This document shows positions 1 to 64,000 of a stretch of DNA of 64,000 bases, in pieces. Origin of the DNA: Spirochaeta thermophila DSM 6192. Its GTDB lineage: Bacteria; Spirochaetota; Spirochaetia; Winmispirales; Winmispiraceae. The DNA is taken from contig NC_014484.1 in NCBI RefSeq assembly GCF_000147075.1, forward strand, positions 1,691,501 through 1,755,500. The letters are read 5' to 3'. The notes under the pieces were generated by a model, which saw only the letters and a program-made list of their open reading frames with translations, did not search any database and had not been told where the DNA came from. A program made the translations under genes and the position numbers. Every line of letters starts with the position of its first letter. The stretch's first letter is position 1.

Positions 1-3000
1 TGAGCACCACCCGCTCCCTGTCCCTGCGGGTGTAGGGCCGCGGGAAGGGTCTGCCCAGCGGCCGGCTGACCCTCCCCATGCCCCGCGTCCGGCGCTGCCG
101 CACGCTCTCCACGAACGACTTCACCCTGATGGAGAGCGGGCCGGGGTTGTCGCCCTCGTCGAGTTTGACGATGAGCATCTCCTTGTCCGAGGTTTCGTGG
201 AGGATACGCTGCATCTCATCGCTTATGATGGCGTCGTGCCCGCAGCCGAAGCTCACGATCTGTACGAGCTCGATCTGGGGGTGCTTTCCCGCCCAGAGCG
301 CGCTCGCGAGCATGCGTGTGTGGAACGGGTTGTAGCTGTCCATCCGCGCCCGCTCCACCTCCTGCTCCTCCAGCTCCTCCACCGCATCCGGCGTGAGCAC
401 CGGCACCCCCTCCCGTACGAACAGCCTACCAAGCCCGTGGTTCACCAGGCCGTCCGCGTGGTAGGGCCGCGACGCCACCAGCACCGCCCACCGCCGCTCG
501 TCCTCCCTAAGCCACGCGAGCACCCGCCTCCCCTCCTCCCGCATCCGCGCCCTGAACGCCCCCAACATCTCCTCGCCCCTCCGCACCGCCTCCCGCGCCG
601 CCGCCTCGTCCACCCCCCACTCCTCCACCAGGAACCGCACCGTTTGCCGGGCCCGGAGCCGCTCGTTGAAGAAGTGGAACGCCGGGTGATCGAAGGCCAC
701 CCCGTACCGCCGCCCCGTATCCTCGTGCTTCGCCACCACCATGGGGTAGCCCTGCACCACGGGACACACCTCCGAACCCTGTGCCCGGCGGTTCTCCTTC
801 GGGACCCGTATCATCATGGGCATGAAGATGCGCTCAGCCCCCTGCGCCACCAGATCCAGCACGTGCCCGTGCGCCAGCTTGGCCGGGAAGCACACCGTAT
901 CCGACGGCACCCCCGCAAGCCCGCGCTCGAACAGGGCGTAGGAGCTCGGCCGCGAGACCACCACCCTGAACCCCAGCGCCCCGAACACCCCCACCCAGTA
1001 CGGCAGGCTGTTCCAGAACTCCAGGACCCGCGGGATCCCCACCACCATCGCCCGCCCCCTCACCCCCACCCCCGGCGCAGACCCGTCCCACACCACCGGC
1101 CCCTCGTACGGCCGGGCCAGGAGCGCGGCGTGCAGCTCCAGCGTGTTCGGCACCCCCCGCTCCCTGCGGGAGGCCTCCCGCACCCTGCTCCGCACCACCG
1201 GATCCTCCGGGTCGCCCAGCACCGCACCCCGCTCGCACCGGTTGCCGGTCACGAAGTACTCCCCGTTCGAGAACCGCACCACCGTCCGCCTGCAGCTGTT
1301 GGCGCAGAACGGACACACGAGCCCCGGCTCCTTCTCGAACGAGAACTCCTCCAGCCGGTCCAGATCCCAGAACCCGCTCACAAAGCTCCCCTCCTCCCGC
1401 TCCCGCCGCTCCACGTACTCCTTGACAAGCAGGGCAATCCCCCACGCCCCCATCTCCCCCGCGAGCGCCGGCCTGCGGGGGATCTTCCCGGTGTAGAGCT
1501 CGAAGGCCCGCAGCACCGCATCGTTCTTGAACGTCCCCCCCTGCACGAGCACGTGATCCCCGAGCAGGTCGAAGTTGCGCACCCGCACCACCTTGGTGAA
1601 CACGTTTTCGATGATCGACATGCATAGCCCTGCGAGGATATCGTCCACTCCCTTGCCGTTCTTCTGCTCGGTGATGATGGAGCTATTCATGAACACCGTG
1701 CACCGCGAGCCGAGCCGAGACGGCCTGCGCGCCCTGAAAGCCAGAGGCGCGATCATGTCGAGGGGGATCCCCAGCGACCGGGCATACGTCTCGAGGAACG
1801 AGCCGCACCCCGCCGAGCAGGCCTCGTTCAGGGTGATGGCCGAGATGACCCCATCGTGGAGCCAGATGGCCTTCATGTCCTGCCCGCCTATGTCGAGGAT
1901 GAACGAGACCTCGGGATCCACCTCGCGGGCCGCCCGCGCGTGCGCCACGGTCTCCACGGTGTGGTAGTCGGCGCCGAAGGCCTTTGCAAAGAGCAACTCG
2001 CCGTACCCGGTGGTCCCCGCCCCCTTCACCCTGAGGTTCACCCCCTCCTTCCGGTAGGTCTCGCGCATGCGGATGAGGGCATCGCGAAGGATGAGGAGCG
2101 GATCCCCACGGTTAGGGGCATAGAACAGGTTCACCACCCTCCCCTCGGTGTCGAGGAGCACGAACTTGGTGGTGGTGGACCCCGCATCGATCCCCAGGTA
2201 CACCTCGAGCTCGGTGCCAGGCGCGACCACAGGAGGCCGGAACTCCTCCCGTCTGTGGCGGGCGAAGAAGGCCTCCTCCTCTTCGGGCGAGGCGAAGAAG
2301 ACCCTCCCCTCACCTGCAGAGGCCCCACCTTCCGCCACCCGCTCCGCGAGCCGCTCGAGCGACCTGCCGCGCTCGTACCGACTCTCCTCCTCGCCGAAGA
2401 GCGCCACCCCTGCGAGCGCAGCCCCCATGGCCACGAAGACCTCAGGCCGGGAGGGCACCACCACCTCATCGGACCCCAGCCCCAGCCGCTCCGCGAAGAC
2501 TCGCACGAGCGTGGGATTGAAGGTGCACGGTCCCCCCTCGAAGATGACCGGCCCGCGTATCTCCATCCCCTGGGCCAACCCCCCTATGGTCTGCTTGGCG
2601 ATCGCATGGAAGGTGGAGAAGGCGATGTCCTCACGGGAGACCCCCTGGTTGAGAAGGGGCTGGATGTCGGTCTTGGCAAACACCCCACACCTGCCCGAGA
2701 TATCGTAGACCGTGCGGCCCGCCGCTGCATAGCGCTCGAACTCCTCTATGGAGATCCCGAGGAGCTCGGCCACCTGGTCGATGAAGGCACCCGTGCCCCC
2801 CGCACAGCTCCCGTTCATCCGCATGTCCGAGGCCACGAGCTGACCCGTGCGCTCGTCCCGGGTGAAGAAGATCACCTTGGCGTCCTGCCCCCCCAGCTCT
2901 ATCGCCACCCGCACGTGGGAGTACCAGATACGCACCGCCACCGCGTTGGCCACCACCTCCTGCACGAAGAAGGCCCCCAACGCCCGGGCGATCCCCTCCC

Positions 3001-3205
3001 CTCCCGATCCGCACACGCTCACCCTCAAGGACACGCCGGGAAACCGCGCCTCCACCTCTTCGAGCAGCTCGAGACTGCACCTCCCCTGCTCTGCCTGGTG
3101 CCGCCTGTAGCGGGCGTGCAGCACCTCGTGCGAATCGGGATCGAGCACCACGGCCTTCACCGTGGTCGACCCCACATCCAGCCCCACCAGCAGCTCGCGA
3201 TCCAT
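1..3205 (-). CDS. Long-form acyl-CoA dehydratase activase (BadF/BadG/HgdC-type ATPase), C-terminus cut by window edge
   Basis: A reading frame of about 1,068 codons starts at an ATG at 3205, preceded by GGAAAGGGG, and is still open at the window edge. Two ASKHA-type ATPase domains lie in tandem: the first opens with GLDVGSTTVK (residues 8-17) and carries GGQDAKV and NGSCAGGTGAF; the second opens near residue 338 with GIDAGSTTTK and carries GGQDMKA and NEACSAGCGSF. From about residue 615 a DUF2229/CoA-dehydratase-like region follows, with CPFCANSC near 628. The family couples ATP hydrolysis to one-electron reduction of 2-hydroxyacyl-CoA dehydratases or benzoyl-CoA-type reductases through a [4Fe-4S] cluster. 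The long fused form is common in anaerobes, but its substrate is generally unknown, so I assign none. No dehydratase subunit gene is visible nearby. Confidence 0.88.
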   Translation of the reverse strand, partial: MDRELLVGLDVGSTTVKAVVLDPDSHEVLHARYRRHQAEQGRCSLELLEEVEARFPGVSLRVSVCGSGGEGIARALGAFFVQEVVANAVAVRIWYSHVRVAIELGGQDAKVIFFTRDERTGQLVASDMRMNGSCAGGTGAFIDQVAELLGISIEEFERYAAAGRTVYDISGRCGVFAKTDIQPLLNQGVSREDIAFSTFHAIAKQTIGGLAQGMEIRGPVIFEGGPCTFNPTLVRVFAERLGLGSDEVVVPSRPEVFVAMGAALAGVALFGEEESRYERGRSLERLAERVAEGGASAGEGRVFFASPEEEEAFFARHRREEFRPPVVAPGTELEVYLGIDAGSTTTKFVLLDTEGRVVNLFYAPNRGDPLLILRDALIRMRETYRKEGVNLRVKGAGTTGYGELLFAKAFGADYHTVETVAHARAAREVDPEVSFILDIGGQDMKAIWLHDGVISAITLNEACSAGCGSFLETYARSLGIPLDMIAPLAFRARRPSRLGSRCTVFMNSSIITEQKNGKGVDDILAGLCMSIIENVFTKVVRVRNFDLLGDHVLVQGGTFKNDAVLRAFELYTGKIPRRPALAGEMGAWGIALLVKEYVERREREEGSFVSGFWDLDRLEEFSFEKEPGLVCPFCANSCRRTVVRFSNGEYFVTGNRCERGAVLGDPEDPVVRSRVREASRRERGVPNTLELHAALLARPYEGPVVWDGSAPGVGVRGRAMVVGIPRVLEFWNSLPYWVGVFGALGFRVVVSRPSSYALFERGLAGVPSDTVCFPAKLAHGHVLDLVAQGAERIFMPMMIRVPKENRRAQGSEVCPVVQGYPMVVAKHEDTGRRYGVAFDHPAFHFFNERLRARQTVRFLVEEWGVDEAAAREAVRRGEEMLGAFRARMREEGRRVLAWLREDERRWAVLVASRPYHADGLVNHGLGRLFVREGVPVLTPDAVEELEEQEVERARMDSYNPFHTRMLASALWAGKHPQIELVQIVSFGCGHDAIISDEMQRILHETSDKEMLIVKLDEGDNPGPLSIRVKSFVESVRQRRTRGMGRVSRPLGRPFPRPYTRRDRERVVL

Positions 3206-3349
3206 AGAAACACCCCTTTCCTTCATCCTATACAAAAGGCACGAAAGAGGGAAGAGCGTAGCAGAGCCCTCCTGAGATGACATGTTGACGAGACGGCCTT
3301 CTTCCCCGCTATTGCCGGAACCCACCGGATACACTCCTCGATGTTCAGA

Positions 3350-3378
3350 TTGACAGAGCCGCCCGGATCACAGAGAAT
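3350..3378 (+). promoter_or_regulatory. Candidate sigma-70 promoter for the first MntA/HepT pair
   Basis: TTGACA at 3350-3355 is a perfect -35 box. It is followed after 17 bases by GAGAAT at 3373-3378, a weak -10. The start codon of the nucleotidyltransferase gene lies 34 bases further on. The -35 and the spacing are good and the -10 is poor. Confidence 0.4.
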
Positions 3379-3412
3379 GTAGTTAGAGAAGACTAGAGAA
3401 GGGCTGGAACAC

Positions 3413-3703
3413 ATGAGACCTCGAGAGATCCTTCATGCGAAAAAATCACTTATCCTTCGGATCTGTGAATCCTACGGGGTTTCCAACGTCCGGGTATTCG
3501 GCTCAGTCGCCCGCGGGGAGGCCACTGAGGCCAGCGATATCGATCTCCTTGTGGAATTCACACAGCCCGTCTCGCTCCTCGATCACGCCCAACTTGTGCG
3601 GGACCTGGAAAGGATCACAGGATGCAAGGTCGATGTGGTAAGCGATAAGGGGATAAAACCTCGCATCCGCGAAAGGATTCTCAAAGAGGCCAGACCCTTA
3701 TGA
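3413..3703 (+). CDS. mntA: MntA-type minimal nucleotidyltransferase (antitoxin of a MNT/HEPN pair)
   Basis: A 96-residue protein with the signature GSX10DXD of the minimal nucleotidyltransferases (GSVARGEATEASDID, about residues 30-44), which binds the metal ion and NTP. In characterised MntA/HepT systems the MNT protein transfers AMP to a tyrosine of the HEPN RNase and so silences it. The gene overlaps the HEPN gene by the four bases ATGA (3700-3703), which suggests translational coupling. The length is normal for the family and the motif is intact, so the enzyme should be active. That it is an antitoxin is inferred from its partner and from family knowledge. Confidence 0.9.
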   Translation: MRPREILHAKKSLILRICESYGVSNVRVFGSVARGEATEASDIDLLVEFTQPVSLLDHAQLVRDLERITGCKVDVVSDKGIKPRIRERILKEARPL

Positions 3704-4032
3704 GGGACTCCCGAGAGTACCTTCGTGATATGTTGGATGCCATATCCAAGATAGAGCGACATAGGGGAAAAGGATATGAGGCATTTAAAGAAAACGAGCT
3801 CATTCAGGTATGGATGCTCTATCACCTGCAAATCATTGGAGAGGCCGCTGCACGGGTGGACAAAGACCTCCGGGCACGCACCCCTTTTATCCCATGGGAG
3901 AAGATAGTGGGCATGAGGAACCTCCTCGTACACGAATATTTTGGAATAGATCTCGACGAAGTATGGTACACGGTGGAGCATGATATCCCCTCGTTGAAGG
4001 CATCCCTCGAGAGACTTCTGGACGAACGGTAA
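3700..4032 (+). CDS. hepT: HepT-like HEPN ribonuclease toxin (DUF86)
   Basis: A 110-residue all-helical protein of the DUF86/HepT family. The catalytic RX4HXY motif is present as RNLLVHEY (about residues 72-79); its Arg and His form the RNase site and its Tyr is the residue AMPylated by MntA in studied systems. The preceding GEAA and the following FGIDLDEVW are typical of the family. The gene starts within the ATGA overlap with the nucleotidyltransferase gene and has no spacing of its own. The pair is best read as a complete type VII-like toxin-antitoxin module. Confidence 0.9.
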   Translation: MRDSREYLRDMLDAISKIERHRGKGYEAFKENELIQVWMLYHLQIIGEAAARVDKDLRARTPFIPWEKIVGMRNLLVHEYFGIDLDEVWYTVEHDIPSLKASLERLLDER

Positions 4033-4091
4033 GACAGAGAGTCTCCCCATCTCCACTCGCCGGATCGTTCACCAGACCGTAAGGAGGCAGC

Positions 4092-4679
4092 ATGAACCTG
4101 TGGGCCACCATGATCACCCTTCTTCTCATCATGGATCCGTTCGGCAACATCCCTGCCTTTCTCGCCGTGCTCAAAAACTACACATCCGAACAGCGGAGAC
4201 GCATCATCATCCGAGAAATGTTCATCGCCCTGGCGGTGCTCCTCATCTTCCTCCTCTCGGGCAACCTCATCCTCGACGCCATGCAGATAAAAAAGCCCGC
4301 CCTCGGGATCGCAGGCGGGGTGGTGCTCTTCTTCATCGCCATCCGCATGATCTTCCCCGGCACCGGCTCCTATACCGAGGAGGAGTCGGAACCGCTCATC
4401 GTGCCCCTCGCCGTGCCCTTCATCGCAGGACCGTCGGCCATCGCCATGATCACCCTGCTCTCCACCCGCTACCCGGCCCACAGGCTCGAGCTCGGCCTGG
4501 CCCTCGGGGGAGCGTGGCTGGTGAGCGTGCTCGTGCTCCTCGGCTCGGAGCTCTTCCAGCGCCTCCTGGGAAAGAACGGACTGGAGGCCGTCGAGCGCCT
4601 CATGGGCATGCTCCTCACCGCCATGGCGGCCCAGATGCTCCTCGACGGGATCCGCGACTACCTCGCCCTCGCGGGATAG
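4092..4679 (+). CDS. MarC-family integral membrane protein
   Basis: A 195-residue, very hydrophobic protein with about six membrane segments (around residues 5-22, 40-60, 70-88, 105-125, 137-157 and 165-185). It contains the family stretches LLLIMDPFGNIPAFLAVL near the N-terminus and PLAVPFIAGPSAIAMI in the middle. MarC proteins lie in the inner membrane; despite the name no role in multiple antibiotic resistance has held up, and their substrate is unknown. The start ATG has a strong ribosome site (AAGGAGGCAGC). The gene stands 59 bases after hepT and could be cotranscribed with it. Confidence 0.88.
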   Translation: MNLWATMITLLLIMDPFGNIPAFLAVLKNYTSEQRRRIIIREMFIALAVLLIFLLSGNLILDAMQIKKPALGIAGGVVLFFIAIRMIFPGTGSYTEEESEPLIVPLAVPFIAGPSAIAMITLLSTRYPAHRLELGLALGGAWLVSVLVLLGSELFQRLLGKNGLEAVERLMGMLLTAMAAQMLLDGIRDYLALAG

Positions 4680-4962
4680 GGGGCGGCTACCCGGCTTCAT
4701 CCAGGAGCCGCACCGCCTCCTCCACAAGGGAGGCAAGACGCCCTCACGAATACTCCAACAAAGGTCGCACGTTCCAAGGGCTTCACACCATACTCATTCA
4801 CATGGGGGAAAGGTCGCCCCCCGTTCATCCACTCCTTACGTGGAGAGTTCCCGGGTAAGAACGTGTAAAGAAGAAAAGTGATTACCCCTCTCGAGGGAGC
4901 CCTCCAGTAACCAGTAAGGAGGAGTACACAAGGATCACCTATGCGCTTATTCATCTCATATG

Positions 4963-5304
4963 CTACACCACCCTCACTCCTCCCTCTATCATTCTCTCCA
5001 CCACGTCGTTCACCTGCTCGTATTCGCTTCGTGCATAGACGTGGGGTTCCAGGCCTCTGAGGGGGATACTCCTCTTCACCAGTGTGTACGCATCTTGCCG
5101 AGGGGGGTCTTGGTAGACCACGAGAAGATCGATATCGCTGAAAGCAGTATTCGTCCCCTTTGCGTAGGACCCAAAGAGCACTACGGATAGCACCGGCAGC
5201 GCCTCTCTCAATAGAGGGAGGGATGCTCGTATGTGGTGGAGCACCTCCTCTCTACTGTACCGAGGATAAAAGACCTTTACAGTACTCGAAGATTTCCTGG
5301 GCAT
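4963..5304 (-). CDS. Minimal nucleotidyltransferase of the second HEPN/MNT pair
   Basis: A 113-residue protein with an intact GSX10DXD motif (GSYAKGTNTAFSDID, about residues 46-60). It belongs to a different MNT subfamily from the one at 3413 and lies downstream of its HEPN partner rather than upstream, overlapping it by 53 bases in another frame. AAAGGATG lies upstream of the ATG at a workable distance. The likely role is antitoxin or modifier of the upstream HEPN protein. The mode of action of pairs with this architecture is less established than for MntA/HepT. Confidence 0.85.
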   Translation of the reverse strand: MPRKSSSTVKVFYPRYSREEVLHHIRASLPLLREALPVLSVVLFGSYAKGTNTAFSDIDLLVVYQDPPRQDAYTLVKRSIPLRGLEPHVYARSEYEQVNDVVERMIEGGVRVV

Positions 5305-5647
5305 AGGTGATCATCCTTTCGGCTTCCAGCCTCGAGTATCGGGTCCTGGGAGAACCAGAGGGGAGGGCATCGGGATACCGTGTGGGGATGTAGGCCTTGT
5401 CGAGCTCGAGTGCCATCTCGATGAGCCTCTCAGGCACTTCATAGGAGCCACTCAGTTCCTCCAATAAATCGAACACCGAATGGCCCCACGCTTCGGCTCC
5501 TATCTTCTGAAACACTGCCTTCACGGCCTTCTCAGCAGCCTGCTGAGAGGAAAAACAGGCCCAGTTGTAGAACCCTTTCTCCAGATCATGACGCGCGTGT
5601 TCGAGATCTCCTTCTGCTGCGTCAATCCAGTCTTGGCTCCGTTCCAC
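5252..5647 (-). CDS. HEPN-domain protein (PF05168 type) paired with the downstream MNT
   Basis: A 131-residue helical protein with the HEPN-family landmarks FYNWACFSSQQAAEKAVKA (about residues 26-44) and a late AYIPTRYPDALPSG. It has no RX4HXY motif like that of HepT, so RNase activity cannot be assumed. I place the start at the GTG at 5647 rather than the GTG at 5656 for two reasons: AAAGGAG then stands about ten bases away, and the related HEPN relic at 34396 begins with an ATG at exactly this position. The gene overlaps the MNT gene by 53 bases. A candidate promoter lies just upstream. Confidence 0.85.
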   Translation of the reverse strand: MERSQDWIDAAEGDLEHARHDLEKGFYNWACFSSQQAAEKAVKAVFQKIGAEAWGHSVFDLLEELSGSYEVPERLIEMALELDKAYIPTRYPDALPSGSPRTRYSRLEAERMITYAQEIFEYCKGLLSSVQ

Positions 5648-5670
5648 AGCCTGCACGCTCCTTTGACATT

Positions 5671-5699
5671 ACTTTACATCATTTTCCCTTGAGATGCAA
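5671..5699 (-). promoter_or_regulatory. Candidate promoter of the HEPN-MNT pair
   Basis: On the minus strand TTGCAT (5694-5699) is followed after 17 bases by TAAAGT (5671-5676), about 23 bases before the chosen GTG start. Both boxes match the sigma-70 consensus moderately. Confidence 0.45.
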
Positions 5700-5704
5700 A
5701 GCCT

Positions 5705-6020
5705 TCATCCCTCTCGGGCACCCTCAAGGTGGGGCGTTGAAAGTGAACTAGAGCTCGGAGGGGCAGGTCTCCCATCCCTGTGGGTGTATGGGTACGCCCA
5801 CCACAATGAGGCCTCCCGACTCATCCACATGGGCACCTCTCGATGCTCAGGATACCGATGAAGAAACGCCCTCAAGTGACGAAAGAGGTTCTCCACAAAG
5901 GTATCTGTTCCTTACCTCTTCCACTCATAGGGTAGCTCCGGATGTAGAAGAAGCGTCACTCCTTCCGCCACAGAAGCGCGGCGGGCATCCGAGGCGCAGG
6001 GGGCGTGTGCCCCGCGGGGC
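5705..6020. other. Stretch without a convincing gene
   Basis: Between the HEPN promoter and the DUF362 gene I find no gene I can support. A minus-strand frame of 63 codons (5705-5896) is rich in Arg, His and Trp (for example ENLFRHLRAFLHRY) and could be a decayed fragment. It lacks a ribosome site, and I recognise no family. Confidence 0.4.
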
Positions 6021-7136
6021 TCACCTTCCCGAGAAGGCGCGGTAGAGCCTGAGGAGGAGCGGCTCCTTGAGCTCGATGGCCTCGTGGGGACAGTTCTCGT
6101 GACAGCAGTAGCAGTAGATGCACCGGCTGTAGTCCCACACCGGCAGGCCGTCCATGGTGATGCACGAGACAGGGCAGACGCGAGCGCAGTAGCCGCACCG
6201 CCTGCACCGGTCTTCGATCACCCGGGGGCGGGAGCGCACCCAGCGGCTCGCGGCCATGCCGAGCCAGCCGGCAGGGCTGGAGCCGGGGAAGCGCATGGGG
6301 GCCTCGAGCAGGGGCGCGGCCTCTTCAGGGGCCTCGCCGGGGAGGGGGCCCACCAGACCCCGCTCCTGCGCGAACCGCAGGTGGAGGACCGACGAGGGGT
6401 CGAGGCCCACCGCCCTGCAGCAGGCGAGGTCGAGGGCGGGGGCGTCGGGGGAGAAGGCGAGAAAGGCGGTGCGGCGCGGGGTGCCGGTGGGGCCGGGGCC
6501 GGAGCCCTCCAGGGAGACCACCGCGTCCATGAGGGAGAAGAGGAGTTTGGGGGCGAGCGCGCTGTACAGGTCGAGGAGGAGGTGGGCGAAGGCGGAGGGG
6601 GTGGGGGCCTGGGCGTGGTACTGCTGCTTGATCCCGCCCGGCACACAGCCGTAGAGGTTTTTCACCGCACCGGTGTACCGCGTGAGCTGGTGGGCCTTGA
6701 GCTTGGGGAGGTTCACCACCCAGTCCACCTCCTCGATGAGCCCCGACACACGCACCCTCTCGAGCACCCTCCCCTGTGGCACCGGAAGATCCACCGCAGG
6801 CACATCCTCCAGGGGAAGCACCTTCACCGGATACCGGTGTGCGAGCTCACTCATCCCCGCCGCCTCGAGCGCCCGCGCCGTCCCCCTGTGGACCGGCATA
6901 CCGCTCGAATCCCCCACCCACACCCGGCACCCCATATCGAGAAGCACCCGCACCACCGCCTCCACCACCGCGGGGTTGGTGGTCACATGCCTCTCAGGAG
7001 GATACGCCCCCAGCACATTCGGCTTGAGCAACACCCGCTCCCCTCCCCTCACCCACCCCCCTACCCACCCCCGCACCACCCCCTCGATCGCCTCTATATC
7101 ATAGTCGGTGACACGGACAACCACTACATCACTCAT
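6021..7136 (-). CDS. DUF362 protein with C-terminal 2x[4Fe-4S] ferredoxin domain
   Basis: A 371-residue protein. Residues 1-300 form a DUF362 domain, seen in LLKPNVLG, TTNPAVVEAVV, GDSSG and VVNLPKLKAHQLTRYTGAVKN. A C-terminal ferredoxin domain follows, with two clusters of the CxxCxxCxxxC type (CRRCGYCARVC and CIYCYCCHENC, about residues 315-350). The family is found in anaerobes, and its redox partner and reaction are not established. I take the ATG at 7136, which follows AGAGGATCGT, rather than the in-frame ATG 33 bases upstream, which has no ribosome site. It stands alone and carries its own promoter. Confidence 0.85.
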   Translation of the reverse strand: MSDVVVVRVTDYDIEAIEGVVRGWVGGWVRGGERVLLKPNVLGAYPPERHVTTNPAVVEAVVRVLLDMGCRVWVGDSSGMPVHRGTARALEAAGMSELAHRYPVKVLPLEDVPAVDLPVPQGRVLERVRVSGLIEEVDWVVNLPKLKAHQLTRYTGAVKNLYGCVPGGIKQQYHAQAPTPSAFAHLLLDLYSALAPKLLFSLMDAVVSLEGSGPGPTGTPRRTAFLAFSPDAPALDLACCRAVGLDPSSVLHLRFAQERGLVGPLPGEAPEEAAPLLEAPMRFPGSSPAGWLGMAASRWVRSRPRVIEDRCRRCGYCARVCPVSCITMDGLPVWDYSRCIYCYCCHENCPHEAIELKEPLLLRLYRAFSGR

Positions 7137-7171
7137 ACGATCCTCTCTTAGAGGGTCCCCTTTCACCATTT

Positions 7172-7200
7172 TTTATAGTGTATAAGGGAAAATCCAACAA
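7172..7200 (-). promoter_or_regulatory. Candidate promoter of the DUF362 gene
   Basis: On the minus strand TTGTTG (7195-7200), a 17-base spacer and TATAAA (7172-7177) lie about 35 bases before the start codon, in an AT-rich gap. Confidence 0.45.
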
Positions 7201-7281
7201 ATCTCCATCCGCAGACAGCCCGCTTCGTATTGGAACCCCATGGAAAGTTGATCGGGAAAATCCCATACTCCTCGCAGGGGA

Positions 7282-8157
7282 TCACAATTGGAGCTCAAGA
7301 ATCTTATGGGCGGGCTTCCGCTTTTCCTTAGGAGGCAGCTTCCAATAATTTCCGTACATTTTCTCTAGATACAGATCCCACTCTTTTATCGCAAAGAATT
7401 TGCCGTCTTCAAACGAGATCTCTTCTACCTCGAAAAAGATGCGCATAGGAAAGGGGGGCCTCCTGAAGAGCGGAATCTCAGCGTAGTCCGCATAGGTATA
7501 CCCCTCTCGTCCTCCCGAATTATGACGTATCCGGACGTAGGTGTCCATCTTATTGATTCTGTACAAACCCAGGAGCCGAGCCAAAGGAAACAAAAGGAGC
7601 CTGAACATCCTTGCATATCTTCGAGAAGGAGCACAACAACTTTCCAGCGTATAAGACCGCCTCAATGCATGCAATATTCGCTTGGCGATATTATCCATCA
7701 CCATGACACTGAAACGGGAAGCCGCTCTATCGACTGGGAAGATATCGATATAGACACCTTTCGTGATGGGCAACTCACTCATTCCAAGCTCTACAAGAAA
7801 GGTGGTACTATCTACAAGCTTTGTGAAATATCCCACCGAGTAGGGCTCAGTACGATAGTTCTGGATTACCACGTGCGGAGACAGATGGGCGGGAGCTTCC
7901 CTCAGAAATCGCTCGTATTCCTCTCTCACCATCATCACATCGATATCGTCGTCCCACGGTATGTATCCTCTATGGCGAACGGCTCCGAGAAGGGTTCCGG
8001 AACTCAAACTGTAAGGGATACCCAGGATCCTGCATACCCTATCGAATTCTTTGAGCAGTTCGAGCTGTTTCCTCTTGAGGGTGGAAAGCACCTCCTCTGT
8101 GGGCTCCTTCACCTTCCGGAAGGAAACCAGCGCTCTCGGCAACCTTACTCTAATCAA
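7282..8157 (-). CDS. licD: LicD-family phosphotransferase, probable transferase of the phosphonate group
   Basis: A 291-residue LicD-family protein. The catalytic, metal-binding core GTLLGAVRHRGYIPWDDDID lies at about residues 54-73 and is complete. LicD enzymes move phosphocholine from CDP-choline, or other phospho-alcohols, onto surface glycans. Here the gene is the last of the run that begins with pepM, so CMP-aminoethylphosphonate made by the PntC domain is a plausible donor; this is inference. The start is a TTG at 8157 preceded by GGGAGG at a spacing of about eight, since no ATG fits. The gap of about 250 bases upstream is AT-rich and shows no promoter that convinces me. Confidence 0.85.
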   Translation of the reverse strand: MIRVRLPRALVSFRKVKEPTEEVLSTLKRKQLELLKEFDRVCRILGIPYSLSSGTLLGAVRHRGYIPWDDDIDVMMVREEYERFLREAPAHLSPHVVIQNYRTEPYSVGYFTKLVDSTTFLVELGMSELPITKGVYIDIFPVDRAASRFSVMVMDNIAKRILHALRRSYTLESCCAPSRRYARMFRLLLFPLARLLGLYRINKMDTYVRIRHNSGGREGYTYADYAEIPLFRRPPFPMRIFFEVEEISFEDGKFFAIKEWDLYLEKMYGNYWKLPPKEKRKPAHKILELQL

Positions 8158-8409
8158 AATGGAGCCTCCCGACGCTCAGCGCACTACGGACTCTATCCGA
8201 ATCTCAACACCTTAACATTATTCTAACAAAAAAGAAAGTCTCATTCTTCCCAATACCACATGAACACCGATCCGAACCAAAGAAATTCGAGAAGGAAATC
8301 CACAACCGGGGCCTCAAAGCCCCTCATCAGTTATTCATGTCACTCCCGAATGCTGCTCCATCGGATTGAAGAGAGGCTACAGAAAGCATCCGTCATCCGC
8401 CGGTCAAGA

Positions 8410-11377
<2,968 letters not shown>

Positions 11378-11381
<4 letters not shown>

Positions 11382-12973
11382 AACTCTCCTGCTCTCTGAA
11401 GATCAACCAGCATGTTCACATCCACCCATGAGCCAAGGATATATTTCACCCCCACTCTCACACGGGAGGCCAGACGGGTAAACATTTCGTCGATCCGCAC
11501 ACATTCGATAATTCCTTCATCTGCGAGTTCCTGCAGAAGGGCGGTAAGGGCCTCGGCCCCTTCCTTTGTGACTTTGAAAAGGCCTATAAATTCCCCATGT
11601 GCTTCATCAGGGGAGAGGGTATGACTCATGGTCCTCAATGCCACAGGGGTATTGAACAACGTTCGGGAATATGCCCGATCACATACCACGTAATCCCGCC
11701 ATGAATCATCCTTTTGAATCTCCGCATCCACGATGATTGTCACAGGAGCATCATCGTTCAGCAATTCATTGAGGATCCAGCTTTTGAATACGATATCCCC
11801 GAAGGATATGACCGTGTTTTCTTTGATTCTATCCCTCGCAAGATAGAGAGAGTACACTTCAGAAGTCTCCGCATAACGATCATTATCTACTGTTGTTGTA
11901 TTGGGCATCTGTATCTTCTCTTTCGCAAAACCGCGCACCACTGTGATATCTTTGACACCTACTCTATTGAGCTTCTCTACAATAAGCCCCAAGATAGGCT
12001 TACCGTGCACCTTCAACATCGCCTTGGGAGTTGTTGAGGTGAGATCCCCCAATTTCTCCCCTTGGGCCGCAGCAAGGATCACAGCATTCACCTTTTTCCC
12101 TGCTGTGGGAAGGTACTTCTCCTCCGCAGCTTCAAGCTCAGACGCTCCCTGGAGCCTGAACACCTCCGAGAGTGGGGCTATCTGATCTTCCACCACCATG
12201 AGTGTCTCGCTCTTGAAAATGGCGGCACTCACATGCTGCATAGCAGAAATAGCAGCCCGTAAGTTATGGTTCGCCCAGATTACCAGCCTCACCCCTGCGG
12301 ATCGAAACACATCGGTAGGAGTCGAATAATACTTGGTAGGCACGATCACCACAGGCAAACGATTCCCCCACTCCCGCATGAAGGCTTCAATTTCTCTAAA
12401 ATCAGAACGTTTGGAGTGTATGAGAACAGCATCTGCTCCTGCTTGGCGATACGCTTCGGCCCTCCGCAAGGCTTCTTCAAGCCCCCACCCGGCGATAAAG
12501 GCCTCCACCCTCGCGACCACCACGAAATCAGGATCTTCCTGGATATCCTTCATGGCCTTTATCTTGCCACAAAACTCCTCAGTATTAGCCAGCGGTTGGG
12601 TCTCTCCGGATATGAAAGAGTTGGTCTTGGGGAACAACTTGTCTTCGATACAAACACCCGCAACTCCGCGTTGCTCCAATTTCCTTACAAGCCGCCTCGC
12701 GTTGTTGAAATTTCCATACCCTGTATCGCCATCCAGCAGGATCGGTATGTTCGTAGCATCACTCATGAACTCCACCACCTCCAGGACCTGGGTCCATGAT
12801 GCCTCATTGTTGTCCCTGACCCCTAGGGAGGCCGAGATAGTAAGACCGGAAGCCCAGATCCCTTTGAACCCCGCTTCCTCTACGATTTTCGCCGAGATTC
12901 CATTATGTGCTTCCATGAGGAATTCAACGTCATCAGAGAGTAAAAGTCGTTTCAGTTGAGTGGTCTTTTTCAT
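11378..12973 (-). CDS. pepM: Phosphoenolpyruvate mutase fused to an atypical nucleotidyltransferase domain
   Basis: A 531-residue protein. Residues 1 to about 285 are PEP mutase with the hallmark [10 protein letters not shown] (110-119) and the metal-site stretch [10 protein letters not shown]; it forms the C-P bond by isomerising PEP to phosphonopyruvate. Residues from about 293 on resemble a sugar/choline-type nucleotidyltransferase, but the signature reads LAAAQGEKL (299-307) instead of LAAGxGxRL, with PKAMLKV following. A second nucleotidyltransferase, with an intact motif, lies in the pntC product, so the fused domain may have another substrate or a non-catalytic role. It is the first gene of the phosphonate operon and has a good promoter upstream. 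Confidence 0.93.
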
Positions 12974-13030
12974 TGTAAGTACTCACCTTGGAATAGGACT
13001 CCCAACAGGTTCATCAGAGATGTAAGCATA

Positions 13031-13060
13031 ATCATATCTCACATGCTCCATAGATATCAA
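13031..13060 (-). promoter_or_regulatory. Promoter of the phosphonate operon
   Basis: On the minus strand TTGATA (13055-13060), an 18-base spacer and TATGAT (13031-13036) lie about 57 bases before the pepM start. The boxes match the consensus at five of six bases each. The gap between the flippase gene and pepM (285 bases) holds no gene. Confidence 0.55.
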
Positions 13061-13258
13061 GAGATGCAAAACTCGTACTCCACGACCACACAAGCCCATC
13101 AGGATCCCAGATATCAGTCTCCGCCCCCTGCCCGCTGATTCGATCAAAGAGAGGGGATAGAGAGGCGCTTCTTCTCCTCAGGTTGACTTCCGATAGTGAC
13201 GGGGACGAGGACGCATAGATCATAGATATACAGACACCATATCATCAGAACTACAACC

Positions 13259-14734
13259 TCACCTCGAATCCAAGTCCTTCCTCATCATTCGGGATCGGAG
13301 TATTCCAATTCCAAAGGAGAAACCCTTTCTTATTTCATGCACATATAGCACACCTAGCACCCCGATCCCGACCCCTGCGGCAGCCATCCCCCACAGGGAA
13401 GGGAGAAAAGTATTCACAAATGCTACACTCATAAGGAGAATAACTCCGACAGTGATTCTAACCATCCCGTAGTCCACAGGGAACAATCGTCGGGAGACAA
13501 TCGTCCTCATATAGAAAAATACGATATAAGAACCCCCCGTAGCGATGGCTGCCCCCTTGGCTCCGAAACGAGGTACAAGAAGATAATTACCCACCAAGTT
13601 CACCACCACAGAAATACCCGAGACGACGATGTGCCAATGGGTCTGCTTCTTGAAGTTTATTCCCACCATTGTCACTTCAGAAAGCGTGTACATTGTGGGA
13701 ACGAAAACCAAAAAGGGCATGACGCTCGCCGCTCCTCTATACTCTCCCGCGAGCAGGAGTACCACGAGGTCCTTTGCCAGAATCACTCCCATGGCCAAGA
13801 GGAAAAGGAGACCAGTCATTATGCGCGCAACCTTCCCAAAAAATCTTGCATCCCCGTCATCTTCGTACTTCTGGTACGCAACAGGGACCCAGAACATACT
13901 AAAACTCGTCCGCAATAGAAGAAGGGCTGAGAGCAATTTATTCGCTGCCGTATAAAGTCCAATTTCGGAAAAGGAAGAGAAGCTCCGGAGCGCGATCTTA
14001 TCCATGGAATTAAGCACCCAGGTGAGAAGTTCGGCCGGTACAAGCGGGAGCCCGTAGAGGAATCCCTCTTTCATGAGAGAAGCGTTCAAAGTCACTCGTT
14101 TCCTGAAAAAACCGATCCATAACGTCCGTTCCACCAGGAGACTCGCCGCCAGAAAAGTGAGGGAGAGCCCCCCCAGACGTCCCCAGAGCATTGCATTGAA
14201 ATCTTTTCTCACCAGGAGACTATAGCCGATGATGAAACCCGCATTGGCCAGGGAATTCAGCAACGTGAGAAGCGAGAACAATACTCCTTTCTGTTGCATT
14301 CTTACTATCAGAAGGGCAAACCTCTGCAAGACTCCCACCAGAAGCAGAAGTCCCAAGAACAACATCATACTCCCGGCATTATCCGAAGTCCCAGTCAATA
14401 AGAAAGAGATTTCCTCTTTGAAGAGTCCTAGAAACAAAGAAAAGAGAAACACCGTCGTAAGAGGTGTAACGAGAAAGGTAAGGAGAAGGGAGGAAGCCCG
14501 CTCCCTTGAATCATTGTACTGATGGAAATACCGTACATACGCGCCATCGAAACCGAGCAGGACCATGGTAATGAGCAATCCATATGCGGTAAGGAAAAGA
14601 GAGCCTCTCCCGAACTCCTCAGGCGAAAGCAACCACGTGATGAGAGGCGTAGTGACAAACGCGACAAGAGCACTGAGCCATGGTCCGATCGAGAAAGAAA
14701 GAAAGCCCTTCACTAAGGATCTTCTTGATGACAT
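13259..14734 (-). CDS. Polysaccharide flippase (Wzx/MATE-like, PST family), first copy
   Basis: A 491-residue protein with about 12-14 membrane segments. It begins with the typical flippase start SLVKGFLSFSIGPWLSALV and has the family stretch TTPLITWLLSPEEFGRGSL. Such proteins move undecaprenyl-linked oligosaccharide repeats across the inner membrane. It lies between glycosyltransferase genes and the phosphonate operon. The next gene upstream (14741) ends six bases before its start, so they are probably cotranscribed. A second flippase of another subgroup lies at 29391, which suggests two glycan pathways within the locus. Confidence 0.85.
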   Translation of the reverse strand: MSSRRSLVKGFLSFSIGPWLSALVAFVTTPLITWLLSPEEFGRGSLFLTAYGLLITMVLLGFDGAYVRYFHQYNDSRERASSLLLTFLVTPLTTVFLFSLFLGLFKEEISFLLTGTSDNAGSMMLFLGLLLLVGVLQRFALLIVRMQQKGVLFSLLTLLNSLANAGFIIGYSLLVRKDFNAMLWGRLGGLSLTFLAASLLVERTLWIGFFRKRVTLNASLMKEGFLYGLPLVPAELLTWVLNSMDKIALRSFSSFSEIGLYTAANKLLSALLLLRTSFSMFWVPVAYQKYEDDGDARFFGKVARIMTGLLFLLAMGVILAKDLVVLLLAGEYRGAASVMPFLVFVPTMYTLSEVTMVGINFKKQTHWHIVVSGISVVVNLVGNYLLVPRFGAKGAAIATGGSYIVFFYMRTIVSRRLFPVDYGMVRITVGVILLMSVAFVNTFLPSLWGMAAAGVGIGVLGVLYVHEIRKGFSFGIGILRSRMMRKDLDSR

Positions 14735-14740
14735 ATACTC

Positions 14741-15637
14741 TCACAAAAACTGATACAGGTTATAACAATCAAAGACTGCACGCAACATCACATCATTGAA
14801 GCCCTGGGCCACGTTTCGCTCTCTCAAGGCACTCCTCTGGGAGAGTGATTCCTTGATTATGGGAAAGGAATAGGAATTCGAAAGTAACAATCGCTTTTTT
14901 GTCCCCTTGAGCAAGGCCATGGCATTGAACCATATATCATCACCCGAAGGGCATAGTTCCCGTATCCGGGACACATTGAATACCTCCTCGGCAAGAGAAC
15001 CAGGGGGATAGAGCACGCCTCCTACCCCAGTAAAGAACAACCTTGAAGAGGGAGTCTTTGAAGAAGCATCATTCCACGTGTGATAGGGAGCCATTCTCCC
15101 TCTAGGATCCGTTTCCATCTCCCATGCCCTATAAAAGCATATCTCCTCTGGATTATACGCACGAACCATCTTCTCCAGAAACCATGGAGGATAGAGAATA
15201 TCATCATCACATGTTACGATTATTCCTCTTGGATAGCGCTTTAGAGCAGGCAGTAATTTGTTATAGGACCTCAGGTTTTCCTCTATGAGGGCGAATTCTA
15301 TCCCGCTTCGTACAAAAAACTCAAATTCCGGGATCTGTTTCGAAAGATCTAAACCCTCTACCTCTTCCTCCGCAAGCCAGACGATCAATCGGTGAGGACG
15401 TACTCGTTGATAGAGTAGACTTTTGAGACACCCCCCCAATACACCGAATCGTGCCGGAAAGGAGGTGAGGCTGATGATCACCTCATCATTAGACGAGGAA
15501 TCGAGAGCAAGATGTACATCCTTTCTGACAAGGATCTCTTTTTTCAATCGCAACAGGTAAAACAGATATTGGATCCTCTTTTTTGTCCCCCTTCTTATTC
15601 TATGATACAGCTTCGTGAGAATTCGCATCTTACTCAT
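14741..15637 (-). CDS. Probable glycosyltransferase with DDD motif
   Basis: A 298-residue protein with a GT-A-like core: LTSFPARFGVLGGCLKSLL, an LIVWLAEEE stretch and a metal-binding type IVTCDDDILYPP near residues 135-146. No membrane segments are evident. Its ATG overlaps the stop of the GT2 gene at 15634 by ATGA; an alternative ATG nine bases downstream has a better-spaced GGGAG. The donor and acceptor cannot be read from the sequence. Its place between the GT2 gene and the flippase argues for a role in building the same repeat unit. Confidence 0.7.
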   Translation of the reverse strand: MSKMRILTKLYHRIRRGTKKRIQYLFYLLRLKKEILVRKDVHLALDSSSNDEVIISLTSFPARFGVLGGCLKSLLYQRVRPHRLIVWLAEEEVEGLDLSKQIPEFEFFVRSGIEFALIEENLRSYNKLLPALKRYPRGIIVTCDDDILYPPWFLEKMVRAYNPEEICFYRAWEMETDPRGRMAPYHTWNDASSKTPSSRLFFTGVGGVLYPPGSLAEEVFNVSRIRELCPSGDDIWFNAMALLKGTKKRLLLSNSYSFPIIKESLSQRSALRERNVAQGFNDVMLRAVFDCYNLYQFL

Positions 15638-16599
15638 CTCCCGGTATAAAAACGAGATTCTCTCTTCATGTTGGGGAGGGTTTTAGTAATCTTCTCCCAC
15701 ACAAACGAGGGGGTGATCAATCTCCAGCTCACAATTGGGATACCCGATCTGATAAAACGAAACCAGGTGGATAAGAAATATGTAACACCTATCCTTCTTG
15801 CAGCATTCAGCAATCCGAGACTCCGCTTGAAGGCTCGACTAAGAAATACGTATCGTGCATCCTTCCCCGGAAGATGCGACTTGAGAAATTGGACATATCG
15901 TATATGAGTATCTATCCTGGCCTCGATCACCTCTCTCGACTTGCGCATGACCAAGCTTCCATGCCTCAACATCACACAATAGATGGTCTCGGGAGAAACC
16001 TGGAATCTCTTCATGTGATAGCCGAGTTTTGTCGCAAACATCACATCGTTGGAGGCGAGAACCTCATCGAAACGAAGCCCATGCATCTCTATGAAGTCCC
16101 GCCGTATGAGTTTCGACCACGGTGCTGCAATGTAGTACCGGACCAGGAGCTCCGACTTGTGGTCCCGTTCCTTTAGATAGCGCAAGAGAATACCCGCATC
16201 CGCCTCGTGCCGGAAGCCAGGCTCTCCGGAATCGGAATATCTGCTGGTGGGAACGAAAAAGATCACATCCTCTTCAGCGGTGAAGTACTTCGCCACAATG
16301 GAATAGAATCCCGGGAGGAAGATATCGTCGGCATCCGCAAATATCACCCACCTGCCCTTCGCGTGCTCGAGGCCTATATTCCTGCAGGTACCCGCACCCT
16401 TTTTCCCCGAAGTATTCTCATAATACACGACATGGGGAAACCTGGAGAGCCTAGAGGGATCCGGCTTCTTCTCACTGTTGTCGTCCACGACGATCACCTC
16501 CACCCCTGGATGCGGGGGAATGGTGGAGAGAAGCCTATAAAGCAGCTCAGGGCAATCGAAATGAGGGATGATGACAGAGAGATCGAGTGAAGACTCCAT
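15634..16599 (-). CDS. GT2-family glycosyltransferase
   Basis: A 321-residue protein with a classic GT-A fold of family 2: SVIIPHFDCPELLYRLL at the N-terminus, VEVIVVDDNS (33-42) and the metal-binding FADADD (87-92). The C-terminal part is basic and partly hydrophobic, and could bind the membrane near the polyprenyl acceptor. It is a cytoplasmic enzyme of glycan repeat assembly with unknown sugar. It sits nine bases after the wzz-like gene and overlaps the next gene by ATGA. Confidence 0.85.
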   Translation of the reverse strand: MESSLDLSVIIPHFDCPELLYRLLSTIPPHPGVEVIVVDDNSEKKPDPSRLSRFPHVVYYENTSGKKGAGTCRNIGLEHAKGRWVIFADADDIFLPGFYSIVAKYFTAEEDVIFFVPTSRYSDSGEPGFRHEADAGILLRYLKERDHKSELLVRYYIAAPWSKLIRRDFIEMHGLRFDEVLASNDVMFATKLGYHMKRFQVSPETIYCVMLRHGSLVMRKSREVIEARIDTHIRYVQFLKSHLPGKDARYVFLSRAFKRSLGLLNAARRIGVTYFLSTWFRFIRSGIPIVSWRLITPSFVWEKITKTLPNMKRESRFYTGR

Positions 16600-16608
16600 C
16601 GATCCGCC

Positions 16609-17733
16609 CTATAGCGATTCCCGCTCTGCTTCCCGGAGTTTCTCTCTGAACCTGTTCCAGAACTCGAGGAAGAATACCAGAAAGAGTCCGCCAAGAATCC
16701 CTGCAACCAGACCTATACCTGCAATAAGTTTTCGGGTGGGCCAGCTTCGTTTCTCAGGGACCCTGGCATACTCCAACACGGGCACCACATAGACCTCGTT
16801 CATTTCCTCCAGCTTGGCCTGCTCGTATTGAGTGATGAGGAATGTATATACCGCTTCCTTCACTTCCACTTCCCGCATGAGGTCGGCCAACACCCCACTC
16901 AACCCTGCGATACGTTTCAATTCTTCCTGATATCGCTTTATCGCGTCATCATAGGCGGCTATCCTGCTTCGCTGGATACTGTCTCCAGGGCCGCTCCCAC
17001 CCAGAAGTTTCTGCTCGGTGTTGAGGCTCAGCAACAGACGTTCCTTTTCAACTGAAAGTTCGGTCACCTCTTCTATGAGCTTCGAAGCCTGCTCTTCCAC
17101 ATCCCACAAGAGGTACGTCTCTTGGAACTCCTTGAGTTTTCTCTGAGCATCATCCAGTTCCTGTTTCACCTTCACCAGCTTGTCTTCCAGGTAAGCTAGC
17201 TTTCTGCGCGCCGGACTGGCTTGCACTTGTGCCACCAGTTTTTCGAGGGCTTCCACAAAGGCGTTCACGATGTCCGCGGAAAGCTGAGGATCAGGGGTGG
17301 TGGCCTCGATGATCACTCTTCTGTTATAGGAATCGGCATGGATTCTCACCCTGTCACGAAGGGCCTTTATCCTGTCCTCCGTGGTCTCTCCTTTGAATAA
17401 TTCGTAGTGGGAAAGAGCGAGCTTCTCGTATACATAGAGTGCCGCCGTGTCACTCTCTAGGACATTAGGATAGAGAATTACTTCCAAAGGAGCCGTACCC
17501 CCACTCAATCCCAAAGAGGAGAGCTGGTCCATAACCGAACTGGAGATACTGCTCGTAGAGCTGGAGACGCTCTGGGTGAGCACTACGGCCTGTGCAGTAT
17601 AGAGATGCCTCGCGAGTAGAGCATAAGCGATCGCTACGATAATGCTCAGAAAAAAGACGAGCCAGAACAACTTGATTCTCGCACGGAAAATCTGTATCAG
17701 GGTGATCAAAGAAAGATCCTGCTCTCTCTGCAT
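16609..17733 (-). CDS. Wzz-type polysaccharide chain-length determinant
   Basis: A 374-residue inner-membrane protein with the Wzz/PCP topology: a short cytoplasmic N-terminus, a membrane segment at about residues 22-41, a long periplasmic region rich in coiled coil (about 180-310), and a second membrane segment near 336-358 preceded by the family-typical proline-rich VPEKRSWPTRKL. The C-terminus shows no BY-kinase domain, so it is a PCP-1/2a-like protein. It would set polymer length together with a Wzy polymerase. It heads the short operon 16609-13259 and is divergent from the glycosyltransferase gene at 17855. Confidence 0.85.
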   Translation of the reverse strand: MQREQDLSLITLIQIFRARIKLFWLVFFLSIIVAIAYALLARHLYTAQAVVLTQSVSSSTSSISSSVMDQLSSLGLSGGTAPLEVILYPNVLESDTAALYVYEKLALSHYELFKGETTEDRIKALRDRVRIHADSYNRRVIIEATTPDPQLSADIVNAFVEALEKLVAQVQASPARRKLAYLEDKLVKVKQELDDAQRKLKEFQETYLLWDVEEQASKLIEEVTELSVEKERLLLSLNTEQKLLGGSGPGDSIQRSRIAAYDDAIKRYQEELKRIAGLSGVLADLMREVEVKEAVYTFLITQYEQAKLEEMNEVYVVPVLEYARVPEKRSWPTRKLIAGIGLVAGILGGLFLVFFLEFWNRFREKLREAERESL

Positions 17734-17797
17734 AGTCCCTTCCAGATGCTGGCAGTAGGAGTACTATATCAGAATCCCCATCCCGCTGCAATCCAGT

Positions 17798-17818
17798 AAG
17801 GTATGTCCCTGATACCTT
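17798..17818. promoter_or_regulatory. Inverted repeat in the divergent gap, possible operator
   Basis: AAGGTAT and ATACCTT are perfect 7-base arms separated by seven bases, between the divergent wzz-like and glycosyltransferase genes. The inner 17 bases (GGTAT-N7-ATACC) recur at 57364. A TTGACA at 17817-17822 overlaps the right arm but has no good -10 behind it. Confidence 0.35.
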
Positions 17819-17854
17819 GACATTCCCGTCTCTGTCTTTGAAGCTCCACTTTGT

Positions 17855-19111
17855 ATGATACGACTCTTGTTCGATGTGACCCGACTGGGAAACGTGTGGA
17901 CCGATTATCTTCCCCGGGGGAAGAGAGGCATCTTCAGGGTGATAGAAGAACTCGTGAAGCATCTGGGCCCACACAGTGAGGTCTCTCTCACCCTCACTTC
18001 TCTTGCGGGAAAGGGATTGTGCGGTGCCTCATACTTCTATACGAAAAGGCTGCCGGCTGAACGCCAGATACCATTTGCCTTCCCCTCTTCCAAGCTCCCG
18101 GCGTACGCTTCTGCCCTCATATTGAAGATGGGGCGTCCCTTCCACGACATCTACAAACGCTTCACTCGGAAATCGTGGGGAACCTTTTCTTCCATCATGG
18201 AGATCCCTCCATCGTTCTTTACACCTTACGACATACTCCACCTTCCTTCTTTCATCGGTCCGAGTATACCTTCCCTTCCCATTCCTATGGTCATCACCGT
18301 GCACGATCTCATACCTTTGTTCCTCCCCTCAGGAGAAGACCCGCTTTTCAGGAACTTTCTCATCCGGAAGCTCGGTGAACTGCATCCTGAAGTCTGGATC
18401 CACTGCATCTCCGAGGCCACGAAAAAGGATCTTCTCACCTACGCACCGCACCTCGATCCGGGCCATGTTTTCGTGGTTCCCAACGGGATTTCCTCCCGTT
18501 TCTTCCGGGAAACAGAGACGTCGGCCATAGAGAAAACACTCGCATACTATGGGCTCGAACCGGGCACGCCCTATATCGTCTCCCTCAGCACCCTTCAGGA
18601 GAGGAAAAACCTCCTCACTGCACTCAGGGCGTTCGCTGCCGCAAAAAAAGAAATTCCCGAATTGAGGTATGTGCTCATCGGCTACACCCCCAGAGAGGAA
18701 AGGGAAAAGATCCTCACGGTGCTCAACGAACTCAGTATCGCTTCACACGTCATCATTACAGGATTTCTTCCGGACGACAGGGTGAGAGCCCTTTACTCCG
18801 CGGCAAAGGCCTTCGTCTTTCCCTCCCTCTATGAAGGATTCGGCCTTCCTCCACTCGAAGCCATGGCCTGCGGCCTTCCCGTCATCTGCAGCAACACCTC
18901 ATCGCTCCCCGAAGTGGTAGGAGATGCGGGGATCCTCCTCGATCCATATGATATCCATGGCTTCTCGGAAGCGATATGTAGAATCGTGACTGATTCCGAA
19001 CTTCGGCAACGGCTCTCACAGAAGGGGTTGGAGCGAAGCGCCTCTTTCACGTGGAGGCACACCACAGACAAACTGGTGGAAATGTACAAGTATATCCTCG
19101 AACACGATTAA
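17855..19111 (+). CDS. GT4-family glycosyltransferase, the only plus-strand gene of the locus
   Basis: A 418-residue GT-B enzyme. The C-terminal nucleotide-sugar half contains YIVSLSTLQERKNLLTALRAF, AFVFPSLYEGFGLPPLEAMA with its EX7E motif, and GLPVICSNTSSLPEVVGDAG. It resembles mannosyltransferases of the WbaZ/MtfB kind, but the sugar cannot be fixed. It is transcribed opposite to all its neighbours. Its stop codon overlaps that of the convergent glycosyltransferase gene at 19108-19111, leaving no room for a terminator between them. No ribosome site stands before the ATG. Confidence 0.87.
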   Translation: MIRLLFDVTRLGNVWTDYLPRGKRGIFRVIEELVKHLGPHSEVSLTLTSLAGKGLCGASYFYTKRLPAERQIPFAFPSSKLPAYASALILKMGRPFHDIYKRFTRKSWGTFSSIMEIPPSFFTPYDILHLPSFIGPSIPSLPIPMVITVHDLIPLFLPSGEDPLFRNFLIRKLGELHPEVWIHCISEATKKDLLTYAPHLDPGHVFVVPNGISSRFFRETETSAIEKTLAYYGLEPGTPYIVSLSTLQERKNLLTALRAFAAAKKEIPELRYVLIGYTPREEREKILTVLNELSIASHVIITGFLPDDRVRALYSAAKAFVFPSLYEGFGLPPLEAMACGLPVICSNTSSLPEVVGDAGILLDPYDIHGFSEAICRIVTDSELRQRLSQKGLERSASFTWRHTTDKLVEMYKYILEHD

Positions 19112-20247
19112 CTATTCGAACCCACCTGTTCGTATACCTTAAGCGTCTCACGGGCGGCTTTCTCCCAAGAGAACTCCTTGGCCCGCGCATAGCCTTTTTC
19201 CCTCAAGAGGGCATGCAACCCCGCATCCGTGGCAAGCACGTACATCTTCCGGGCGATATCCTCGGGATCATATGGAGAGACGGTGAGACACGCGTCGCCT
19301 CCCACCTCCGGCATGGAAGAGACATTCGAGGTGATCACCGGTACTCCTGCCTCCATCGCCTCAAGAATGGGAATGCCGAAGCCCTCGTAGAAAGAAGGCA
19401 GGAGAAACCCATACGCATGCCGGTAGAGCACAGGAAGATGCTCATCGGGAATGAATCCTGTGAATACCACGTCGTCTCGCCCCCACTTCAGTCGAGTCAT
19501 CCTCGCCCTGTAAGAAGGATGGACCTTCCCGGTGATCACAAGGTGGAACGGATCTCGACACATTTGCCTGAAGCGTTCGAAGGCCTCGATCACACCTTCT
19601 ATATTCTTGTGCGGGCGGTGCTCACCGAGGAAAAGGAAATACGGTCTCTTCACCCCGTATGTTTCGAGGATACGGTCTCCCTGTTCAGGGACATTCGAAG
19701 AGGCTGAAAAGAGACCTCCCGCCTCGTGGATGACCACGATACGATCAGGATCGGGGATGGAGAAGAGGTCGACGATGTCCCTTTTCGTGGCATGGGAGAC
19801 AGCGATCACCTTTGCGCATCGCTTGGCTGCACTCTTGAATACCAGCTCGAGGTAGCGAGTCTTGAGCCACCACGCGTTTCCCATGAAACGAGGATACTTT
19901 AGATATTTCAGATCGTGGATGGTCACCACTCCCCTCGGATAATGGAACCCAAGGGGATAATTCGAGTTCAAACAGTGATACACATCGAAATCCAACCCAG
20001 CGAGAGCTCTATACCTTATATCCCTCTTCGGTCCAACCGGAGGAATATCCGCCTTCATCAGGGAAAAGTTGGCACAGCCCTCAAGTCTCCGTATCAGGGG
20101 GTGATCTGGAGACAAAGAAGAAGGCACCAGGACCCTGTACGAATTCTTCTCATCCACACGGGCCAGATGGGTAAGAAGCTGAAACGCATACCGTGAGACT
20201 CCAGTCATGTGCTCCACTACCGCGAGGGCGTCGACGAGGATCTTCAT
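19108..20247 (-). CDS. GT4-family glycosyltransferase
   Basis: A 379-residue GT-B enzyme starting MKILVDALAVVEHMTGVSRYA. The sugar-nucleotide domain shows YFLFLGEHRPHKNIEGVIEAF, GFLLPSFYEGFGIPILEAM (EX7E) and GVPVITSNVSSMPEVGGDA. I choose the ATG at 20247 because GAGG stands eight bases away; the in-frame ATG at 20253 is almost on top of that site. It follows the next glycosyltransferase gene by nine bases and ends the long minus-strand run. The sugar specificity is unknown. Confidence 0.87.
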   Translation of the reverse strand: MKILVDALAVVEHMTGVSRYAFQLLTHLARVDEKNSYRVLVPSSLSPDHPLIRRLEGCANFSLMKADIPPVGPKRDIRYRALAGLDFDVYHCLNSNYPLGFHYPRGVVTIHDLKYLKYPRFMGNAWWLKTRYLELVFKSAAKRCAKVIAVSHATKRDIVDLFSIPDPDRIVVIHEAGGLFSASSNVPEQGDRILETYGVKRPYFLFLGEHRPHKNIEGVIEAFERFRQMCRDPFHLVITGKVHPSYRARMTRLKWGRDDVVFTGFIPDEHLPVLYRHAYGFLLPSFYEGFGIPILEAMEAGVPVITSNVSSMPEVGGDACLTVSPYDPEDIARKMYVLATDAGLHALLREKGYARAKEFSWEKAARETLKVYEQVGSNS

Positions 20248-20256
20248 ATCCATGCC

Positions 20257-21369
20257 TCAGTTTCTTCTCTCTTCTTCCAGGACCTGCTGATAAAGTTCGA
20301 GCGTCTCTTTCAGCATCCTCTCGAAAGTGAAATGGGTTTCGTACCGTGCCCTTCCGGCCCTGCCCATGGAAGCTCTCAACCGGGGATCAGCGATCAACCG
20401 CTCGAGTCTCTGGGCGAGCGCATCCACATCCCTCCTGTCCACCACATATCCTGTAACGCCATCTTCCACCGCTTCTTCCACCCCCCCCACACGCGATGCC
20501 ACCACAGGAAGCCCAGCCCTCATGGCCTCAAGGATGCTTCTTGGGAGGCCCTCCCAGTGAGAGATGAGCACATAGATCTGGGATTGGGCGAGGACTGCTT
20601 CTATATCACCTCGGAATCCGGGGAAAGATATCCTCTCCTCCAGTCCGAGCCTGTAGGCGAGTTTCTTAGTCTCCTCGAGAAGCGGACCGTCTCCCACACA
20701 CTCCATGTGCCATTCCATATGTCGCAGTTTCGAGAGCGCGAGGAAGAGCGTCTTGTGATCTTTCTGAGGCTCAAACCGTGCGAGCATCACCATTCGGGGA
20801 GGCTGGAGTTCGGGTTTCGCATGATGCTCGACAGACACATCCGGCATCCCGTTGTGGATGGCAATCAATTGGGAAGACCTTCCCACCTTTCCCTTGAGGG
20901 CGATCTCTCTATCGAACTCGGACACCGTGATGATCTTTCGAGCACAGGGGGCCACGATACGTTCCAGCAGGCGATAGATCCACCGGGAAGCAGCAGGCAC
21001 TCCTTCCGTGAAGGCCCAGCCGTGGGCGGTAAAGACCACGGGGATGCCGAGGGAACGCGCCGCCAATCTCCCGAGGACACCGGCCTTCGACGTATGGGTG
21101 GAGACGAGATCCGGACGGAGATCCTTCAACACCTTCCTGATCTTCAAGACCGCCTCGAGATCCTTGAACGGGGAGATGCTTCTCTTCAATGAAGGTATTA
21201 CCACGTAAGGGATACCACATTCGGCAAGTTCATCAAGGAAGATGCCTCTCCCACCCATAAGCACGGTACACCGATGCCCCAGAGCCATGAGCGCCCTGCA
21301 GAGATCACGGACATGGACCTGCACTCCGCCCCTGGTGTCGGACCTGGTAAGGACATACACTATGTGCAT
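20257..21369 (-). CDS. GT4-family glycosyltransferase, paralogue of the gene at 22690
   Basis: A 370-residue GT-B enzyme with MHIVYVLTRSDTRGGVQVHV at the N-terminus, THTSKAGVLGRLAARSLGIP, and the C-terminal YVLISHWEGLPRSILEAMRA (EX7E). It resembles the gene product at 22690 along its whole length, so the two arose by duplication on either side of the polymerase-like gene. The start overlaps the end of that gene by ten bases, with AGGGA as ribosome site. It probably adds a sugar to the lipid-linked repeat; donor unknown. Confidence 0.87.
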   Translation of the reverse strand: MHIVYVLTRSDTRGGVQVHVRDLCRALMALGHRCTVLMGGRGIFLDELAECGIPYVVIPSLKRSISPFKDLEAVLKIRKVLKDLRPDLVSTHTSKAGVLGRLAARSLGIPVVFTAHGWAFTEGVPAASRWIYRLLERIVAPCARKIITVSEFDREIALKGKVGRSSQLIAIHNGMPDVSVEHHAKPELQPPRMVMLARFEPQKDHKTLFLALSKLRHMEWHMECVGDGPLLEETKKLAYRLGLEERISFPGFRGDIEAVLAQSQIYVLISHWEGLPRSILEAMRAGLPVVASRVGGVEEAVEDGVTGYVVDRRDVDALAQRLERLIADPRLRASMGRAGRARYETHFTFERMLKETLELYQQVLEEERRN

Positions 21370-22697
21370 TCCGGTTCCCTCTCTTTCTCCTCCTTATCCG
21401 TTCCCACCCCTACTATCGTGAAAAAGATCAGCATCCAGTGCCATATGGGACTCCTGAAACGAACCGCAGTACCCAAGTTCTGATAAGAGACAATGGCGTA
21501 CGCCCCTCCCCAGATGGTGATCACCACCAGAGCCAGAAAGAAGAGCCTTCGTTCCTCTTTCGTCATTCTCTTGAGCCTTCCCAAGGAAAAAAGGAAATAC
21601 GCGAGAAGACCGGTATTCACCAGGGCCGCATAGGCGGCAAACATATTGTGCGCATCCCACAGGAGAGGCCTGAAGAGAGCCGTGAACCACATCCAGGGAT
21701 ACCACCTCACGAGATCCCCCCACGAAGTGATGGACGCCGTCTGGGCCGCCCCCCCATGAGCCCACGCCTGCGACCACTTCACCACAAAGAGGAGAAGACC
21801 ATCCAGGCTGCTTATTCCGAACAAACTGAGGACGCCCCACATCCCTCCCAGAGCTACCACACCACCCAGCACCGCACCCACCACCCGTTTCCTTCCACGC
21901 GCATACACCACCCAGAGCACATAGAGCACCGCGCCGTAGATGGCCACGTACCAGAAACGGAAATACATGAAAGGTACCAGAGAGAGCAAGATCCACACGG
22001 CGTTCTTTACGCTGGGTTCCCGCGAGAATCGATAGAGCAGGAGGGAAGTGATAATGGAAAACACATAGATAAGAGGGTCCTTTCCGTAGTGGCTCGACCA
22101 CAAGAGAAACATGGGCTCAAAGAACAGGAGCACTTCGAGAAAAGACTTTCGCAGACCCTCCTTTACTTCCTTGAGGAGCACTCTATCGAACACTATACTT
22201 GCCCACCAACTGAGCGTACCGAATATCACGATGACCAATCGATAGGAGGGTCCGAGAATTCCATGGATCCAGGAAACTACCGTATACATACTCTGTGTGG
22301 CATTGCCGAGTGCAAGGAAAGGTCGGAATCGCCAGACCCCTTCTGAGTAGAAAACAAACGCGTCGAACGCCTCGAAATATGTCGATTCATAGAAAGGAAA
22401 GAACAAGAGGATAATGATCATCCTCCAGAGATAGCCCATCACATAGAGGCTTTTATACCAGTCCAAATAGTACAAGAGCATCAAAGATACGACGAAGAGA
22501 ATACCCGACCAAATGAGGGGATACACGAACTCCCAGAAGAGATCCATACCCAGGTACTTATATCGCCAGAACTCCCAGTAGAACACACCGGCGGCTTTGA
22601 AGATGACAGGAAGCGCTATCCCTATCAGTACAAGAGAAACCAGTACGATACCCATTTCCTGTATTCGCTCTCTCTTCCCACCCCACGACTTATTCAT
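21360..22697 (-). CDS. Multi-spanning membrane protein, candidate Wzy-like polymerase
   Basis: A 445-residue protein with about ten to twelve hydrophobic segments spread over the whole length, including one at residues 15-33 and another at the very C-terminus. A larger polar loop lies around residues 290-330. No sequence motif ties it firmly to a family. Size, topology and position among glycosyltransferases fit an O-antigen polymerase (Wzy) or a membrane-bound sugar transferase, and no other Wzy candidate exists in the locus. It overlaps both flanking paralogous glycosyltransferase genes by 8-10 bases. Confidence 0.6.
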   Translation of the reverse strand: MNKSWGGKRERIQEMGIVLVSLVLIGIALPVIFKAAGVFYWEFWRYKYLGMDLFWEFVYPLIWSGILFVVSLMLLYYLDWYKSLYVMGYLWRMIIILLFFPFYESTYFEAFDAFVFYSEGVWRFRPFLALGNATQSMYTVVSWIHGILGPSYRLVIVIFGTLSWWASIVFDRVLLKEVKEGLRKSFLEVLLFFEPMFLLWSSHYGKDPLIYVFSIITSLLLYRFSREPSVKNAVWILLSLVPFMYFRFWYVAIYGAVLYVLWVVYARGRKRVVGAVLGGVVALGGMWGVLSLFGISSLDGLLLFVVKWSQAWAHGGAAQTASITSWGDLVRWYPWMWFTALFRPLLWDAHNMFAAYAALVNTGLLAYFLFSLGRLKRMTKEERRLFFLALVVITIWGGAYAIVSYQNLGTAVRFRSPIWHWMLIFFTIVGVGTDKEEKEREPECT

Positions 22698-23799
22698 ACC
22701 GGCTCTCCGTCAACTCCTTGTAGAGATCGAGTAACAACTCCATCATATGATCAAAGGTGAAATGGGCCAGAAACCGTTCACGACCCGCCCGACCCATCCT
22801 CTCCCGCTTGCCGGGATCGAGAATAAGCTCGCGCAATCGCTCGGCAAGAACCATGTGATCGCCCCGAGGTACGAGGTAGCCCGTCTCCCCTTCAACCACA
22901 GCTTCCCTGCACCCCCCCACATCAGAAGCTACTACCGGAAGCCCGGCGCGCATGGCCTCCAGGATACTGATGGGGAACCCCTCCCATCTGGAAGCGAGCA
23001 CAAAGATCTGAGAAGAGGCGAGTACTCCCTCCACGTCCTCACAGAAACCGAGGAATTCCACCCTGTCTCCAATCCCCAAGGCCTTCGCCTCTTCCTTCAT
23101 CGATTCAAGGAGAGGGCCATCACCCACGCAGACGAGGCTCCACTCGAGGTCACGCAGCAACGAAAGGGCTTTGAAAAGAGTAGGGTGATCCTTCTGATAT
23201 TCAAAACGAGCTACCATTACGAGGCCAGGAGGATTCTTCCAGATTCTTCTACCAGAAGAGGCATTGCCCACCGGGATACCGTTATGGATGGTAACTATCT
23301 TCTTCGAATCTGCCACACGTTGTTGAAGCGCAAGAGTACGATCGTACTCTGAAACGGTAATTATCTTGCGCGCAAAGAGAGACGCTATCCGCTCCACCAA
23401 GACATAAAAACTCCGCATTCTGGAGGTGATCCCTTCTGTGAAGGCCCATCCATGCACTGTAAAAGTAGCAGGGATTCCCAACAACCAGGCGGCACATCTT
23501 CCCAGAACCCCAGCCTTTGAGGTGTGTGTACATACGAGATCAGGTTTCAGTTGCCGGAATAAACGAATGAGATGCCATAGCGCAAAGAGATCATGAAAAG
23601 GAGAAATCTCACGGTGGAGGAAAGATACGACTTTGTATGGGATATTCTCCTTCTCAAGTTCTTCCAGGAAAGGTCCAGAACCTCCGACCAACACGGTAAC
23701 TTTATGTCCTTCACGCAACATGAAAGAAGCGATATCCCTTACGTGAACCTGAACACCCCCTCTTGTATCGGACCTGGTGAGGACATGAACTACATGCAT
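22690..23799 (-). CDS. GT4-family glycosyltransferase, paralogue of the gene at 20257
   Basis: A 369-residue GT-B enzyme. N-terminal MHVVHVLTRSDTRGGVQVHV, internal THTSKAGVLGRCAAWLLGIP, FTVHGWAFTEGI and C-terminal FVLASRWEGFPISILEAMRA are shared with the 20257 product, but many other positions differ, so the duplication is not recent. The GT2 gene upstream ends about 60 bases before its start. It is likely a cytoplasmic enzyme on the inner face of the membrane; sugar not known. Confidence 0.87.
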   Translation of the reverse strand: MHVVHVLTRSDTRGGVQVHVRDIASFMLREGHKVTVLVGGSGPFLEELEKENIPYKVVSFLHREISPFHDLFALWHLIRLFRQLKPDLVCTHTSKAGVLGRCAAWLLGIPATFTVHGWAFTEGITSRMRSFYVLVERIASLFARKIITVSEYDRTLALQQRVADSKKIVTIHNGIPVGNASSGRRIWKNPPGLVMVARFEYQKDHPTLFKALSLLRDLEWSLVCVGDGPLLESMKEEAKALGIGDRVEFLGFCEDVEGVLASSQIFVLASRWEGFPISILEAMRAGLPVVASDVGGCREAVVEGETGYLVPRGDHMVLAERLRELILDPGKRERMGRAGRERFLAHFTFDHMMELLLDLYKELTESRYE

Positions 23800-23858
23800 C
23801 TCGATCTACTCTCCATGTGTGTTTCAACTCTACAGATATTTATGTATCGATGCAAGAA

Positions 23859-24917
23859 TCAGGGGAGGAGCATCTCGAATCTGCTCTTCTTCATTCTTTT
23901 AATACACTTTACGAGAAAACCGGGAAGGATTCGCTGAATCCCGCCCTTGACCAATTGGAGAGCAAAACTCAGATACGCTTTCCATCGTGGCTTCCCATGG
24001 GCAATAGCTATGCTCATAAATTCTTCATTAGCACCAATCGAATCGCTGATGCCTCCTCCTCTCACCTTCCCTATCACACGTTTCGCATATACCGGGAGGA
24101 ATCCCCTCTCTATGATCCGAAGCGCCATGTCATGATCGGCCGCAATCGTGTATCTTGTATCAAAAAGGCCCGTTTTTTTGTACACTGATCTTCTGAAAAA
24201 TGCTCCTATGTGGGGATACGGCATCTCTTGATATATCCTCTTTGAGGAAAGAGGAAAGATAGGCTTCATAAGGATCTTCTGATCCATATGGATCACCTCT
24301 CCTATGCTGTAATCGACACCTGAAGAGAGAATGGCTCCCACGCTCTCTTCTACAGCATGGGGGAAATATTCGTCATCTGCATTCAAGATCCCTATGATCT
24401 CGCCCCTGGCGAGCAGGAGCCCCTTGTTGAAGGCATGATAAATCCCTTCATCAGGCTCACTCACCCAGTAATCAAGAGAAGGTGAATACTCTTCGAGGAT
24501 ACGGAGAGTACCATCGGTAGAGCCCCCATCGATCACGATATATTCAACATTAGGATACGTCTGAGAGAGCACGCTCTCTATCGCATCGCGGAGATGTCTC
24601 TCAGCGTTATACGAGACGGTGATAACCGTGACAAGAGGAAGCATACCCTCAAAGGGAGAGACGATCCTTCCTCCCACTGGAAAAAGAAGCACACCATTTT
24701 CCACTGCCCACCATTTCCCATCTTCCTGGCGGAAGGAGTACTTATAGAGACCGTTTTTTCTGAGACCATCTTCTCTTTTCCGAGAAGGATGGGGGGGAAG
24801 GGAAAGAAGAGTAGAAAAGGCTTCTTCCGTCGAAGGAATATCGACCTGTGGAATGTGTCGGATGAGATAACGAGTAGTGCTCAAGCTACCAAGAGAGAGA
24901 ACCTGCCGTGATTTCAT
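23859..24917 (-). CDS. GT2-family glycosyltransferase with an N-terminal extension
   Basis: A 352-residue protein. The GT2 core begins only near residue 94 (LVTVITVSYNAERHLRDAI) and contains YIVIDGGSTDGTL, LLARGEIIGILNADDEYFP (DxD-type ADD) and AADHDMALRI, which is typical of WcaA/WcaE-like enzymes. The first 90 residues are polar and unrecognised. An internal ATG lies just before the core, but the upstream ATG at 24917 overlaps the previous stop by ATGA, so I keep the longer form. Sugar specificity is unknown. Confidence 0.82.
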   Translation of the reverse strand: MKSRQVLSLGSLSTTRYLIRHIPQVDIPSTEEAFSTLLSLPPHPSRKREDGLRKNGLYKYSFRQEDGKWWAVENGVLLFPVGGRIVSPFEGMLPLVTVITVSYNAERHLRDAIESVLSQTYPNVEYIVIDGGSTDGTLRILEEYSPSLDYWVSEPDEGIYHAFNKGLLLARGEIIGILNADDEYFPHAVEESVGAILSSGVDYSIGEVIHMDQKILMKPIFPLSSKRIYQEMPYPHIGAFFRRSVYKKTGLFDTRYTIAADHDMALRIIERGFLPVYAKRVIGKVRGGGISDSIGANEEFMSIAIAHGKPRWKAYLSFALQLVKGGIQRILPGFLVKCIKRMKKSRFEMLLP

Positions 24918-26167
24918 GACACCAGATCCTCCAAGAGAGCGAGATAACGAGGGAGGACCTTCTCGAAAGAGAAGTGTTCGACCACCTTTCTCCTTGCGTT
25001 GCGCGAGAGTCTCTCATAATCAGATTCGTAAAGCACCCACTCTATCCCGCGCGCGAGATCCTCTGGATCATAGGGGCGGGCGAGGTAGCCATTGTGTTGA
25101 TGATCGATTATGTCGAGAAGCCCCGTAGCACCAAAAGCGACGACCGGCGTCCCGCAAGCGAGAGATTCTTCAGCCACTAGGCCGAAAGCTTCCTGCCGAC
25201 TGGGAACCACGACCACATCAACCGCAGTATACAAAGCTACAAGACTTGTATCATCGTTCACATGTCCCATATAATAAACAGGAAACCCATAGATAGTAGT
25301 TCCTCCACCTGAACTACCAAGAACCACAAGCAAAATATCATCCACTTTCCTAGGGAAATGGCGTAATTTCTCTAAAGCGCCTAACAGTTGATGAAATCCT
25401 TTATTGGGATCCACAGTCGCAGATATTGCTCCAAAAAGGATTAATTTTTTATTTTTCGGCAAATTCCACAACTCTCTTGCGAATGATTTTTCTACGGGTT
25501 TGAATACCGCTGTATCGATGAGATTGGGCAGTATACCTACAGCACAATTCTTTAAAAGCGCACTTCTTGATATACAATCTGCTAACCAATGGCTCGGGCT
25601 GATGATATGTATTTTGTGAGCGACATCTCTAAATGTGCGCTGTTTTCTCGAAAACACTGAATTACTCAGATCCTTCTCTCTCCCACTCTCAAGCACAGGG
25701 CACTTCCCACATACAGCCTCATATGCTCGGCACTCTCCGGTGAGATGGCAACCTCCGCTGAAGGGCCACATATCGTGCATGGTCCATACAACCGGTTTAT
25801 TTATTTTTTTGAGATCCTCGATCCGGAGGAAACCACCTGTGATCCAGTGCAGATGCACCACATCGGGATCCAGTTCATCTATAATCTCAAACACATAGCG
25901 CGGCGAAGGCACCCACGAGGGACTGAAAAGAGTAGTCGATTTATTCTTGTATCTTCTTACTGGTAACTGATCGATAAAGGGGCGAAGCAAAGACACTCCC
26001 TTCTCCCACCTCGTTCTCGGCCCCAGGACGGATAGGTCATCCCCCATCTTCCGCTGCACCAGCATCCAGCTCTCCACCCCTACTTTTTGGAGCCCCTTAT
26101 GCAACCTGTACGCAGCACGAGCTGCCCCTCCGAAGATGTCATTGGTGTTTATGTGAAGAATCCTCAT
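24914..26167 (-). CDS. GT4-family glycosyltransferase
   Basis: A 417-residue GT-B enzyme starting MRILHINTNDIFGGAARAAY, a form shared with WcaC/Cps-type transferases. It contains VWTMHDMWPFSGGCHLTGEC and, in the C-terminal half, VVVPSRQEAFGLVAEESLAC and GTPVVAFGATGLLDIIDH. I take the ATG at 26167 since it overlaps the preceding stop by ATGA; an upstream in-frame ATG at 26194 would add nine residues and lacks support. It is translationally coupled on both sides. Base composition begins to turn AT-rich inside this gene. Confidence 0.86.
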   Translation of the reverse strand: MRILHINTNDIFGGAARAAYRLHKGLQKVGVESWMLVQRKMGDDLSVLGPRTRWEKGVSLLRPFIDQLPVRRYKNKSTTLFSPSWVPSPRYVFEIIDELDPDVVHLHWITGGFLRIEDLKKINKPVVWTMHDMWPFSGGCHLTGECRAYEAVCGKCPVLESGREKDLSNSVFSRKQRTFRDVAHKIHIISPSHWLADCISRSALLKNCAVGILPNLIDTAVFKPVEKSFARELWNLPKNKKLILFGAISATVDPNKGFHQLLGALEKLRHFPRKVDDILLVVLGSSGGGTTIYGFPVYYMGHVNDDTSLVALYTAVDVVVVPSRQEAFGLVAEESLACGTPVVAFGATGLLDIIDHQHNGYLARPYDPEDLARGIEWVLYESDYERLSRNARRKVVEHFSFEKVLPRYLALLEDLVS

Positions 26168-27078
26168 CTGTCTTTTATCTCCCCATATGCCCATCTTATT
26201 TTTCTAACTATCCGCTGAAGAAGGGTCCCTCGGCTTTGCCGGTAGAATCTCTTGATCCGAGTTACCGCAAGTGAATTTTCTTCAGTTATCGACGGAAAGT
26301 TTATTCCTTTCTTCATGTTTAAAGAAGTATCAAACCAATGAGTGCGTCCGCAATGCATCCCCGAACCATCAAGTCCAATATTTTTTACATATGAGATAGA
26401 AGGATTAAGACATAATCCCTGATGTTGGAAAATTGTAGCATACCAGAAAATTGCCCATGTATCCAACTTTCCATGAAAATTATCCAGGACCTGTCTCCAG
26501 AAATTCTCAACTCCATCCAGATTAAATTTGCGGATATCCTCCTTAGAGAAAAGGGTTATTAGTTGTTGTGGATCTTTTTTATAATAAGCCCAACGATCAG
26601 CCCAGGTAGCCCATCCCCAACAATTCATTACTCTCCAAAGAAAGGCATCCCCCAATCCTGTAGCATCTATAGGATAATTCCATCCGCTTATGTGCCATAC
26701 TTTAGGGTCGTGTTCATACCGTTCAAGTGCGGCTTTCATAAAAGAAAGAAAATAAGGGCTCGTCACTAAGTCATCTTCAAGGACAACAACTCTCCCATGC
26801 TCGGTAATCACAGAGGTGACACCGTCAATAATATTGCGCGCAAGACCCCAATTTTCCTCTCTTTTGATTATTATTATATCTTTAAAACCTTTTGCTTTTT
26901 TGAGGAGTTCTCTTACTTTATTCACCTTAACCTCATCCTTGGCAGTCCGAGGACCATCAGAGAAAATATATAAGACACTTCTTTCAATTCCTTCATTCTG
27001 ACAGATTGAGAAAAGTGTCTGCTGGGTATGGTACGGACGATCATATACAAACATCACTACAGGTGTGATTCTTTTCAT
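26164..27078 (-). CDS. GT2-like glycosyltransferase
   Basis: A 304-residue protein starting PVVMFVYDRPYHTQQTLFSI, with the motifs VLYIFSDGPR, NWGLARNIIDGV, VVVLEDDLVTSPYFLSFM and WGWATWADRW. These mark a family of GT-A sugar transferases common in capsule and O-antigen loci. The EDD near residue 98 is the likely metal site. The gene is AT-rich compared with the flanks of the locus. It overlaps both neighbours by ATGA, which points to coupled expression with the pyruvyltransferase gene upstream and the GT4 gene downstream. Confidence 0.8.
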   Translation of the reverse strand: MKRITPVVMFVYDRPYHTQQTLFSICQNEGIERSVLYIFSDGPRTAKDEVKVNKVRELLKKAKGFKDIIIIKREENWGLARNIIDGVTSVITEHGRVVVLEDDLVTSPYFLSFMKAALERYEHDPKVWHISGWNYPIDATGLGDAFLWRVMNCWGWATWADRWAYYKKDPQQLITLFSKEDIRKFNLDGVENFWRQVLDNFHGKLDTWAIFWYATIFQHQGLCLNPSISYVKNIGLDGSGMHCGRTHWFDTSLNMKKGINFPSITEENSLAVTRIKRFYRQSRGTLLQRIVRKIRWAYGEIKDR

Positions 27079-28379
27079 GAATAAATTCCTCCAGTTTTAT
27101 TCGATATGTAACTAATAAATTCAGAGAGTGGAAATTTTTCTTTCAATCTTTTTATGCGCTCGTGAAGAGAAGTTACCAATTCTTTTCTGGAATGTGGGCT
27201 ATAATAAAGGCATTTTACTCTATTTAAAATCTGCTCGCATATTCCTGGTACAGTAATATCAAAAGCAAAATTTCCAATACCAAGTAATTCAAAAAGATCC
27301 TCATACTTATGAGCCCATCCCGTAGCAATACTTGGGATATGATTTCTCAATGAGACTACGAGTCCATGATATCTGCCACTTACTACTACAGCACCATACG
27401 ATTTGATTATCGTTTCAATCTCATTAGGAGTCAAATCCTTATCAAATGGAAAGAGAAAGCGATTGTGATCCGAGAATTCAGCCTTTAGCCGTAGGAATAT
27501 TGGAGCATCATCTAAACTATGCATGAGCAGTATCGTAGGAATTTCAAGAGCGATCAACCCTTTTAATAATGACTTATAAAAAGAGTCCACTATTTCCGAT
27601 GGATAGTAATCATACAGTCTCATATTGGGAATGACGATGACACTTTTATTCTGAGGGAAATAGCAGCGCGAAAGGGAAATTACATCATCTTTTGATTTAA
27701 AAGAATATAATAAACAAATATCAGGCCAGAAAATAGCCTCTATACCTAACGATCTCAGCGTTTCTAAAGATGTGGTCTCCCGTGCAAAAACCACACTCCT
27801 TGATAGGTGTTTTTGTATTTGCTTTACAATTGGATTCTCTCCTCTCACGTCAAAAGGCCCAAAAGACTGTGGAAAAAAAACATACGTACTTTTTTTGAAC
27901 AACTTACCAAAGCTCAGTTGAATAAAATTCATAATATCGTGGTCGTTTCCTTTGATCTTATAACCATATCCGGAGATATCTATAACTAAGACAACTTCTT
28001 TCTTTACCCGCAAAAGGTAAAAGATATTTTTAATGTCAAGTATTAATCTGAGCGCCACAATTCTTTTCATAAAAAACTTTATACTTCTGATTAGTATCTT
28101 TATTTTTATATCTCGACTTATATCTGAGTCAAACAATATGCAACAAAAGTTATAAATATAGGGAATCTGTAAAACTCGATGTTTCCCATAGGACTTTCTT
28201 ACTCGGATGGGAAAAGAATCTACAATATACTTTTCCATATAAGGATAATAGCAAGACAAGAGATCAAGGGTGGTGTCCAGAAGAAGTTGGGCTCCTTTAT
28301 TCACAAAGTTACCACCTATTATGACTATACTCCCCTCCTGATATCTGATTCTCCCCTTCGTTCTCTCTTTACGAATCAT
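27075..28379 (-). CDS. Polysaccharide pyruvyltransferase family protein
   Basis: A 434-residue protein of the CsaB/PF04230 family. Seen are the N-terminal GGNFVNKGAQLLL, a central FFPQSFGPFD and VFARETTSLETLRSLGI, and the C-terminal substrate-site region VVSGRYHGLVVSLRNHIPSIA. The family adds pyruvate ketals from PEP to glycan sugars, giving an acidic decoration, although many members are unstudied. The gene is strongly AT-rich, with many AAA, ATA and TTA codons. Its ATG overlaps the stop of the nitroreductase-like gene by ATGA. Confidence 0.82.
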   Translation of the reverse strand: MIRKERTKGRIRYQEGSIVIIGGNFVNKGAQLLLDTTLDLLSCYYPYMEKYIVDSFPIRVRKSYGKHRVLQIPYIYNFCCILFDSDISRDIKIKILIRSIKFFMKRIVALRLILDIKNIFYLLRVKKEVVLVIDISGYGYKIKGNDHDIMNFIQLSFGKLFKKSTYVFFPQSFGPFDVRGENPIVKQIQKHLSRSVVFARETTSLETLRSLGIEAIFWPDICLLYSFKSKDDVISLSRCYFPQNKSVIVIPNMRLYDYYPSEIVDSFYKSLLKGLIALEIPTILLMHSLDDAPIFLRLKAEFSDHNRFLFPFDKDLTPNEIETIIKSYGAVVVSGRYHGLVVSLRNHIPSIATGWAHKYEDLFELLGIGNFAFDITVPGICEQILNRVKCLYYSPHSRKELVTSLHERIKRLKEKFPLSEFISYISNKTGGIYS

Positions 28380-29404
28380 TTTATCTCCAGAATTTCATCT
28401 ATCGTTTTTCTAATCGAAAGAGCAATACGAGAGTCCATCTCTCTATATCCCACAGCAATACTTGTTACCACGGTTTCATATGGCTTCAAAGCTAAGAGAG
28501 TCTCAACCCTCCGACTGAGCTTATAATCACGAGGCCAGTTCATAAAACATGAATCAACGCCTTGTTCATGCAGAGCTAACACAAAAGCCAAAGAGGCTAG
28601 AGCACTATCCACATATACTTCATGGAATGATCTTGTTGTAGGAAAAGCACTATAATCCCCAATTACAAAAACAACAACGGGTGCATCAAATGCCTTTTTT
28701 CCTCCACCTGGAGGTAATGCCGCTACCTTTCTGAGCAGCTCTTTATCATTTTTTATGATAACAAATCTGTAAGGTTGTCTGTTACAGCCAGAAGGGGCTT
28801 GAAGAGCGCATCTTATTGCATATTTGAGAACTTCATCAGTTGGGACTTCTTTAGAGAACACACGAACACTACTCCTACTACAGAGAAAAGAGAAGAAAGA
28901 GGAGTCACCATTCGCACATTTCTCTTCTTCTGGGATCTCCTCAACACTATGACCCGCTTTCAATTCATTAAAAATCTCCATTGCTCTAATATATCTCTCA
29001 TCATCACTGTGTGTTCTAAAGAAATATTCTTCAAGCACCTGCAAGGAATATTTAAAGAAAGAGGGATTCTTTTTATGAAGGTATGGAGCGAGATTTTTTA
29101 GTGTCATTACTGTCTCAAGAATATACGAAAGTGCAAATTCGGAACGAAATGCCTTTTGGGTCAACCCTTTTTCAATTCCATGAAGATGTCGTCGTAAAGA
29201 ATACTCATTTCTACTTAATCTTTCTAATCTATTATACCTGTGCAAACCTCTTAGATATCTCACATACTCCCATATTAATTGTTTATCTAATATGAGGAAT
29301 AATACTAGAACTAATTTGCTTTTTGACGCCAATAGTATACTTTTTCTCAAAATAGTTATCCTTAGTTTTCTATAAATTCTTTTTAATAGACTAATTGCAC
29401 CCAC
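28376..29404 (-). CDS. Nitroreductase-like flavoprotein inside the polysaccharide cluster
   Basis: A 342-residue protein. The C-terminal half (about residues 150-340) is a nitroreductase fold: SRSSVRVFSKEVPTDEVLKY, APSGCNRQPYRFVII, VYVDSALASLAFVLALHEQG and VAVGYRE-like ends, all consistent with FMN binding. The N-terminal 120 residues include RRHLHGIEKGL, which I have seen only in cluster-associated members. The start is a GTG at 29404 with GGAGG eight bases upstream; the ATG at 29485 would overlap the flippase gene by 95 bases. Such proteins often accompany pyruvyltransferases in glycan loci. The reaction is unknown. Confidence 0.75.
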   Translation of the reverse strand: MGAISLLKRIYRKLRITILRKSILLASKSKLVLVLFLILDKQLIWEYVRYLRGLHRYNRLERLSRNEYSLRRHLHGIEKGLTQKAFRSEFALSYILETVMTLKNLAPYLHKKNPSFFKYSLQVLEEYFFRTHSDDERYIRAMEIFNELKAGHSVEEIPEEEKCANGDSSFFSFLCSRSSVRVFSKEVPTDEVLKYAIRCALQAPSGCNRQPYRFVIIKNDKELLRKVAALPPGGGKKAFDAPVVVFVIGDYSAFPTTRSFHEVYVDSALASLAFVLALHEQGVDSCFMNWPRDYKLSRRVETLLALKPYETVVTSIAVGYREMDSRIALSIRKTIDEILEIK

Positions 29405-30737
29405 TCTTCTTGCCTCCACTGAGTTTTTTAAACAGGAACAAAGGAAATAGTAAAGACCTAAAAAACATTGAATTAAGATGACCATACTTCGTGTAGATAA
29501 TAGGGATCAGAAAGAATGACAGAAGTCTACTTAATAAAGTAGCCCATGCAGCCCCTACGAATCCGACCGTTTTTATAAATGAATAATTTAGAAATACATT
29601 TGCACACATACCAATCAGTGTAGAAACCATTATTACATGTGTAGATCTATCAGCAATCCAATAACGTCCTCTCACATAAGAAAGTCCCACCAAGACTCCT
29701 ACCCAGACGTACAAGCTCAAAACCTTTGCGGATTGGATGTATTCTGATCCGAGAAGAAACGAAACAATCTCCTCAGATGTTATAGAGAACACAACACAAA
29801 TGCTTATACCAAACCAGAAGAGTAAATCATGCAAATATTGCAACCTTTGCTTCGAAACAGACTCACTATTTTTTTTCGCTGTTATCATCGCTGGGAATAA
29901 AGAATTGACTATAGTTACAGGTACAAAATACCAAGATTCAGCCACTCTCACTGCTGCAGAATATAATCCAACAGCCTCTACATTGAGCATTGATCTAATC
30001 ATAAGTTGATCTATTCTCATATAGACAATTACTGAAAAAGACGAAAAGAGTAAAGGCCAACTCTCAGCAATAAGTCTTTTCCCTATTTTCCAGGAGAAAT
30101 CCTGAAGCGACATGGGCTTATCAGATGTAAGCACAAAAAAGAGAAAAAGGAAAATTCCTTTGACTACCATTTCTATTGCAACCACGATAGCGAAATAGAA
30201 TAAAGAACCATTAAGGAGTATGAACAAAACTTTGAGAGCTGAACTCAAGAGGAGTGCAACCATCCCAGCAATACCTGAGTATATACCTTTCAATTTTGCC
30301 CTGAAGAAAGCATCAAATGTTTCGAAACTTGAGCAAAAGAGACTTATTCCTACAAGTATCACCGCTACTTTTTCAATGAATGCCAAATCAAGAATCAGCA
30401 CAAGCAACACCAAGATCAAGAAGGCAACCGCTCCCGCTATTGTACGGATAACCATCGAGGTGCTTATAATAGTGGTTGTAAGTGGAGGATTCTCTACAAC
30501 CTCTCTGACAACGATATCATCCAATCCCAGCTTGGCAACTACACCCAAAAGAGCCACTAAACTAAGAGCAAAACTCAGAATCCCATAGTTCTCTGGTCCA
30601 AGATATCTGGCTACCCATACCCCAACAAGAAAACCAAGGAATAATCTTAATACTTTATCAAAAAGTAACCAAGAAGTATTATGAAAATACTTTATCGCTC
30701 CACTATGATCTTTCAGTTTCAGAACTTTCTCGCGCAT
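29391..30737 (-). CDS. Polysaccharide flippase (Wzx/RfbX type), second copy
   Basis: A 448-residue protein with about 12-14 membrane segments, starting with NTSWLLFDKVLRLFLGFLVG and VWVARYLGPENYGILSFALS, the hallmark of RfbX-like flippases. It is clearly from a different subgroup than the one at 13259. The gene is AT-rich. Its stop overlaps the start of the nitroreductase-like gene by 14 bases, and the fcl gene ends 13 bases before its start. It would translocate a lipid-linked repeat unit to the periplasmic face. Confidence 0.88.
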   Translation of the reverse strand: MREKVLKLKDHSGAIKYFHNTSWLLFDKVLRLFLGFLVGVWVARYLGPENYGILSFALSLVALLGVVAKLGLDDIVVREVVENPPLTTTIISTSMVIRTIAGAVAFLILVLLVLILDLAFIEKVAVILVGISLFCSSFETFDAFFRAKLKGIYSGIAGMVALLLSSALKVLFILLNGSLFYFAIVVAIEMVVKGIFLFLFFVLTSDKPMSLQDFSWKIGKRLIAESWPLLFSSFSVIVYMRIDQLMIRSMLNVEAVGLYSAAVRVAESWYFVPVTIVNSLFPAMITAKKNSESVSKQRLQYLHDLLFWFGISICVVFSITSEEIVSFLLGSEYIQSAKVLSLYVWVGVLVGLSYVRGRYWIADRSTHVIMVSTLIGMCANVFLNYSFIKTVGFVGAAWATLLSRLLSFFLIPIIYTKYGHLNSMFFRSLLFPLFLFKKLSGGKKSGCN

Positions 30738-30750
30738 CCTATTCCCTTTT

Positions 30751-31863
30751 CTATCCCCTCAACCGTACATCTCTGGAGACATACCACTCATACAATCTCT
30801 CCACCCCTTCTTTCAACTCCACCGAGTGCCGCCAGCCGAGGGAGTGGAGTCTTGAAACATCGGTTCGCTTCACCGGTGTGCCCTCGGGTTTCTCGGGATT
30901 AAACACTATACCACCCTTAAATCCTACCACCTCTTTTATAAGCTCGGCCAACTCTTTAATCCTAATGTCTTCGCCTGTTCCGATATTGATGTGGGTGTTT
31001 CTAATTTCTTTTCGACCAGCTAAGAAATTTTTTACTATATCATCGAAATCTATCCGTTCCATAAGGAACACGCATGCATCAGCGAGGTCTTCTACCCAGA
31101 GGAACTCTCTTCTTGGAGTACCAGTCCCCCATATTTCCACCTCCACTCCGTGGGGTGTCCTTCGTACTCCGTACTTTTCTAATAGGTCGAGAATTTTCTT
31201 TTCTGATGCATCACCGTTTGTTCCCTCTAAAGGGCGATGGGAGAGATCACTCTTAATAACGGACCAATTATCTTCTTCGAGAGCCCTTGCAAGGTGGAAC
31301 TTTCGAAGGAGGGCAGGAAGCACATGCGAGGTCTCTAGATCAAAGTTATCATTGGGACCATAAAGATTTGTAGGCATTACAGCAATGAAATTAGTCCCAT
31401 ACTGCAGATTATAGCTCTCGCACATCCTCATGCCAGCAATCTTTGCTACCGCGTACGGTTCGTTGGTATACTCGAGTTCGCCGGTAAGAAGGTACTCTTC
31501 TTTCATCGGCTGGGGGGCAAGACGTGGATAAATACATGTAGATCCAAGAAAAAGAAGTTTCTTCACCCCATGGAGATAGCTGTAGTGAATGACGTTGCTC
31601 TGAATCATGAGGTTCTGATAGATAAACTCTGCTCGATAGACATTATTGGCCCAGATTCCCCCCACCTTTGCTGCGGCAAGGAAGACATACTCTGGCTTCT
31701 CATTCTCAAAGAAACGAGAGACTGCCTCCTGATCAGTGAGGTCGAGTTCGCTATGGGGTTTGGTGAGGATATTCGTATATCCTTTCTTCCTCAACACCTG
31801 CACGAGCGCTGCTCCAACAAGCCCGGTGTGTCCTGCTACATATATCTTGCTCTTTTTTTCCAT
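30751..31863 (-). CDS. fcl: GDP-L-fucose synthase
   Basis: A 370-residue short-chain dehydrogenase of the extended type. [10 protein letters not shown] (residues 11-20) binds NADP. The catalytic triad appears as FLGSTCIYP (Ser) and YAVAKIAG (Tyr-x3-Lys). [10 protein letters not shown] and the C-terminal [19 protein letters not shown] are typical of GDP-fucose synthase. An insertion of about 45 residues (near 205-245) makes it longer than the usual 310-320. It completes GDP-fucose synthesis from the product of gmd, which lies 16 bases upstream. AGGAAG precedes its ATG. Confidence 0.92.
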
Positions 31864-31879
31864 AGGTCTTCCTCGAGAC

Positions 31880-33016
31880 TTACCCCATGGTAAGGGTGTT
31901 TTGAGTCCACAAGATATCGTGCTCCTTCAAGATTTTCAGACCCTCACCCGGAGATGTCAATCCCACACGCTCCATGTCTGCATCTACCATAATTCTTACC
32001 AGCTGGGTGAAAGTGACCCGAGGCTTCCAACCCAACCTTTTTTCAGCCTTGGTAGCATCGGCTAGAAGTACATCCACCTCTGTAGGCCGGAAGTATCTCG
32101 GATCTATCTCTACCACCACATCTCCTGGGGATATTTTATCTGACCATTCCTCCCTCACTGATTTTACTATCCCTTTTGTTTCGATTCCTTTTCCTCTCCA
32201 TTCGAGCTCCACGCCTGCATAAGTGAATGCCTCCTCGACAAACTCTCTCACGCTGTGGGTCTCCCCCGTGCCTATCACATAGTCGTCAGGTTCCTCTTGC
32301 TGGAGCATGAGCCACTGACACGTCACATACTCGGGAGCAAAACCCCAGTCCCTCTGTGCATCAAGATTACCAAGGTAGAGCTTCTTCTCTTTACCTGCAA
32401 GGATATGAGAGAGTCCTCGGGTGATTTTACGAGTCACGAAGGTTTCACCTCGCCTAGGAGATTCATGGTTGAAGAGAATGCCATTGCAGGCGAAGAGCCC
32501 GTAGGCTTCCCGGTAGTTTATCGTCATCCAGTAGGCGTACACCTTGGCAGCAGCATAGGGACTCCGGGGATAAAAGGGAGTTGATTCGTTCTGAGGGGGT
32601 GGTGCAGCCCCAAACATTTCGGAGGACGAGGCCTGATAGAATTTGGTTTTCACCCCGCTACGGCGTATGGCCTCAAGAAGACGAGTGGTTCCGAGCCCAG
32701 TAACATCACCTGTATATTCCGGCATATCGAAACTCACACGGACATGACTCTGAGCACCCAGATGGTATACTTCATGTGGCTGTACTTCATAGATGAGGTT
32801 GGTGAGTCGACCGGAATCTGATAGCTCTCCATAATGTAGAAAAAAGCGAACTCCTGGGTTGTGAGGGTCAGTGTAGAGGTGATCTATACGATGAGTATTG
32901 AAGGTGCTTGCTCTTCTAATGAGTCCATGTACCTCATAACCTTTAGAAAGGAGAAATTCAGCGAGGTATGATCCATCCTGTCCTGTGATGCCGGTGATGA
33001 GTGCACGTAGAGCCAC
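31880..33016 (-). CDS. gmd: GDP-mannose 4,6-dehydratase
   Basis: A 378-residue enzyme converting GDP-mannose to GDP-4-dehydro-6-deoxymannose. It shows the NAD(P)-binding [24 protein letters not shown], the SSSEMFG segment, [10 protein letters not shown] (Tyr-x3-Lys) and [17 protein letters not shown]. The start is GTG at 33016 with GGAGG seven bases upstream. It lies two bases after the glycosyltransferase gene and is followed by fcl, the usual gene order for GDP-fucose supply. The product could also feed GDP-rhamnose or perosamine, but fcl argues for fucose. Confidence 0.95.
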
Positions 33017-33018
33017 GG

Positions 33019-34134
33019 TCAGCCTCCCTCCGGGGTAAGAATGAGCTCAGCGAGCGTCTCCCACTTCGGGTACTCTCCCTTTTCCATGAACCGCACGACG
33101 TTCTCTCTTTTCTCTTTGAGCATGTCCCTATTATGGAACACCGTGAGGATACAACTCAAGAGCGCATAATCGTTCGCGGCTTCCACCACGAACCCAAGCC
33201 TTCCGAATTGTACCTGCTCAGGCAATCCCCCCGTGGCGGTCACCAGTACAGGTTTTCGGTAATGAAAAGCGATAGGGACAACCCCCGACTGAGTGGCATG
33301 AGTATAAGGAAGCACAACGAGATCGCACTGTTTCATGAGTGAGCAGATATCGTCTTCTGAAAGCCACCTGTTGACAAGCGAGAAAGAAGGAGAATCATTA
33401 TATTTCTTGATAAGTCGCCTTGAGACTCTATCGAGACGCCCCGTTCCTGCGAGTGTGAGATGGACTCTCTTACGGACCTCCGATGGAAGAAGATCGAATG
33501 CACGAAGGAGATAGGGAATCCCTTTGTATTTGTCGAATCGTCCCAGGAAAAGAAGCTTGAGCGCTTTCTCTTCAGCCGGAGGTGCAGCAAGTTCCATTGA
33601 ACAGGAAGAGACCCCCAGCGGAAGCAAGGGATGAGGATGACACGCGATGTTTTTCCATCCTTTTCGCAGAAGATAGTACTTGAAGTTCTCGCTCAAGACG
33701 ATACGTCTGTCGTATCTCTTCATCTCCAGAAGCTGAAGCAACCGTACCCACACGCGTTCCCCACGATGAGGGATGGGGTCATGGATGATCCCCGTAACCA
33801 AAGGCTGATGGATGCTGCGTCGTTTTAATTGTGAAATGATGTACCAGTTCAACGGATGGGTCATCGTGAACAACACGATCTCAGGTGCGAAATCGAGCAC
33901 TGCGTTGGCAATCGTTTTCGCCCTTGAGAAGAGAAGGAAGAGATCATTAAAAGGTTTGCCCGATGAAAACACCTGGAACGTCTCCACCGACAAACCGGTC
34001 CACGAGGCAAGCCCTTCCATGTTCTCAGCTACGTAACAACGCAGATCGGCACGCTCATGAAGCCGTTTCGCAAGTTCCAGGCTGAATATCGGTCCTGCTC
34101 CTTTTCTACCGAGATATACGAGACCAACTTTCAT
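33019..34134 (-). CDS. GT4-family glycosyltransferase
   Basis: A 371-residue GT-B enzyme starting [20 protein letters not shown]. The C-terminal domain has [40 protein letters not shown] and [15 protein letters not shown]. The frame stays open for a further 80 codons upstream, but that stretch runs antiphase through the decayed HEPN gene at 34268-34396, so I place the start at the ATG at 34134. It is followed by gmd two bases after its stop. It may add the first sugar after the WecA-like step, or a fucose; this is a guess from position only. Confidence 0.85.
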
Positions 34135-34267
34135 AGCCACACGCTGAACCCCTGATTTATACAGTAGAAACTCCTCACCCCTCCCTCCATCACTTTTTCC
34201 AGCACGCGCCTTCCAGCCCCGAATATCGTGTTGATATGGAGGCCTGTGCCATGTGGATGAGCCTCTC

Positions 34268-34396
34268 CCTTCACTGCCTTCCCGGGGGCCTGCCGAGAGG
34301 AAAACTGGCCCAGTTGTAGAACCCTTTCTCGAGATCATCACGGGCGTGATCGAGATCTGCTTCTGTTTCGGCAATTCGGTCCTGGTTCCGCTCCAT
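34268..34396 (-). pseudogene. Frameshifted N-terminal relic of a HEPN gene
   Basis: Reading from an ATG at 34396 gives a protein start (ERNQDRIAETEADLDHARDD, then LEKGFYNWA) that matches the HEPN protein encoded at 5252-5647 closely, and the nucleotide match is nearly as good. After NWA one T of a T-run is missing compared with the intact gene, and the frame meets a TGA about ten codons later. In the shifted frame the match continues as QAPGKAVKG and then ends abruptly. The rest of the gene and its MNT partner are gone. It lies between the WecA-like gene and the glycosyltransferase gene. Confidence 0.8.
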
Positions 34397-34399
34397 GAA

Positions 34400-35473
34400 T
34401 TACCCTACCTTCCGATGATAGGCCGCTGACACGGCAAAGAACAGAATCATGCCTCCTACACCACCTGCAAGGGCCAGGAACATTCCGAGAAAGCCTCCCT
34501 CGAGCCGCCAGTAAAGGGAAATCGCCCCCATCAGTGAGGAATAGGAAACGAGGGTAAGGAGCACCTTCCTGGAGGAAAGTCCCAAGGCGAGGAGTTTGTG
34601 ATGGATGTGTTCGTTGTCGGGCTCTCCTATGGAAATCCGCTTCCTCGTCCGCCTCAGGATGGCGGCGATGGTATCGAAAATCGGCACACTCAAAAGCAGG
34701 ATCACAGGGATGAGGGAAAGGGTGGTGATAGAAGGACCGTCGAAGAGAAAGGGTGCGACTGCGAGGCTCATACCGAGGAAGTGGCTTCCCCCATCTCCCA
34801 TGAAAATCTTCGCAGGAGGAAAGTTGAAGACGAGGAATCCTCCTATGGCGCCAAGGAGTACAAAGAGGAAGGCCGCAAGTGTCATGTCTCCTTCCAGGAT
34901 ACTCACTACCGCGAGGACCAGGGTTGCCATTCCCACCACACTCCCTGCAAGGCCGTCCATTCCATCGATGAGATTCACGGCATTCACGATCGAGACGATC
35001 CAGAATATCGAGAGGAGATAGCCCGCCATTCCAAACGGCACAGGGATGTTCCAGAAAGGCACGATGAAGGCCTCGATAGAGTATCCGCCCATGAGGACAA
35101 CTACAGAGGCAACGAAGATCTGAAGGAGGAGCTTCACCCGGGCTCTCAGAAAAAAGAGATCATCGAGGAGTCCTACCACCCACATGAGGAGGATCCCCAC
35201 TACCCCAGGGAGGACTGACGGATCGAGAAGCCATAATCGTACCTCCTCTGCCCCCATCCCGAGGAACACGAGGCCGAGGACTAAAGCCCCTGCCATACCC
35301 ACCCCACCCAAGCGGGAGATCTCCCGGGTGTGGATCTTCCTCTGATCCTTGGGGTCGAAGAGCTTGTGTCTTCGAGAAAACCTGATGACCTGCGGCATCA
35401 GGGCGATGCTCGTTATCAGCGAGATGAGTGCTCCCGGTACGATGATCAAAGCAGATCCTCCTTCACCGAGCAT
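34400..35473 (-). CDS. WecA/TagO-type polyprenyl-phosphate N-acetylhexosamine-1-phosphate transferase
   Basis: A 357-residue inner-membrane enzyme with about ten to eleven membrane segments. The family motifs are present in order: DPKDQRKIHTREISRLGG, VGLLDDLFFLRARVKLLLQ (DD metal site), NLIDGMDGLAG, FMGDGGSHFLG and the HIHHKL of the last cytoplasmic loop. It would start the repeat unit by moving a HexNAc-1-phosphate from its UDP-sugar to undecaprenyl phosphate. GAGGA stands eight bases before the ATG. It comes 29 bases after the outer-membrane barrel gene and probably leads the polysaccharide operon with it. Confidence 0.92.
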   Translation of the reverse strand: MLGEGGSALIIVPGALISLITSIALMPQVIRFSRRHKLFDPKDQRKIHTREISRLGGVGMAGALVLGLVFLGMGAEEVRLWLLDPSVLPGVVGILLMWVVGLLDDLFFLRARVKLLLQIFVASVVVLMGGYSIEAFIVPFWNIPVPFGMAGYLLSIFWIVSIVNAVNLIDGMDGLAGSVVGMATLVLAVVSILEGDMTLAAFLFVLLGAIGGFLVFNFPPAKIFMGDGGSHFLGMSLAVAPFLFDGPSITTLSLIPVILLLSVPIFDTIAAILRRTRKRISIGEPDNEHIHHKLLALGLSSRKVLLTLVSYSSLMGAISLYWRLEGGFLGMFLALAGGVGGMILFFAVSAAYHRKVG

Positions 35474-35502
35474 CTATACGGTCCTCTTCCTCAGGAAGCT
35501 CG

Positions 35503-37008
35503 CTACCACCTCACCTCCCTCTTCCACGAGATCCCCGCGAACCAGCGCCACTCGGCGCCCGCCACCATGCGGGCCCAGAGGCTGAACTCTCGCCACGAGG
35601 CCTGGAGGGTGAGGATGTGGTAGACCTGGTCGGGACCGGGAGAAAGGGCTGAGGGATCGACCTCGGTCGTATCGGTACTCCGCACGCTCTCAGGCCAGCC
35701 GTCCCAGAACCACTTCCACCGCACCTCGTCCCCATCCTTCACCGTTCCCTTTATTAACACATTATACTCCAGGCCGCAAGCAATTTCTGCACGATTGAAG
35801 GAGCCTCCCACCGAGGCCATGTGGGCATCGGGGCCATAGATGAATCCCAGGGGGTAGTCCACCAGTATCCTGCTCGGGCTGGTGTAGTTGTCGATGTAGA
35901 AGTGACGGACGTTCACGTGGAGGTAGGGAAGATAGCTGGTGACGTACATCCACTCGCTGGTGTAGTCGTACTCGGCCCACACCTGCCATCCGGGCCGGGT
36001 CCACTCGAGGCCGAGGTTGAAGCCGTAGGCGCCGGGCTTGTAGTCCACCCCGGATTCGGTGAGGGGTACGTCGGCGTCATCGAACGAGGCCTCGCCGTAG
36101 AGGGTGAGGGAGTCCCACAGGGTGAGGTCCCCATCGAGGACGAAGACCACGTTGGAGTATCCTTCGCCGTAGGTGTTGTGATAGTACATGAGGGGGCTCA
36201 CATCGAGGAGATCGGGTGCCTTGCCTCCTATGACGTTGAGCTCGCCTATCCCGAGGCGCCAGAAGGGCCCCAGGAGATCGAGCCTGTGGGCCGCGATGGT
36301 CTTGTAGGGTTCGGAGAAGGTTCGTCCCTCCGAGAGGTAGTCGTGGCAATAGGTCTGAATCTCCTTCTCTTCGTTCCCCAGAAGCGGAGAGGAGGAGATG
36401 ACGTGGAAGGTGTACTGGAAGGAGGGGGTCCGCCACCGTGCGGTGAGGTTGTCCTGGTAGGTGGTGGGGGAGATGGTGAGGGGATACCGGGCCCTGCCCC
36501 ATTTGAGGGGGAACCTGCCTGCGGCGAGAAAGAAGGGCTCCGAGGCGTAGTAGAGGTAGGCGGTGTGGGGAAAGGTCATGTCGAAGGAGTAGCGGGTGAT
36601 GTCGAAGATTCCTGTGAGCGAGTCGGTAAGGTAGTTGGTGGAAGGATAGGTGGCACGGGAGAGGTATTCCTTCTGGACGGGGATCTCAATGTAGAGCCCG
36701 AAGGGGCCTGCGTGTCCTGAAACCCGAAGCAGGAGGAAGGGGGGGATGTGTTCGGAGAGGTAGAAGAGGTGCTCGGCGGGGTTTACGGGTACGCCTGCGG
36801 CCCAGTAATCGCCTCGGACCAGGTCCACCGGCCAGTCGCCCACTCCCACGAAGGGCTGGAACCGAAGGAGAAGGCCGGCCGTACGGGGGAGTCCCGCCCA
36901 CTCCACCGGGACGGGCGAGGCGAAGGGATGGTCTGCAAGCTGAGCATGGATCGGAAGGGAGACGAGGAGGCTGGAGGCGAGGCACAGGGAAGGGAGAAAC
37001 GAGCGCAT
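35503..37008 (-). CDS. Outer-membrane beta-barrel, capsule assembly Wzi-like
   Basis: A 501-residue protein with a signal peptide (RSFLPSLCLASSLLVSLP, cleaved near IHAQ), alternating aromatic strands such as RHFYIDNYTSPSRILVDY, and a C-terminal Trp, as expected of a barrel. FFLAAGRFPLKWGRARYPL and YYHNTYGEGYSNVVF recall the capsule-assembly Wzi family, which holds surface polysaccharide at the outer membrane. The start is the ATG at 37008 with GGAGGAG seven bases away; an in-frame TTG at 37026 would lie inside the promoter. It is the first gene of the polysaccharide locus. The family call is moderate. Confidence 0.7.
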   Translation of the reverse strand: MRSFLPSLCLASSLLVSLPIHAQLADHPFASPVPVEWAGLPRTAGLLLRFQPFVGVGDWPVDLVRGDYWAAGVPVNPAEHLFYLSEHIPPFLLLRVSGHAGPFGLYIEIPVQKEYLSRATYPSTNYLTDSLTGIFDITRYSFDMTFPHTAYLYYASEPFFLAAGRFPLKWGRARYPLTISPTTYQDNLTARWRTPSFQYTFHVISSSPLLGNEEKEIQTYCHDYLSEGRTFSEPYKTIAAHRLDLLGPFWRLGIGELNVIGGKAPDLLDVSPLMYYHNTYGEGYSNVVFVLDGDLTLWDSLTLYGEASFDDADVPLTESGVDYKPGAYGFNLGLEWTRPGWQVWAEYDYTSEWMYVTSYLPYLHVNVRHFYIDNYTSPSRILVDYPLGFIYGPDAHMASVGGSFNRAEIACGLEYNVLIKGTVKDGDEVRWKWFWDGWPESVRSTDTTEVDPSALSPGPDQVYHILTLQASWREFSLWARMVAGAEWRWFAGISWKREVRW

Positions 37009-37025
37009 GTTGGTCTCCTCCTGCA

Positions 37026-37031
37026 ACTATA
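37026..37031 (-). promoter_or_regulatory. Extended -10 promoter of the polysaccharide locus
   Basis: On the minus strand TGC precedes TATAGT (37026-37031), an extended -10 element, 17 bases before the chosen ATG of the Wzi-like gene. No good -35 is visible. A leader of about ten bases would just include the GGAGGAG ribosome site. Confidence 0.35.
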
Positions 37032-37126
37032 GCAAAGGCCGGAAAGAAAATACAGCATCATAAAACACCTCAATCAAGGTGGGGGCCACTGTGCCCCTCC
37101 TTCGAACCGGGGCTCATAGGAACGAG

Positions 37127-37438
37127 TCAAGGATCAGTCTGATCTGCTCCTTGCTGTGTAATAGTCTTCCATACGAGATGATAATCCACCCCAAAATAGG
37201 CATGAATCAGTTTATCCCGCATTCCCGCCATCTCTTTCCAGGGGATATGGGGATATCTCTCTCGAAGCTCAAGAGGTATTTGTTTCGCAGCTTCTCCTAT
37301 TACCTCGAGTTTTCGAAGAACAGCGCTCGATGTCTTATCGTCAGTCATAAACTCATTGATATCCATTCCTTCGATGAAGGATTCTATACTCTCTATGGCA
37401 GCAGAGATATCCTTCATGTAGAGGGTATAATCTCTCAT
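37127..37438 (-). CDS. hepT: HepT-like HEPN ribonuclease toxin (DUF86)
   Basis: A 103-residue DUF86 protein. The RX4HXY motif is complete (RDKLIHAY, about residues 79-86), preceded by [22 protein letters not shown] and followed by FGVDYHLVW. It is similar in layout to the protein at 3700 but clearly not a recent copy. Its ATG overlaps the stop of the nucleotidyltransferase gene by ATGA. It is predicted to cut RNA unless AMPylated by its MNT partner, as in characterised pairs. Confidence 0.9.
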
Positions 37439-37740
37439 ACAAAAACAACGTCCTTACGCACGCTTTCTTGGAGGTTCTCCCTGAGGGCTCTAGAGGATAC
37501 AAGATCGACAGGACGGTGGAGGTGCCTTTCAAGATACTGTGAAGCCCCCACAAGATCAAAGAGATCTGCCTCTTCCTCGAACTCCACGAGCAAATCAATA
37601 TCACTCGATTGGCTCTGCTCATCCCTGGCAAAAGATCCGAACAATGCGATGCTCCGGATTCGATAGCGGTCTTCGAGCACAGGTTTAAGGGTTCTCAAGA
37701 GACTGATGAGTTCCTGTCGGTTCATCTTCTCATTCTTCAT
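37435..37740 (-). CDS. mntA: MntA-type minimal nucleotidyltransferase
   Basis: A 101-residue antitoxin-type protein with GSX10DXD as [15 protein letters not shown] (about residues 33-47). The usual ARG after GS-aromatic is ARD here, a mild change next to the metal site. I start at the ATG at 37740 behind a G-rich stretch (GGGGGGGGAA); the in-frame ATG at 37794 would add 18 lysine-rich residues not seen in the family. The gene is coupled to hepT by ATGA. This is the third such pair in the window. Confidence 0.88.
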
Positions 37741-37821
37741 AGGCACGAGTTCCCCCCCCTTGTGCTGTTTCTTCTTCGATCCTTCTTTAAGCATACACCA
37801 CCTGTCATCCTCTTCGCCACT

Positions 37822-38907
37822 CTACCCCTCCCCTCTCGCATCCTGTACGGCCGCGTGTCGCACGCAGCGTCGCCTCCGCCGCTTCCGCCGCCTCTTGCGC
37901 AGCACCCGCCTGAGGGCCGCATCCACGTCGCGGTTGGGGGGAGTGAAGGGCCTGAGGAACTCCTTGAAGGCCCGGTAGAGCTCCTTGAAGGGGAGCTCCC
38001 TCATCCCGTCGCGCTCCACGAAGAGCCTCGCAAAGGGCACGATGAGGGCGTCGCGGTCCACTTCCCCTTCCCGCACCAGCCTGTCGAGCCGTTCGAATTC
38101 CTCGCGCCACCGCTCGTGGGGTATCCCCGGCCCGGCAGCACCCAGTACCTCATGCACGTGAGGCAGGAGGTGGTCGAACAGATGGAACCTCTGCAGGGCG
38201 TCCCACACCGACGACGCCTCGCCGCAAGCCAGGATTTTGTAGATCTCCTCGGTGAGCCGCGAGGCCGAGACCTCTTCGAGCCGCCAGGCATCGTCCCGTA
38301 TCTTCCGCACGAGCTCTTTGGGCATCTCGAGCTCCATCCGGGCGTGATACTTCACGGCCCTGAGCATCCGCACCGGATCCTCCTCGAAGATCCGATCGAG
38401 CGGGATGATGGGGACGAGCCTTCGTTCCCTCACGTGGGTGAACCCGTCGACGAAATCGAGGATCTCCTCGGAGAAGGGATCGTAGTAGAGGGCGTTCACC
38501 GTGAAGTCCCTGCGGAAGGCATCTTCCTCGATGCTGCCGTACGCGTTGGGGTCGTCGGCTCGGGCCGATCGAAACGTGGTCACCTCCACGTACTCCTCCT
38601 TCGTCACGTACACGTGGACCAGCCTGAATCTGCGCCCTATCACCCGCGCATAGGGGAAGAGTCGTTTGATCCTCCCCGGGGTGGCGCACGTGACGATGTC
38701 GAAGTCCTTCGGGTGTTTTCCCAGGAGGAGATCCCTCACCGCGCCGCCCACCACGTAGGCGGCGTGCCCCGCCTTCCTCAGTCGGCGTATCACCATGAGG
38801 GCATGGTGGTCGATCGCCTCTCGCCGTATGCCATGCTCCTCGACCCCGTACACCCTGGCAAACGGGACCGGTGTCCCATCCTCGGTCATTCGATAACGTA
38901 TCCGCAC
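37822..38907 (-). CDS. pcnB: Poly(A) polymerase / tRNA nucleotidyltransferase family
   Basis: A protein of about 361 residues with a class II nucleotidyltransferase head: YVVGGAVRDLLLGKHPKDFD (DxD metal site), VTTFRSARADD, RRDFTVNALYYDPFSEEILD and RAVKYHARMELEM. The C-terminus ends in a very basic run (about 12 Arg/Lys within 15 residues), like the RNA-binding tail of E. coli PcnB, which favours poly(A) polymerase over CCA-adding enzyme. The start is uncertain: GTG at 38907, TTG at 38916 and ATG at 38889 are all possible; spacing from GGGAAGG favours the GTG. It is divergent from hisS. Confidence 0.87.
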   Translation of the reverse strand: MRIRYRMTEDGTPVPFARVYGVEEHGIRREAIDHHALMVIRRLRKAGHAAYVVGGAVRDLLLGKHPKDFDIVTCATPGRIKRLFPYARVIGRRFRLVHVYVTKEEYVEVTTFRSARADDPNAYGSIEEDAFRRDFTVNALYYDPFSEEILDFVDGFTHVRERRLVPIIPLDRIFEEDPVRMLRAVKYHARMELEMPKELVRKIRDDAWRLEEVSASRLTEEIYKILACGEASSVWDALQRFHLFDHLLPHVHEVLGAAGPGIPHERWREEFERLDRLVREGEVDRDALIVPFARLFVERDGMRELPFKELYRAFKEFLRPFTPPNRDVDAALRRVLRKRRRKRRRRRCVRHAAVQDARGEG

Positions 38908-39010
38908 GTTGCCCAAGCCTTCCCTTTATTCACACAGAAATATATGATACACAAGAGTATCTTCCACATTCTATACGAAAAGATGGGAAAAACACAAGGA
39001 GAGGGGATTC

Positions 39011-40324
39011 ATGATACAACCTCGTGTTCTCAAAGGATTTAGAGACTTCCTCCCCGATCTCGAGGCGAGGAAGAAGTCCATCGTCCGCACCCTCGAGGAG
39101 GTGTTCACTTCGTTCGGCTACCTTCCCATCGATACCCCGGTACTCGAATACGCGGAGATCCTCCTGGGGAAGTCGGGTGGCGAGACAGAGAAACAGGTGT
39201 ACCGGTTCACCGACCACGGAGGGAGGGACGTGGCGCTCAGGTTCGATCTGACGGTGCCCTTCGCCCGCTTCATGGCCCAACACATGGCCGAGCTCTACCT
39301 CCCCTTCAGGAGGTACCACATCGCCAAGGTGTTCCGTGGAGAGAATACCCAGCGGGGCCGCTACCGGGAGTTCATGCAGTGTGACTTCGACATCGTGGGG
39401 CCTGACAGCACGTCGGCCGACCTCGAGGTGCTCCTCATCATGCAGAAGGCCCTCGCTTCGCTGGGGATGGAGCGGTTCACCATCCACCTCTCCCACCGCG
39501 GGGTGCTCCAGGACTTCCTCGCCCGGCTCGGGGTGTCTGAACCGGTGGAGGTGTTGCGCACCGTGGACAAGATCCGCAAGATCGGCCGGGAGAAGGTGCG
39601 GGAGACGCTCGCACAGCTTTCCGACGAGGAACGGGCCGGCCGTATCCTCGACTTCATCGCCCCAGGTTCGGAGCCGGAGGAGGCGCTCTCCCGCATGGAG
39701 GAGGGGGTGGGTGCCGACAACCCACACCTCGCGAGGCTCAAGGAGATCTGGGCGGTCATAGGGGAGTTGGGGCTCGCCGGGTTCTTCACCATCGATCCCT
39801 CCATCACCAGGGGGCTCGACTACTACACGGGGGTGGTGTTCGAAACCTTTCTTTCGGATCTGCCCGACATAGGTTCGGTGTGCTCCGGCGGACGGTACGA
39901 CAACCTGGTGGGGCTCTACAGCACGCAGAGCATGAGCGGGGTGGGGGCGTCTATCGGGCTCGACCGGCTCATGGCGGCCATGCAAGAGCTGGGCATGCTC
40001 GAGGCGATCCCCACCATGGCGCCCGAGGTGCTGGTGGTGTGCATGGAGGAACGGTTCCTCGCCCACTACCACGGGGTGGCCGCAGCCCTGCGGGCCCGCG
40101 GTGTACGGACCGAGGTATACCCACAGGCACGCAAGCTGGGTCAGCAGTTCTCGTATGCCGAGAAGAAGGGGATACCGTTCGCCCTCATCATGGGTGAAGA
40201 CGAGATCGCCGCCGGCACCATGGCACTGAAGGATCTCGTCGCCCGCACCCAGCGCGTGGTACAGGGCCTCGAGGAGGTGGTGGACGCGGTGGAGTACCGA
40301 CGTGAGGGTGTGCATCCGTCCTGA
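39011..40324 (+). CDS. hisS: Histidyl-tRNA synthetase
   Basis: A 437-residue class II synthetase. Seen are the N-terminal KGFRDFLPDLEARKK, motif 2 region FRRYHIAKVFRGENTQRGRY with EFMQCDFDIVG, the histidine-specific RGLDYYTGVVFE and motif 3 SGVGASIGLDRLM, then the anticodon-binding domain (about residues 335-437). The length is close to the bacterial norm. AAGGAG precedes the ATG. The DEAH helicase gene follows after 45 bases on the same strand and may be cotranscribed. Confidence 0.95.
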   Translation: MIQPRVLKGFRDFLPDLEARKKSIVRTLEEVFTSFGYLPIDTPVLEYAEILLGKSGGETEKQVYRFTDHGGRDVALRFDLTVPFARFMAQHMAELYLPFRRYHIAKVFRGENTQRGRYREFMQCDFDIVGPDSTSADLEVLLIMQKALASLGMERFTIHLSHRGVLQDFLARLGVSEPVEVLRTVDKIRKIGREKVRETLAQLSDEERAGRILDFIAPGSEPEEALSRMEEGVGADNPHLARLKEIWAVIGELGLAGFFTIDPSITRGLDYYTGVVFETFLSDLPDIGSVCSGGRYDNLVGLYSTQSMSGVGASIGLDRLMAAMQELGMLEAIPTMAPEVLVVCMEERFLAHYHGVAAALRARGVRTEVYPQARKLGQQFSYAEKKGIPFALIMGEDEIAAGTMALKDLVARTQRVVQGLEEVVDAVEYRREGVHPS

Positions 40325-40369
40325 ATATGTGTATGTTTGTCACAAGAATTTTCGATCATGGAGTAACAT

Positions 40370-42889
40370 GTGTCTATGGATCCCAAAAAGCTGCCGGTAT
40401 ATCAGCAAAAGGACAAGATTCTCGAAGCACTGCAGACGCACCAGGTGATCGTGGTCGAGAGCCCGACGGGTTCTGGAAAGACGACGCAGCTTCCCATCAT
40501 CCTCCATGAGGCGGGGTACACCCACGAGGGGATGGTGGGTATCACGCAACCTCGACGGATCGCCGCCGTATCGGTGAGCGACTTCATCGCCAAGGAGCTC
40601 GGCACGAGTGTCCCCGGCCTGGTGGGCTACAAGATGCGGTTCGAGGACATGACCACCCCGTCCACACGCATCAAGGTGATGACCGACGGTATCCTGCTCC
40701 AGGAGCTCAAAGGGGACTACGAGCTCTCACAGTATTCGGTCCTCATCGTGGACGAGGCCCATGAGCGGAGTCTCAACATAGACTTCATCCTGGGACTCCT
40801 CAAACAGATCGTGCAGGTACGGCCCGAGTTCAGGGTCATCATCTCCTCGGCCACCCTCAACACCCGGATCTTCTCCGAATACTTCTGGGACTGCCCCATC
40901 ATCTCCATAGATACCCGCACCTATCCGGTGGAGGTCGTCTACGATCCCCCCGATCCCAACCTGGGCGAAGATGCGGTGTACGACAAGATCGTAGAGATCG
41001 TGGAAAAGGTGGTGGTGAAAGAGGAGCGGGAAGGGGATATCCTCATCTTCCAGCCGGGGGAGGCCGACATAAAGGCGACCATCGGGGCACTCCTCTCCAC
41101 CCCTTTCGCCCACAGGCTCTACGTCCTCCCTCTCTATGCGCGACTCAGCAAGGAGGAACAGGAGGCGGTCTTCCCTCCCGCCCCTCCGGGCAGGACGAAG
41201 GTGGTGGTGGCCACCAATATCGCGGAGACGAGCGTGACCATCGACGGGATCACCACGGTGATCGATCCGGGTACGGCCAAGATCAACTACTACAACCCCA
41301 AGACCTTCACCTCCTCCCTGATACAGATGCCCATCTCCAAGGCGTCGGCCGAGCAGCGACGCGGGAGGGCCGGGCGTACACGGCCGGGGGTGTGCTACCG
41401 CCTCTATACGGAGGAGGACTTCCAGAACCGGCCCGCCTTCACCGTGGAGGAGATCTACCGCACCGACCTCTCCGAGGTGGTGCTCCGCATGGCCGACCTG
41501 GGGATACGCGACTTCGCCTCGTTCGACTTCATCTCCCCGCCGGAGCGCGCCGGCATCATCTCTGCAGTGGAGACCCTCCACCTCCTCGACGCCCTCGACG
41601 AGGGGAACAACCTCACCCCCATCGGCCAGATGATGGTGGAGTTTCCCCTCCTGCCACGGCACTCGCGCATGATCCTGGAGGCGGCCTACCGGTATCCCGA
41701 GGTGATGCGTGAGGTGCTCATCGCCGCGTCGTTCCTCACCACCAAGAATCCCTTCCTCCTCCCCCAGGACGAGGAACTGGAGGCCCGGAGCGCCCACCAC
41801 AGCTTCAGGGACAAGCTGGGTGACTTCGTCTCGTATCTCAAGCTCTTCCGCGCCTACCAGGCGGCGCGGGACAAGGAGCGGTTCTGCCGGCGCTACTACC
41901 TCGACGAGCGGGTGATGGACGAGATCCTCAACATAGAGGGTCAGCTCGAGCAGATCGTGGTGGACCTGGGGCTCCCCCTTCAGGAAGGAGGCCCCCTCAA
42001 GCACTACCTGTGCGCCGTGGCGCGTGGTCACATCCAATTCGTGTGCATCCGTTCGGGGAAGAACACGTACCGCACGCTCACCGCCGACAAGATAGAGATA
42101 CACCCCGGGTCGGTCATGTACCGGGAGCGGCCGGACTACATCGTAGCCGGCGAGATCGTGCGGACGAGCAAGACCTTTGCCCGGTCGGTCTCCCCCCTCA
42201 AGGAGGAGTGGCTCGACGAGATCGCCCTGGGACTCGCCCAGAAGCTCGCCGAAAAGGCGAAGAAGAAGGCACTGAAAACCGAGAAGGGAAGGAGGAGAAA
42301 GGCCGAGCAGGAGATCACCCTGGGACGCCATACCTTTCCCCTCGCCACGTCCAAGAGCAAGAAGAAGATGGTGATCCTCCCCTGGAAAGAACTCAGGGAG
42401 GCCGTGGTTCGGGAGGGGGCCGTGCTCCCGCACTTCTATCGTGATCTCAAGGGCAAGATCCTCTACCAGAACTACGAGATCATGTCGGGTGAAAAGCTGG
42501 AAGAGCTCGTGGAGGTCGCGCGGCTCGTGCGCCTCCCACACGATTTCACCGAGCGCTGGCCCCGGGGGAAGAACTTCTCCGTGCCCCGTATGCTGAACGA
42601 CCTGGTGAAGCACCTTCCCCTCGTGCTCAAGGTGGCGCCGGTGAAGAAGCAGGGCAAGCGCCTCGGCTTCCTCGCCCTCAGGACCGACGGGATAGGGACC
42701 TTCTGGTTCTCTGCGATGCGGAACTACCTCATGGCGGCAGAAGAAAGCCTCGCAGCCCTGGAGTACCTCATCGACCAGCTCGCCTCGGTAGAGGACCCGG
42801 CGATACACGAGACCGTGAACAGGATATACCGCAAGCTCTCGAAGGCCGTACTCCTGGAAGAGGAACCGGTGGAGGGGGAGGAGGAGTAG
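40370..42889 (+). CDS. hrpA: DEAH-box ATP-dependent RNA helicase, HrpA-like
   Basis: An 839-residue helicase: Walker A SPTGSGKTTQ (31-40), ITQPRRIAA, the DEAH box in VLIVDEAHERS (near 127), SSATLN, motif V ATNIAETSVTI and motif VI QRRGRAGRTRPG. A helicase-associated and OB-fold region (about 430-600) follows, with the eukaryote-like ELSDLVLRMADLG type reading LSEVVLRMADLG. The last 200 residues contain a basic patch and an unassigned domain. It is shorter than E. coli HrpA (about 1,300). The start is GTG at 40370 with GGAG six bases upstream, or the ATG six bases later. It ends with no gap to convergent aroB. Confidence 0.9.
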   Translation: MSMDPKKLPVYQQKDKILEALQTHQVIVVESPTGSGKTTQLPIILHEAGYTHEGMVGITQPRRIAAVSVSDFIAKELGTSVPGLVGYKMRFEDMTTPSTRIKVMTDGILLQELKGDYELSQYSVLIVDEAHERSLNIDFILGLLKQIVQVRPEFRVIISSATLNTRIFSEYFWDCPIISIDTRTYPVEVVYDPPDPNLGEDAVYDKIVEIVEKVVVKEEREGDILIFQPGEADIKATIGALLSTPFAHRLYVLPLYARLSKEEQEAVFPPAPPGRTKVVVATNIAETSVTIDGITTVIDPGTAKINYYNPKTFTSSLIQMPISKASAEQRRGRAGRTRPGVCYRLYTEEDFQNRPAFTVEEIYRTDLSEVVLRMADLGIRDFASFDFISPPERAGIISAVETLHLLDALDEGNNLTPIGQMMVEFPLLPRHSRMILEAAYRYPEVMREVLIAASFLTTKNPFLLPQDEELEARSAHHSFRDKLGDFVSYLKLFRAYQAARDKERFCRRYYLDERVMDEILNIEGQLEQIVVDLGLPLQEGGPLKHYLCAVARGHIQFVCIRSGKNTYRTLTADKIEIHPGSVMYRERPDYIVAGEIVRTSKTFARSVSPLKEEWLDEIALGLAQKLAEKAKKKALKTEKGRRRKAEQEITLGRHTFPLATSKSKKKMVILPWKELREAVVREGAVLPHFYRDLKGKILYQNYEIMSGEKLEELVEVARLVRLPHDFTERWPRGKNFSVPRMLNDLVKHLPLVLKVAPVKKQGKRLGFLALRTDGIGTFWFSAMRNYLMAAEESLAALEYLIDQLASVEDPAIHETVNRIYRKLSKAVLLEEEPVEGEEE

Positions 42890-43933
42890 TCACTCCACGA
42901 ACTGCTTCACCACGTCTGTGAGGAGGGTCTCCTCCGGGTCCACCAGGAGGGTGTCTCCCATTCCACGCTGGACCACACACCGGATCTTCCCTCGCTGCTT
43001 CTTCTTGTCCATGCGCATGGCCTCGAGAAGAGCGGGAGGGGAGATCCCTCCGCCCACAGTGGAGGGATACCCATAGGCATCGAGGAGGGCCGTGATCCTC
43101 TCCGCATAGGCCGCATCGGTGAGGCCGAGCCTCCTCCCCAGATCCAGGGCACAGCGGATACCCCAGGCCACCGCCTCGCCGTGCGTGAAACGGGAGAAAC
43201 CGGTGACCGACTCGAGGGCATGTCCAAAGGTGTGCCCAAGGTTGAGGAATGCCCGCATCCCCCCTTCTCTGAAGTCCGCCTCCACCACCCTGGCCTTCAC
43301 CCTCAGGGCCCGCTCCACCATCTCCTGCACGAGCGTCTTCTCCCGAAGGAGTATCCGATCCCGCTCCTCCTCCAGGAGGCCGAAGAGCCGTTCGTCGCCC
43401 AGCATGGCGCTCTTTATCACCTCTGCGAGTCCGCTCCGGTACTCCCGCTCGGGCAGACTCGCCACGAAGGGCACCGCAAGGCGCACTTCCCGCGCGGGAT
43501 AGAAGGTGCCCACCATGTTCTTGTAGGAAAGGAAATCTATGCCTGTCTTCCCGCCGAGAGCCGCATCCACCATGGCGAGCAAGGTGGTGGGGACGAGGAC
43601 CACCTCTATCCCTCGCATGTAGAGCGAAGCGGCAAAGGCGGTCACGTCGGTGACCGCACCTCCCCCCACCCCGAGGAAGGCCGCATCCCTGCCGAAGCCT
43701 CGGGAGAATCCTTCCTCGAGGATGCGCTCCACGCTCTCCCAACGCTTCCCCTGCTCCCCGGGGGGAAGGATCACCTGCGGATACCTGAGGGTGGGAGGGA
43801 GGAGCGCCGCCACATGCTCGTCGGTCACGAGGAGCACGTCCTTGTCTTCGAACCCCGAAAAGACCTCATCGAGTGAGCTCCGTACCACCGTGGTGGTGAA
43901 CTCCCCAAGCCGAACCGAGAATAGCCGTTCCAT
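42890..43933 (-). CDS. aroB: 3-dehydroquinate synthase
   Basis: A 347-residue NAD- and metal-dependent enzyme of the shikimate pathway that converts DAHP to 3-dehydroquinate. It shows PPGEQGKRW, GVGGGAVTDVTAFAAS, VPTTLLAMVDAALGGKTGID, RSGLAEVIKSAM, LNLGHTFGHALE and HGEAVAWG, with the metal-binding Glu and two His in the last three. The frame is open 83 codons further upstream, into the chitinase terminator, so I start at the ATG at 43933, where the homology begins. A promoter ends seven bases before it and no proper ribosome site fits. Its stop abuts that of the helicase gene with no spacing. Confidence 0.93.
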   Translation of the reverse strand: MERLFSVRLGEFTTTVVRSSLDEVFSGFEDKDVLLVTDEHVAALLPPTLRYPQVILPPGEQGKRWESVERILEEGFSRGFGRDAAFLGVGGGAVTDVTAFAASLYMRGIEVVLVPTTLLAMVDAALGGKTGIDFLSYKNMVGTFYPAREVRLAVPFVASLPEREYRSGLAEVIKSAMLGDERLFGLLEEERDRILLREKTLVQEMVERALRVKARVVEADFREGGMRAFLNLGHTFGHALESVTGFSRFTHGEAVAWGIRCALDLGRRLGLTDAAYAERITALLDAYGYPSTVGGGISPPALLEAMRMDKKKQRGKIRCVVQRGMGDTLLVDPEETLLTDVVKQFVE

Positions 43934-43940
43934 GGCCTCG

Positions 43941-43969
43941 AGTATACCAGGAGGGGAGATTCCTCTCAA
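43941..43969 (-). promoter_or_regulatory. aroB promoter, apparently giving a leaderless mRNA
   Basis: On the minus strand TTGAGA (43964-43969), a 17-base spacer and TATACT (43941-43946) are followed seven bases later by the aroB ATG. Transcription from this promoter would begin at or within a base or two of the start codon. Confidence 0.55.
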
Positions 43970-43991
43970 TGACGGCTGTGACATAGAGATA

Positions 43992-44024
43992 TAAAAAAGT
44001 GCAGGCTGGAGATCCAACCTGCAC
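43992..44024 (-). terminator. Rho-independent terminator of the chitinase gene
   Basis: Read on the minus strand, an 11-pair stem (GTGCAGGTTGG and CCAGCCTGCAC, with one G-U pair) with a four-base loop is followed at once by a run of T's at 43992-43998. It lies 22 bases after the chitinase stop and before the aroB promoter. Confidence 0.85.
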
Positions 44025-44046
44025 CTGTGGGCAAGGCCGATCGCGG

Positions 44047-45981
44047 TTACTCCGCCTGCCAGAGGGCAGGGGCATTGGGCGGCTCCCAGCCGGGGAGCGA
44101 GGTGTGTGCCTGGAGGCACCGGTACACCACCCCACCGTAGCTCACCCTGTCTCCCACCGCATACGCGGTGTACGCCTGCCACTCGGCCGGCCCTCCGCTC
44201 GGCGTGGGAGTCGGCGAGGCCGTCGGCGTGGGCGTCATGGTCGACGTGGGAGTGGGTGTCGCAGTGGGCGTGGGTGTCGGTGTGGGCGTGGGCGTGGGAC
44301 TCGGCGTCGCCCCCTCAGCTGGACCCAGGTCCTTCCACACACCCCACTCACCAGTCGTCCCGGGCTCCTCCCCTTTCGTCCACCACCGCGCCTCCCAGTT
44401 ATGGCCGTTCCAGTACACCCTGTCACCGCCCACGTACACCTGGGACGGATCCCACACCGGATACGCGGTCCCCGTAGGTGTCGGGGTGGGCGTCACGGTC
44501 GGCGTGGGAGTGGGACTCGGTGTAGAGGTAGGAGTGGACGTAGGTGTAGGCGTCGGTGTCGGGCTAGGTGTCGCCGTAGGAGTGGGTGAGGGCGTGGGTG
44601 TAGTGCTAGGCGTAGGCGTGGGGGATGGAACACTATCACCACCAAACAGCTCATAAATAGCCTTGGTAAGCTCCGCTCCCTTTTCTCCATTTGCTACATT
44701 CGGATAGTCACCCGTAATATCCCAGATAAGGAATCCTCCATACCCATTCTGCTTCAGATAGTTGGCCTTAATGGTGATGCTCTCAAGATCTTCGAATGTC
44801 CACATATACCCTGTAGAGGGGTTGTAAAGCCATGGAACCTTCGCCGTATCATCCCAGTAGCGGATAAATCCATCTGCCCCCTGTCCCCACGCTCGAGTCT
44901 GATAGTAAGGAGCGGTATGGCCATCCCATGCCCCTGTATCAGCCGCACCCTGAGCCTGAGCAAAAAGACCATTGATCCCGGTATTTGGATCTACTCCTTT
45001 CCATCCACGAGAATAATAGGGGAGCCCTACCACTAACTTCTCTTTAGGCACACTGTACTGCCCACTGAAGTACTTCACCACCCAATCTATGTTATAGGTG
45101 TCACGATACTCTGAAGGATCATTGGGATTAGGATAGAGGGGAGACTGATGATTCGTCACGTTCTCCCATCCACCATGGAAGTCATATGTCATAAGTCCAA
45201 TGTAGTCGACATACTGGTGGTACACATTCGGTTCTGTCATATCGATCTTGTCTTTTCCGGCACCCACTGCCACAGTGAGGAGATAATGCTTACCATCCTG
45301 CTGACCAGCCTGATCCAAGGCAGCTCGGAGTTCCTTCAGGAGAAGAGTGAAGTTCCGCTTATCTTCCTCAGGAGTACCATAGACTGGATTGCCTTGATCT
45401 CCGGGAGGACTATTAGAAGGCGCTCTGTAGACACCAGGCCATTCCCAGTCGATATCGATGCCATCATAGCCATACGTCCTCAAGTACTCGATACAGCTCT
45501 GGATAAAACTCGCTCGACCTTCTGGGGTGTAGGCCATCTCAGAGAAATAACCGCTTCTAGACCATCCACCCACTGAGAACAGGAGCTTCACGTTCGGATT
45601 TCGAAGATCTCGCTGGTACTTGAGCTCCCTTATGTTCCCCATCCGTTCGGTCTGATCCCACGTACCATACGCCTTCTGAAGACTTGCCCATGAATCAATA
45701 ATACCCAACTGGAACTGGTTAGTACCCACCTTCTTTATTTCGAGAAAGGCGTAGTTGAGGTGGGTGATGTACTCGAACGGCACGTGCTCCGGATAGTAGT
45801 AGTTGTGCCCCGCATAGATACCCCACTCGGGGAAGTACACCACGATGTGGTAGGGGAGTCCTCCGGCCGCGGCGCGAGCCGACTCTCCTCCTTCCCTTTC
45901 CGAAGGCCCCAGTGGAACGAGGCAGCCCCCGATCAAGAGAAGCCCCCCTGCGAGGAGGACGCACAAGAACGATCTTTTCAT
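44047..45981 (-). CDS. Secreted GH18 chitinase lipoprotein with two chitin-binding modules
   Basis: A 644-residue protein. A lipoprotein signal ([12 protein letters not shown], lipid Cys near residue 20) anchors it to a membrane. Residues about 40-455 are a GH18 barrel with SVGGWS and the catalytic DGIDIDWEW (Glu near 180), plus the later [10 protein letters not shown] and GLPYYSRGW. Two different CBM5/12-like modules follow (about 530-580 and 600-644), each after a Pro-Thr-rich linker; aromatic residues in [20 protein letters not shown] and [15 protein letters not shown] would bind chitin. The ATG at 45981 has GGAGGTG. It has its own promoter and terminator, so it is a single-gene unit. Confidence 0.93.
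44207..44312 (-). repeat. Proline-threonine linker repeat, distal
   Basis: Short repeats of six-base units coding Pro-Thr, broken by Ala, Ser or Met, link the two chitin-binding modules. The nucleotide pattern (on the plus strand GTGGGCGTGGGTGTCG-like) is prone to slippage, so its length may vary between strains. Confidence 0.7.
44475..44632 (-). repeat. Proline-threonine linker repeat, proximal
   Basis: A longer run of Pro-Thr-Ser dipeptide repeats joins the GH18 domain to the first chitin-binding module. It is a flexible linker encoded by degenerate six-base repeats. Confidence 0.7.
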
Positions 45982-46012
45982 GGCATCACCTCCATGGTAA
46001 CGATATACAGAC

Positions 46013-46041
46013 AGCATACCACAGAGTATTTACTTAGTCAA
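46013..46041 (-). promoter_or_regulatory. Chitinase promoter
   Basis: On the minus strand TTGACT (46036-46041), a 17-base spacer and TATGCT (46013-46018) lie about 30 bases before the ATG. A long A/T-only stretch (46041-46085) sits directly upstream of the -35 and looks like an UP element. This accounts for the left part of the 46.0-46.4 kb gap. Confidence 0.65.
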
Positions 46042-46244
46042 ATTTTTTTATTTTAATTTAATTATTGCTATATTATAAGATATAGAGAAAAAGTAAGTTT
46101 TATGAATTAACTAATTGCCATGACTGTGTGTTTCTTCAATACGATTCCACTCCATGCCGGTACGACATCACCCCGGCACCCATCCCGGAAAGCACCTCTC
46201 AGCATGCAACCCTTGGAAAATGTCAGGATATTTCACACATCCGC

Positions 46245-46273
46245 TTGACATTCGTCGCCCGAAGGGATATCTT
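46245..46273 (+). promoter_or_regulatory. Promoter of the RRM protein gene
   Basis: TTGACA (46245-46250), a 17-base spacer and TATCTT (46268-46273). It would give a leader of about 120 bases before the start codon. Confidence 0.5.
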
Positions 46274-46279
46274 ACACGT

Positions 46280-46401
46280 GAGTAACAGGAATGGCAGAAC
46301 GTCAGGCTCACAAGAACCTTTCTCTCTGAATCCTTCCCGATGCTCCTCTATCGTAGATAGAGTTACTGTTCACTCCCTTCGGGGAAAGAGGATTTTTTTG
46401 T
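46280..46401 (+). promoter_or_regulatory. Structured 5' leader of the RRM protein mRNA
   Basis: The leader contains a 7-pair hairpin (CTCTATC/GATAGAG, 46346-46362) and a TCCC-TTCG-GGGA hairpin (46374-46385) with the very stable C(UUCG)G loop. The latter ends just before the ribosome site GAGGA (46388-46392). Such a layout could tune translation, for example with temperature. No known riboswitch class is recognised. Confidence 0.4.
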
Positions 46402-46707
46402 ATGTCTTTCAAGATTTACGCGGGTAATCTCAATTACCAGACCACAGAGGACACGCTCCGCCAGCTCTTCGAGCAGTACGGAGAGGTCGAGTCGGTGAAG
46501 ATCATCACCGATCGTGATTCGGGCTTTTCCAAAGGCTTCGGTTTTGTGGAAATGGCGAGCGAAGAGGCGGGCGAAGCTGCTATCAGCGCGCTCAACCAGC
46601 ATGAGGTCGATGGCAGACAGCTGAGGGTCAACAAGGCCCATGAGCGAGGAGGCCGATCCTCATTCGGAGGCGATCGCTCACGTGGCTCTTCATATCGTTA
46701 CTACTAA
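46402..46707 (+). CDS. RRM-domain RNA-binding protein
   Basis: A 101-residue protein with a single RNA recognition motif at about residues 3-80: RNP2 is KIYAGNL and RNP1 is KGFGFVEM, both with the aromatic residues that stack on RNA bases. The tail is rich in Gly, Arg and Ser and ends SYRYY, as in the cyanobacterial and spirochaetal cold-responsive Rbp proteins. It probably acts as an RNA chaperone in the cytoplasm. It is a single-gene unit with a promoter, long leader and strong terminator. Confidence 0.93.
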   Translation: MSFKIYAGNLNYQTTEDTLRQLFEQYGEVESVKIITDRDSGFSKGFGFVEMASEEAGEAAISALNQHEVDGRQLRVNKAHERGGRSSFGGDRSRGSSYRYY

Positions 46708-46734
46708 TAAAGAAAACGACGATCCAGAGCACAG

Positions 46735-46763
46735 GAGACCGGGTCATCCCGGTCTCTTTTTTT
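46735..46763 (+). terminator. Rho-independent terminator of the RRM gene
   Basis: A perfect 9-pair stem (GAGACCGGG and CCCGGTCTC, loop TCAT) at 46735-46756 followed by seven T's, 27 bases after the stop codon. Confidence 0.92.
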
Positions 46764-46796
46764 CGTTCCCCATTCCCGGATGCCAGGGAGTACCGG

Positions 46797-46825
46797 TTGA
46801 CCCCCTGCGGACGCTCTGCTAGGAT
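46797..46825 (+). promoter_or_regulatory. Promoter abutting the SLBB export gene
   Basis: TTGACC (46797-46802), a 17-base spacer and TAGGAT (46820-46825), six bases before the ATG at 46832. The AGGA inside the -10 could instead serve as a ribosome site seven bases from the ATG, so the reading as a leaderless promoter is not unique. Confidence 0.45.
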
Positions 46826-46831
46826 GCCTGC

Positions 46832-48304
46832 ATGAAGAAAACCCTGTTTTTTCTTGCAGTACTGGTGGTTGCAGGAAACATCACCCTTTCCGGACTCGAC
46901 AAAGAAGAGATCGCGCAGAAGATACAGCACATACCCGACTATGAACCCGTGCCGGGTGATGTCTATACCCTCACCCTGGGCCTGGGGGGGCTCATCAACG
47001 GTGGAGAGGTGAAAACCATCCAGATCCCCCTCCAGCAGGACTACACCATGGAAGTGCCCTTCCTGGGGACCATCAACGCCCGTGGGAGGACCTTCCAGGA
47101 TCTCCGGAAGGCGGTGCTTCAAGGAATAAAAAACCGAGTCTCACTCCAGTACGTGGACTTCACCCTCACCGTGCCTGCGGTCTTCGATCTGGTCGTATAC
47201 GGTGCGGTGCAGACTCCCGGCAAGACGACGGCATACTCCCTCATGACCCTCTACGAGGCCCTCGGAGCAGCGGGGGGCCCCAGGGAGGAAGCGAGCCTGA
47301 GGCATGTGCAGCTCGAACGAAAGGGTACCGTGACCTCATACGACCTTCTCGCCTTTCTCGCCTTCGGGGACGAGACCCAGAACCCCCGTCTCAAGCCCGG
47401 GGACAAGATCCACGTGCCGGTGGCGGAACAGGGAGTAAAGATACAGGGCGCGGTCCTCAATCCCGGCTCGTTTGAGCTCGTGGAGGGGGATACGCTCGCG
47501 ACCATGCTCTCCTTTGCAGGGGGTGTACTTCCCACTGCCTCACCCGATGTCATGGTGCTCAGACTCGACGAGGGAGGCCAGTACCGCACCCTCACGACAT
47601 CCCTCGATGAGGCGGACCGCTTCGTGCTTCAGAACGGTGACATCATATCGATCTCCTCCCGGCTCGAACAGGCGGGTTCCGTCGTGGTGGAAGGGGCATT
47701 CTTTGGAACGAGCGCGGAAAAACCCGAGGCGCGTGCCATCCCCGAGACCCCCGTCAGGGTGAGTATCCCCTATCACGAGGGCATGAGTGTCTTGGAGGTC
47801 CTCAAACTGGTAGGAGGACCCACGCCGTACGCCGCCGCCGAGAAGGCGCGTATCATCAGGAAAGACGGATCCAGCCTCGTCCTGCCCCACCTCTCCGCAC
47901 TCTGGGAGACCGGTGATACGGGCATGGATGTGCCTCTCAAGCCGGGGGACTACTTCGTGGTGCCCATGAAGCCGCTCAAGGTCTTCGTGGGGGGCAACGT
48001 GAACAGCCCCGGGTCCTTCCCCTTCGCGGCGGGGTACACGGTGGGAGAGTACCTCGCTCTCGCCCACGGCCTCGACCCAAAGACCGGGAGTCCTGATGCC
48101 CTCTACTTCGTCTCCGCCGACGGTACGGCCACCAAGGTGGACCTCACCACGGTGGTGGAGGAACCGGGCACGGTGATCTACGCAGGCAACAATGCCTGGA
48201 AGTACGCCACGGACACCATGGCGGATGTCTCGGTGGTGGTGGGCTTCTTCAACACCCTGGTGAACTTCGGGATAAACGTACTCAATCTGATCGAAAGGTT
48301 CTAA
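46832..48304 (+). CDS. Polysaccharide export protein with repeated SLBB domains (Wza-like)
   Basis: A 490-residue secreted protein with a signal peptide (KKTLFFLAVLVVAGN). A Poly_export domain (about 40-110: PGDVYTLTLG with VPFLGTINARGRTFQDL) is followed by several SLBB beta-grasp domains, seen in VYGAVQTPGKTTAYSLMTLYEAL, IQGAVLNPGSFELVEGDTLATML and VGGNVNSPGSFPFAAGYTVGEYL. The C-terminus ends in an amphipathic stretch (VVVGFFNTLVNFGINVLN) like the outer-membrane helix of Wza. There is no lipobox Cys, unlike E. coli Wza. It is the likely outer-membrane exit for surface polysaccharide, although it lies 10 kb away from the glycan locus. Confidence 0.85.
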   Translation: MKKTLFFLAVLVVAGNITLSGLDKEEIAQKIQHIPDYEPVPGDVYTLTLGLGGLINGGEVKTIQIPLQQDYTMEVPFLGTINARGRTFQDLRKAVLQGIKNRVSLQYVDFTLTVPAVFDLVVYGAVQTPGKTTAYSLMTLYEALGAAGGPREEASLRHVQLERKGTVTSYDLLAFLAFGDETQNPRLKPGDKIHVPVAEQGVKIQGAVLNPGSFELVEGDTLATMLSFAGGVLPTASPDVMVLRLDEGGQYRTLTTSLDEADRFVLQNGDIISISSRLEQAGSVVVEGAFFGTSAEKPEARAIPETPVRVSIPYHEGMSVLEVLKLVGGPTPYAAAEKARIIRKDGSSLVLPHLSALWETGDTGMDVPLKPGDYFVVPMKPLKVFVGGNVNSPGSFPFAAGYTVGEYLALAHGLDPKTGSPDALYFVSADGTATKVDLTTVVEEPGTVIYAGNNAWKYATDTMADVSVVVGFFNTLVNFGINVLNLIERF

Positions 48305-48326
48305 ACAGATAAAGCCGATGTGAGAG

Positions 48327-48353
48327 GGCCCTCTTCTTGGAGAAGAGAGGGCC
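48327..48353. terminator. Hairpin between convergent SLBB and ArsR genes
   Basis: GGCC plus CTCTTCT pair with AGAAGAG plus GGCC, with a two-base bulge and a TGG loop. It stands about 22 bases after the SLBB stop. The trailing T-run is short on either strand, so it may act as a weak bidirectional terminator. Confidence 0.45.
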
Positions 48354-48407
48354 TTCCTCATCTACTCCTGTTCGTCGAGTCCCCCAACACCCCTCAGCCG
48401 CGGGAGG

Positions 48408-48728
48408 TCATGGAGATGTCTCCCTCTCTCGACTCAGGATGAGGGAGAGGAGTTCCTTCACAAAAGGGTCGACCAGTGAATAGGTACGTTTGTTGCCTTT
48501 CACATCGGCCCGGACTATGCCGTGTTCCTTCAGCACCGCCAGATGCTGCGACACCACCGGCTGAGGTTGCTCGAGACAAGTCCACAGATCGGAGACACAG
48601 GGTTCCTCCCCTGTGGCGATGAGGCACAACAACTTGAGGCGTACGGGATGCCCGCAGGCCTTCAACTTCCTCGCGTACTGTTCCACGAGCTCTTCCTTGA
48701 AACAGAGCAACTTTCCCTTCTCGTCCAT
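48408..48728 (-). CDS. ArsR/SmtB-family transcriptional regulator
   Basis: A 106-residue winged-helix protein. The helix-turn-helix reads CVSDLWTCLEQPQPVVSQHLAVLKEHGIV (in two pieces, about residues 44-72), followed by the wing GNKRTYSLVD. Two cysteines (CVSDLWTC) sit at the start of the recognition region, near the alpha-3 position where ArsR binds arsenite or other thiophilic ligands, but the usual CxC pair is absent. The ATG at 48728 has GGAG six bases away. No operon partner lies downstream, so its targets are elsewhere or it regulates itself. Confidence 0.88.
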   Translation of the reverse strand: MDEKGKLLCFKEELVEQYARKLKACGHPVRLKLLCLIATGEEPCVSDLWTCLEQPQPVVSQHLAVLKEHGIVRADVKGNKRTYSLVDPFVKELLSLILSRERETSP

Positions 48729-49038
48729 GATCCGCTCCACATGATTACCGCATTAAGAAATAGCACTCGGCCTATGACTGAGACGCATCTCCAGGATACA
48801 CAATTTCTCCAAAAATTGCAAATGTTTTTTCGAACAAGAATGGCCAAAAGGAGATTCCGTCCACGGATCCGCATGAACCATATTCCTAATATACCGACAT
48901 CACGGTCAAACGTACAACGGGCAGGGTAATCGAATCTTTTCTCTTGATTGGATCCCGGAACCAGAGGAACCCTTCCGGATTCCCCCCTCGTTCCCGGCGC
49001 CCGTCCGCCACGGACGTTCCCCGCATGAGCGGTTCGCC
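48729..49038. other. Gap between divergent ArsR and desulfurase genes
   Basis: About 310 bases without a gene. The part 48750-48900 is AT-rich compared with its surroundings. I see no tRNA-like or riboswitch-like fold. An obvious ArsR operator (a long interrupted palindrome) is not visible either. Confidence 0.5.
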
Positions 49039-49067
49039 TTGAAGGAGGAGGACCTTTGCGGTATAGT
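49039..49067 (+). promoter_or_regulatory. Promoter abutting the cysteine desulfurase gene
   Basis: TTGAAG (49039-49044), a 17-base spacer and TATAGT (49062-49067), nine bases before the ATG. GGAGGAGG occurs inside the spacer but is more than 25 bases from the start, so it cannot serve as its ribosome site. This points to a leaderless or near-leaderless mRNA. Confidence 0.5.
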
Positions 49068-49076
49068 TGAGCCGCT

Positions 49077-50231
49077 ATGAGGGTGTACCTGGACTGGGCC
49101 GCCACTTCCCCACCCGATCCCGAGATCCTCGACCTGCAACGTCGGGTTGCGGAAGACCTGTTCGCCAATCCCTCCTCCCTCCACACCATGGGCCGCAAGG
49201 CCCAGGAGGCGCTCCACGAGGCACGGGAGAAAACGGCCACGGCCCTCGGGACCAAGGCGGAACGCATATACTTCACCTCCGGGGCGACGGAGTCGAACAA
49301 CATCGTCTTCACGTCGCTGCTGCTCAGGCGGAGAGAGGGCCATGTGGTGACCTCCGCCGTCGAGCACTCCTCGGCCTGGGAGCCGGCACTCCTCCTCAAG
49401 CGCCTGGGTTACGAGGTGACGAGCGTGCGGCCCCGACCGGACGGGATACTCAACCCCGAGGATGTCGTGGAAGCGGTGAGACCCGACACCCTCCTCGTGA
49501 GCGTGATGCTGGTGAACAACGAGACGGGGGCCATCCAGCCGGTGGGAGAAATCGCGGAGGCGGTGCGGGAGCGGGCCGGAAGACGAGTCCACATCCACTC
49601 CGATGTGGTGCAGGCGGTGGGTAAGATACCGGTAGACCTCGAGGCATTGGGAGTGGATTCGGCCTCGGTGAGCATGCACAAGTTCAGAGGGCCGCGGGGG
49701 GTGGGGATACTCTACCTCGCCCGACAGATAGAGGTGCTCTACGCGGGCGGTGGTCAGGAGTGGGGGATGCGGCCGGGCACAGAGAACCTGCCCGGCATCG
49801 TGGCGGGTGCGGAAGCCCTCAGTCGGGCGGTACGCCGACGTGAGGAAGGGGCGGAACAGGCCTCCCGCCTCATGGGCCGCCTCATCGAGGGCCTGTGCGG
49901 GATGAAGGGGGTGCACATCCTTCCCCGGGACCGGCTCGTCGCCCCCGAACGCTACTCCCCTTTCATCCTCACCGTGAGTTTTCCACCCGTCCCCGGCGAG
50001 GTCATACAGCGGGTCCTGAACGATGCCGGATTCGCGGTCTCCACCGGATCGGCCTGTGCCTCTCACAAGGGCAAGGGAAGAAGGGTGCTCGATGCGATGG
50101 GTATCCCGGACGGGCTGAGCTTCTCGAGCATACGCATTTCCATCGGCCCCGACACCACGGAGGATGACATCGAGGAGTTCCTGCGATATGCGAGGAAGGA
50201 ACTCCCACTCCTCATGAAGGTGGCCCGATGA
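49077..50231 (+). CDS. Cysteine desulfurase (NifS/IscS family)
   Basis: A 384-residue PLP enzyme that takes sulfur from cysteine as a persulfide. Seen are YLDWAATSPP, FTSGATESNN, NNETGAIQPV, HSDVVQAVGK, the PLP lysine in SMHKFRGPRG (Lys202) and the catalytic Cys in STGSACAS (Cys327). The loop around Cys327 is of the longer, IscS/NifS kind. thiI follows after 94 bases on the same strand, so the enzyme probably supplies sulfur for 4-thiouridine and thiazole as well as for Fe-S clusters. No iscU-like gene is nearby. Confidence 0.93.
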   Translation: MRVYLDWAATSPPDPEILDLQRRVAEDLFANPSSLHTMGRKAQEALHEAREKTATALGTKAERIYFTSGATESNNIVFTSLLLRRREGHVVTSAVEHSSAWEPALLLKRLGYEVTSVRPRPDGILNPEDVVEAVRPDTLLVSVMLVNNETGAIQPVGEIAEAVRERAGRRVHIHSDVVQAVGKIPVDLEALGVDSASVSMHKFRGPRGVGILYLARQIEVLYAGGGQEWGMRPGTENLPGIVAGAEALSRAVRRREEGAEQASRLMGRLIEGLCGMKGVHILPRDRLVAPERYSPFILTVSFPPVPGEVIQRVLNDAGFAVSTGSACASHKGKGRRVLDAMGIPDGLSFSSIRISIGPDTTEDDIEEFLRYARKELPLLMKVAR

Positions 50232-50325
50232 TCTCGAGCCGGAGCAGGATCGCCTCCTGCGCATAGGGATTTCGACCCCACGGAAGTCGGTGGAGCCATC
50301 AATCTGAGACCGAAAGGAGTACGGG

Positions 50326-51507
50326 ATGAGGAAGGTGTTCATCGTGATGTGCGGCGAACTCACCCTCAAGGGCGAGAACAAGGGTTTCTTCGAGGAGACG
50401 CTCAAGAGGAATATACTCCAACGCATCGGCGGAGACGTCCAGATCGAGCACAAACACCAGCGGTTCTACATCGCCTGCAGCCCCGAGCAGGAGAGCAGAG
50501 TGAGGGAGGCTCTCGGCTCGACCTTCGGGATCGTGAAATACGCACCCGCCCTCGAGCTTCCCAAGGAGATGGAGGCCATAAAGGAAGCCGCCCTCCTCCT
50601 GGCCCGGGAGGCGGTAGAGACCACCGGGACTACCGTCTTCAAGATAGAGGCCAAGCGTACCGACAAGAGCTTCCCCCTCACCTCCTACGACATCGCAAAA
50701 GAACTCGGCGCCCTCCTCCTCGAACACGATCCCAGGCTCTCCGTTCGGATGACCCGCCCCGACTGGAGCATCAAGGTGGAGATCAGGGACAAGGCCTACC
50801 TCTTCTGGGAAGAAGTGCCCGGTCCCGGGGGGCTGCCGGTGGGATCGAGCGGGACCGGCATGCTCCTCCTCTCGGGCGGCATCGATTCCCCGGTGGCCGG
50901 CTATCTCATGGCAAAACGAGGGCTTGCACTCCACGCCGCCTACTTCCACACCTATCCCTACACCTCGGACGACGCCCGCAAGAAGGTGGAAACCCTCGCC
51001 GCCATCCTGAGCCGGTGGACGGGGCGGGTTGACCTCCACGTGGTACCCTTCACCGAGGCCCAGATCCACATCAATCGGCATGCCCGGAAGAACGAGATCA
51101 CCCTCCACATGCGGGCCGCCATGGTCCGCATCGCCACCATCCTCGCCGGACGCGTGGGTGCATCCTGCCTCATCACGGGAGAAAGTCTGGGACAGGTTGC
51201 GAGTCAGACCGCGGAGAGCATGAGGTTCACCCAGCACACCACCGATCTGCCCGTCTTCCGCCCCCTCGTGGGGATGGACAAGCAGGAGATCATCGCCCTC
51301 GCGCGGCGAATCGGAACCTTCGAGACATCCATCCTCCCCTATGCGGACTGCTGCACGCTCTTCTCTCCGGAACATCCTCTCATCCGGCCTCACTTCGAAC
51401 CGATGAGAGCGGCCTACCAGGCACTCGAGCTCGAACCGCACCTGGAGGAGGCCGCCGAGAGATCGGAACACCTCGTCTTCACACAAGGAGAACCTGAAAA
51501 GACATAA
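50326..51507 (+). CDS. thiI: tRNA 4-thiouridine synthase ThiI, without rhodanese domain
   Basis: A 393-residue protein. An N-terminal ferredoxin-like part and THUMP domain (about 1-165, with VFKIEAKRTDKSFPLTSYD) precede the PP-loop ATPase with LLLSGGIDSPVAGYLMAKRG (183-188 is SGGIDS) and TGESLGQVASQT. It adenylates U8 of tRNA. The C-terminal rhodanese domain of E. coli ThiI is missing, as in many bacteria where the paired desulfurase gives sulfur directly; PYADCCTLF keeps the conserved cysteine. AAGGAG precedes the ATG. Confidence 0.93.
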   Translation: MRKVFIVMCGELTLKGENKGFFEETLKRNILQRIGGDVQIEHKHQRFYIACSPEQESRVREALGSTFGIVKYAPALELPKEMEAIKEAALLLAREAVETTGTTVFKIEAKRTDKSFPLTSYDIAKELGALLLEHDPRLSVRMTRPDWSIKVEIRDKAYLFWEEVPGPGGLPVGSSGTGMLLLSGGIDSPVAGYLMAKRGLALHAAYFHTYPYTSDDARKKVETLAAILSRWTGRVDLHVVPFTEAQIHINRHARKNEITLHMRAAMVRIATILAGRVGASCLITGESLGQVASQTAESMRFTQHTTDLPVFRPLVGMDKQEIIALARRIGTFETSILPYADCCTLFSPEHPLIRPHFEPMRAAYQALELEPHLEEAAERSEHLVFTQGEPEKT

Positions 51508-51528
51508 AAAAACCGGGCCTTCGGCCCG
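51506..51528 (-). terminator. Terminator between convergent thiI and FmdB genes
   Basis: A 6-pair GC stem (CGGGCC and GGCCCG, loop of three) at 51514-51528. On the minus strand it is followed by seven T's (51506-51512), so it ends the zinc-ribbon gene. On the plus strand the T-run is lacking. Confidence 0.8.
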
Positions 51529-51549
51529 ATTCACATATGAGCGAGCTCA

Positions 51550-51783
51550 TCATGCTGCAGAGTCCGACGACTTTTTCTCTTTCTTCTCGGAGGATGACGA
51601 ATTTTTCTTCGAGTCCGTCACATAGAACCCGCTCCCCTTGAAGATCACACCGGTTCCACCGCTTATGAGCCGCCTCACGGTATTCCCGCACTCAGGGCAT
51701 TCTCGTATCGGCTCTTCCGAAATCGACTGAAACGCCTCGAACACATGTCCGCAACTCGTACACTCGTATTCGTACGTGGGCAT
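51550..51783 (-). CDS. FmdB-family zinc-ribbon protein
   Basis: A 77-residue protein beginning [19 protein letters not shown], with CxxC pairs at Cys8/Cys11 and Cys29/Cys32 that would bind one zinc ion. [15 protein letters not shown] is the conserved second half, and the tail is a Ser/Lys-rich unstructured stretch. The family is widespread and named after a putative regulator, but its function is not known. It is a single-gene unit with promoter, AAGGAGG ribosome site and terminator. Confidence 0.92.
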
Positions 51784-51850
51784 AGCACCCTCCTTCTCAC
51801 TTCATACTCGTCGTCTAGGTGGGAATCATCACGAACCACGCTTTGTAGGG

Positions 51851-51879
51851 AATATACTATAGGGGAAAACCTATGACAA
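51851..51879 (-). promoter_or_regulatory. Promoter of the FmdB-family gene
   Basis: On the minus strand TTGTCA (51874-51879), a 17-base spacer and TATATT (51851-51856), giving a leader of about 60 bases. The -35 box is only five bases beyond the hisF stop. Confidence 0.6.
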
Positions 51880-51884
51880 GAGGG

Positions 51885-52670
51885 TCAGGCTTCCGAAGGG
51901 ATGCCGTCCATCCGGACAGGAATCCCCTCAGAGGCGAGGTATCGCTTGATCCCGGGAATGGTGTACGCTCCGTAGTGTACCATCGAGGCAATGAGGGCAG
52001 CATCCGCCTTCCCTTGGATGAAGACATCCCTGAGGTGTTCGGGACGCCCGGCTCCTCCCGAGGCCACCACCGGGATATCCACCGCCTCCGAGATCATGCG
52101 CGTCACCGTGAGCTCATACCCCTCCTGCGTCCCATCGGCATCGATGGAGTTGAGCACGATCTCACCCGCCCCCAACCGTTCGGCCCTCTTCGCCCACTCG
52201 AGGGCATCGAGATCGGTGGGGGTCCTTCCTCCGTCGATCACCACGCGATACCCCGAGGGCATCGAGGGGTCCTTGAGCACGTCCATCCCCAGTACCACGC
52301 ACTGGCTCCCGAAGAGGCCGGCGCCTTCCTCTATGACGGCAGGATTGCGCACCGCCTGGCTGTTCACGCTCACCTTCTCCGCCCCGGCGAGAAGCACCGC
52401 CCTCATGTCCTCCACCGAGCCGATCCCGCCCCCCACGGCAAAGGGGATGAAGATCTGTTCGGCCACGCGCGCCACCACCTCGGTCATGATCTTCCGCCGC
52501 TCGGCGGAGGCGGTGATGTCGTAGAAGACGAGTTCGTCGACCCCCTGCTCGTAGTAGCGCTTCGCCATCTCCACCGGATCCCCTATGTCCACGTTCCCCT
52601 TGAACTTCACCCCCTTCGTGGTCTTACCATCCTTCACATCGAGGCACACGATGATGCGCTTCTTGAACAT
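51885..52670 (-). CDS. hisF: Imidazole glycerol phosphate synthase, cyclase subunit
   Basis: A 261-residue TIM barrel with the catalytic aspartates Asp11 ([10 protein letters not shown]) and Asp130 (VVLGMDV), phosphate-binding FAVGGGI and ASGGAG, and [14 protein letters not shown]. With HisH it turns PRFAR and ammonia into IGP and AICAR in histidine synthesis. [13 protein letters not shown] replaces the more usual HGGRxPTG form, a small change. It follows hisH by nine bases. No other his gene except hisS is in the window, so the pathway genes are scattered or grouped elsewhere. Confidence 0.95.
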
Positions 52671-52679
52671 ATCCGCCCC

Positions 52680-53294
52680 CTAGAGACTGAAAAAGTTCTC
52701 GAGGAGCCTGAGCCCGTAGGGACCCGACTTCTCAGGGTGAAACTGCACGGCGAAGAGATTATCCTTTGCGAACGCCGAGGCGAAGCGCACGCCGTACTCC
52801 GTGGTGGCCACGATGGATTCCTTCTCCTCCGGCACGGGATAGTAGGAATGCACGAAATAGAACGAGGCACCGGAGGGGATCCCCTCGAAGAGCGGATGCG
52901 GTTTCACGTGTTCCACCCCGTTCCAACCCATGTGCGGCACCTTGAGCCCGGGTAGGGAGGGGAATCGCACCACGCGCCCCCTGAGGAAGCCTAGCGTATC
53001 GGTCTCCCGCTCTTCGGAGAACTCGAGCACCAGCTGGCACCCTATGCAGATTCCCAGGAAGGGAACCCCCTGCTCCACCACCTCCCGCAACGCCTCATCC
53101 AGCCCCCGCTCCCCCAACACCCCCATACACGCCCTCGCCTCCCCCACCCCCGGCACCACCACTCGGCCCGCGCGCCGCACCACCTCCGGATCCCCGCTCA
53201 CCACGTACCGCACGCCCAGAGCCGAGAGGGCCGTCTCCACCGACCTCAGGTTTCCGGCCTCGTAATCCACCACCACCACGTCGACATCCCGCAT
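52680..53294 (-). CDS. hisH: Imidazole glycerol phosphate synthase, glutaminase subunit
   Basis: A 204-residue class I glutamine amidotransferase. The nucleophile Cys83 lies in GICIGCQ, and His186 with Glu188 in QFHPEKSG complete the triad; PGVGEARACM and HMGWN are HisH marks. The usual GICLGMQ is altered by a second Cys at position 86. The ATG at 53294 has AGGAGG eight bases away; the frame is open upstream but only as an antiphase shadow. It supplies ammonia to HisF through the barrel. Confidence 0.95.
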   Translation of the reverse strand: MRDVDVVVVDYEAGNLRSVETALSALGVRYVVSGDPEVVRRAGRVVVPGVGEARACMGVLGERGLDEALREVVEQGVPFLGICIGCQLVLEFSEERETDTLGFLRGRVVRFPSLPGLKVPHMGWNGVEHVKPHPLFEGIPSGASFYFVHSYYPVPEEKESIVATTEYGVRFASAFAKDNLFAVQFHPEKSGPYGLRLLENFFSL

Positions 53295-53359
53295 AGGACA
53301 TACCTCCTCGTACATCACGTACTCCCGCGGGGCGTGCGCCCCACGGCCCCACGGCCCCA

Positions 53360-54178
53360 CTACTCCCCCAAGCCGAACCACGCCTCCAACGCCCGCTCCA
53401 GCTCCCCCTGCGACACCACCGGCAACCGCACCCCCAACGCCTCCCCCTCCTCCGTGAACTCCAACGCGTTCCACGTATCGAGAAAATCCCGCTCGAAGAC
53501 CGCCGCGAACATCCCGGGAAGCACCAGGCGGAGGAGCGTACGCACACCCCGTAGCGACACCCCCTCCCCGTACTCCCACCGCATCCCGTGCTCCCACACA
53601 CCCTCCTCCTCCACCCCCCACCAGCGCACCCGCTCCATCCCTGCGAGCGTCCCCACCACCGGCACCGCCCCCGCCTCCCACACCACCTCCGCATCCCGTG
53701 TCGGCCAGGCGAACACCTCCCGCACCTCACGCCACCTCACCCCCTCCCACCCCTGCTCCGCATACCCCACCGCCGCCCGACCCACCAGCACCACCCCCTC
53801 ACCGTCCTTCCCCTCGAACCACTCCACCTCACCCACCCCGGGATAGTCCAGCTCCCCCCCTCTCTCCCACCCCTCGACCCCGAGCCCCAACCTCCACAAC
53901 GTCCCCGGAAACCCTCCCACGCACCACACGAACCACCCCCCATCGCCCCTCACCAGGAACACCTCCCTGCTCCGTCCCAACACCTCCCGCACCACCTCCC
54001 CCGCACCCATCCTCTCCACGAACCACCCCGCCAACGCCCTTCCCCCCGGCCTCGTCACATCCACCCTCACCGACGCACCCCCTTCGGGCACGTACACCCG
54101 TTCGAGCACCGCAGGCCCGGTGGCACACCCGGCGAAGACCAGCACGAAGAGGAGACCCCAACCTGCCCGCCTGTGCAT
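53360..54178 (-). CDS. Lipoprotein of unknown function, cotranscribed with ileS
   Basis: A 272-residue protein with a lipoprotein signal (LLFVLVFAGC, lipid Cys near residue 18). The mature part is rich in Trp, Gly, Val and Glu and looks beta-rich (for example VFLVRGDGGWFVWCVGG). I recognise no family. The ATG at 54178 follows the ileS stop by two bases and uses GGAGGAG inside the ileS end as ribosome site, so the two are cotranscribed. hisH follows after 65 bases. A late stretch (LPGMFAAVFERDFLDTWNALEF) is the most distinctive segment to search with. Confidence 0.75.
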   Translation of the reverse strand: MHRRAGWGLLFVLVFAGCATGPAVLERVYVPEGGASVRVDVTRPGGRALAGWFVERMGAGEVVREVLGRSREVFLVRGDGGWFVWCVGGFPGTLWRLGLGVEGWERGGELDYPGVGEVEWFEGKDGEGVVLVGRAAVGYAEQGWEGVRWREVREVFAWPTRDAEVVWEAGAVPVVGTLAGMERVRWWGVEEEGVWEHGMRWEYGEGVSLRGVRTLLRLVLPGMFAAVFERDFLDTWNALEFTEEGEALGVRLPVVSQGELERALEAWFGLGE

Positions 54179-54180
54179 CC

Positions 54181-57100
54181 CTACTCCTCCACCCGCTCCA
54201 CCACGAGCCCGCACTCCGCATCACCGCACGAGACCCGCTCGAGCCCCTGCCCATCATCCCTCGGGACGAGCGCCACCGCGAGGGTCTCGTTCATCACATA
54301 CTCCTTGAAGGCCTCGATCGCCTCCGCGAGGTCGTCCGGCACCTGGTAGTGGAGCCGGATCCGATCGGTCACCTCGAGCCCCTTCTCCTTCCGGAAGTTC
54401 TGCACCACACGCACGAAATCCCGTACCAACCCCTCGCGGACGAGCTCCGCAGAGAGCTCGGTATCGAGCGCCACCGTGAGCGACCCCTCGTTGAGCACCT
54501 TCAGCCCCGCCTTCTCGATCCGCTGCACCACGATCCCCTCGCTCGTGAGCTCGAGCCGCTCGCCGTCGAGGTCGAGCACCAAGGTGGCCCCGTCGAGCAA
54601 CCCCTTTATCTCCTCCATCGAGAGCGCCTCGATACGCCGAGCCGCCTTCTTCATGAGCGGCCCGAGACGCTTTCCGAGCACCGGATAGTTGGGCTTGGCC
54701 CGGTATTCCACCACGTCGTCCTCGTTCTCGCGGTAGACCACCTGCTTCACGTTCAGCTCTTCGCGGACGATGTCCTCCATCTCCATGAGGACCCTCCGCT
54801 CGTGCTCGTCCCTCGTCACCAGGTAGATCGCCTTGAGCGGCTGACGGGTCTTGATGTTGTGCTCGCTCCGGAGGGCCCTGCCCAGACTCACCGCCCGCCG
54901 CACGATCCGCATCTTCTCCTCGAGCACCGTATCCCTGCGCCGCTCGTCCACCTCGGGCCAGTCGCAGAGGTGGACCGAGTCGGGCATCTCCTCGGTGCGG
55001 AGGTTCCGGTAGATCTCCTCGGTGATGAACGGGACAATCGGCGCCGCCACCTTCACCAGGGTCATGAGCACGGTCCAGAGCGTGGCATACGCCTCCCGCT
55101 TGTCCGCATCGCTCTCCGACTTCCAGAACCGGCGACGCGACCTGCGGATGTACCAGTTGTTGAGGCTGTCGATGAACGCCACGATCGGGTCGATGGCCCG
55201 CACCAGATCGTAGCGGTCCATCTCCTCGGTCACCGTGAGCACCAGACGCTGCGCCTCCGAGAGGATCCAGCGATCGAGCGGATGGGCCGGATCCTCCGGC
55301 GGAGCGGTGGGCCGGATACCGTCTATGTTCGCGTACGTCACGAAGAACGCATACGCATTCCAGAGAGGGATGAGCACGTTCTTGAGCACCTCGCGCACCC
55401 CCTCATCGGAGTAGCGCAGCTCCTCGGCCCGCACCACCGCCGAATGCATGAGGAAGAGCCTGAGCGCATCCGCCCCGAAGGTCTCGATGACATCCTTGGG
55501 ATCGGTGTAGTTCCGCTCGGACTTGCTCATCTTCTTCCCGTCGGCCGCGAGCACCAGGCCGGTGGTGATGTTATTGAGGAACGGCGGCTTGTCGAAGAGC
55601 GCCGTGGAGAGCACGAGGAGGGTGTAGAACCAGCCCCTCGTCTGGTCGATCCCCTCGCAGACGAAGTCGGCCGGGAAGTGGCGTTCGAACTTCTCCTTGT
55701 TCTCGAACGGATAGTGATTCTGCGCATACGGCATGGCCCCCGACTCGAACCAGCAGTCGAGCACCTCGGGGATCCTGCGCATGGTCCCCCCGCACGACGG
55801 ACACGGATAGGTGATCTCGTCCACGAAATGCTTGTGCAGGTCCTCGGGCCACACCCCGCTCTTCTCCTTAAGCTCCTGACGCGAACCGATACACTCGGTG
55901 TGACCGCACGCCTCACACCGCCATATCGGGAGCGGATTCCCCCAGTAGCGGTTCCGCGAGATGGCCCAGTCGCGCGCGTTCTCGAGCCACTTGCCGAACC
56001 TGCCGTGCTTGATATGGGAGGGCATCCAGTAGATCTTCTCGTTGTTCGCGATCATCCTCTCCTTTATCTTCTCCACGGCGACGAACCACGAGGAGATCGC
56101 CCGATAGATGAGCGGCGACTTACACCGCCAGCAGTGCGGGTAGGCGTGGAGGTACTGCTCCCGCTTGACGAGCTTCCCCTCCTCCTTGAGCCGCCGGATG
56201 ATCTCCTTGTCGGCATCCTTCACGAAGAGCCCCTCGTAGTCGCCCACCTCTCCGGTGAATCGCCCCTCGGCATCCACCGGACAGACCACCGGGAGCCCCG
56301 AATCCTTGAGGAGCCGGTAGTCGTCTTCGCCGAACCCGGGCGCGATGTGGACGATGCCGGTGCCCTCCTCCGTGGTCACGAACTCGCCCGTCCAGGTGCG
56401 GAAGGCACCCTGACCGGCCAGATCCGCGAAATAGGGGAAGAGCGGCTCGTAGGGGATCCCCACCGCATCCTTGCCCGTGAAGGTCTCCACGATCTCGTAC
56501 TCGTCCTCGCTCCGGTAGTAGGTCGACAGACGCTCCTTCGCGAGGACGTAGTAGTCCTCACCATCCTTCACCCGCACGTACTCGATATCGGGCCCCAACG
56601 CCAGGGCGAGGTTGGAGGGAAGGGTCCAGGGCGTGGTCGTCCAGGCGAGGATGTAGGTATCCTTCCATCCCTTCGGGTTGTCGTCCTTCACGCGGAACCG
56701 CACGGTGATGGCGGGATCGTGCACGTCCTGATACCCGCCCAGATTGAGCTCGTGGTTGGAGAGCACGGTGGAACACCGCGGACAATACGGAAGGATGTAG
56801 TACCCCTCGTAGAGGAGCCCCTTCTCCCACAGCTGCTTCATCACCCACCAGATCGTCTCCATGTAGTCCGGGTCCATGGTCTTGTAGTCGTTGTCGAAGT
56901 CGACCCAGCGGCCCATCCGGGTGACGATCTGGCGCCACTCCTTCACGTACCGCAGCACGATGGAACGACACGCCTCGTTGAAGCGCGCCACGCCGTACTC
57001 CTCGATCTGGCGTTTCCCCGAGATCCCCAGCTCCTTCTCCATCTCGTACTCAACAGGGAGACCGTGGCAGTCCCATCCGAAACGACGCTCCACCTTGTAG

Positions 57101-57327
57101 CCCCGCATCGTCTTGTAACGGGGAAAGATATCCTTCACGGTACCCGGAACGAAGTGCCCGAAGTGGGGAAGCCCTGTGGCGAACGGAGGACCGTCGTAGA
57201 ACACATACTCCTCCGCCCCCGCACGCCGGGCGATGGACTTCTCGAAGATACCATGCTCCTGCCAGAACGCGAGGATGTCCTCTTCCATCTTGGGGAACGA
57301 TACTTTGGGATCGACAGGCTTGTACAA
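54181..57327 (-). CDS. ileS: Isoleucyl-tRNA synthetase (long, eukaryote-like type)
   Basis: A 1,048-residue class Ia synthetase. The HIGH motif reads HFGH (residues 55-58, in TGLPHFGHFVPG) and KMSKS is intact near 600. The editing domain shows TTTPWTLPSN, and the anticodon domain and a long C-terminal part follow. Length and motifs fit the IleS2 type found in eukaryotes and some bacteria, which is often tolerant to mupirocin. A zinc-type pair occurs as CRCEACGH-like cysteines (RCEACGHTEC). The start is a TTG with CGGAGG seven bases upstream. A promoter and a palindrome precede it. Confidence 0.95.
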   Translation of the reverse strand: MYKPVDPKVSFPKMEEDILAFWQEHGIFEKSIARRAGAEEYVFYDGPPFATGLPHFGHFVPGTVKDIFPRYKTMRGYKVERRFGWDCHGLPVEYEMEKELGISGKRQIEEYGVARFNEACRSIVLRYVKEWRQIVTRMGRWVDFDNDYKTMDPDYMETIWWVMKQLWEKGLLYEGYYILPYCPRCSTVLSNHELNLGGYQDVHDPAITVRFRVKDDNPKGWKDTYILAWTTTPWTLPSNLALALGPDIEYVRVKDGEDYYVLAKERLSTYYRSEDEYEIVETFTGKDAVGIPYEPLFPYFADLAGQGAFRTWTGEFVTTEEGTGIVHIAPGFGEDDYRLLKDSGLPVVCPVDAEGRFTGEVGDYEGLFVKDADKEIIRRLKEEGKLVKREQYLHAYPHCWRCKSPLIYRAISSWFVAVEKIKERMIANNEKIYWMPSHIKHGRFGKWLENARDWAISRNRYWGNPLPIWRCEACGHTECIGSRQELKEKSGVWPEDLHKHFVDEITYPCPSCGGTMRRIPEVLDCWFESGAMPYAQNHYPFENKEKFERHFPADFVCEGIDQTRGWFYTLLVLSTALFDKPPFLNNITTGLVLAADGKKMSKSERNYTDPKDVIETFGADALRLFLMHSAVVRAEELRYSDEGVREVLKNVLIPLWNAYAFFVTYANIDGIRPTAPPEDPAHPLDRWILSEAQRLVLTVTEEMDRYDLVRAIDPIVAFIDSLNNWYIRRSRRRFWKSESDADKREAYATLWTVLMTLVKVAAPIVPFITEEIYRNLRTEEMPDSVHLCDWPEVDERRRDTVLEEKMRIVRRAVSLGRALRSEHNIKTRQPLKAIYLVTRDEHERRVLMEMEDIVREELNVKQVVYRENEDDVVEYRAKPNYPVLGKRLGPLMKKAARRIEALSMEEIKGLLDGATLVLDLDGERLELTSEGIVVQRIEKAGLKVLNEGSLTVALDTELSAELVREGLVRDFVRVVQNFRKEKGLEVTDRIRLHYQVPDDLAEAIEAFKEYVMNETLAVALVPRDDGQGLERVSCGDAECGLVVERVEE

Positions 57328-57363
57328 GGCGCGCCTCCGTGAGAGTCCAGGATCTTTCTCTGT

Positions 57364-57380
57364 GGTATCGAAAAGATACC
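57364..57380. promoter_or_regulatory. Palindrome at the ileS transcription start, possible operator or leader hairpin
   Basis: GGTATC and GATACC are separated by five bases, directly downstream of the ileS -10. The outer form GGTAT-N7-ATACC is identical in arms and spacing to the repeat at 17800-17816. It could be a protein-binding site or the base of a small mRNA hairpin. Confidence 0.35.
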
Positions 57381-57382
57381 CA

Positions 57383-57412
57383 ATTTTATGGATCCGAAAA
57401 AGCCCCTGTCAA
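57383..57412 (-). promoter_or_regulatory. ileS promoter
   Basis: On the minus strand TTGACA (57407-57412), an 18-base spacer and TAAAAT (57383-57388), giving a leader of about 50 bases before the TTG start codon. Confidence 0.6.
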
Positions 57413-57438
57413 GGCGCACCGTTCTCGGGGATCGTTTG

Positions 57439-57467
57439 TTGACAGCCGGCGGGGCGATGGGTAGAGT
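57439..57467 (+). promoter_or_regulatory. Promoter abutting the CDP-alcohol phosphatidyltransferase gene
   Basis: TTGACA (57439-57444), a 17-base spacer and TAGAGT (57462-57467), seven bases before the ATG at 57475. No ribosome site stands between them. This is another apparent leaderless promoter. Confidence 0.5.
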
Positions 57468-57474
57468 AGAACCA

Positions 57475-58284
57475 ATGAAAAAAGAGACGTACATCCCCAT
57501 CGCCCACATCTGCGGCACGGTGCTCTTCCTGGGCCTCATCCAGTGGTTCGGCATGCTCCTCGTCCTCTGGCTCTACGACATAGGATTCGACGACCGTATC
57601 CTCCTCTACTACATCCTCTCGGTGCTCTTCCACCTCATGCTCGCCGGGTTCCTCATCATCCAGCGGAAGGACTTCTACAACCTCTCCCACCGGCGCTTCC
57701 TCCTTCGGATCAACATCCCCAACTACCTCAGCCTCTTCCGGATAAGCTCCATGCCCACCCTCGCCATCCTCCTGGTGATCACCTGGGACTACCCCTCCCT
57801 CGCCGTGCTGGTGGTGGTCTTCACGGGCCTCGTCTTCCTCTCCGACCTGTTCGACGGTTTCATCGCCCGCAGGACCGGGGAGATCACCAAGATAGGCACC
57901 TACCTCGACAGCATGAGCGACTACACCGTGCTCATGGTGATCTCCATCGTGTTCTACACCTACCGGCTCATCCCCATGTGGTTCCTCTGGGTGGTCCTCG
58001 TGCGCCTCTTCACCCAGGGCCTCGGGATGGGGATCATCCTCCTCATCAAGGGAAAGGTGAAGGTGGAGACATCGCTCCTCTCCAAGACGAGCATCTTCGC
58101 CATCATGGTGGTCTACGGACTCCACATCCTCAACCTCTTCATCACCTCACGAGTTCTCAGCAGGACCATCCTCCCCGCCGTGGACGTGGCCGCGAGCGTC
58201 ATCCTCGCCGCCTCGCTCGCCGAGAAGCTCGTCAAACTCTGGCAGTACGCCCACGAGGAGGAATCCCACACCGCGGAGACCTAA
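57475..58284 (+). CDS. CDP-alcohol phosphatidyltransferase family membrane protein
   Basis: A 269-residue inner-membrane protein with about seven to eight membrane segments. The complete family motif DxxDGxxARx8GxxxDxxxD is present (Asp124, Asp127, Gly128, Ala131, Arg132, Gly141, Asp145, Asp149). The family joins a CDP-activated lipid or alcohol to a second alcohol with release of CMP, as in phosphatidylglycerol-phosphate or phosphatidylinositol-phosphate synthesis; the exact substrate cannot be read here. I start at the ATG at 57475, because the in-frame ATG at 57457 lies within the promoter spacer. It is an isolated gene, divergent from ileS. Confidence 0.87.
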   Translation: MKKETYIPIAHICGTVLFLGLIQWFGMLLVLWLYDIGFDDRILLYYILSVLFHLMLAGFLIIQRKDFYNLSHRRFLLRINIPNYLSLFRISSMPTLAILLVITWDYPSLAVLVVVFTGLVFLSDLFDGFIARRTGEITKIGTYLDSMSDYTVLMVISIVFYTYRLIPMWFLWVVLVRLFTQGLGMGIILLIKGKVKVETSLLSKTSIFAIMVVYGLHILNLFITSRVLSRTILPAVDVAASVILAASLAEKLVKLWQYAHEEESHTAET

Positions 58285-58382
58285 CTCCCTGCTTCCCCTC
58301 CATCCATAGCCATTCCGGAATGTGACGTGAACCCTGAAGACGAGGGCCTCCCTCCTGCTCTGCCCGGTCAGGATCCCCCCAC

Positions 58383-58419
58383 AAAAAGAGAGGGGAAAGA
58401 CACATGGCCCTCCCCTCTC
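58383..58419 (-). terminator. Rho-independent terminator of the GH57 gene
   Basis: On the minus strand a 9-pair stem (GAGAGGGGA and TCCCCTCTC) with a 14-base loop is followed by five T's (58383-58387), about 25 bases after the GH57 stop. Confidence 0.75.
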
Positions 58420-58444
58420 CACTGACGGCTATGAGAGAGACCCG

Positions 58445-61400
58445 CTAAGGCGCAGGCCTCTCCACGGTGTAGGCCTGCACCTCGCCCCTGGAGAGCTGTT
58501 CCTCCTGGGAGGGCGTTCCGTCCCACACCAGGTCGATCACCCGGGTGGGAGTATCCCCTTGCGCGCCGCCGAACCGCCATTGGGCCGCCTCGGCCTGTAC
58601 GTCACGCACCCTCCTCACCCCTGCCGAGGGGAAGCCGTCCTGGCTGAGGACGCACGCAGCCACTCGGAAGGACCGCGCATCCCCGAGGATGCGCTTGGGC
58701 ACGCGGATGGAGACCTTCCCGGCACCCGCCTGGACGAGCACCTGGGGCTTCACCTCGGTCGACTCCACGAACCCCGACACGGGATCGGCAGGATCGGCCG
58801 GCACGAGCACCTTCTGGTTCCATCCCTCCACCCAGACGGCGTAGTCCCACAGGAAGTCGCCTTCTGTGGTGAGGTTCCGCCCCTCGAGGAAGTTCGCCGC
58901 CCCCTCTCCCGGGATCACGTCGAGGTACACGTCGAAGGTCTGGAGCGAGAGCCCTATGGGCGAGTTCCACGGATTGGCGATGGGACTCGCCATGCGGAAG
59001 GTGAAGATGAGATCCTCAACCCCCTCCGCCACCGAGAACTCCACCACATCGAAGGAACCCGGGGCGAACACAGGATCGAGCGGATAGGTGTAGGAACCCG
59101 GTCCGTGGTCATCGCCCTCCGGGTCGGCCACATCGAGGAGGGTCGTGGTCTGCCCCGTATCGGGAAGCACCGCGCGGATGTGGCCGTCCTGGGGAAGGGC
59201 ATCCCTCGTCCCCTCACGTCCCACGAGGAAGGTCTTGATCCTCACCTCCTGGCCTGTCTCCATGGGAGGGAGTCCCACATAGGGAAGGAGGATTTCCAGG
59301 TTCCGCCCCGCCCGCGCCGCCAGAGGCGCGTACTTCACCTTCTCCCAGCCCTTCTTCTCATCGGCCTGGTACCATGCGAGGGCTGTACCATCGTACCGCA
59401 AGGCGTGGGACGCGGGGAATCCCACGGCATGCTTCCCGTCGAGCCTGAACACAGAGGTCACGGGGGATCCCGGAAGCTGGAAGTACACCTCCATGCTCGC
59501 ATCCGTGAAGATGGTGTCCCACGGATTCCGCGAGGTATAGGCGAGCACGAGCCCTTCCTTGCTCACCCCATACCGCACCTCGGAGAGCTCTGCGTGGGCG
59601 GCCGCCTGCACACCGCCGGGCTTCACGTACCGCCCTGCCCCCTTCCACTCGGCTGCCTCGATCCTCCCGTCGATGATAGGCCGTATCGCTGTCTCAAGGC
59701 TCGCGGTCTCCATGACGGGCCGCTCGGCGATCACGGGCACCTCGAGAAGAGCCGGCACCGGGTCGCCCAGGGTCTCATAGACCCGCTTGAGGAGGGTTCT
59801 GAAGGCGTGGTCGAAGTATTCGTCCACCCCCGAATCCTGGTCAGCACCGTACCACCAGAACCAGTCGGATCCCTCTGCGAGGTACATGTAGTCCAGGGCC
59901 TTCTCCAGCACCTCAGGCGGCGCCTCTCGATAGTGGTACATGTCGTACTTCGCGAGATGGGCGCGCACCATTCCCAGGAGGTTCCAGGCCCTGTTCTCCT
60001 CCTCCTCTCCTATCCACGTGCTGAAGTCGGGGGTGAACCAGCAGCCGGGCCAGAGCTCCTCAATGGTCTCCTGCTCGGGGAACCGCCTGAGGAACTCGGA
60101 GGGGGTGATGGTCTTCACCCAGGGGGTCTCGGAAAGCCTGCGGTAGAGCTCGTGGAAGAAGTCCTTTCCGTCGTTCTTGTAGTGTTCCCACGCATTCTCG
60201 CCGTCGAGGATGATCGAGACGAGGTACGGCCCCTTCCCCCCCTTGCCCTTGAGCTTCTGCCTAATGCGAGAGAGTCTGCTGAACAGGTCGTCCACCGCGG
60301 CCTTGCCGCTCATCCCCGAATACTCGAACCCGACCAGATCCGAGAGCCTGTTGTCCCGGAAGACGATAGCCACCTTCTCGCCCTTCGGTCCCTTCACGTA
60401 GTAGGGCCGGTAGAGGAGATCTGCCTGCTCCACCGTGTCATTCGCATCCCTGGTGAACCCCTCCAGTCCCAGCGACTTGGCGAGGACCTGCTCACCGGAG
60501 GCCATCCAGGAGAAGCCCGCCCTCGCGACGAGAGGCACGATCTCCTGGGAGACAGACCCCTCGGCGGGCCAGAGCCCCACGGGTTCTCTCCCGAAGTGGG
60601 CCTTGTAGACCTCGCGGGCCTTCTTAAGGTGGGCGATCGCATCGTTGGGATAGGAGAAGAGCTCAGGCATGGGTGAGCCCGGATCGTTTTTCTCCATGAT
60701 CTTCGTGGAGTAGATGAGGGGGAGGATGGGGTGGGCGTAGGGCGTGGTGATCACCTCGATCTGCCCCCGCGCCATGAGCTTCTTGTGTATGGGCACCACC
60801 TCCTCGAGGATGCGCGAGATCTCATCGAAGAGGACCTTCTTGTCCTCTTCCGAGAAGTTCCGCCCCTTTGCCACGAGCGAGGCGAGCGGCTCCTTGACCC
60901 TCAGATCGGGATCACACCAGGCGAGCTGGAACCACACCTGGAGGTCCCTGAAGTCCTGCTCGGTGAAGAGATCGATCGCACGATCGATGCCTCCCGCGGC
61001 ATCCCGCTTCTTCATGAGCTCCCAGTAACGGGGGAAGGGGCGTATGAGGTTGTCGTGATTGGCATCGAAGAACCGCTCCAGGATGAACCGCTTCTCCTCC
61101 CTGGTGAGCTGTGAGGCGGGCTTTTCCCCGAGCACCCAGTACTTGTCCTTCGCCCCTGCGATGAAGTCGTCGAGCTGACGGAGGAGCACAGGGGTGAGGT
61201 TGAAGGTGACATGGACGTCGGGATACTGCTCAAGGATAGCGGCCATGTCGTAGTAGTCCTTGGTGGCGTGCACCCTCACCCAGGGGCGGGAGTACACATC
61301 CCCCTCCTTGTAGTAGAGGGGCTGGTGCTGGTGCCACACGAGGTTCACATAGAGCACATCCTCCTCGGCCTTACCTCCCGCCCACACCCCCAAGAGGGGA

Positions 61401-61447
61401 ACGAGCAGGAACACGGCGAGGAGACCCATTCGTACGTCGTACCGCAT
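58445..61447 (-). CDS. Secreted GH57 glycosidase with glucodextranase-like C-terminal domain
   Basis: A 1,000-residue exported protein with a signal peptide (GLLAVFLLVPLLGVWAGG). Residues about 28-600 are GH57: conserved region 1 is LVWHQHQPLYY, the nucleophile Glu lies in GLWPAEGSVSQ, and the second catalytic acid in VSIILDGENAWEHY. Residues about 610-760 and 770-1000 look like DOMON/glucodextranase C-terminal binding domains. GH57 enzymes act on alpha-glucans (amylase, pullulanase and related activities) and are typical of thermophiles. I start at the ATG at 61447 with AGGAG; the frame is open upstream only through the terminator region. It has its own promoter and terminator. Confidence 0.88.
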   Translation of the reverse strand: MRYDVRMGLLAVFLLVPLLGVWAGGKAEEDVLYVNLVWHQHQPLYYKEGDVYSRPWVRVHATKDYYDMAAILEQYPDVHVTFNLTPVLLRQLDDFIAGAKDKYWVLGEKPASQLTREEKRFILERFFDANHDNLIRPFPRYWELMKKRDAAGGIDRAIDLFTEQDFRDLQVWFQLAWCDPDLRVKEPLASLVAKGRNFSEEDKKVLFDEISRILEEVVPIHKKLMARGQIEVITTPYAHPILPLIYSTKIMEKNDPGSPMPELFSYPNDAIAHLKKAREVYKAHFGREPVGLWPAEGSVSQEIVPLVARAGFSWMASGEQVLAKSLGLEGFTRDANDTVEQADLLYRPYYVKGPKGEKVAIVFRDNRLSDLVGFEYSGMSGKAAVDDLFSRLSRIRQKLKGKGGKGPYLVSIILDGENAWEHYKNDGKDFFHELYRRLSETPWVKTITPSEFLRRFPEQETIEELWPGCWFTPDFSTWIGEEEENRAWNLLGMVRAHLAKYDMYHYREAPPEVLEKALDYMYLAEGSDWFWWYGADQDSGVDEYFDHAFRTLLKRVYETLGDPVPALLEVPVIAERPVMETASLETAIRPIIDGRIEAAEWKGAGRYVKPGGVQAAAHAELSEVRYGVSKEGLVLAYTSRNPWDTIFTDASMEVYFQLPGSPVTSVFRLDGKHAVGFPASHALRYDGTALAWYQADEKKGWEKVKYAPLAARAGRNLEILLPYVGLPPMETGQEVRIKTFLVGREGTRDALPQDGHIRAVLPDTGQTTTLLDVADPEGDDHGPGSYTYPLDPVFAPGSFDVVEFSVAEGVEDLIFTFRMASPIANPWNSPIGLSLQTFDVYLDVIPGEGAANFLEGRNLTTEGDFLWDYAVWVEGWNQKVLVPADPADPVSGFVESTEVKPQVLVQAGAGKVSIRVPKRILGDARSFRVAACVLSQDGFPSAGVRRVRDVQAEAAQWRFGGAQGDTPTRVIDLVWDGTPSQEEQLSRGEVQAYTVERPAP

Positions 61448-61471
61448 ACGCTCTCCTCTCATAATAAAAAC

Positions 61472-61500
61472 TATATACTGCGCTCTTTCCATAAGAGCAA
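61472..61500 (-). promoter_or_regulatory. GH57 promoter
   Basis: On the minus strand TTGCTC (61495-61500), a 17-base spacer and TATATA (61472-61477), directly after the terminator of the upstream lipoprotein gene and 24 bases before the ATG. Confidence 0.55.
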
Positions 61501-61536
61501 AAGAAACACAGTGGGGAGCGACGCTCCCCACTGTGT
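61501..61536 (-). terminator. Strong hairpin terminator after the small lipoprotein gene
   Basis: A perfect 14-base inverted repeat (CACAGTGGGGAGCG and CGCTCCCCACTGTG, 61508-61536) with almost no loop. On the minus strand it is followed by the T-rich GTTTCTTT. It separates the barrel-lipoprotein operon from GH57. Confidence 0.75.
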
Positions 61537-61547
61537 CAGGAGGGAAC

Positions 61548-62132
61548 TCACAGGTCCTGAGCAAGCGCACAGTTTATAGTGATGCGGACCTTGTGGCCTG
61601 TGGGAATACTACCGAAGTCGAGGAAGAAGTTGCCATCCTCCCCCTCCTTCGCGTCATCCCAGCATCCGATCTTCCTGTCCCAGGTGCCGGCCTCAAACAC
61701 AGCGAAGGAGACATCGACATCGGCGGTGACCCAGGGTCCCCTCTCCCAGTTCTCGAACCCGGAGGAGGGCATCACCGCAAAGGTGTAGGTGGCCGTACCT
61801 CCACTCAGGGTGAAGGTGAGGTTGTCTTTCGCGGTTCCCCACATGTCCCCGTAATAAGTGGCGGCCCCGTTCTCGATCTTTCCCAGGATCTGACCTGCGA
61901 GCGCGAGCTCGGTCTCCCCGGGCCAGAGGGCGTTCTGGATCACCAATTCCACCTCGTAGCCGCCCTGGAGGTCGACGCTGCTGGGCCCCAGGTCCTCTAT
62001 AGTGGCCTGGACCTCACTGTTGGGGATCCAGTAGACATCCGCAGTGAGCAGATTGTGCAGGTCTCCCTCACACGAGGAGAGGAGAACCGCAATCACACCC
62101 ACTGAAAACAGTCTTCCAATCGTCCGTTTCAT
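61548..62132 (-). CDS. Small lipoprotein of the alpha-glucan module, unknown function
   Basis: A 194-residue protein with a lipoprotein signal (LFSVGVIAVLLSSC, lipid Cys at residue 21). The mature part is acidic and predicted beta-rich (YEVELVIQNALW, LTFTLSGGTATYTFAV, KVRITINCALAQ), compatible with a carbohydrate-binding or barrel-plug role; this is inference. I recognise no family. It follows the barrel gene by 18 bases and so is cotranscribed with it, and its product is likely to sit on the same membrane. Confidence 0.78.
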   Translation of the reverse strand: MKRTIGRLFSVGVIAVLLSSCEGDLHNLLTADVYWIPNSEVQATIEDLGPSSVDLQGGYEVELVIQNALWPGETELALAGQILGKIENGAATYYGDMWGTAKDNLTFTLSGGTATYTFAVMPSSGFENWERGPWVTADVDVSFAVFEAGTWDRKIGCWDDAKEGEDGNFFLDFGSIPTGHKVRITINCALAQDL

Positions 62133-62150
62133 ACCAACCTCCTCATGGCA

Positions 62151-64000
62151 TTAGAAATCCCATCTCAGTCCACACACAAACCTGGCGGTGCCTTGGGTGT
62201 CCAGGTTGGAGGGACGATACTCATCGAGGTCGAAGACCTCATCCTTTCCATCCTTCCCGTAGGGATGGAAGTTGTATTCTATGTTTGCGAAGAGCACAGG
62301 ATTCTTGAGGGAAGACGACGGCACGGTCCAGCTTGCCCCCATAGTCATACCAAAAGGTACAAGCGTGGGATCGTCCTCCTCCTTGAGGTTGCTGCGCACG
62401 ATGAGACCGGTGGTGAGGCCCATCTGCTGAGGCAGCGTTGCATCGACCAGGAGCGTGTTGTAGAGCACCTCAGCAGGGTAGGTTTTCTCGATCACATCGT
62501 AGTCGCCGTATGCGAGAGCCACCGCATAGTAGACATCCAACCCAGGAAGGAACGAGGCGAGGTTCTTGAATGAAGTTTTGGATCCCACATCCATGAGCTT
62601 GAAACCGAGATCGCTGTCTTCACCGATAAAGTCCATCTGCATCCGTGTGTAGAGCGAGGTGGTGAGGGGTATACCCACCCACCGAGAGAGATCCGCATCG
62701 ATCTGAGGCTTGTAGTAGAATGACTTGTCCTCTTCGCCGATCTTATCGAGCTCGTTCGTGAAGGTGGCCTCAGTGGTGAGAGAAAGACTGACCCCATCCA
62801 GAGAGAACCAGGGGGTACATTCCACATAGAAATTCCCCGGCTTCACGGTATCGTCATCCCCATAGATGGTGGTTGCCTGAGGACCTGCGAGCTTCGTGGT
62901 GAGGCTCACCCCGAAGGTATCGCGCTGGTACGATCCTTCAAGCCCCCATGCCATACTGTCATCGGTCAGGTCCTGGAATTCCTTGTCCAGCACCTGGTAG
63001 GAGAGGAGGTATGCTGCCTTGAGGGAGAGCCCATCGAGAGGCTCGGCCCCTATTCCCATCGAGAACATACCCCTGTGGTTCCTGCTGTAATTGAAGAGAC
63101 TCTCCTCCTCCGTCACGGAGTTGAAGGCGAGATCGAGGGTGTAGGCATCGTCATAGGTGGTGGTGAACCAACTGTACACCCCATCCGTCCCCAGACGCTT
63201 ATTGGGAGCCACCACGACATCGAGGCTCACCCGATCTCCGATCGATGAGAGCTTCTCACCGAGAGAGAGCTCGGTGAACCCGGCGTTCGCATCGTTGTCG
63301 TCGGCATTGGAGGTATTGAAGAGAAAGACGTGTTCCGTCCCCTTCGACCACTTGTAGCCCGTATAGATGTTCACATAGGGATTGGTGATGCGGACTTTGA
63401 AATGACCGAGCACCGGCGAGGTGTCATTGAGCCATGCGTCAGCAGGATGGAAGGCCGACTCCAGCACATCCTCCAGGCCCTCTTTGAAAGGCACCTCGGG
63501 TTCTTCCCCTTTCACCGTACTCGCCTTGTAGAGATACTTGCTCGCTTCGGCCACCTGCAGCTCGGCATAGATGTTCCATCCGGGCAGGATGTCGCCCTGG
63601 AGCTTCCAGTAGGAGCTCGCATAGAGCAGGGAGTAGTCGAGCTCGAACCCGCTCTTCTCTCCGGTGGCGAGATCCCTCGTGAGGAAACCCGTGTCGCTTC
63701 GCAGAATCGTCCAGGTACCGAAGGTCACAGGCGACATGGTGGGCAGCTTCACCTTGGGGGCAGCCCCACCCTCTTCAGTCTGGGCTTCCTGGCTGATGAG
63801 GAGCATGAGGTTGAGGTAACTGTTCTTTCCCCCGAAACCGTCGTCCTTGAAATCGGGGGCAGTCTCATCGGTGACCCACGTTCCGTCCACCACGAACTTG
63901 TACTGGATCGTGTCGTTGATGGAGAACTGACGCGTATACGTCCACCGTCCTCCATCCTCCTTTGTCATGAGGGTGGCCTGAGGATCCCAGGAGTTGAACG
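62151..64000 (-). CDS. Outer-membrane barrel with N-terminal glycogen-binding (CBM48-like) domain, N-terminus beyond window
   Basis: At least 616 residues; the frame is open at the window edge. The first visible part, FNSWDPQATLMTKEDGGRW and then FSINDTIQYKFVVDGTWVTD, is an AMPK/CBM48-type glycogen-binding fold with its two binding tryptophans. The remainder is made of alternating beta strands rich in Tyr and Asp (for example YVNIYTGYKWSKG, YYAVALAYGDYDVI) and ends in Phe (GLRWDF), as for an outer-membrane barrel. It probably binds alpha-glucan at the cell surface and may pass oligosaccharides to the periplasmic GH57. The internal ATG at 63968 is not the start, because the binding motif extends upstream of it. 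Confidence 0.82.
   Translation of the reverse strand, partial: FNSWDPQATLMTKEDGGRWTYTRQFSINDTIQYKFVVDGTWVTDETAPDFKDDGFGGKNSYLNLMLLISQEAQTEEGGAAPKVKLPTMSPVTFGTWTILRSDTGFLTRDLATGEKSGFELDYSLLYASSYWKLQGDILPGWNIYAELQVAEASKYLYKASTVKGEEPEVPFKEGLEDVLESAFHPADAWLNDTSPVLGHFKVRITNPYVNIYTGYKWSKGTEHVFLFNTSNADDNDANAGFTELSLGEKLSSIGDRVSLDVVVAPNKRLGTDGVYSWFTTTYDDAYTLDLAFNSVTEEESLFNYSRNHRGMFSMGIGAEPLDGLSLKAAYLLSYQVLDKEFQDLTDDSMAWGLEGSYQRDTFGVSLTTKLAGPQATTIYGDDDTVKPGNFYVECTPWFSLDGVSLSLTTEATFTNELDKIGEEDKSFYYKPQIDADLSRWVGIPLTTSLYTRMQMDFIGEDSDLGFKLMDVGSKTSFKNLASFLPGLDVYYAVALAYGDYDVIEKTYPAEVLYNTLLVDATLPQQMGLTTGLIVRSNLKEEDDPTLVPFGMTMGASWTVPSSSLKNPVLFANIEYNFHPYGKDGKDEVFDLDEYRPSNLDTQGTARFVCGLRWDF

Follow-up and report, generated by a model that had tools for sequence, protein, structure and literature searches.

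Remnants of a HEPN/MNT gene pair between a WecA-type gene and a glycosyltransferase gene of Spirochaeta thermophila DSM 6192

The window, i.e., the whole stretch of 64,000 nucleotides analysed here, corresponds to positions 1691501-1755500 of the single contig of 2,472,645 bases of S. thermophila DSM 6192. It includes a gap of 265 bases located between a WecA-type gene and a glycosyltransferase gene, both carried by the minus strand, and this gap holds the remnants of a HEPN gene and of its MNT partner. Intact paralogous copies of both genes are found about 5 kb from the start of the window and were used for comparison, as was another genome of the same genus, called G001 below (Table 1).

Table 1. 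Features of the locus and sequences used for comparison (window positions unless a G001 locus is named)
Feature	Position	Strand	Remarks
WecA-type glycosyl transferase family 4 (PF00953)	34400-35473	minus	immediately precedes the relic; without a close counterpart in G001
Glycosyltransferase group 1 (PF00534)	33019-34134	minus	likely start ATG 34134-34132
HEPN relic, 5' part	34268-34396	minus	ancestral start codon to about codon 43; one base gone from a T-run
HEPN relic scrap	34246-34267	minus	20/22 to 5431-5410
HEPN relic scrap	34229-34245	minus	13/17 to 5397-5381; weak alone, backed by order
HEPN relic scrap	34207-34228	minus	19/22 to 5341-5320
MNT C-terminal scrap	34173-34206	minus	28/34 to 5005-4972 (last codons of the MNT gene)
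Intact HEPN gene (PF05168), paralogous copy	5252-5647	minus	used for comparison
Intact MNT gene (PF01909)	4963-5304	minus	partner of the intact HEPN gene; start codon provisional
Block without alignment to G001 save for the relic	34135-35516		syntenic flanks on both sides
G001 block with a different initiating transferase	L012 3016-5744		compared with window 34134-35516

The HEPN part of the relic begins 3 bases past the stop codon of the WecA-like gene. In a local alignment, positions 34395-34268 of the minus strand pair with the beginning of the intact HEPN gene in two blocks (77/91 and 31/37) separated by one missing T, that is 108 of 128 aligned bases (83-84%). The score of this alignment is 107.1 while the maximum reached by 500 dinucleotide shuffles is 33.4, so that the pairwise comparison proposed by the initial annotation reveals a similarity far beyond chance. 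A repeat search gave 85% over 95 bases, and the only other match of the gap sequence in the whole genome is the intact HEPN gene (83% over 132 bases, E 7.6e-33). The similarity to the HEPN start, its place, its strand and the base lost from the T-run had thus been correctly recognized; with 83-85% identity, the two sequences are not nearly identical as had been stated. The early stop predicted in the HEPN frame does occur, after 41 codons, and a Pfam search with the 41-codon product returned no match.

The remainder of the gene had been reported as absent. Actually, the stretch 34134-34275 aligns with a score of 34.3, above all 500 shuffles (maximum 25.5) and also above all 360 random places of the window (maximum 22.1). 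It includes three scraps of the HEPN 3' half, colinear with the gene (34267-34207), followed by a scrap of the last MNT codons whose score was reached by none of 2000 shuffles. The remnants of both genes keep the order and strand of the intact pair, most of MNT and much of HEPN being deleted. The relic is therefore what remains, over about 225 bases, of a HEPN+MNT pair that has collapsed.

A DNA search with the relic in 21 genomes gave matches in two of them, the present genome and G001. In G001, the gene orthologous to the glycosyltransferase (97% identical) is preceded by a HEPN relic. The alignment of this relic with the intact unit spans 5717 to 5349 and takes in about 70 bases of leader (79% in a further comparison). 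This second relic is longer than the first one, still has a 117-codon open frame and matches PF05168 with 46.5 bits; it has lost the HEPN C-terminal part and the whole of MNT. Between it and the glycosyltransferase gene, neither an MNT scrap nor a HEPN 3' end was detected, the best match being reached by 619 of 1000 shuffles. It should be emphasized that the G001 copy is called a relic because of its truncation and its lost codon bias, the frame itself being uninterrupted. The ordered remnants of both genes on the same strand, joined to the HEPN relic found at the same place in G001, support the proposal that a HEPN/MNT pair formerly resided here. The intact pair to be sought at this locus in related genomes was not found in the one other genome carrying the locus. 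A search for the glycosyltransferase over 41 genomes (E 1e-20) gave matches in only 2, so no additional genome of this set could show the locus.

The distribution of differences among codon positions was compared for the intact genes and the relics. The intact HEPN orthologues of the two genomes differ over 396 bases at 3, 1 and 17 first, second and third positions, versus 6, 7 and 9 for the present relic and the intact copy (Fisher p 0.012) and 15, 17 and 23 for the G001 relic (Fisher p 0.004). By these counts, both relics are without the third-position bias that selection maintains in the intact gene. The present relic is homologous in DNA to a PF05168 paralogue, the MNT gene adjacent on the same strand is reduced to 34 bases of its 3' end, and frames that are open and under selection are lacking, given the early stop and the codon-position counts. 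It is filed as a pseudogene, i.e., a decayed member of the HEPN/MNT module and not a working module. Most likely it has no protein function and serves at most as a spacer between two genes.

In a tree of 131 columns and 15 rows, which include the 11 closest loci chosen by hand from the 80 relatives listed out of 315, the two relics cluster together with a support of 94/94, just under the level starred by the program and with a bootstrap that has not settled. Trees in which either relic joins the intact copies are worse by 6.7 log units (AU p 0.048). In the automatic 15-row alignment, the present relic is misaligned beyond about column 131; only columns 1-131 therefore served for the tree and the counts, and 3 of 9 shared sites (columns 144, 155 and 158), located in the misaligned part, were left out. 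The present relic is identical to the intact HEPN gene of its own genome at 108 of 130 positions and to the G001 orthologue at 109 of 130, while these two intact genes agree at 126 of 131. The two relics share only 100 of 130 positions (77%), less than each of them shares with an intact copy. At the sequence level, this low mutual identity fits a fast and separate decay without proving it.

Taken together, the data very probably reflect a pseudogene of a HEPN (PF05168)/MNT (PF01909) pair, present before the split from G001, which then decayed separately in each line. The homology, the order of the remnants, the loss of the frame in the present genome, the loss of codon-position bias and the occurrence of a HEPN relic at the corresponding site of G001 are observed. 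According to this scenario, a HEPN/MNT pair, which we infer to have been intact and active here, would have stood in front of the glycosyltransferase gene, on the border of the polysaccharide cluster, prior to the split, and a single insertion would lie behind both relics. In the present line, a base of the T-run would have been lost and several internal deletions would have joined the HEPN remains to the last MNT codons. In the G001 line, the HEPN 3' end and the whole MNT gene would have been lost. The collapsed pair is probably older than the split. Some points fit this scenario less well: the relics are just 77% alike, the tree is made from 131 columns, the middle scraps are short and the G001 frame is open.

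A partial copy of the pair located at 5 kb, or a gene conversion from this pair into the site, within the present lineage, could also account for 83% identity over 132 bases on the same strand of the same genome. This origin is nevertheless quite unlikely, as the relic is equally distant from both intact orthologues, which are themselves almost the same, and as G001 carries a relic at the same site; furthermore, scraps of both genes spread across about 225 bases speak for a complete unit that decayed where it stood. The recombination between the two sites evoked by the initial annotation is not supported, in view of this equal distance and of the grouping of the present relic with that of G001. 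A recent recombination or conversion with the 5 kb pair was rejected on account of the equal distance.

It is very improbable that the locus encodes a working truncated HEPN protein (the 41-codon frame, or the 117-codon frame in G001) or that an extension of 80 codons belongs to the glycosyltransferase. The proximity of the 41-codon frame to the WecA-like stop, 3 bases away, would make translational coupling possible, but these 41 codons give no Pfam match and the third-position bias is lost. In the same way, a frame is open from TTG 34374 into the glycosyltransferase gene and, judged by eye, 34134 is preceded by a weak-looking ribosome-binding site, whereas the ATG at 34134 is where the homology to G001 sets in. 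Moreover, the frame open from TTG 34374 is neither the HEPN frame, before or after the lost base, nor the MNT frame, and is therefore most simply explained as open by chance. These two features support, in outline, the earlier view that the open frame upstream of 34134 would be non-coding, and 34134 is most likely the start of the glycosyltransferase. Finally, a sequencing error in an intact gene, suggested by a lesion that is a single base of a T-run, can be dismissed almost entirely in view of the number and size of the lesions (several deletions ranging from tens to hundreds of bases, with substitutions at all codon positions); resequencing could alter that single base alone.

Besides the relic, the locus differs between the two genomes by its initiating transferase. 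The present genome and G001 align over 13045-34134 of the window (90.6%) and over 35517-43951 (95.0%); between these segments, only the relic aligns. The WecA-type coding frame starts 44 bases from the right edge of this block and stops 3 bases short of the relic. In G001, where the HEPN leader is retained, the block carries two other genes instead, one for a NAD-dependent epimerase (PF01370) and one for a Bac_transf protein (PF02397). PF02397 matches no place in the present genome and one in G001, and PF00953 matches two places in the present genome, one of which is the WecA-type gene, and one in G001. The WecA-type gene has a G+C content of 0.554, the two G001 genes have 0.494 and 0.475, and the cluster 13045-34133 has 0.476, which weakly hints that the G001 state of the block is the older one. 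The HEPN/MNT pair could have travelled with the exchange of initiating transferases or provided homology for it, the wreck marking the breakpoint, although this is doubtful. The relic marks the edge of the block, and the start of the surface polymer would differ between the two genomes if the families act as named.

The polysaccharide cluster itself (13045-34133) has a G+C content of 0.476 versus 0.61 for the flank 35517-43951, as expected of an acquired cluster.

The relic belongs to a known module and is ordinary as a pseudogene; the transferase difference next door offers a more useful lead. The relic itself is one more pseudogene of a module that thermophiles commonly carry, supports the neighbouring start at 34134 and seemingly illustrates how one module decayed along separate routes in the two related genomes.

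PMC3710099 describes MNT-HEPN modules as toxin-antitoxin systems that thermophilic bacteria have often received by transfer, and HEPN proteins lacking the R-x4-6-H motif are scored as toxins there as well. The module being mobile and dispensable, the decay of one unit is expected. PF05168 matches number 6 in the present genome and 8 in G001 (relic included), and none was found in G002, a genome of the same family. A scan of genome contigs reported 315 relatives, and the 80 listed include Thermus, Chloroflexi, Acetothermia and archaeal records. A PADLOC search with the HEPN proteins returned no match.

The window holds another MNT/HEPN pair, of the PF01909/PF01934 kind, at 3413-4032; it carries the motif RNLLVH and its MNT matches PADLOC PDC-S09 (E 8.2e-36). 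The region 3262-5711 comprises this pair, a gene that we take to be MarC-like, and then the HEPN/MNT pair. It is differently placed with respect to 5717-5997 in G001 (L011), where a partial copy of 4357-4740 and more MNT/HEPN genes come after it.

With regard to known systems, the MntA/HepT (DUF86, PF01934) pairs, such as the one present in the window, have a related architecture. However, the intact paralogue of the relic belongs to PF05168, not PF01934, and the R-x4-6-H motif of MntA/HepT was not found in it. This intact HEPN protein matches PF05168 with 119.8 bits and TM0613 (1o3u) with an E value of 8.9e-59. The closest systems are the PF05168 (HEPN-T)/PF01909 modules of thermophiles, together with the HEPN protein TM0613: unlike them, the relic encodes no complete domain, its DNA matching that of the intact paralogue.
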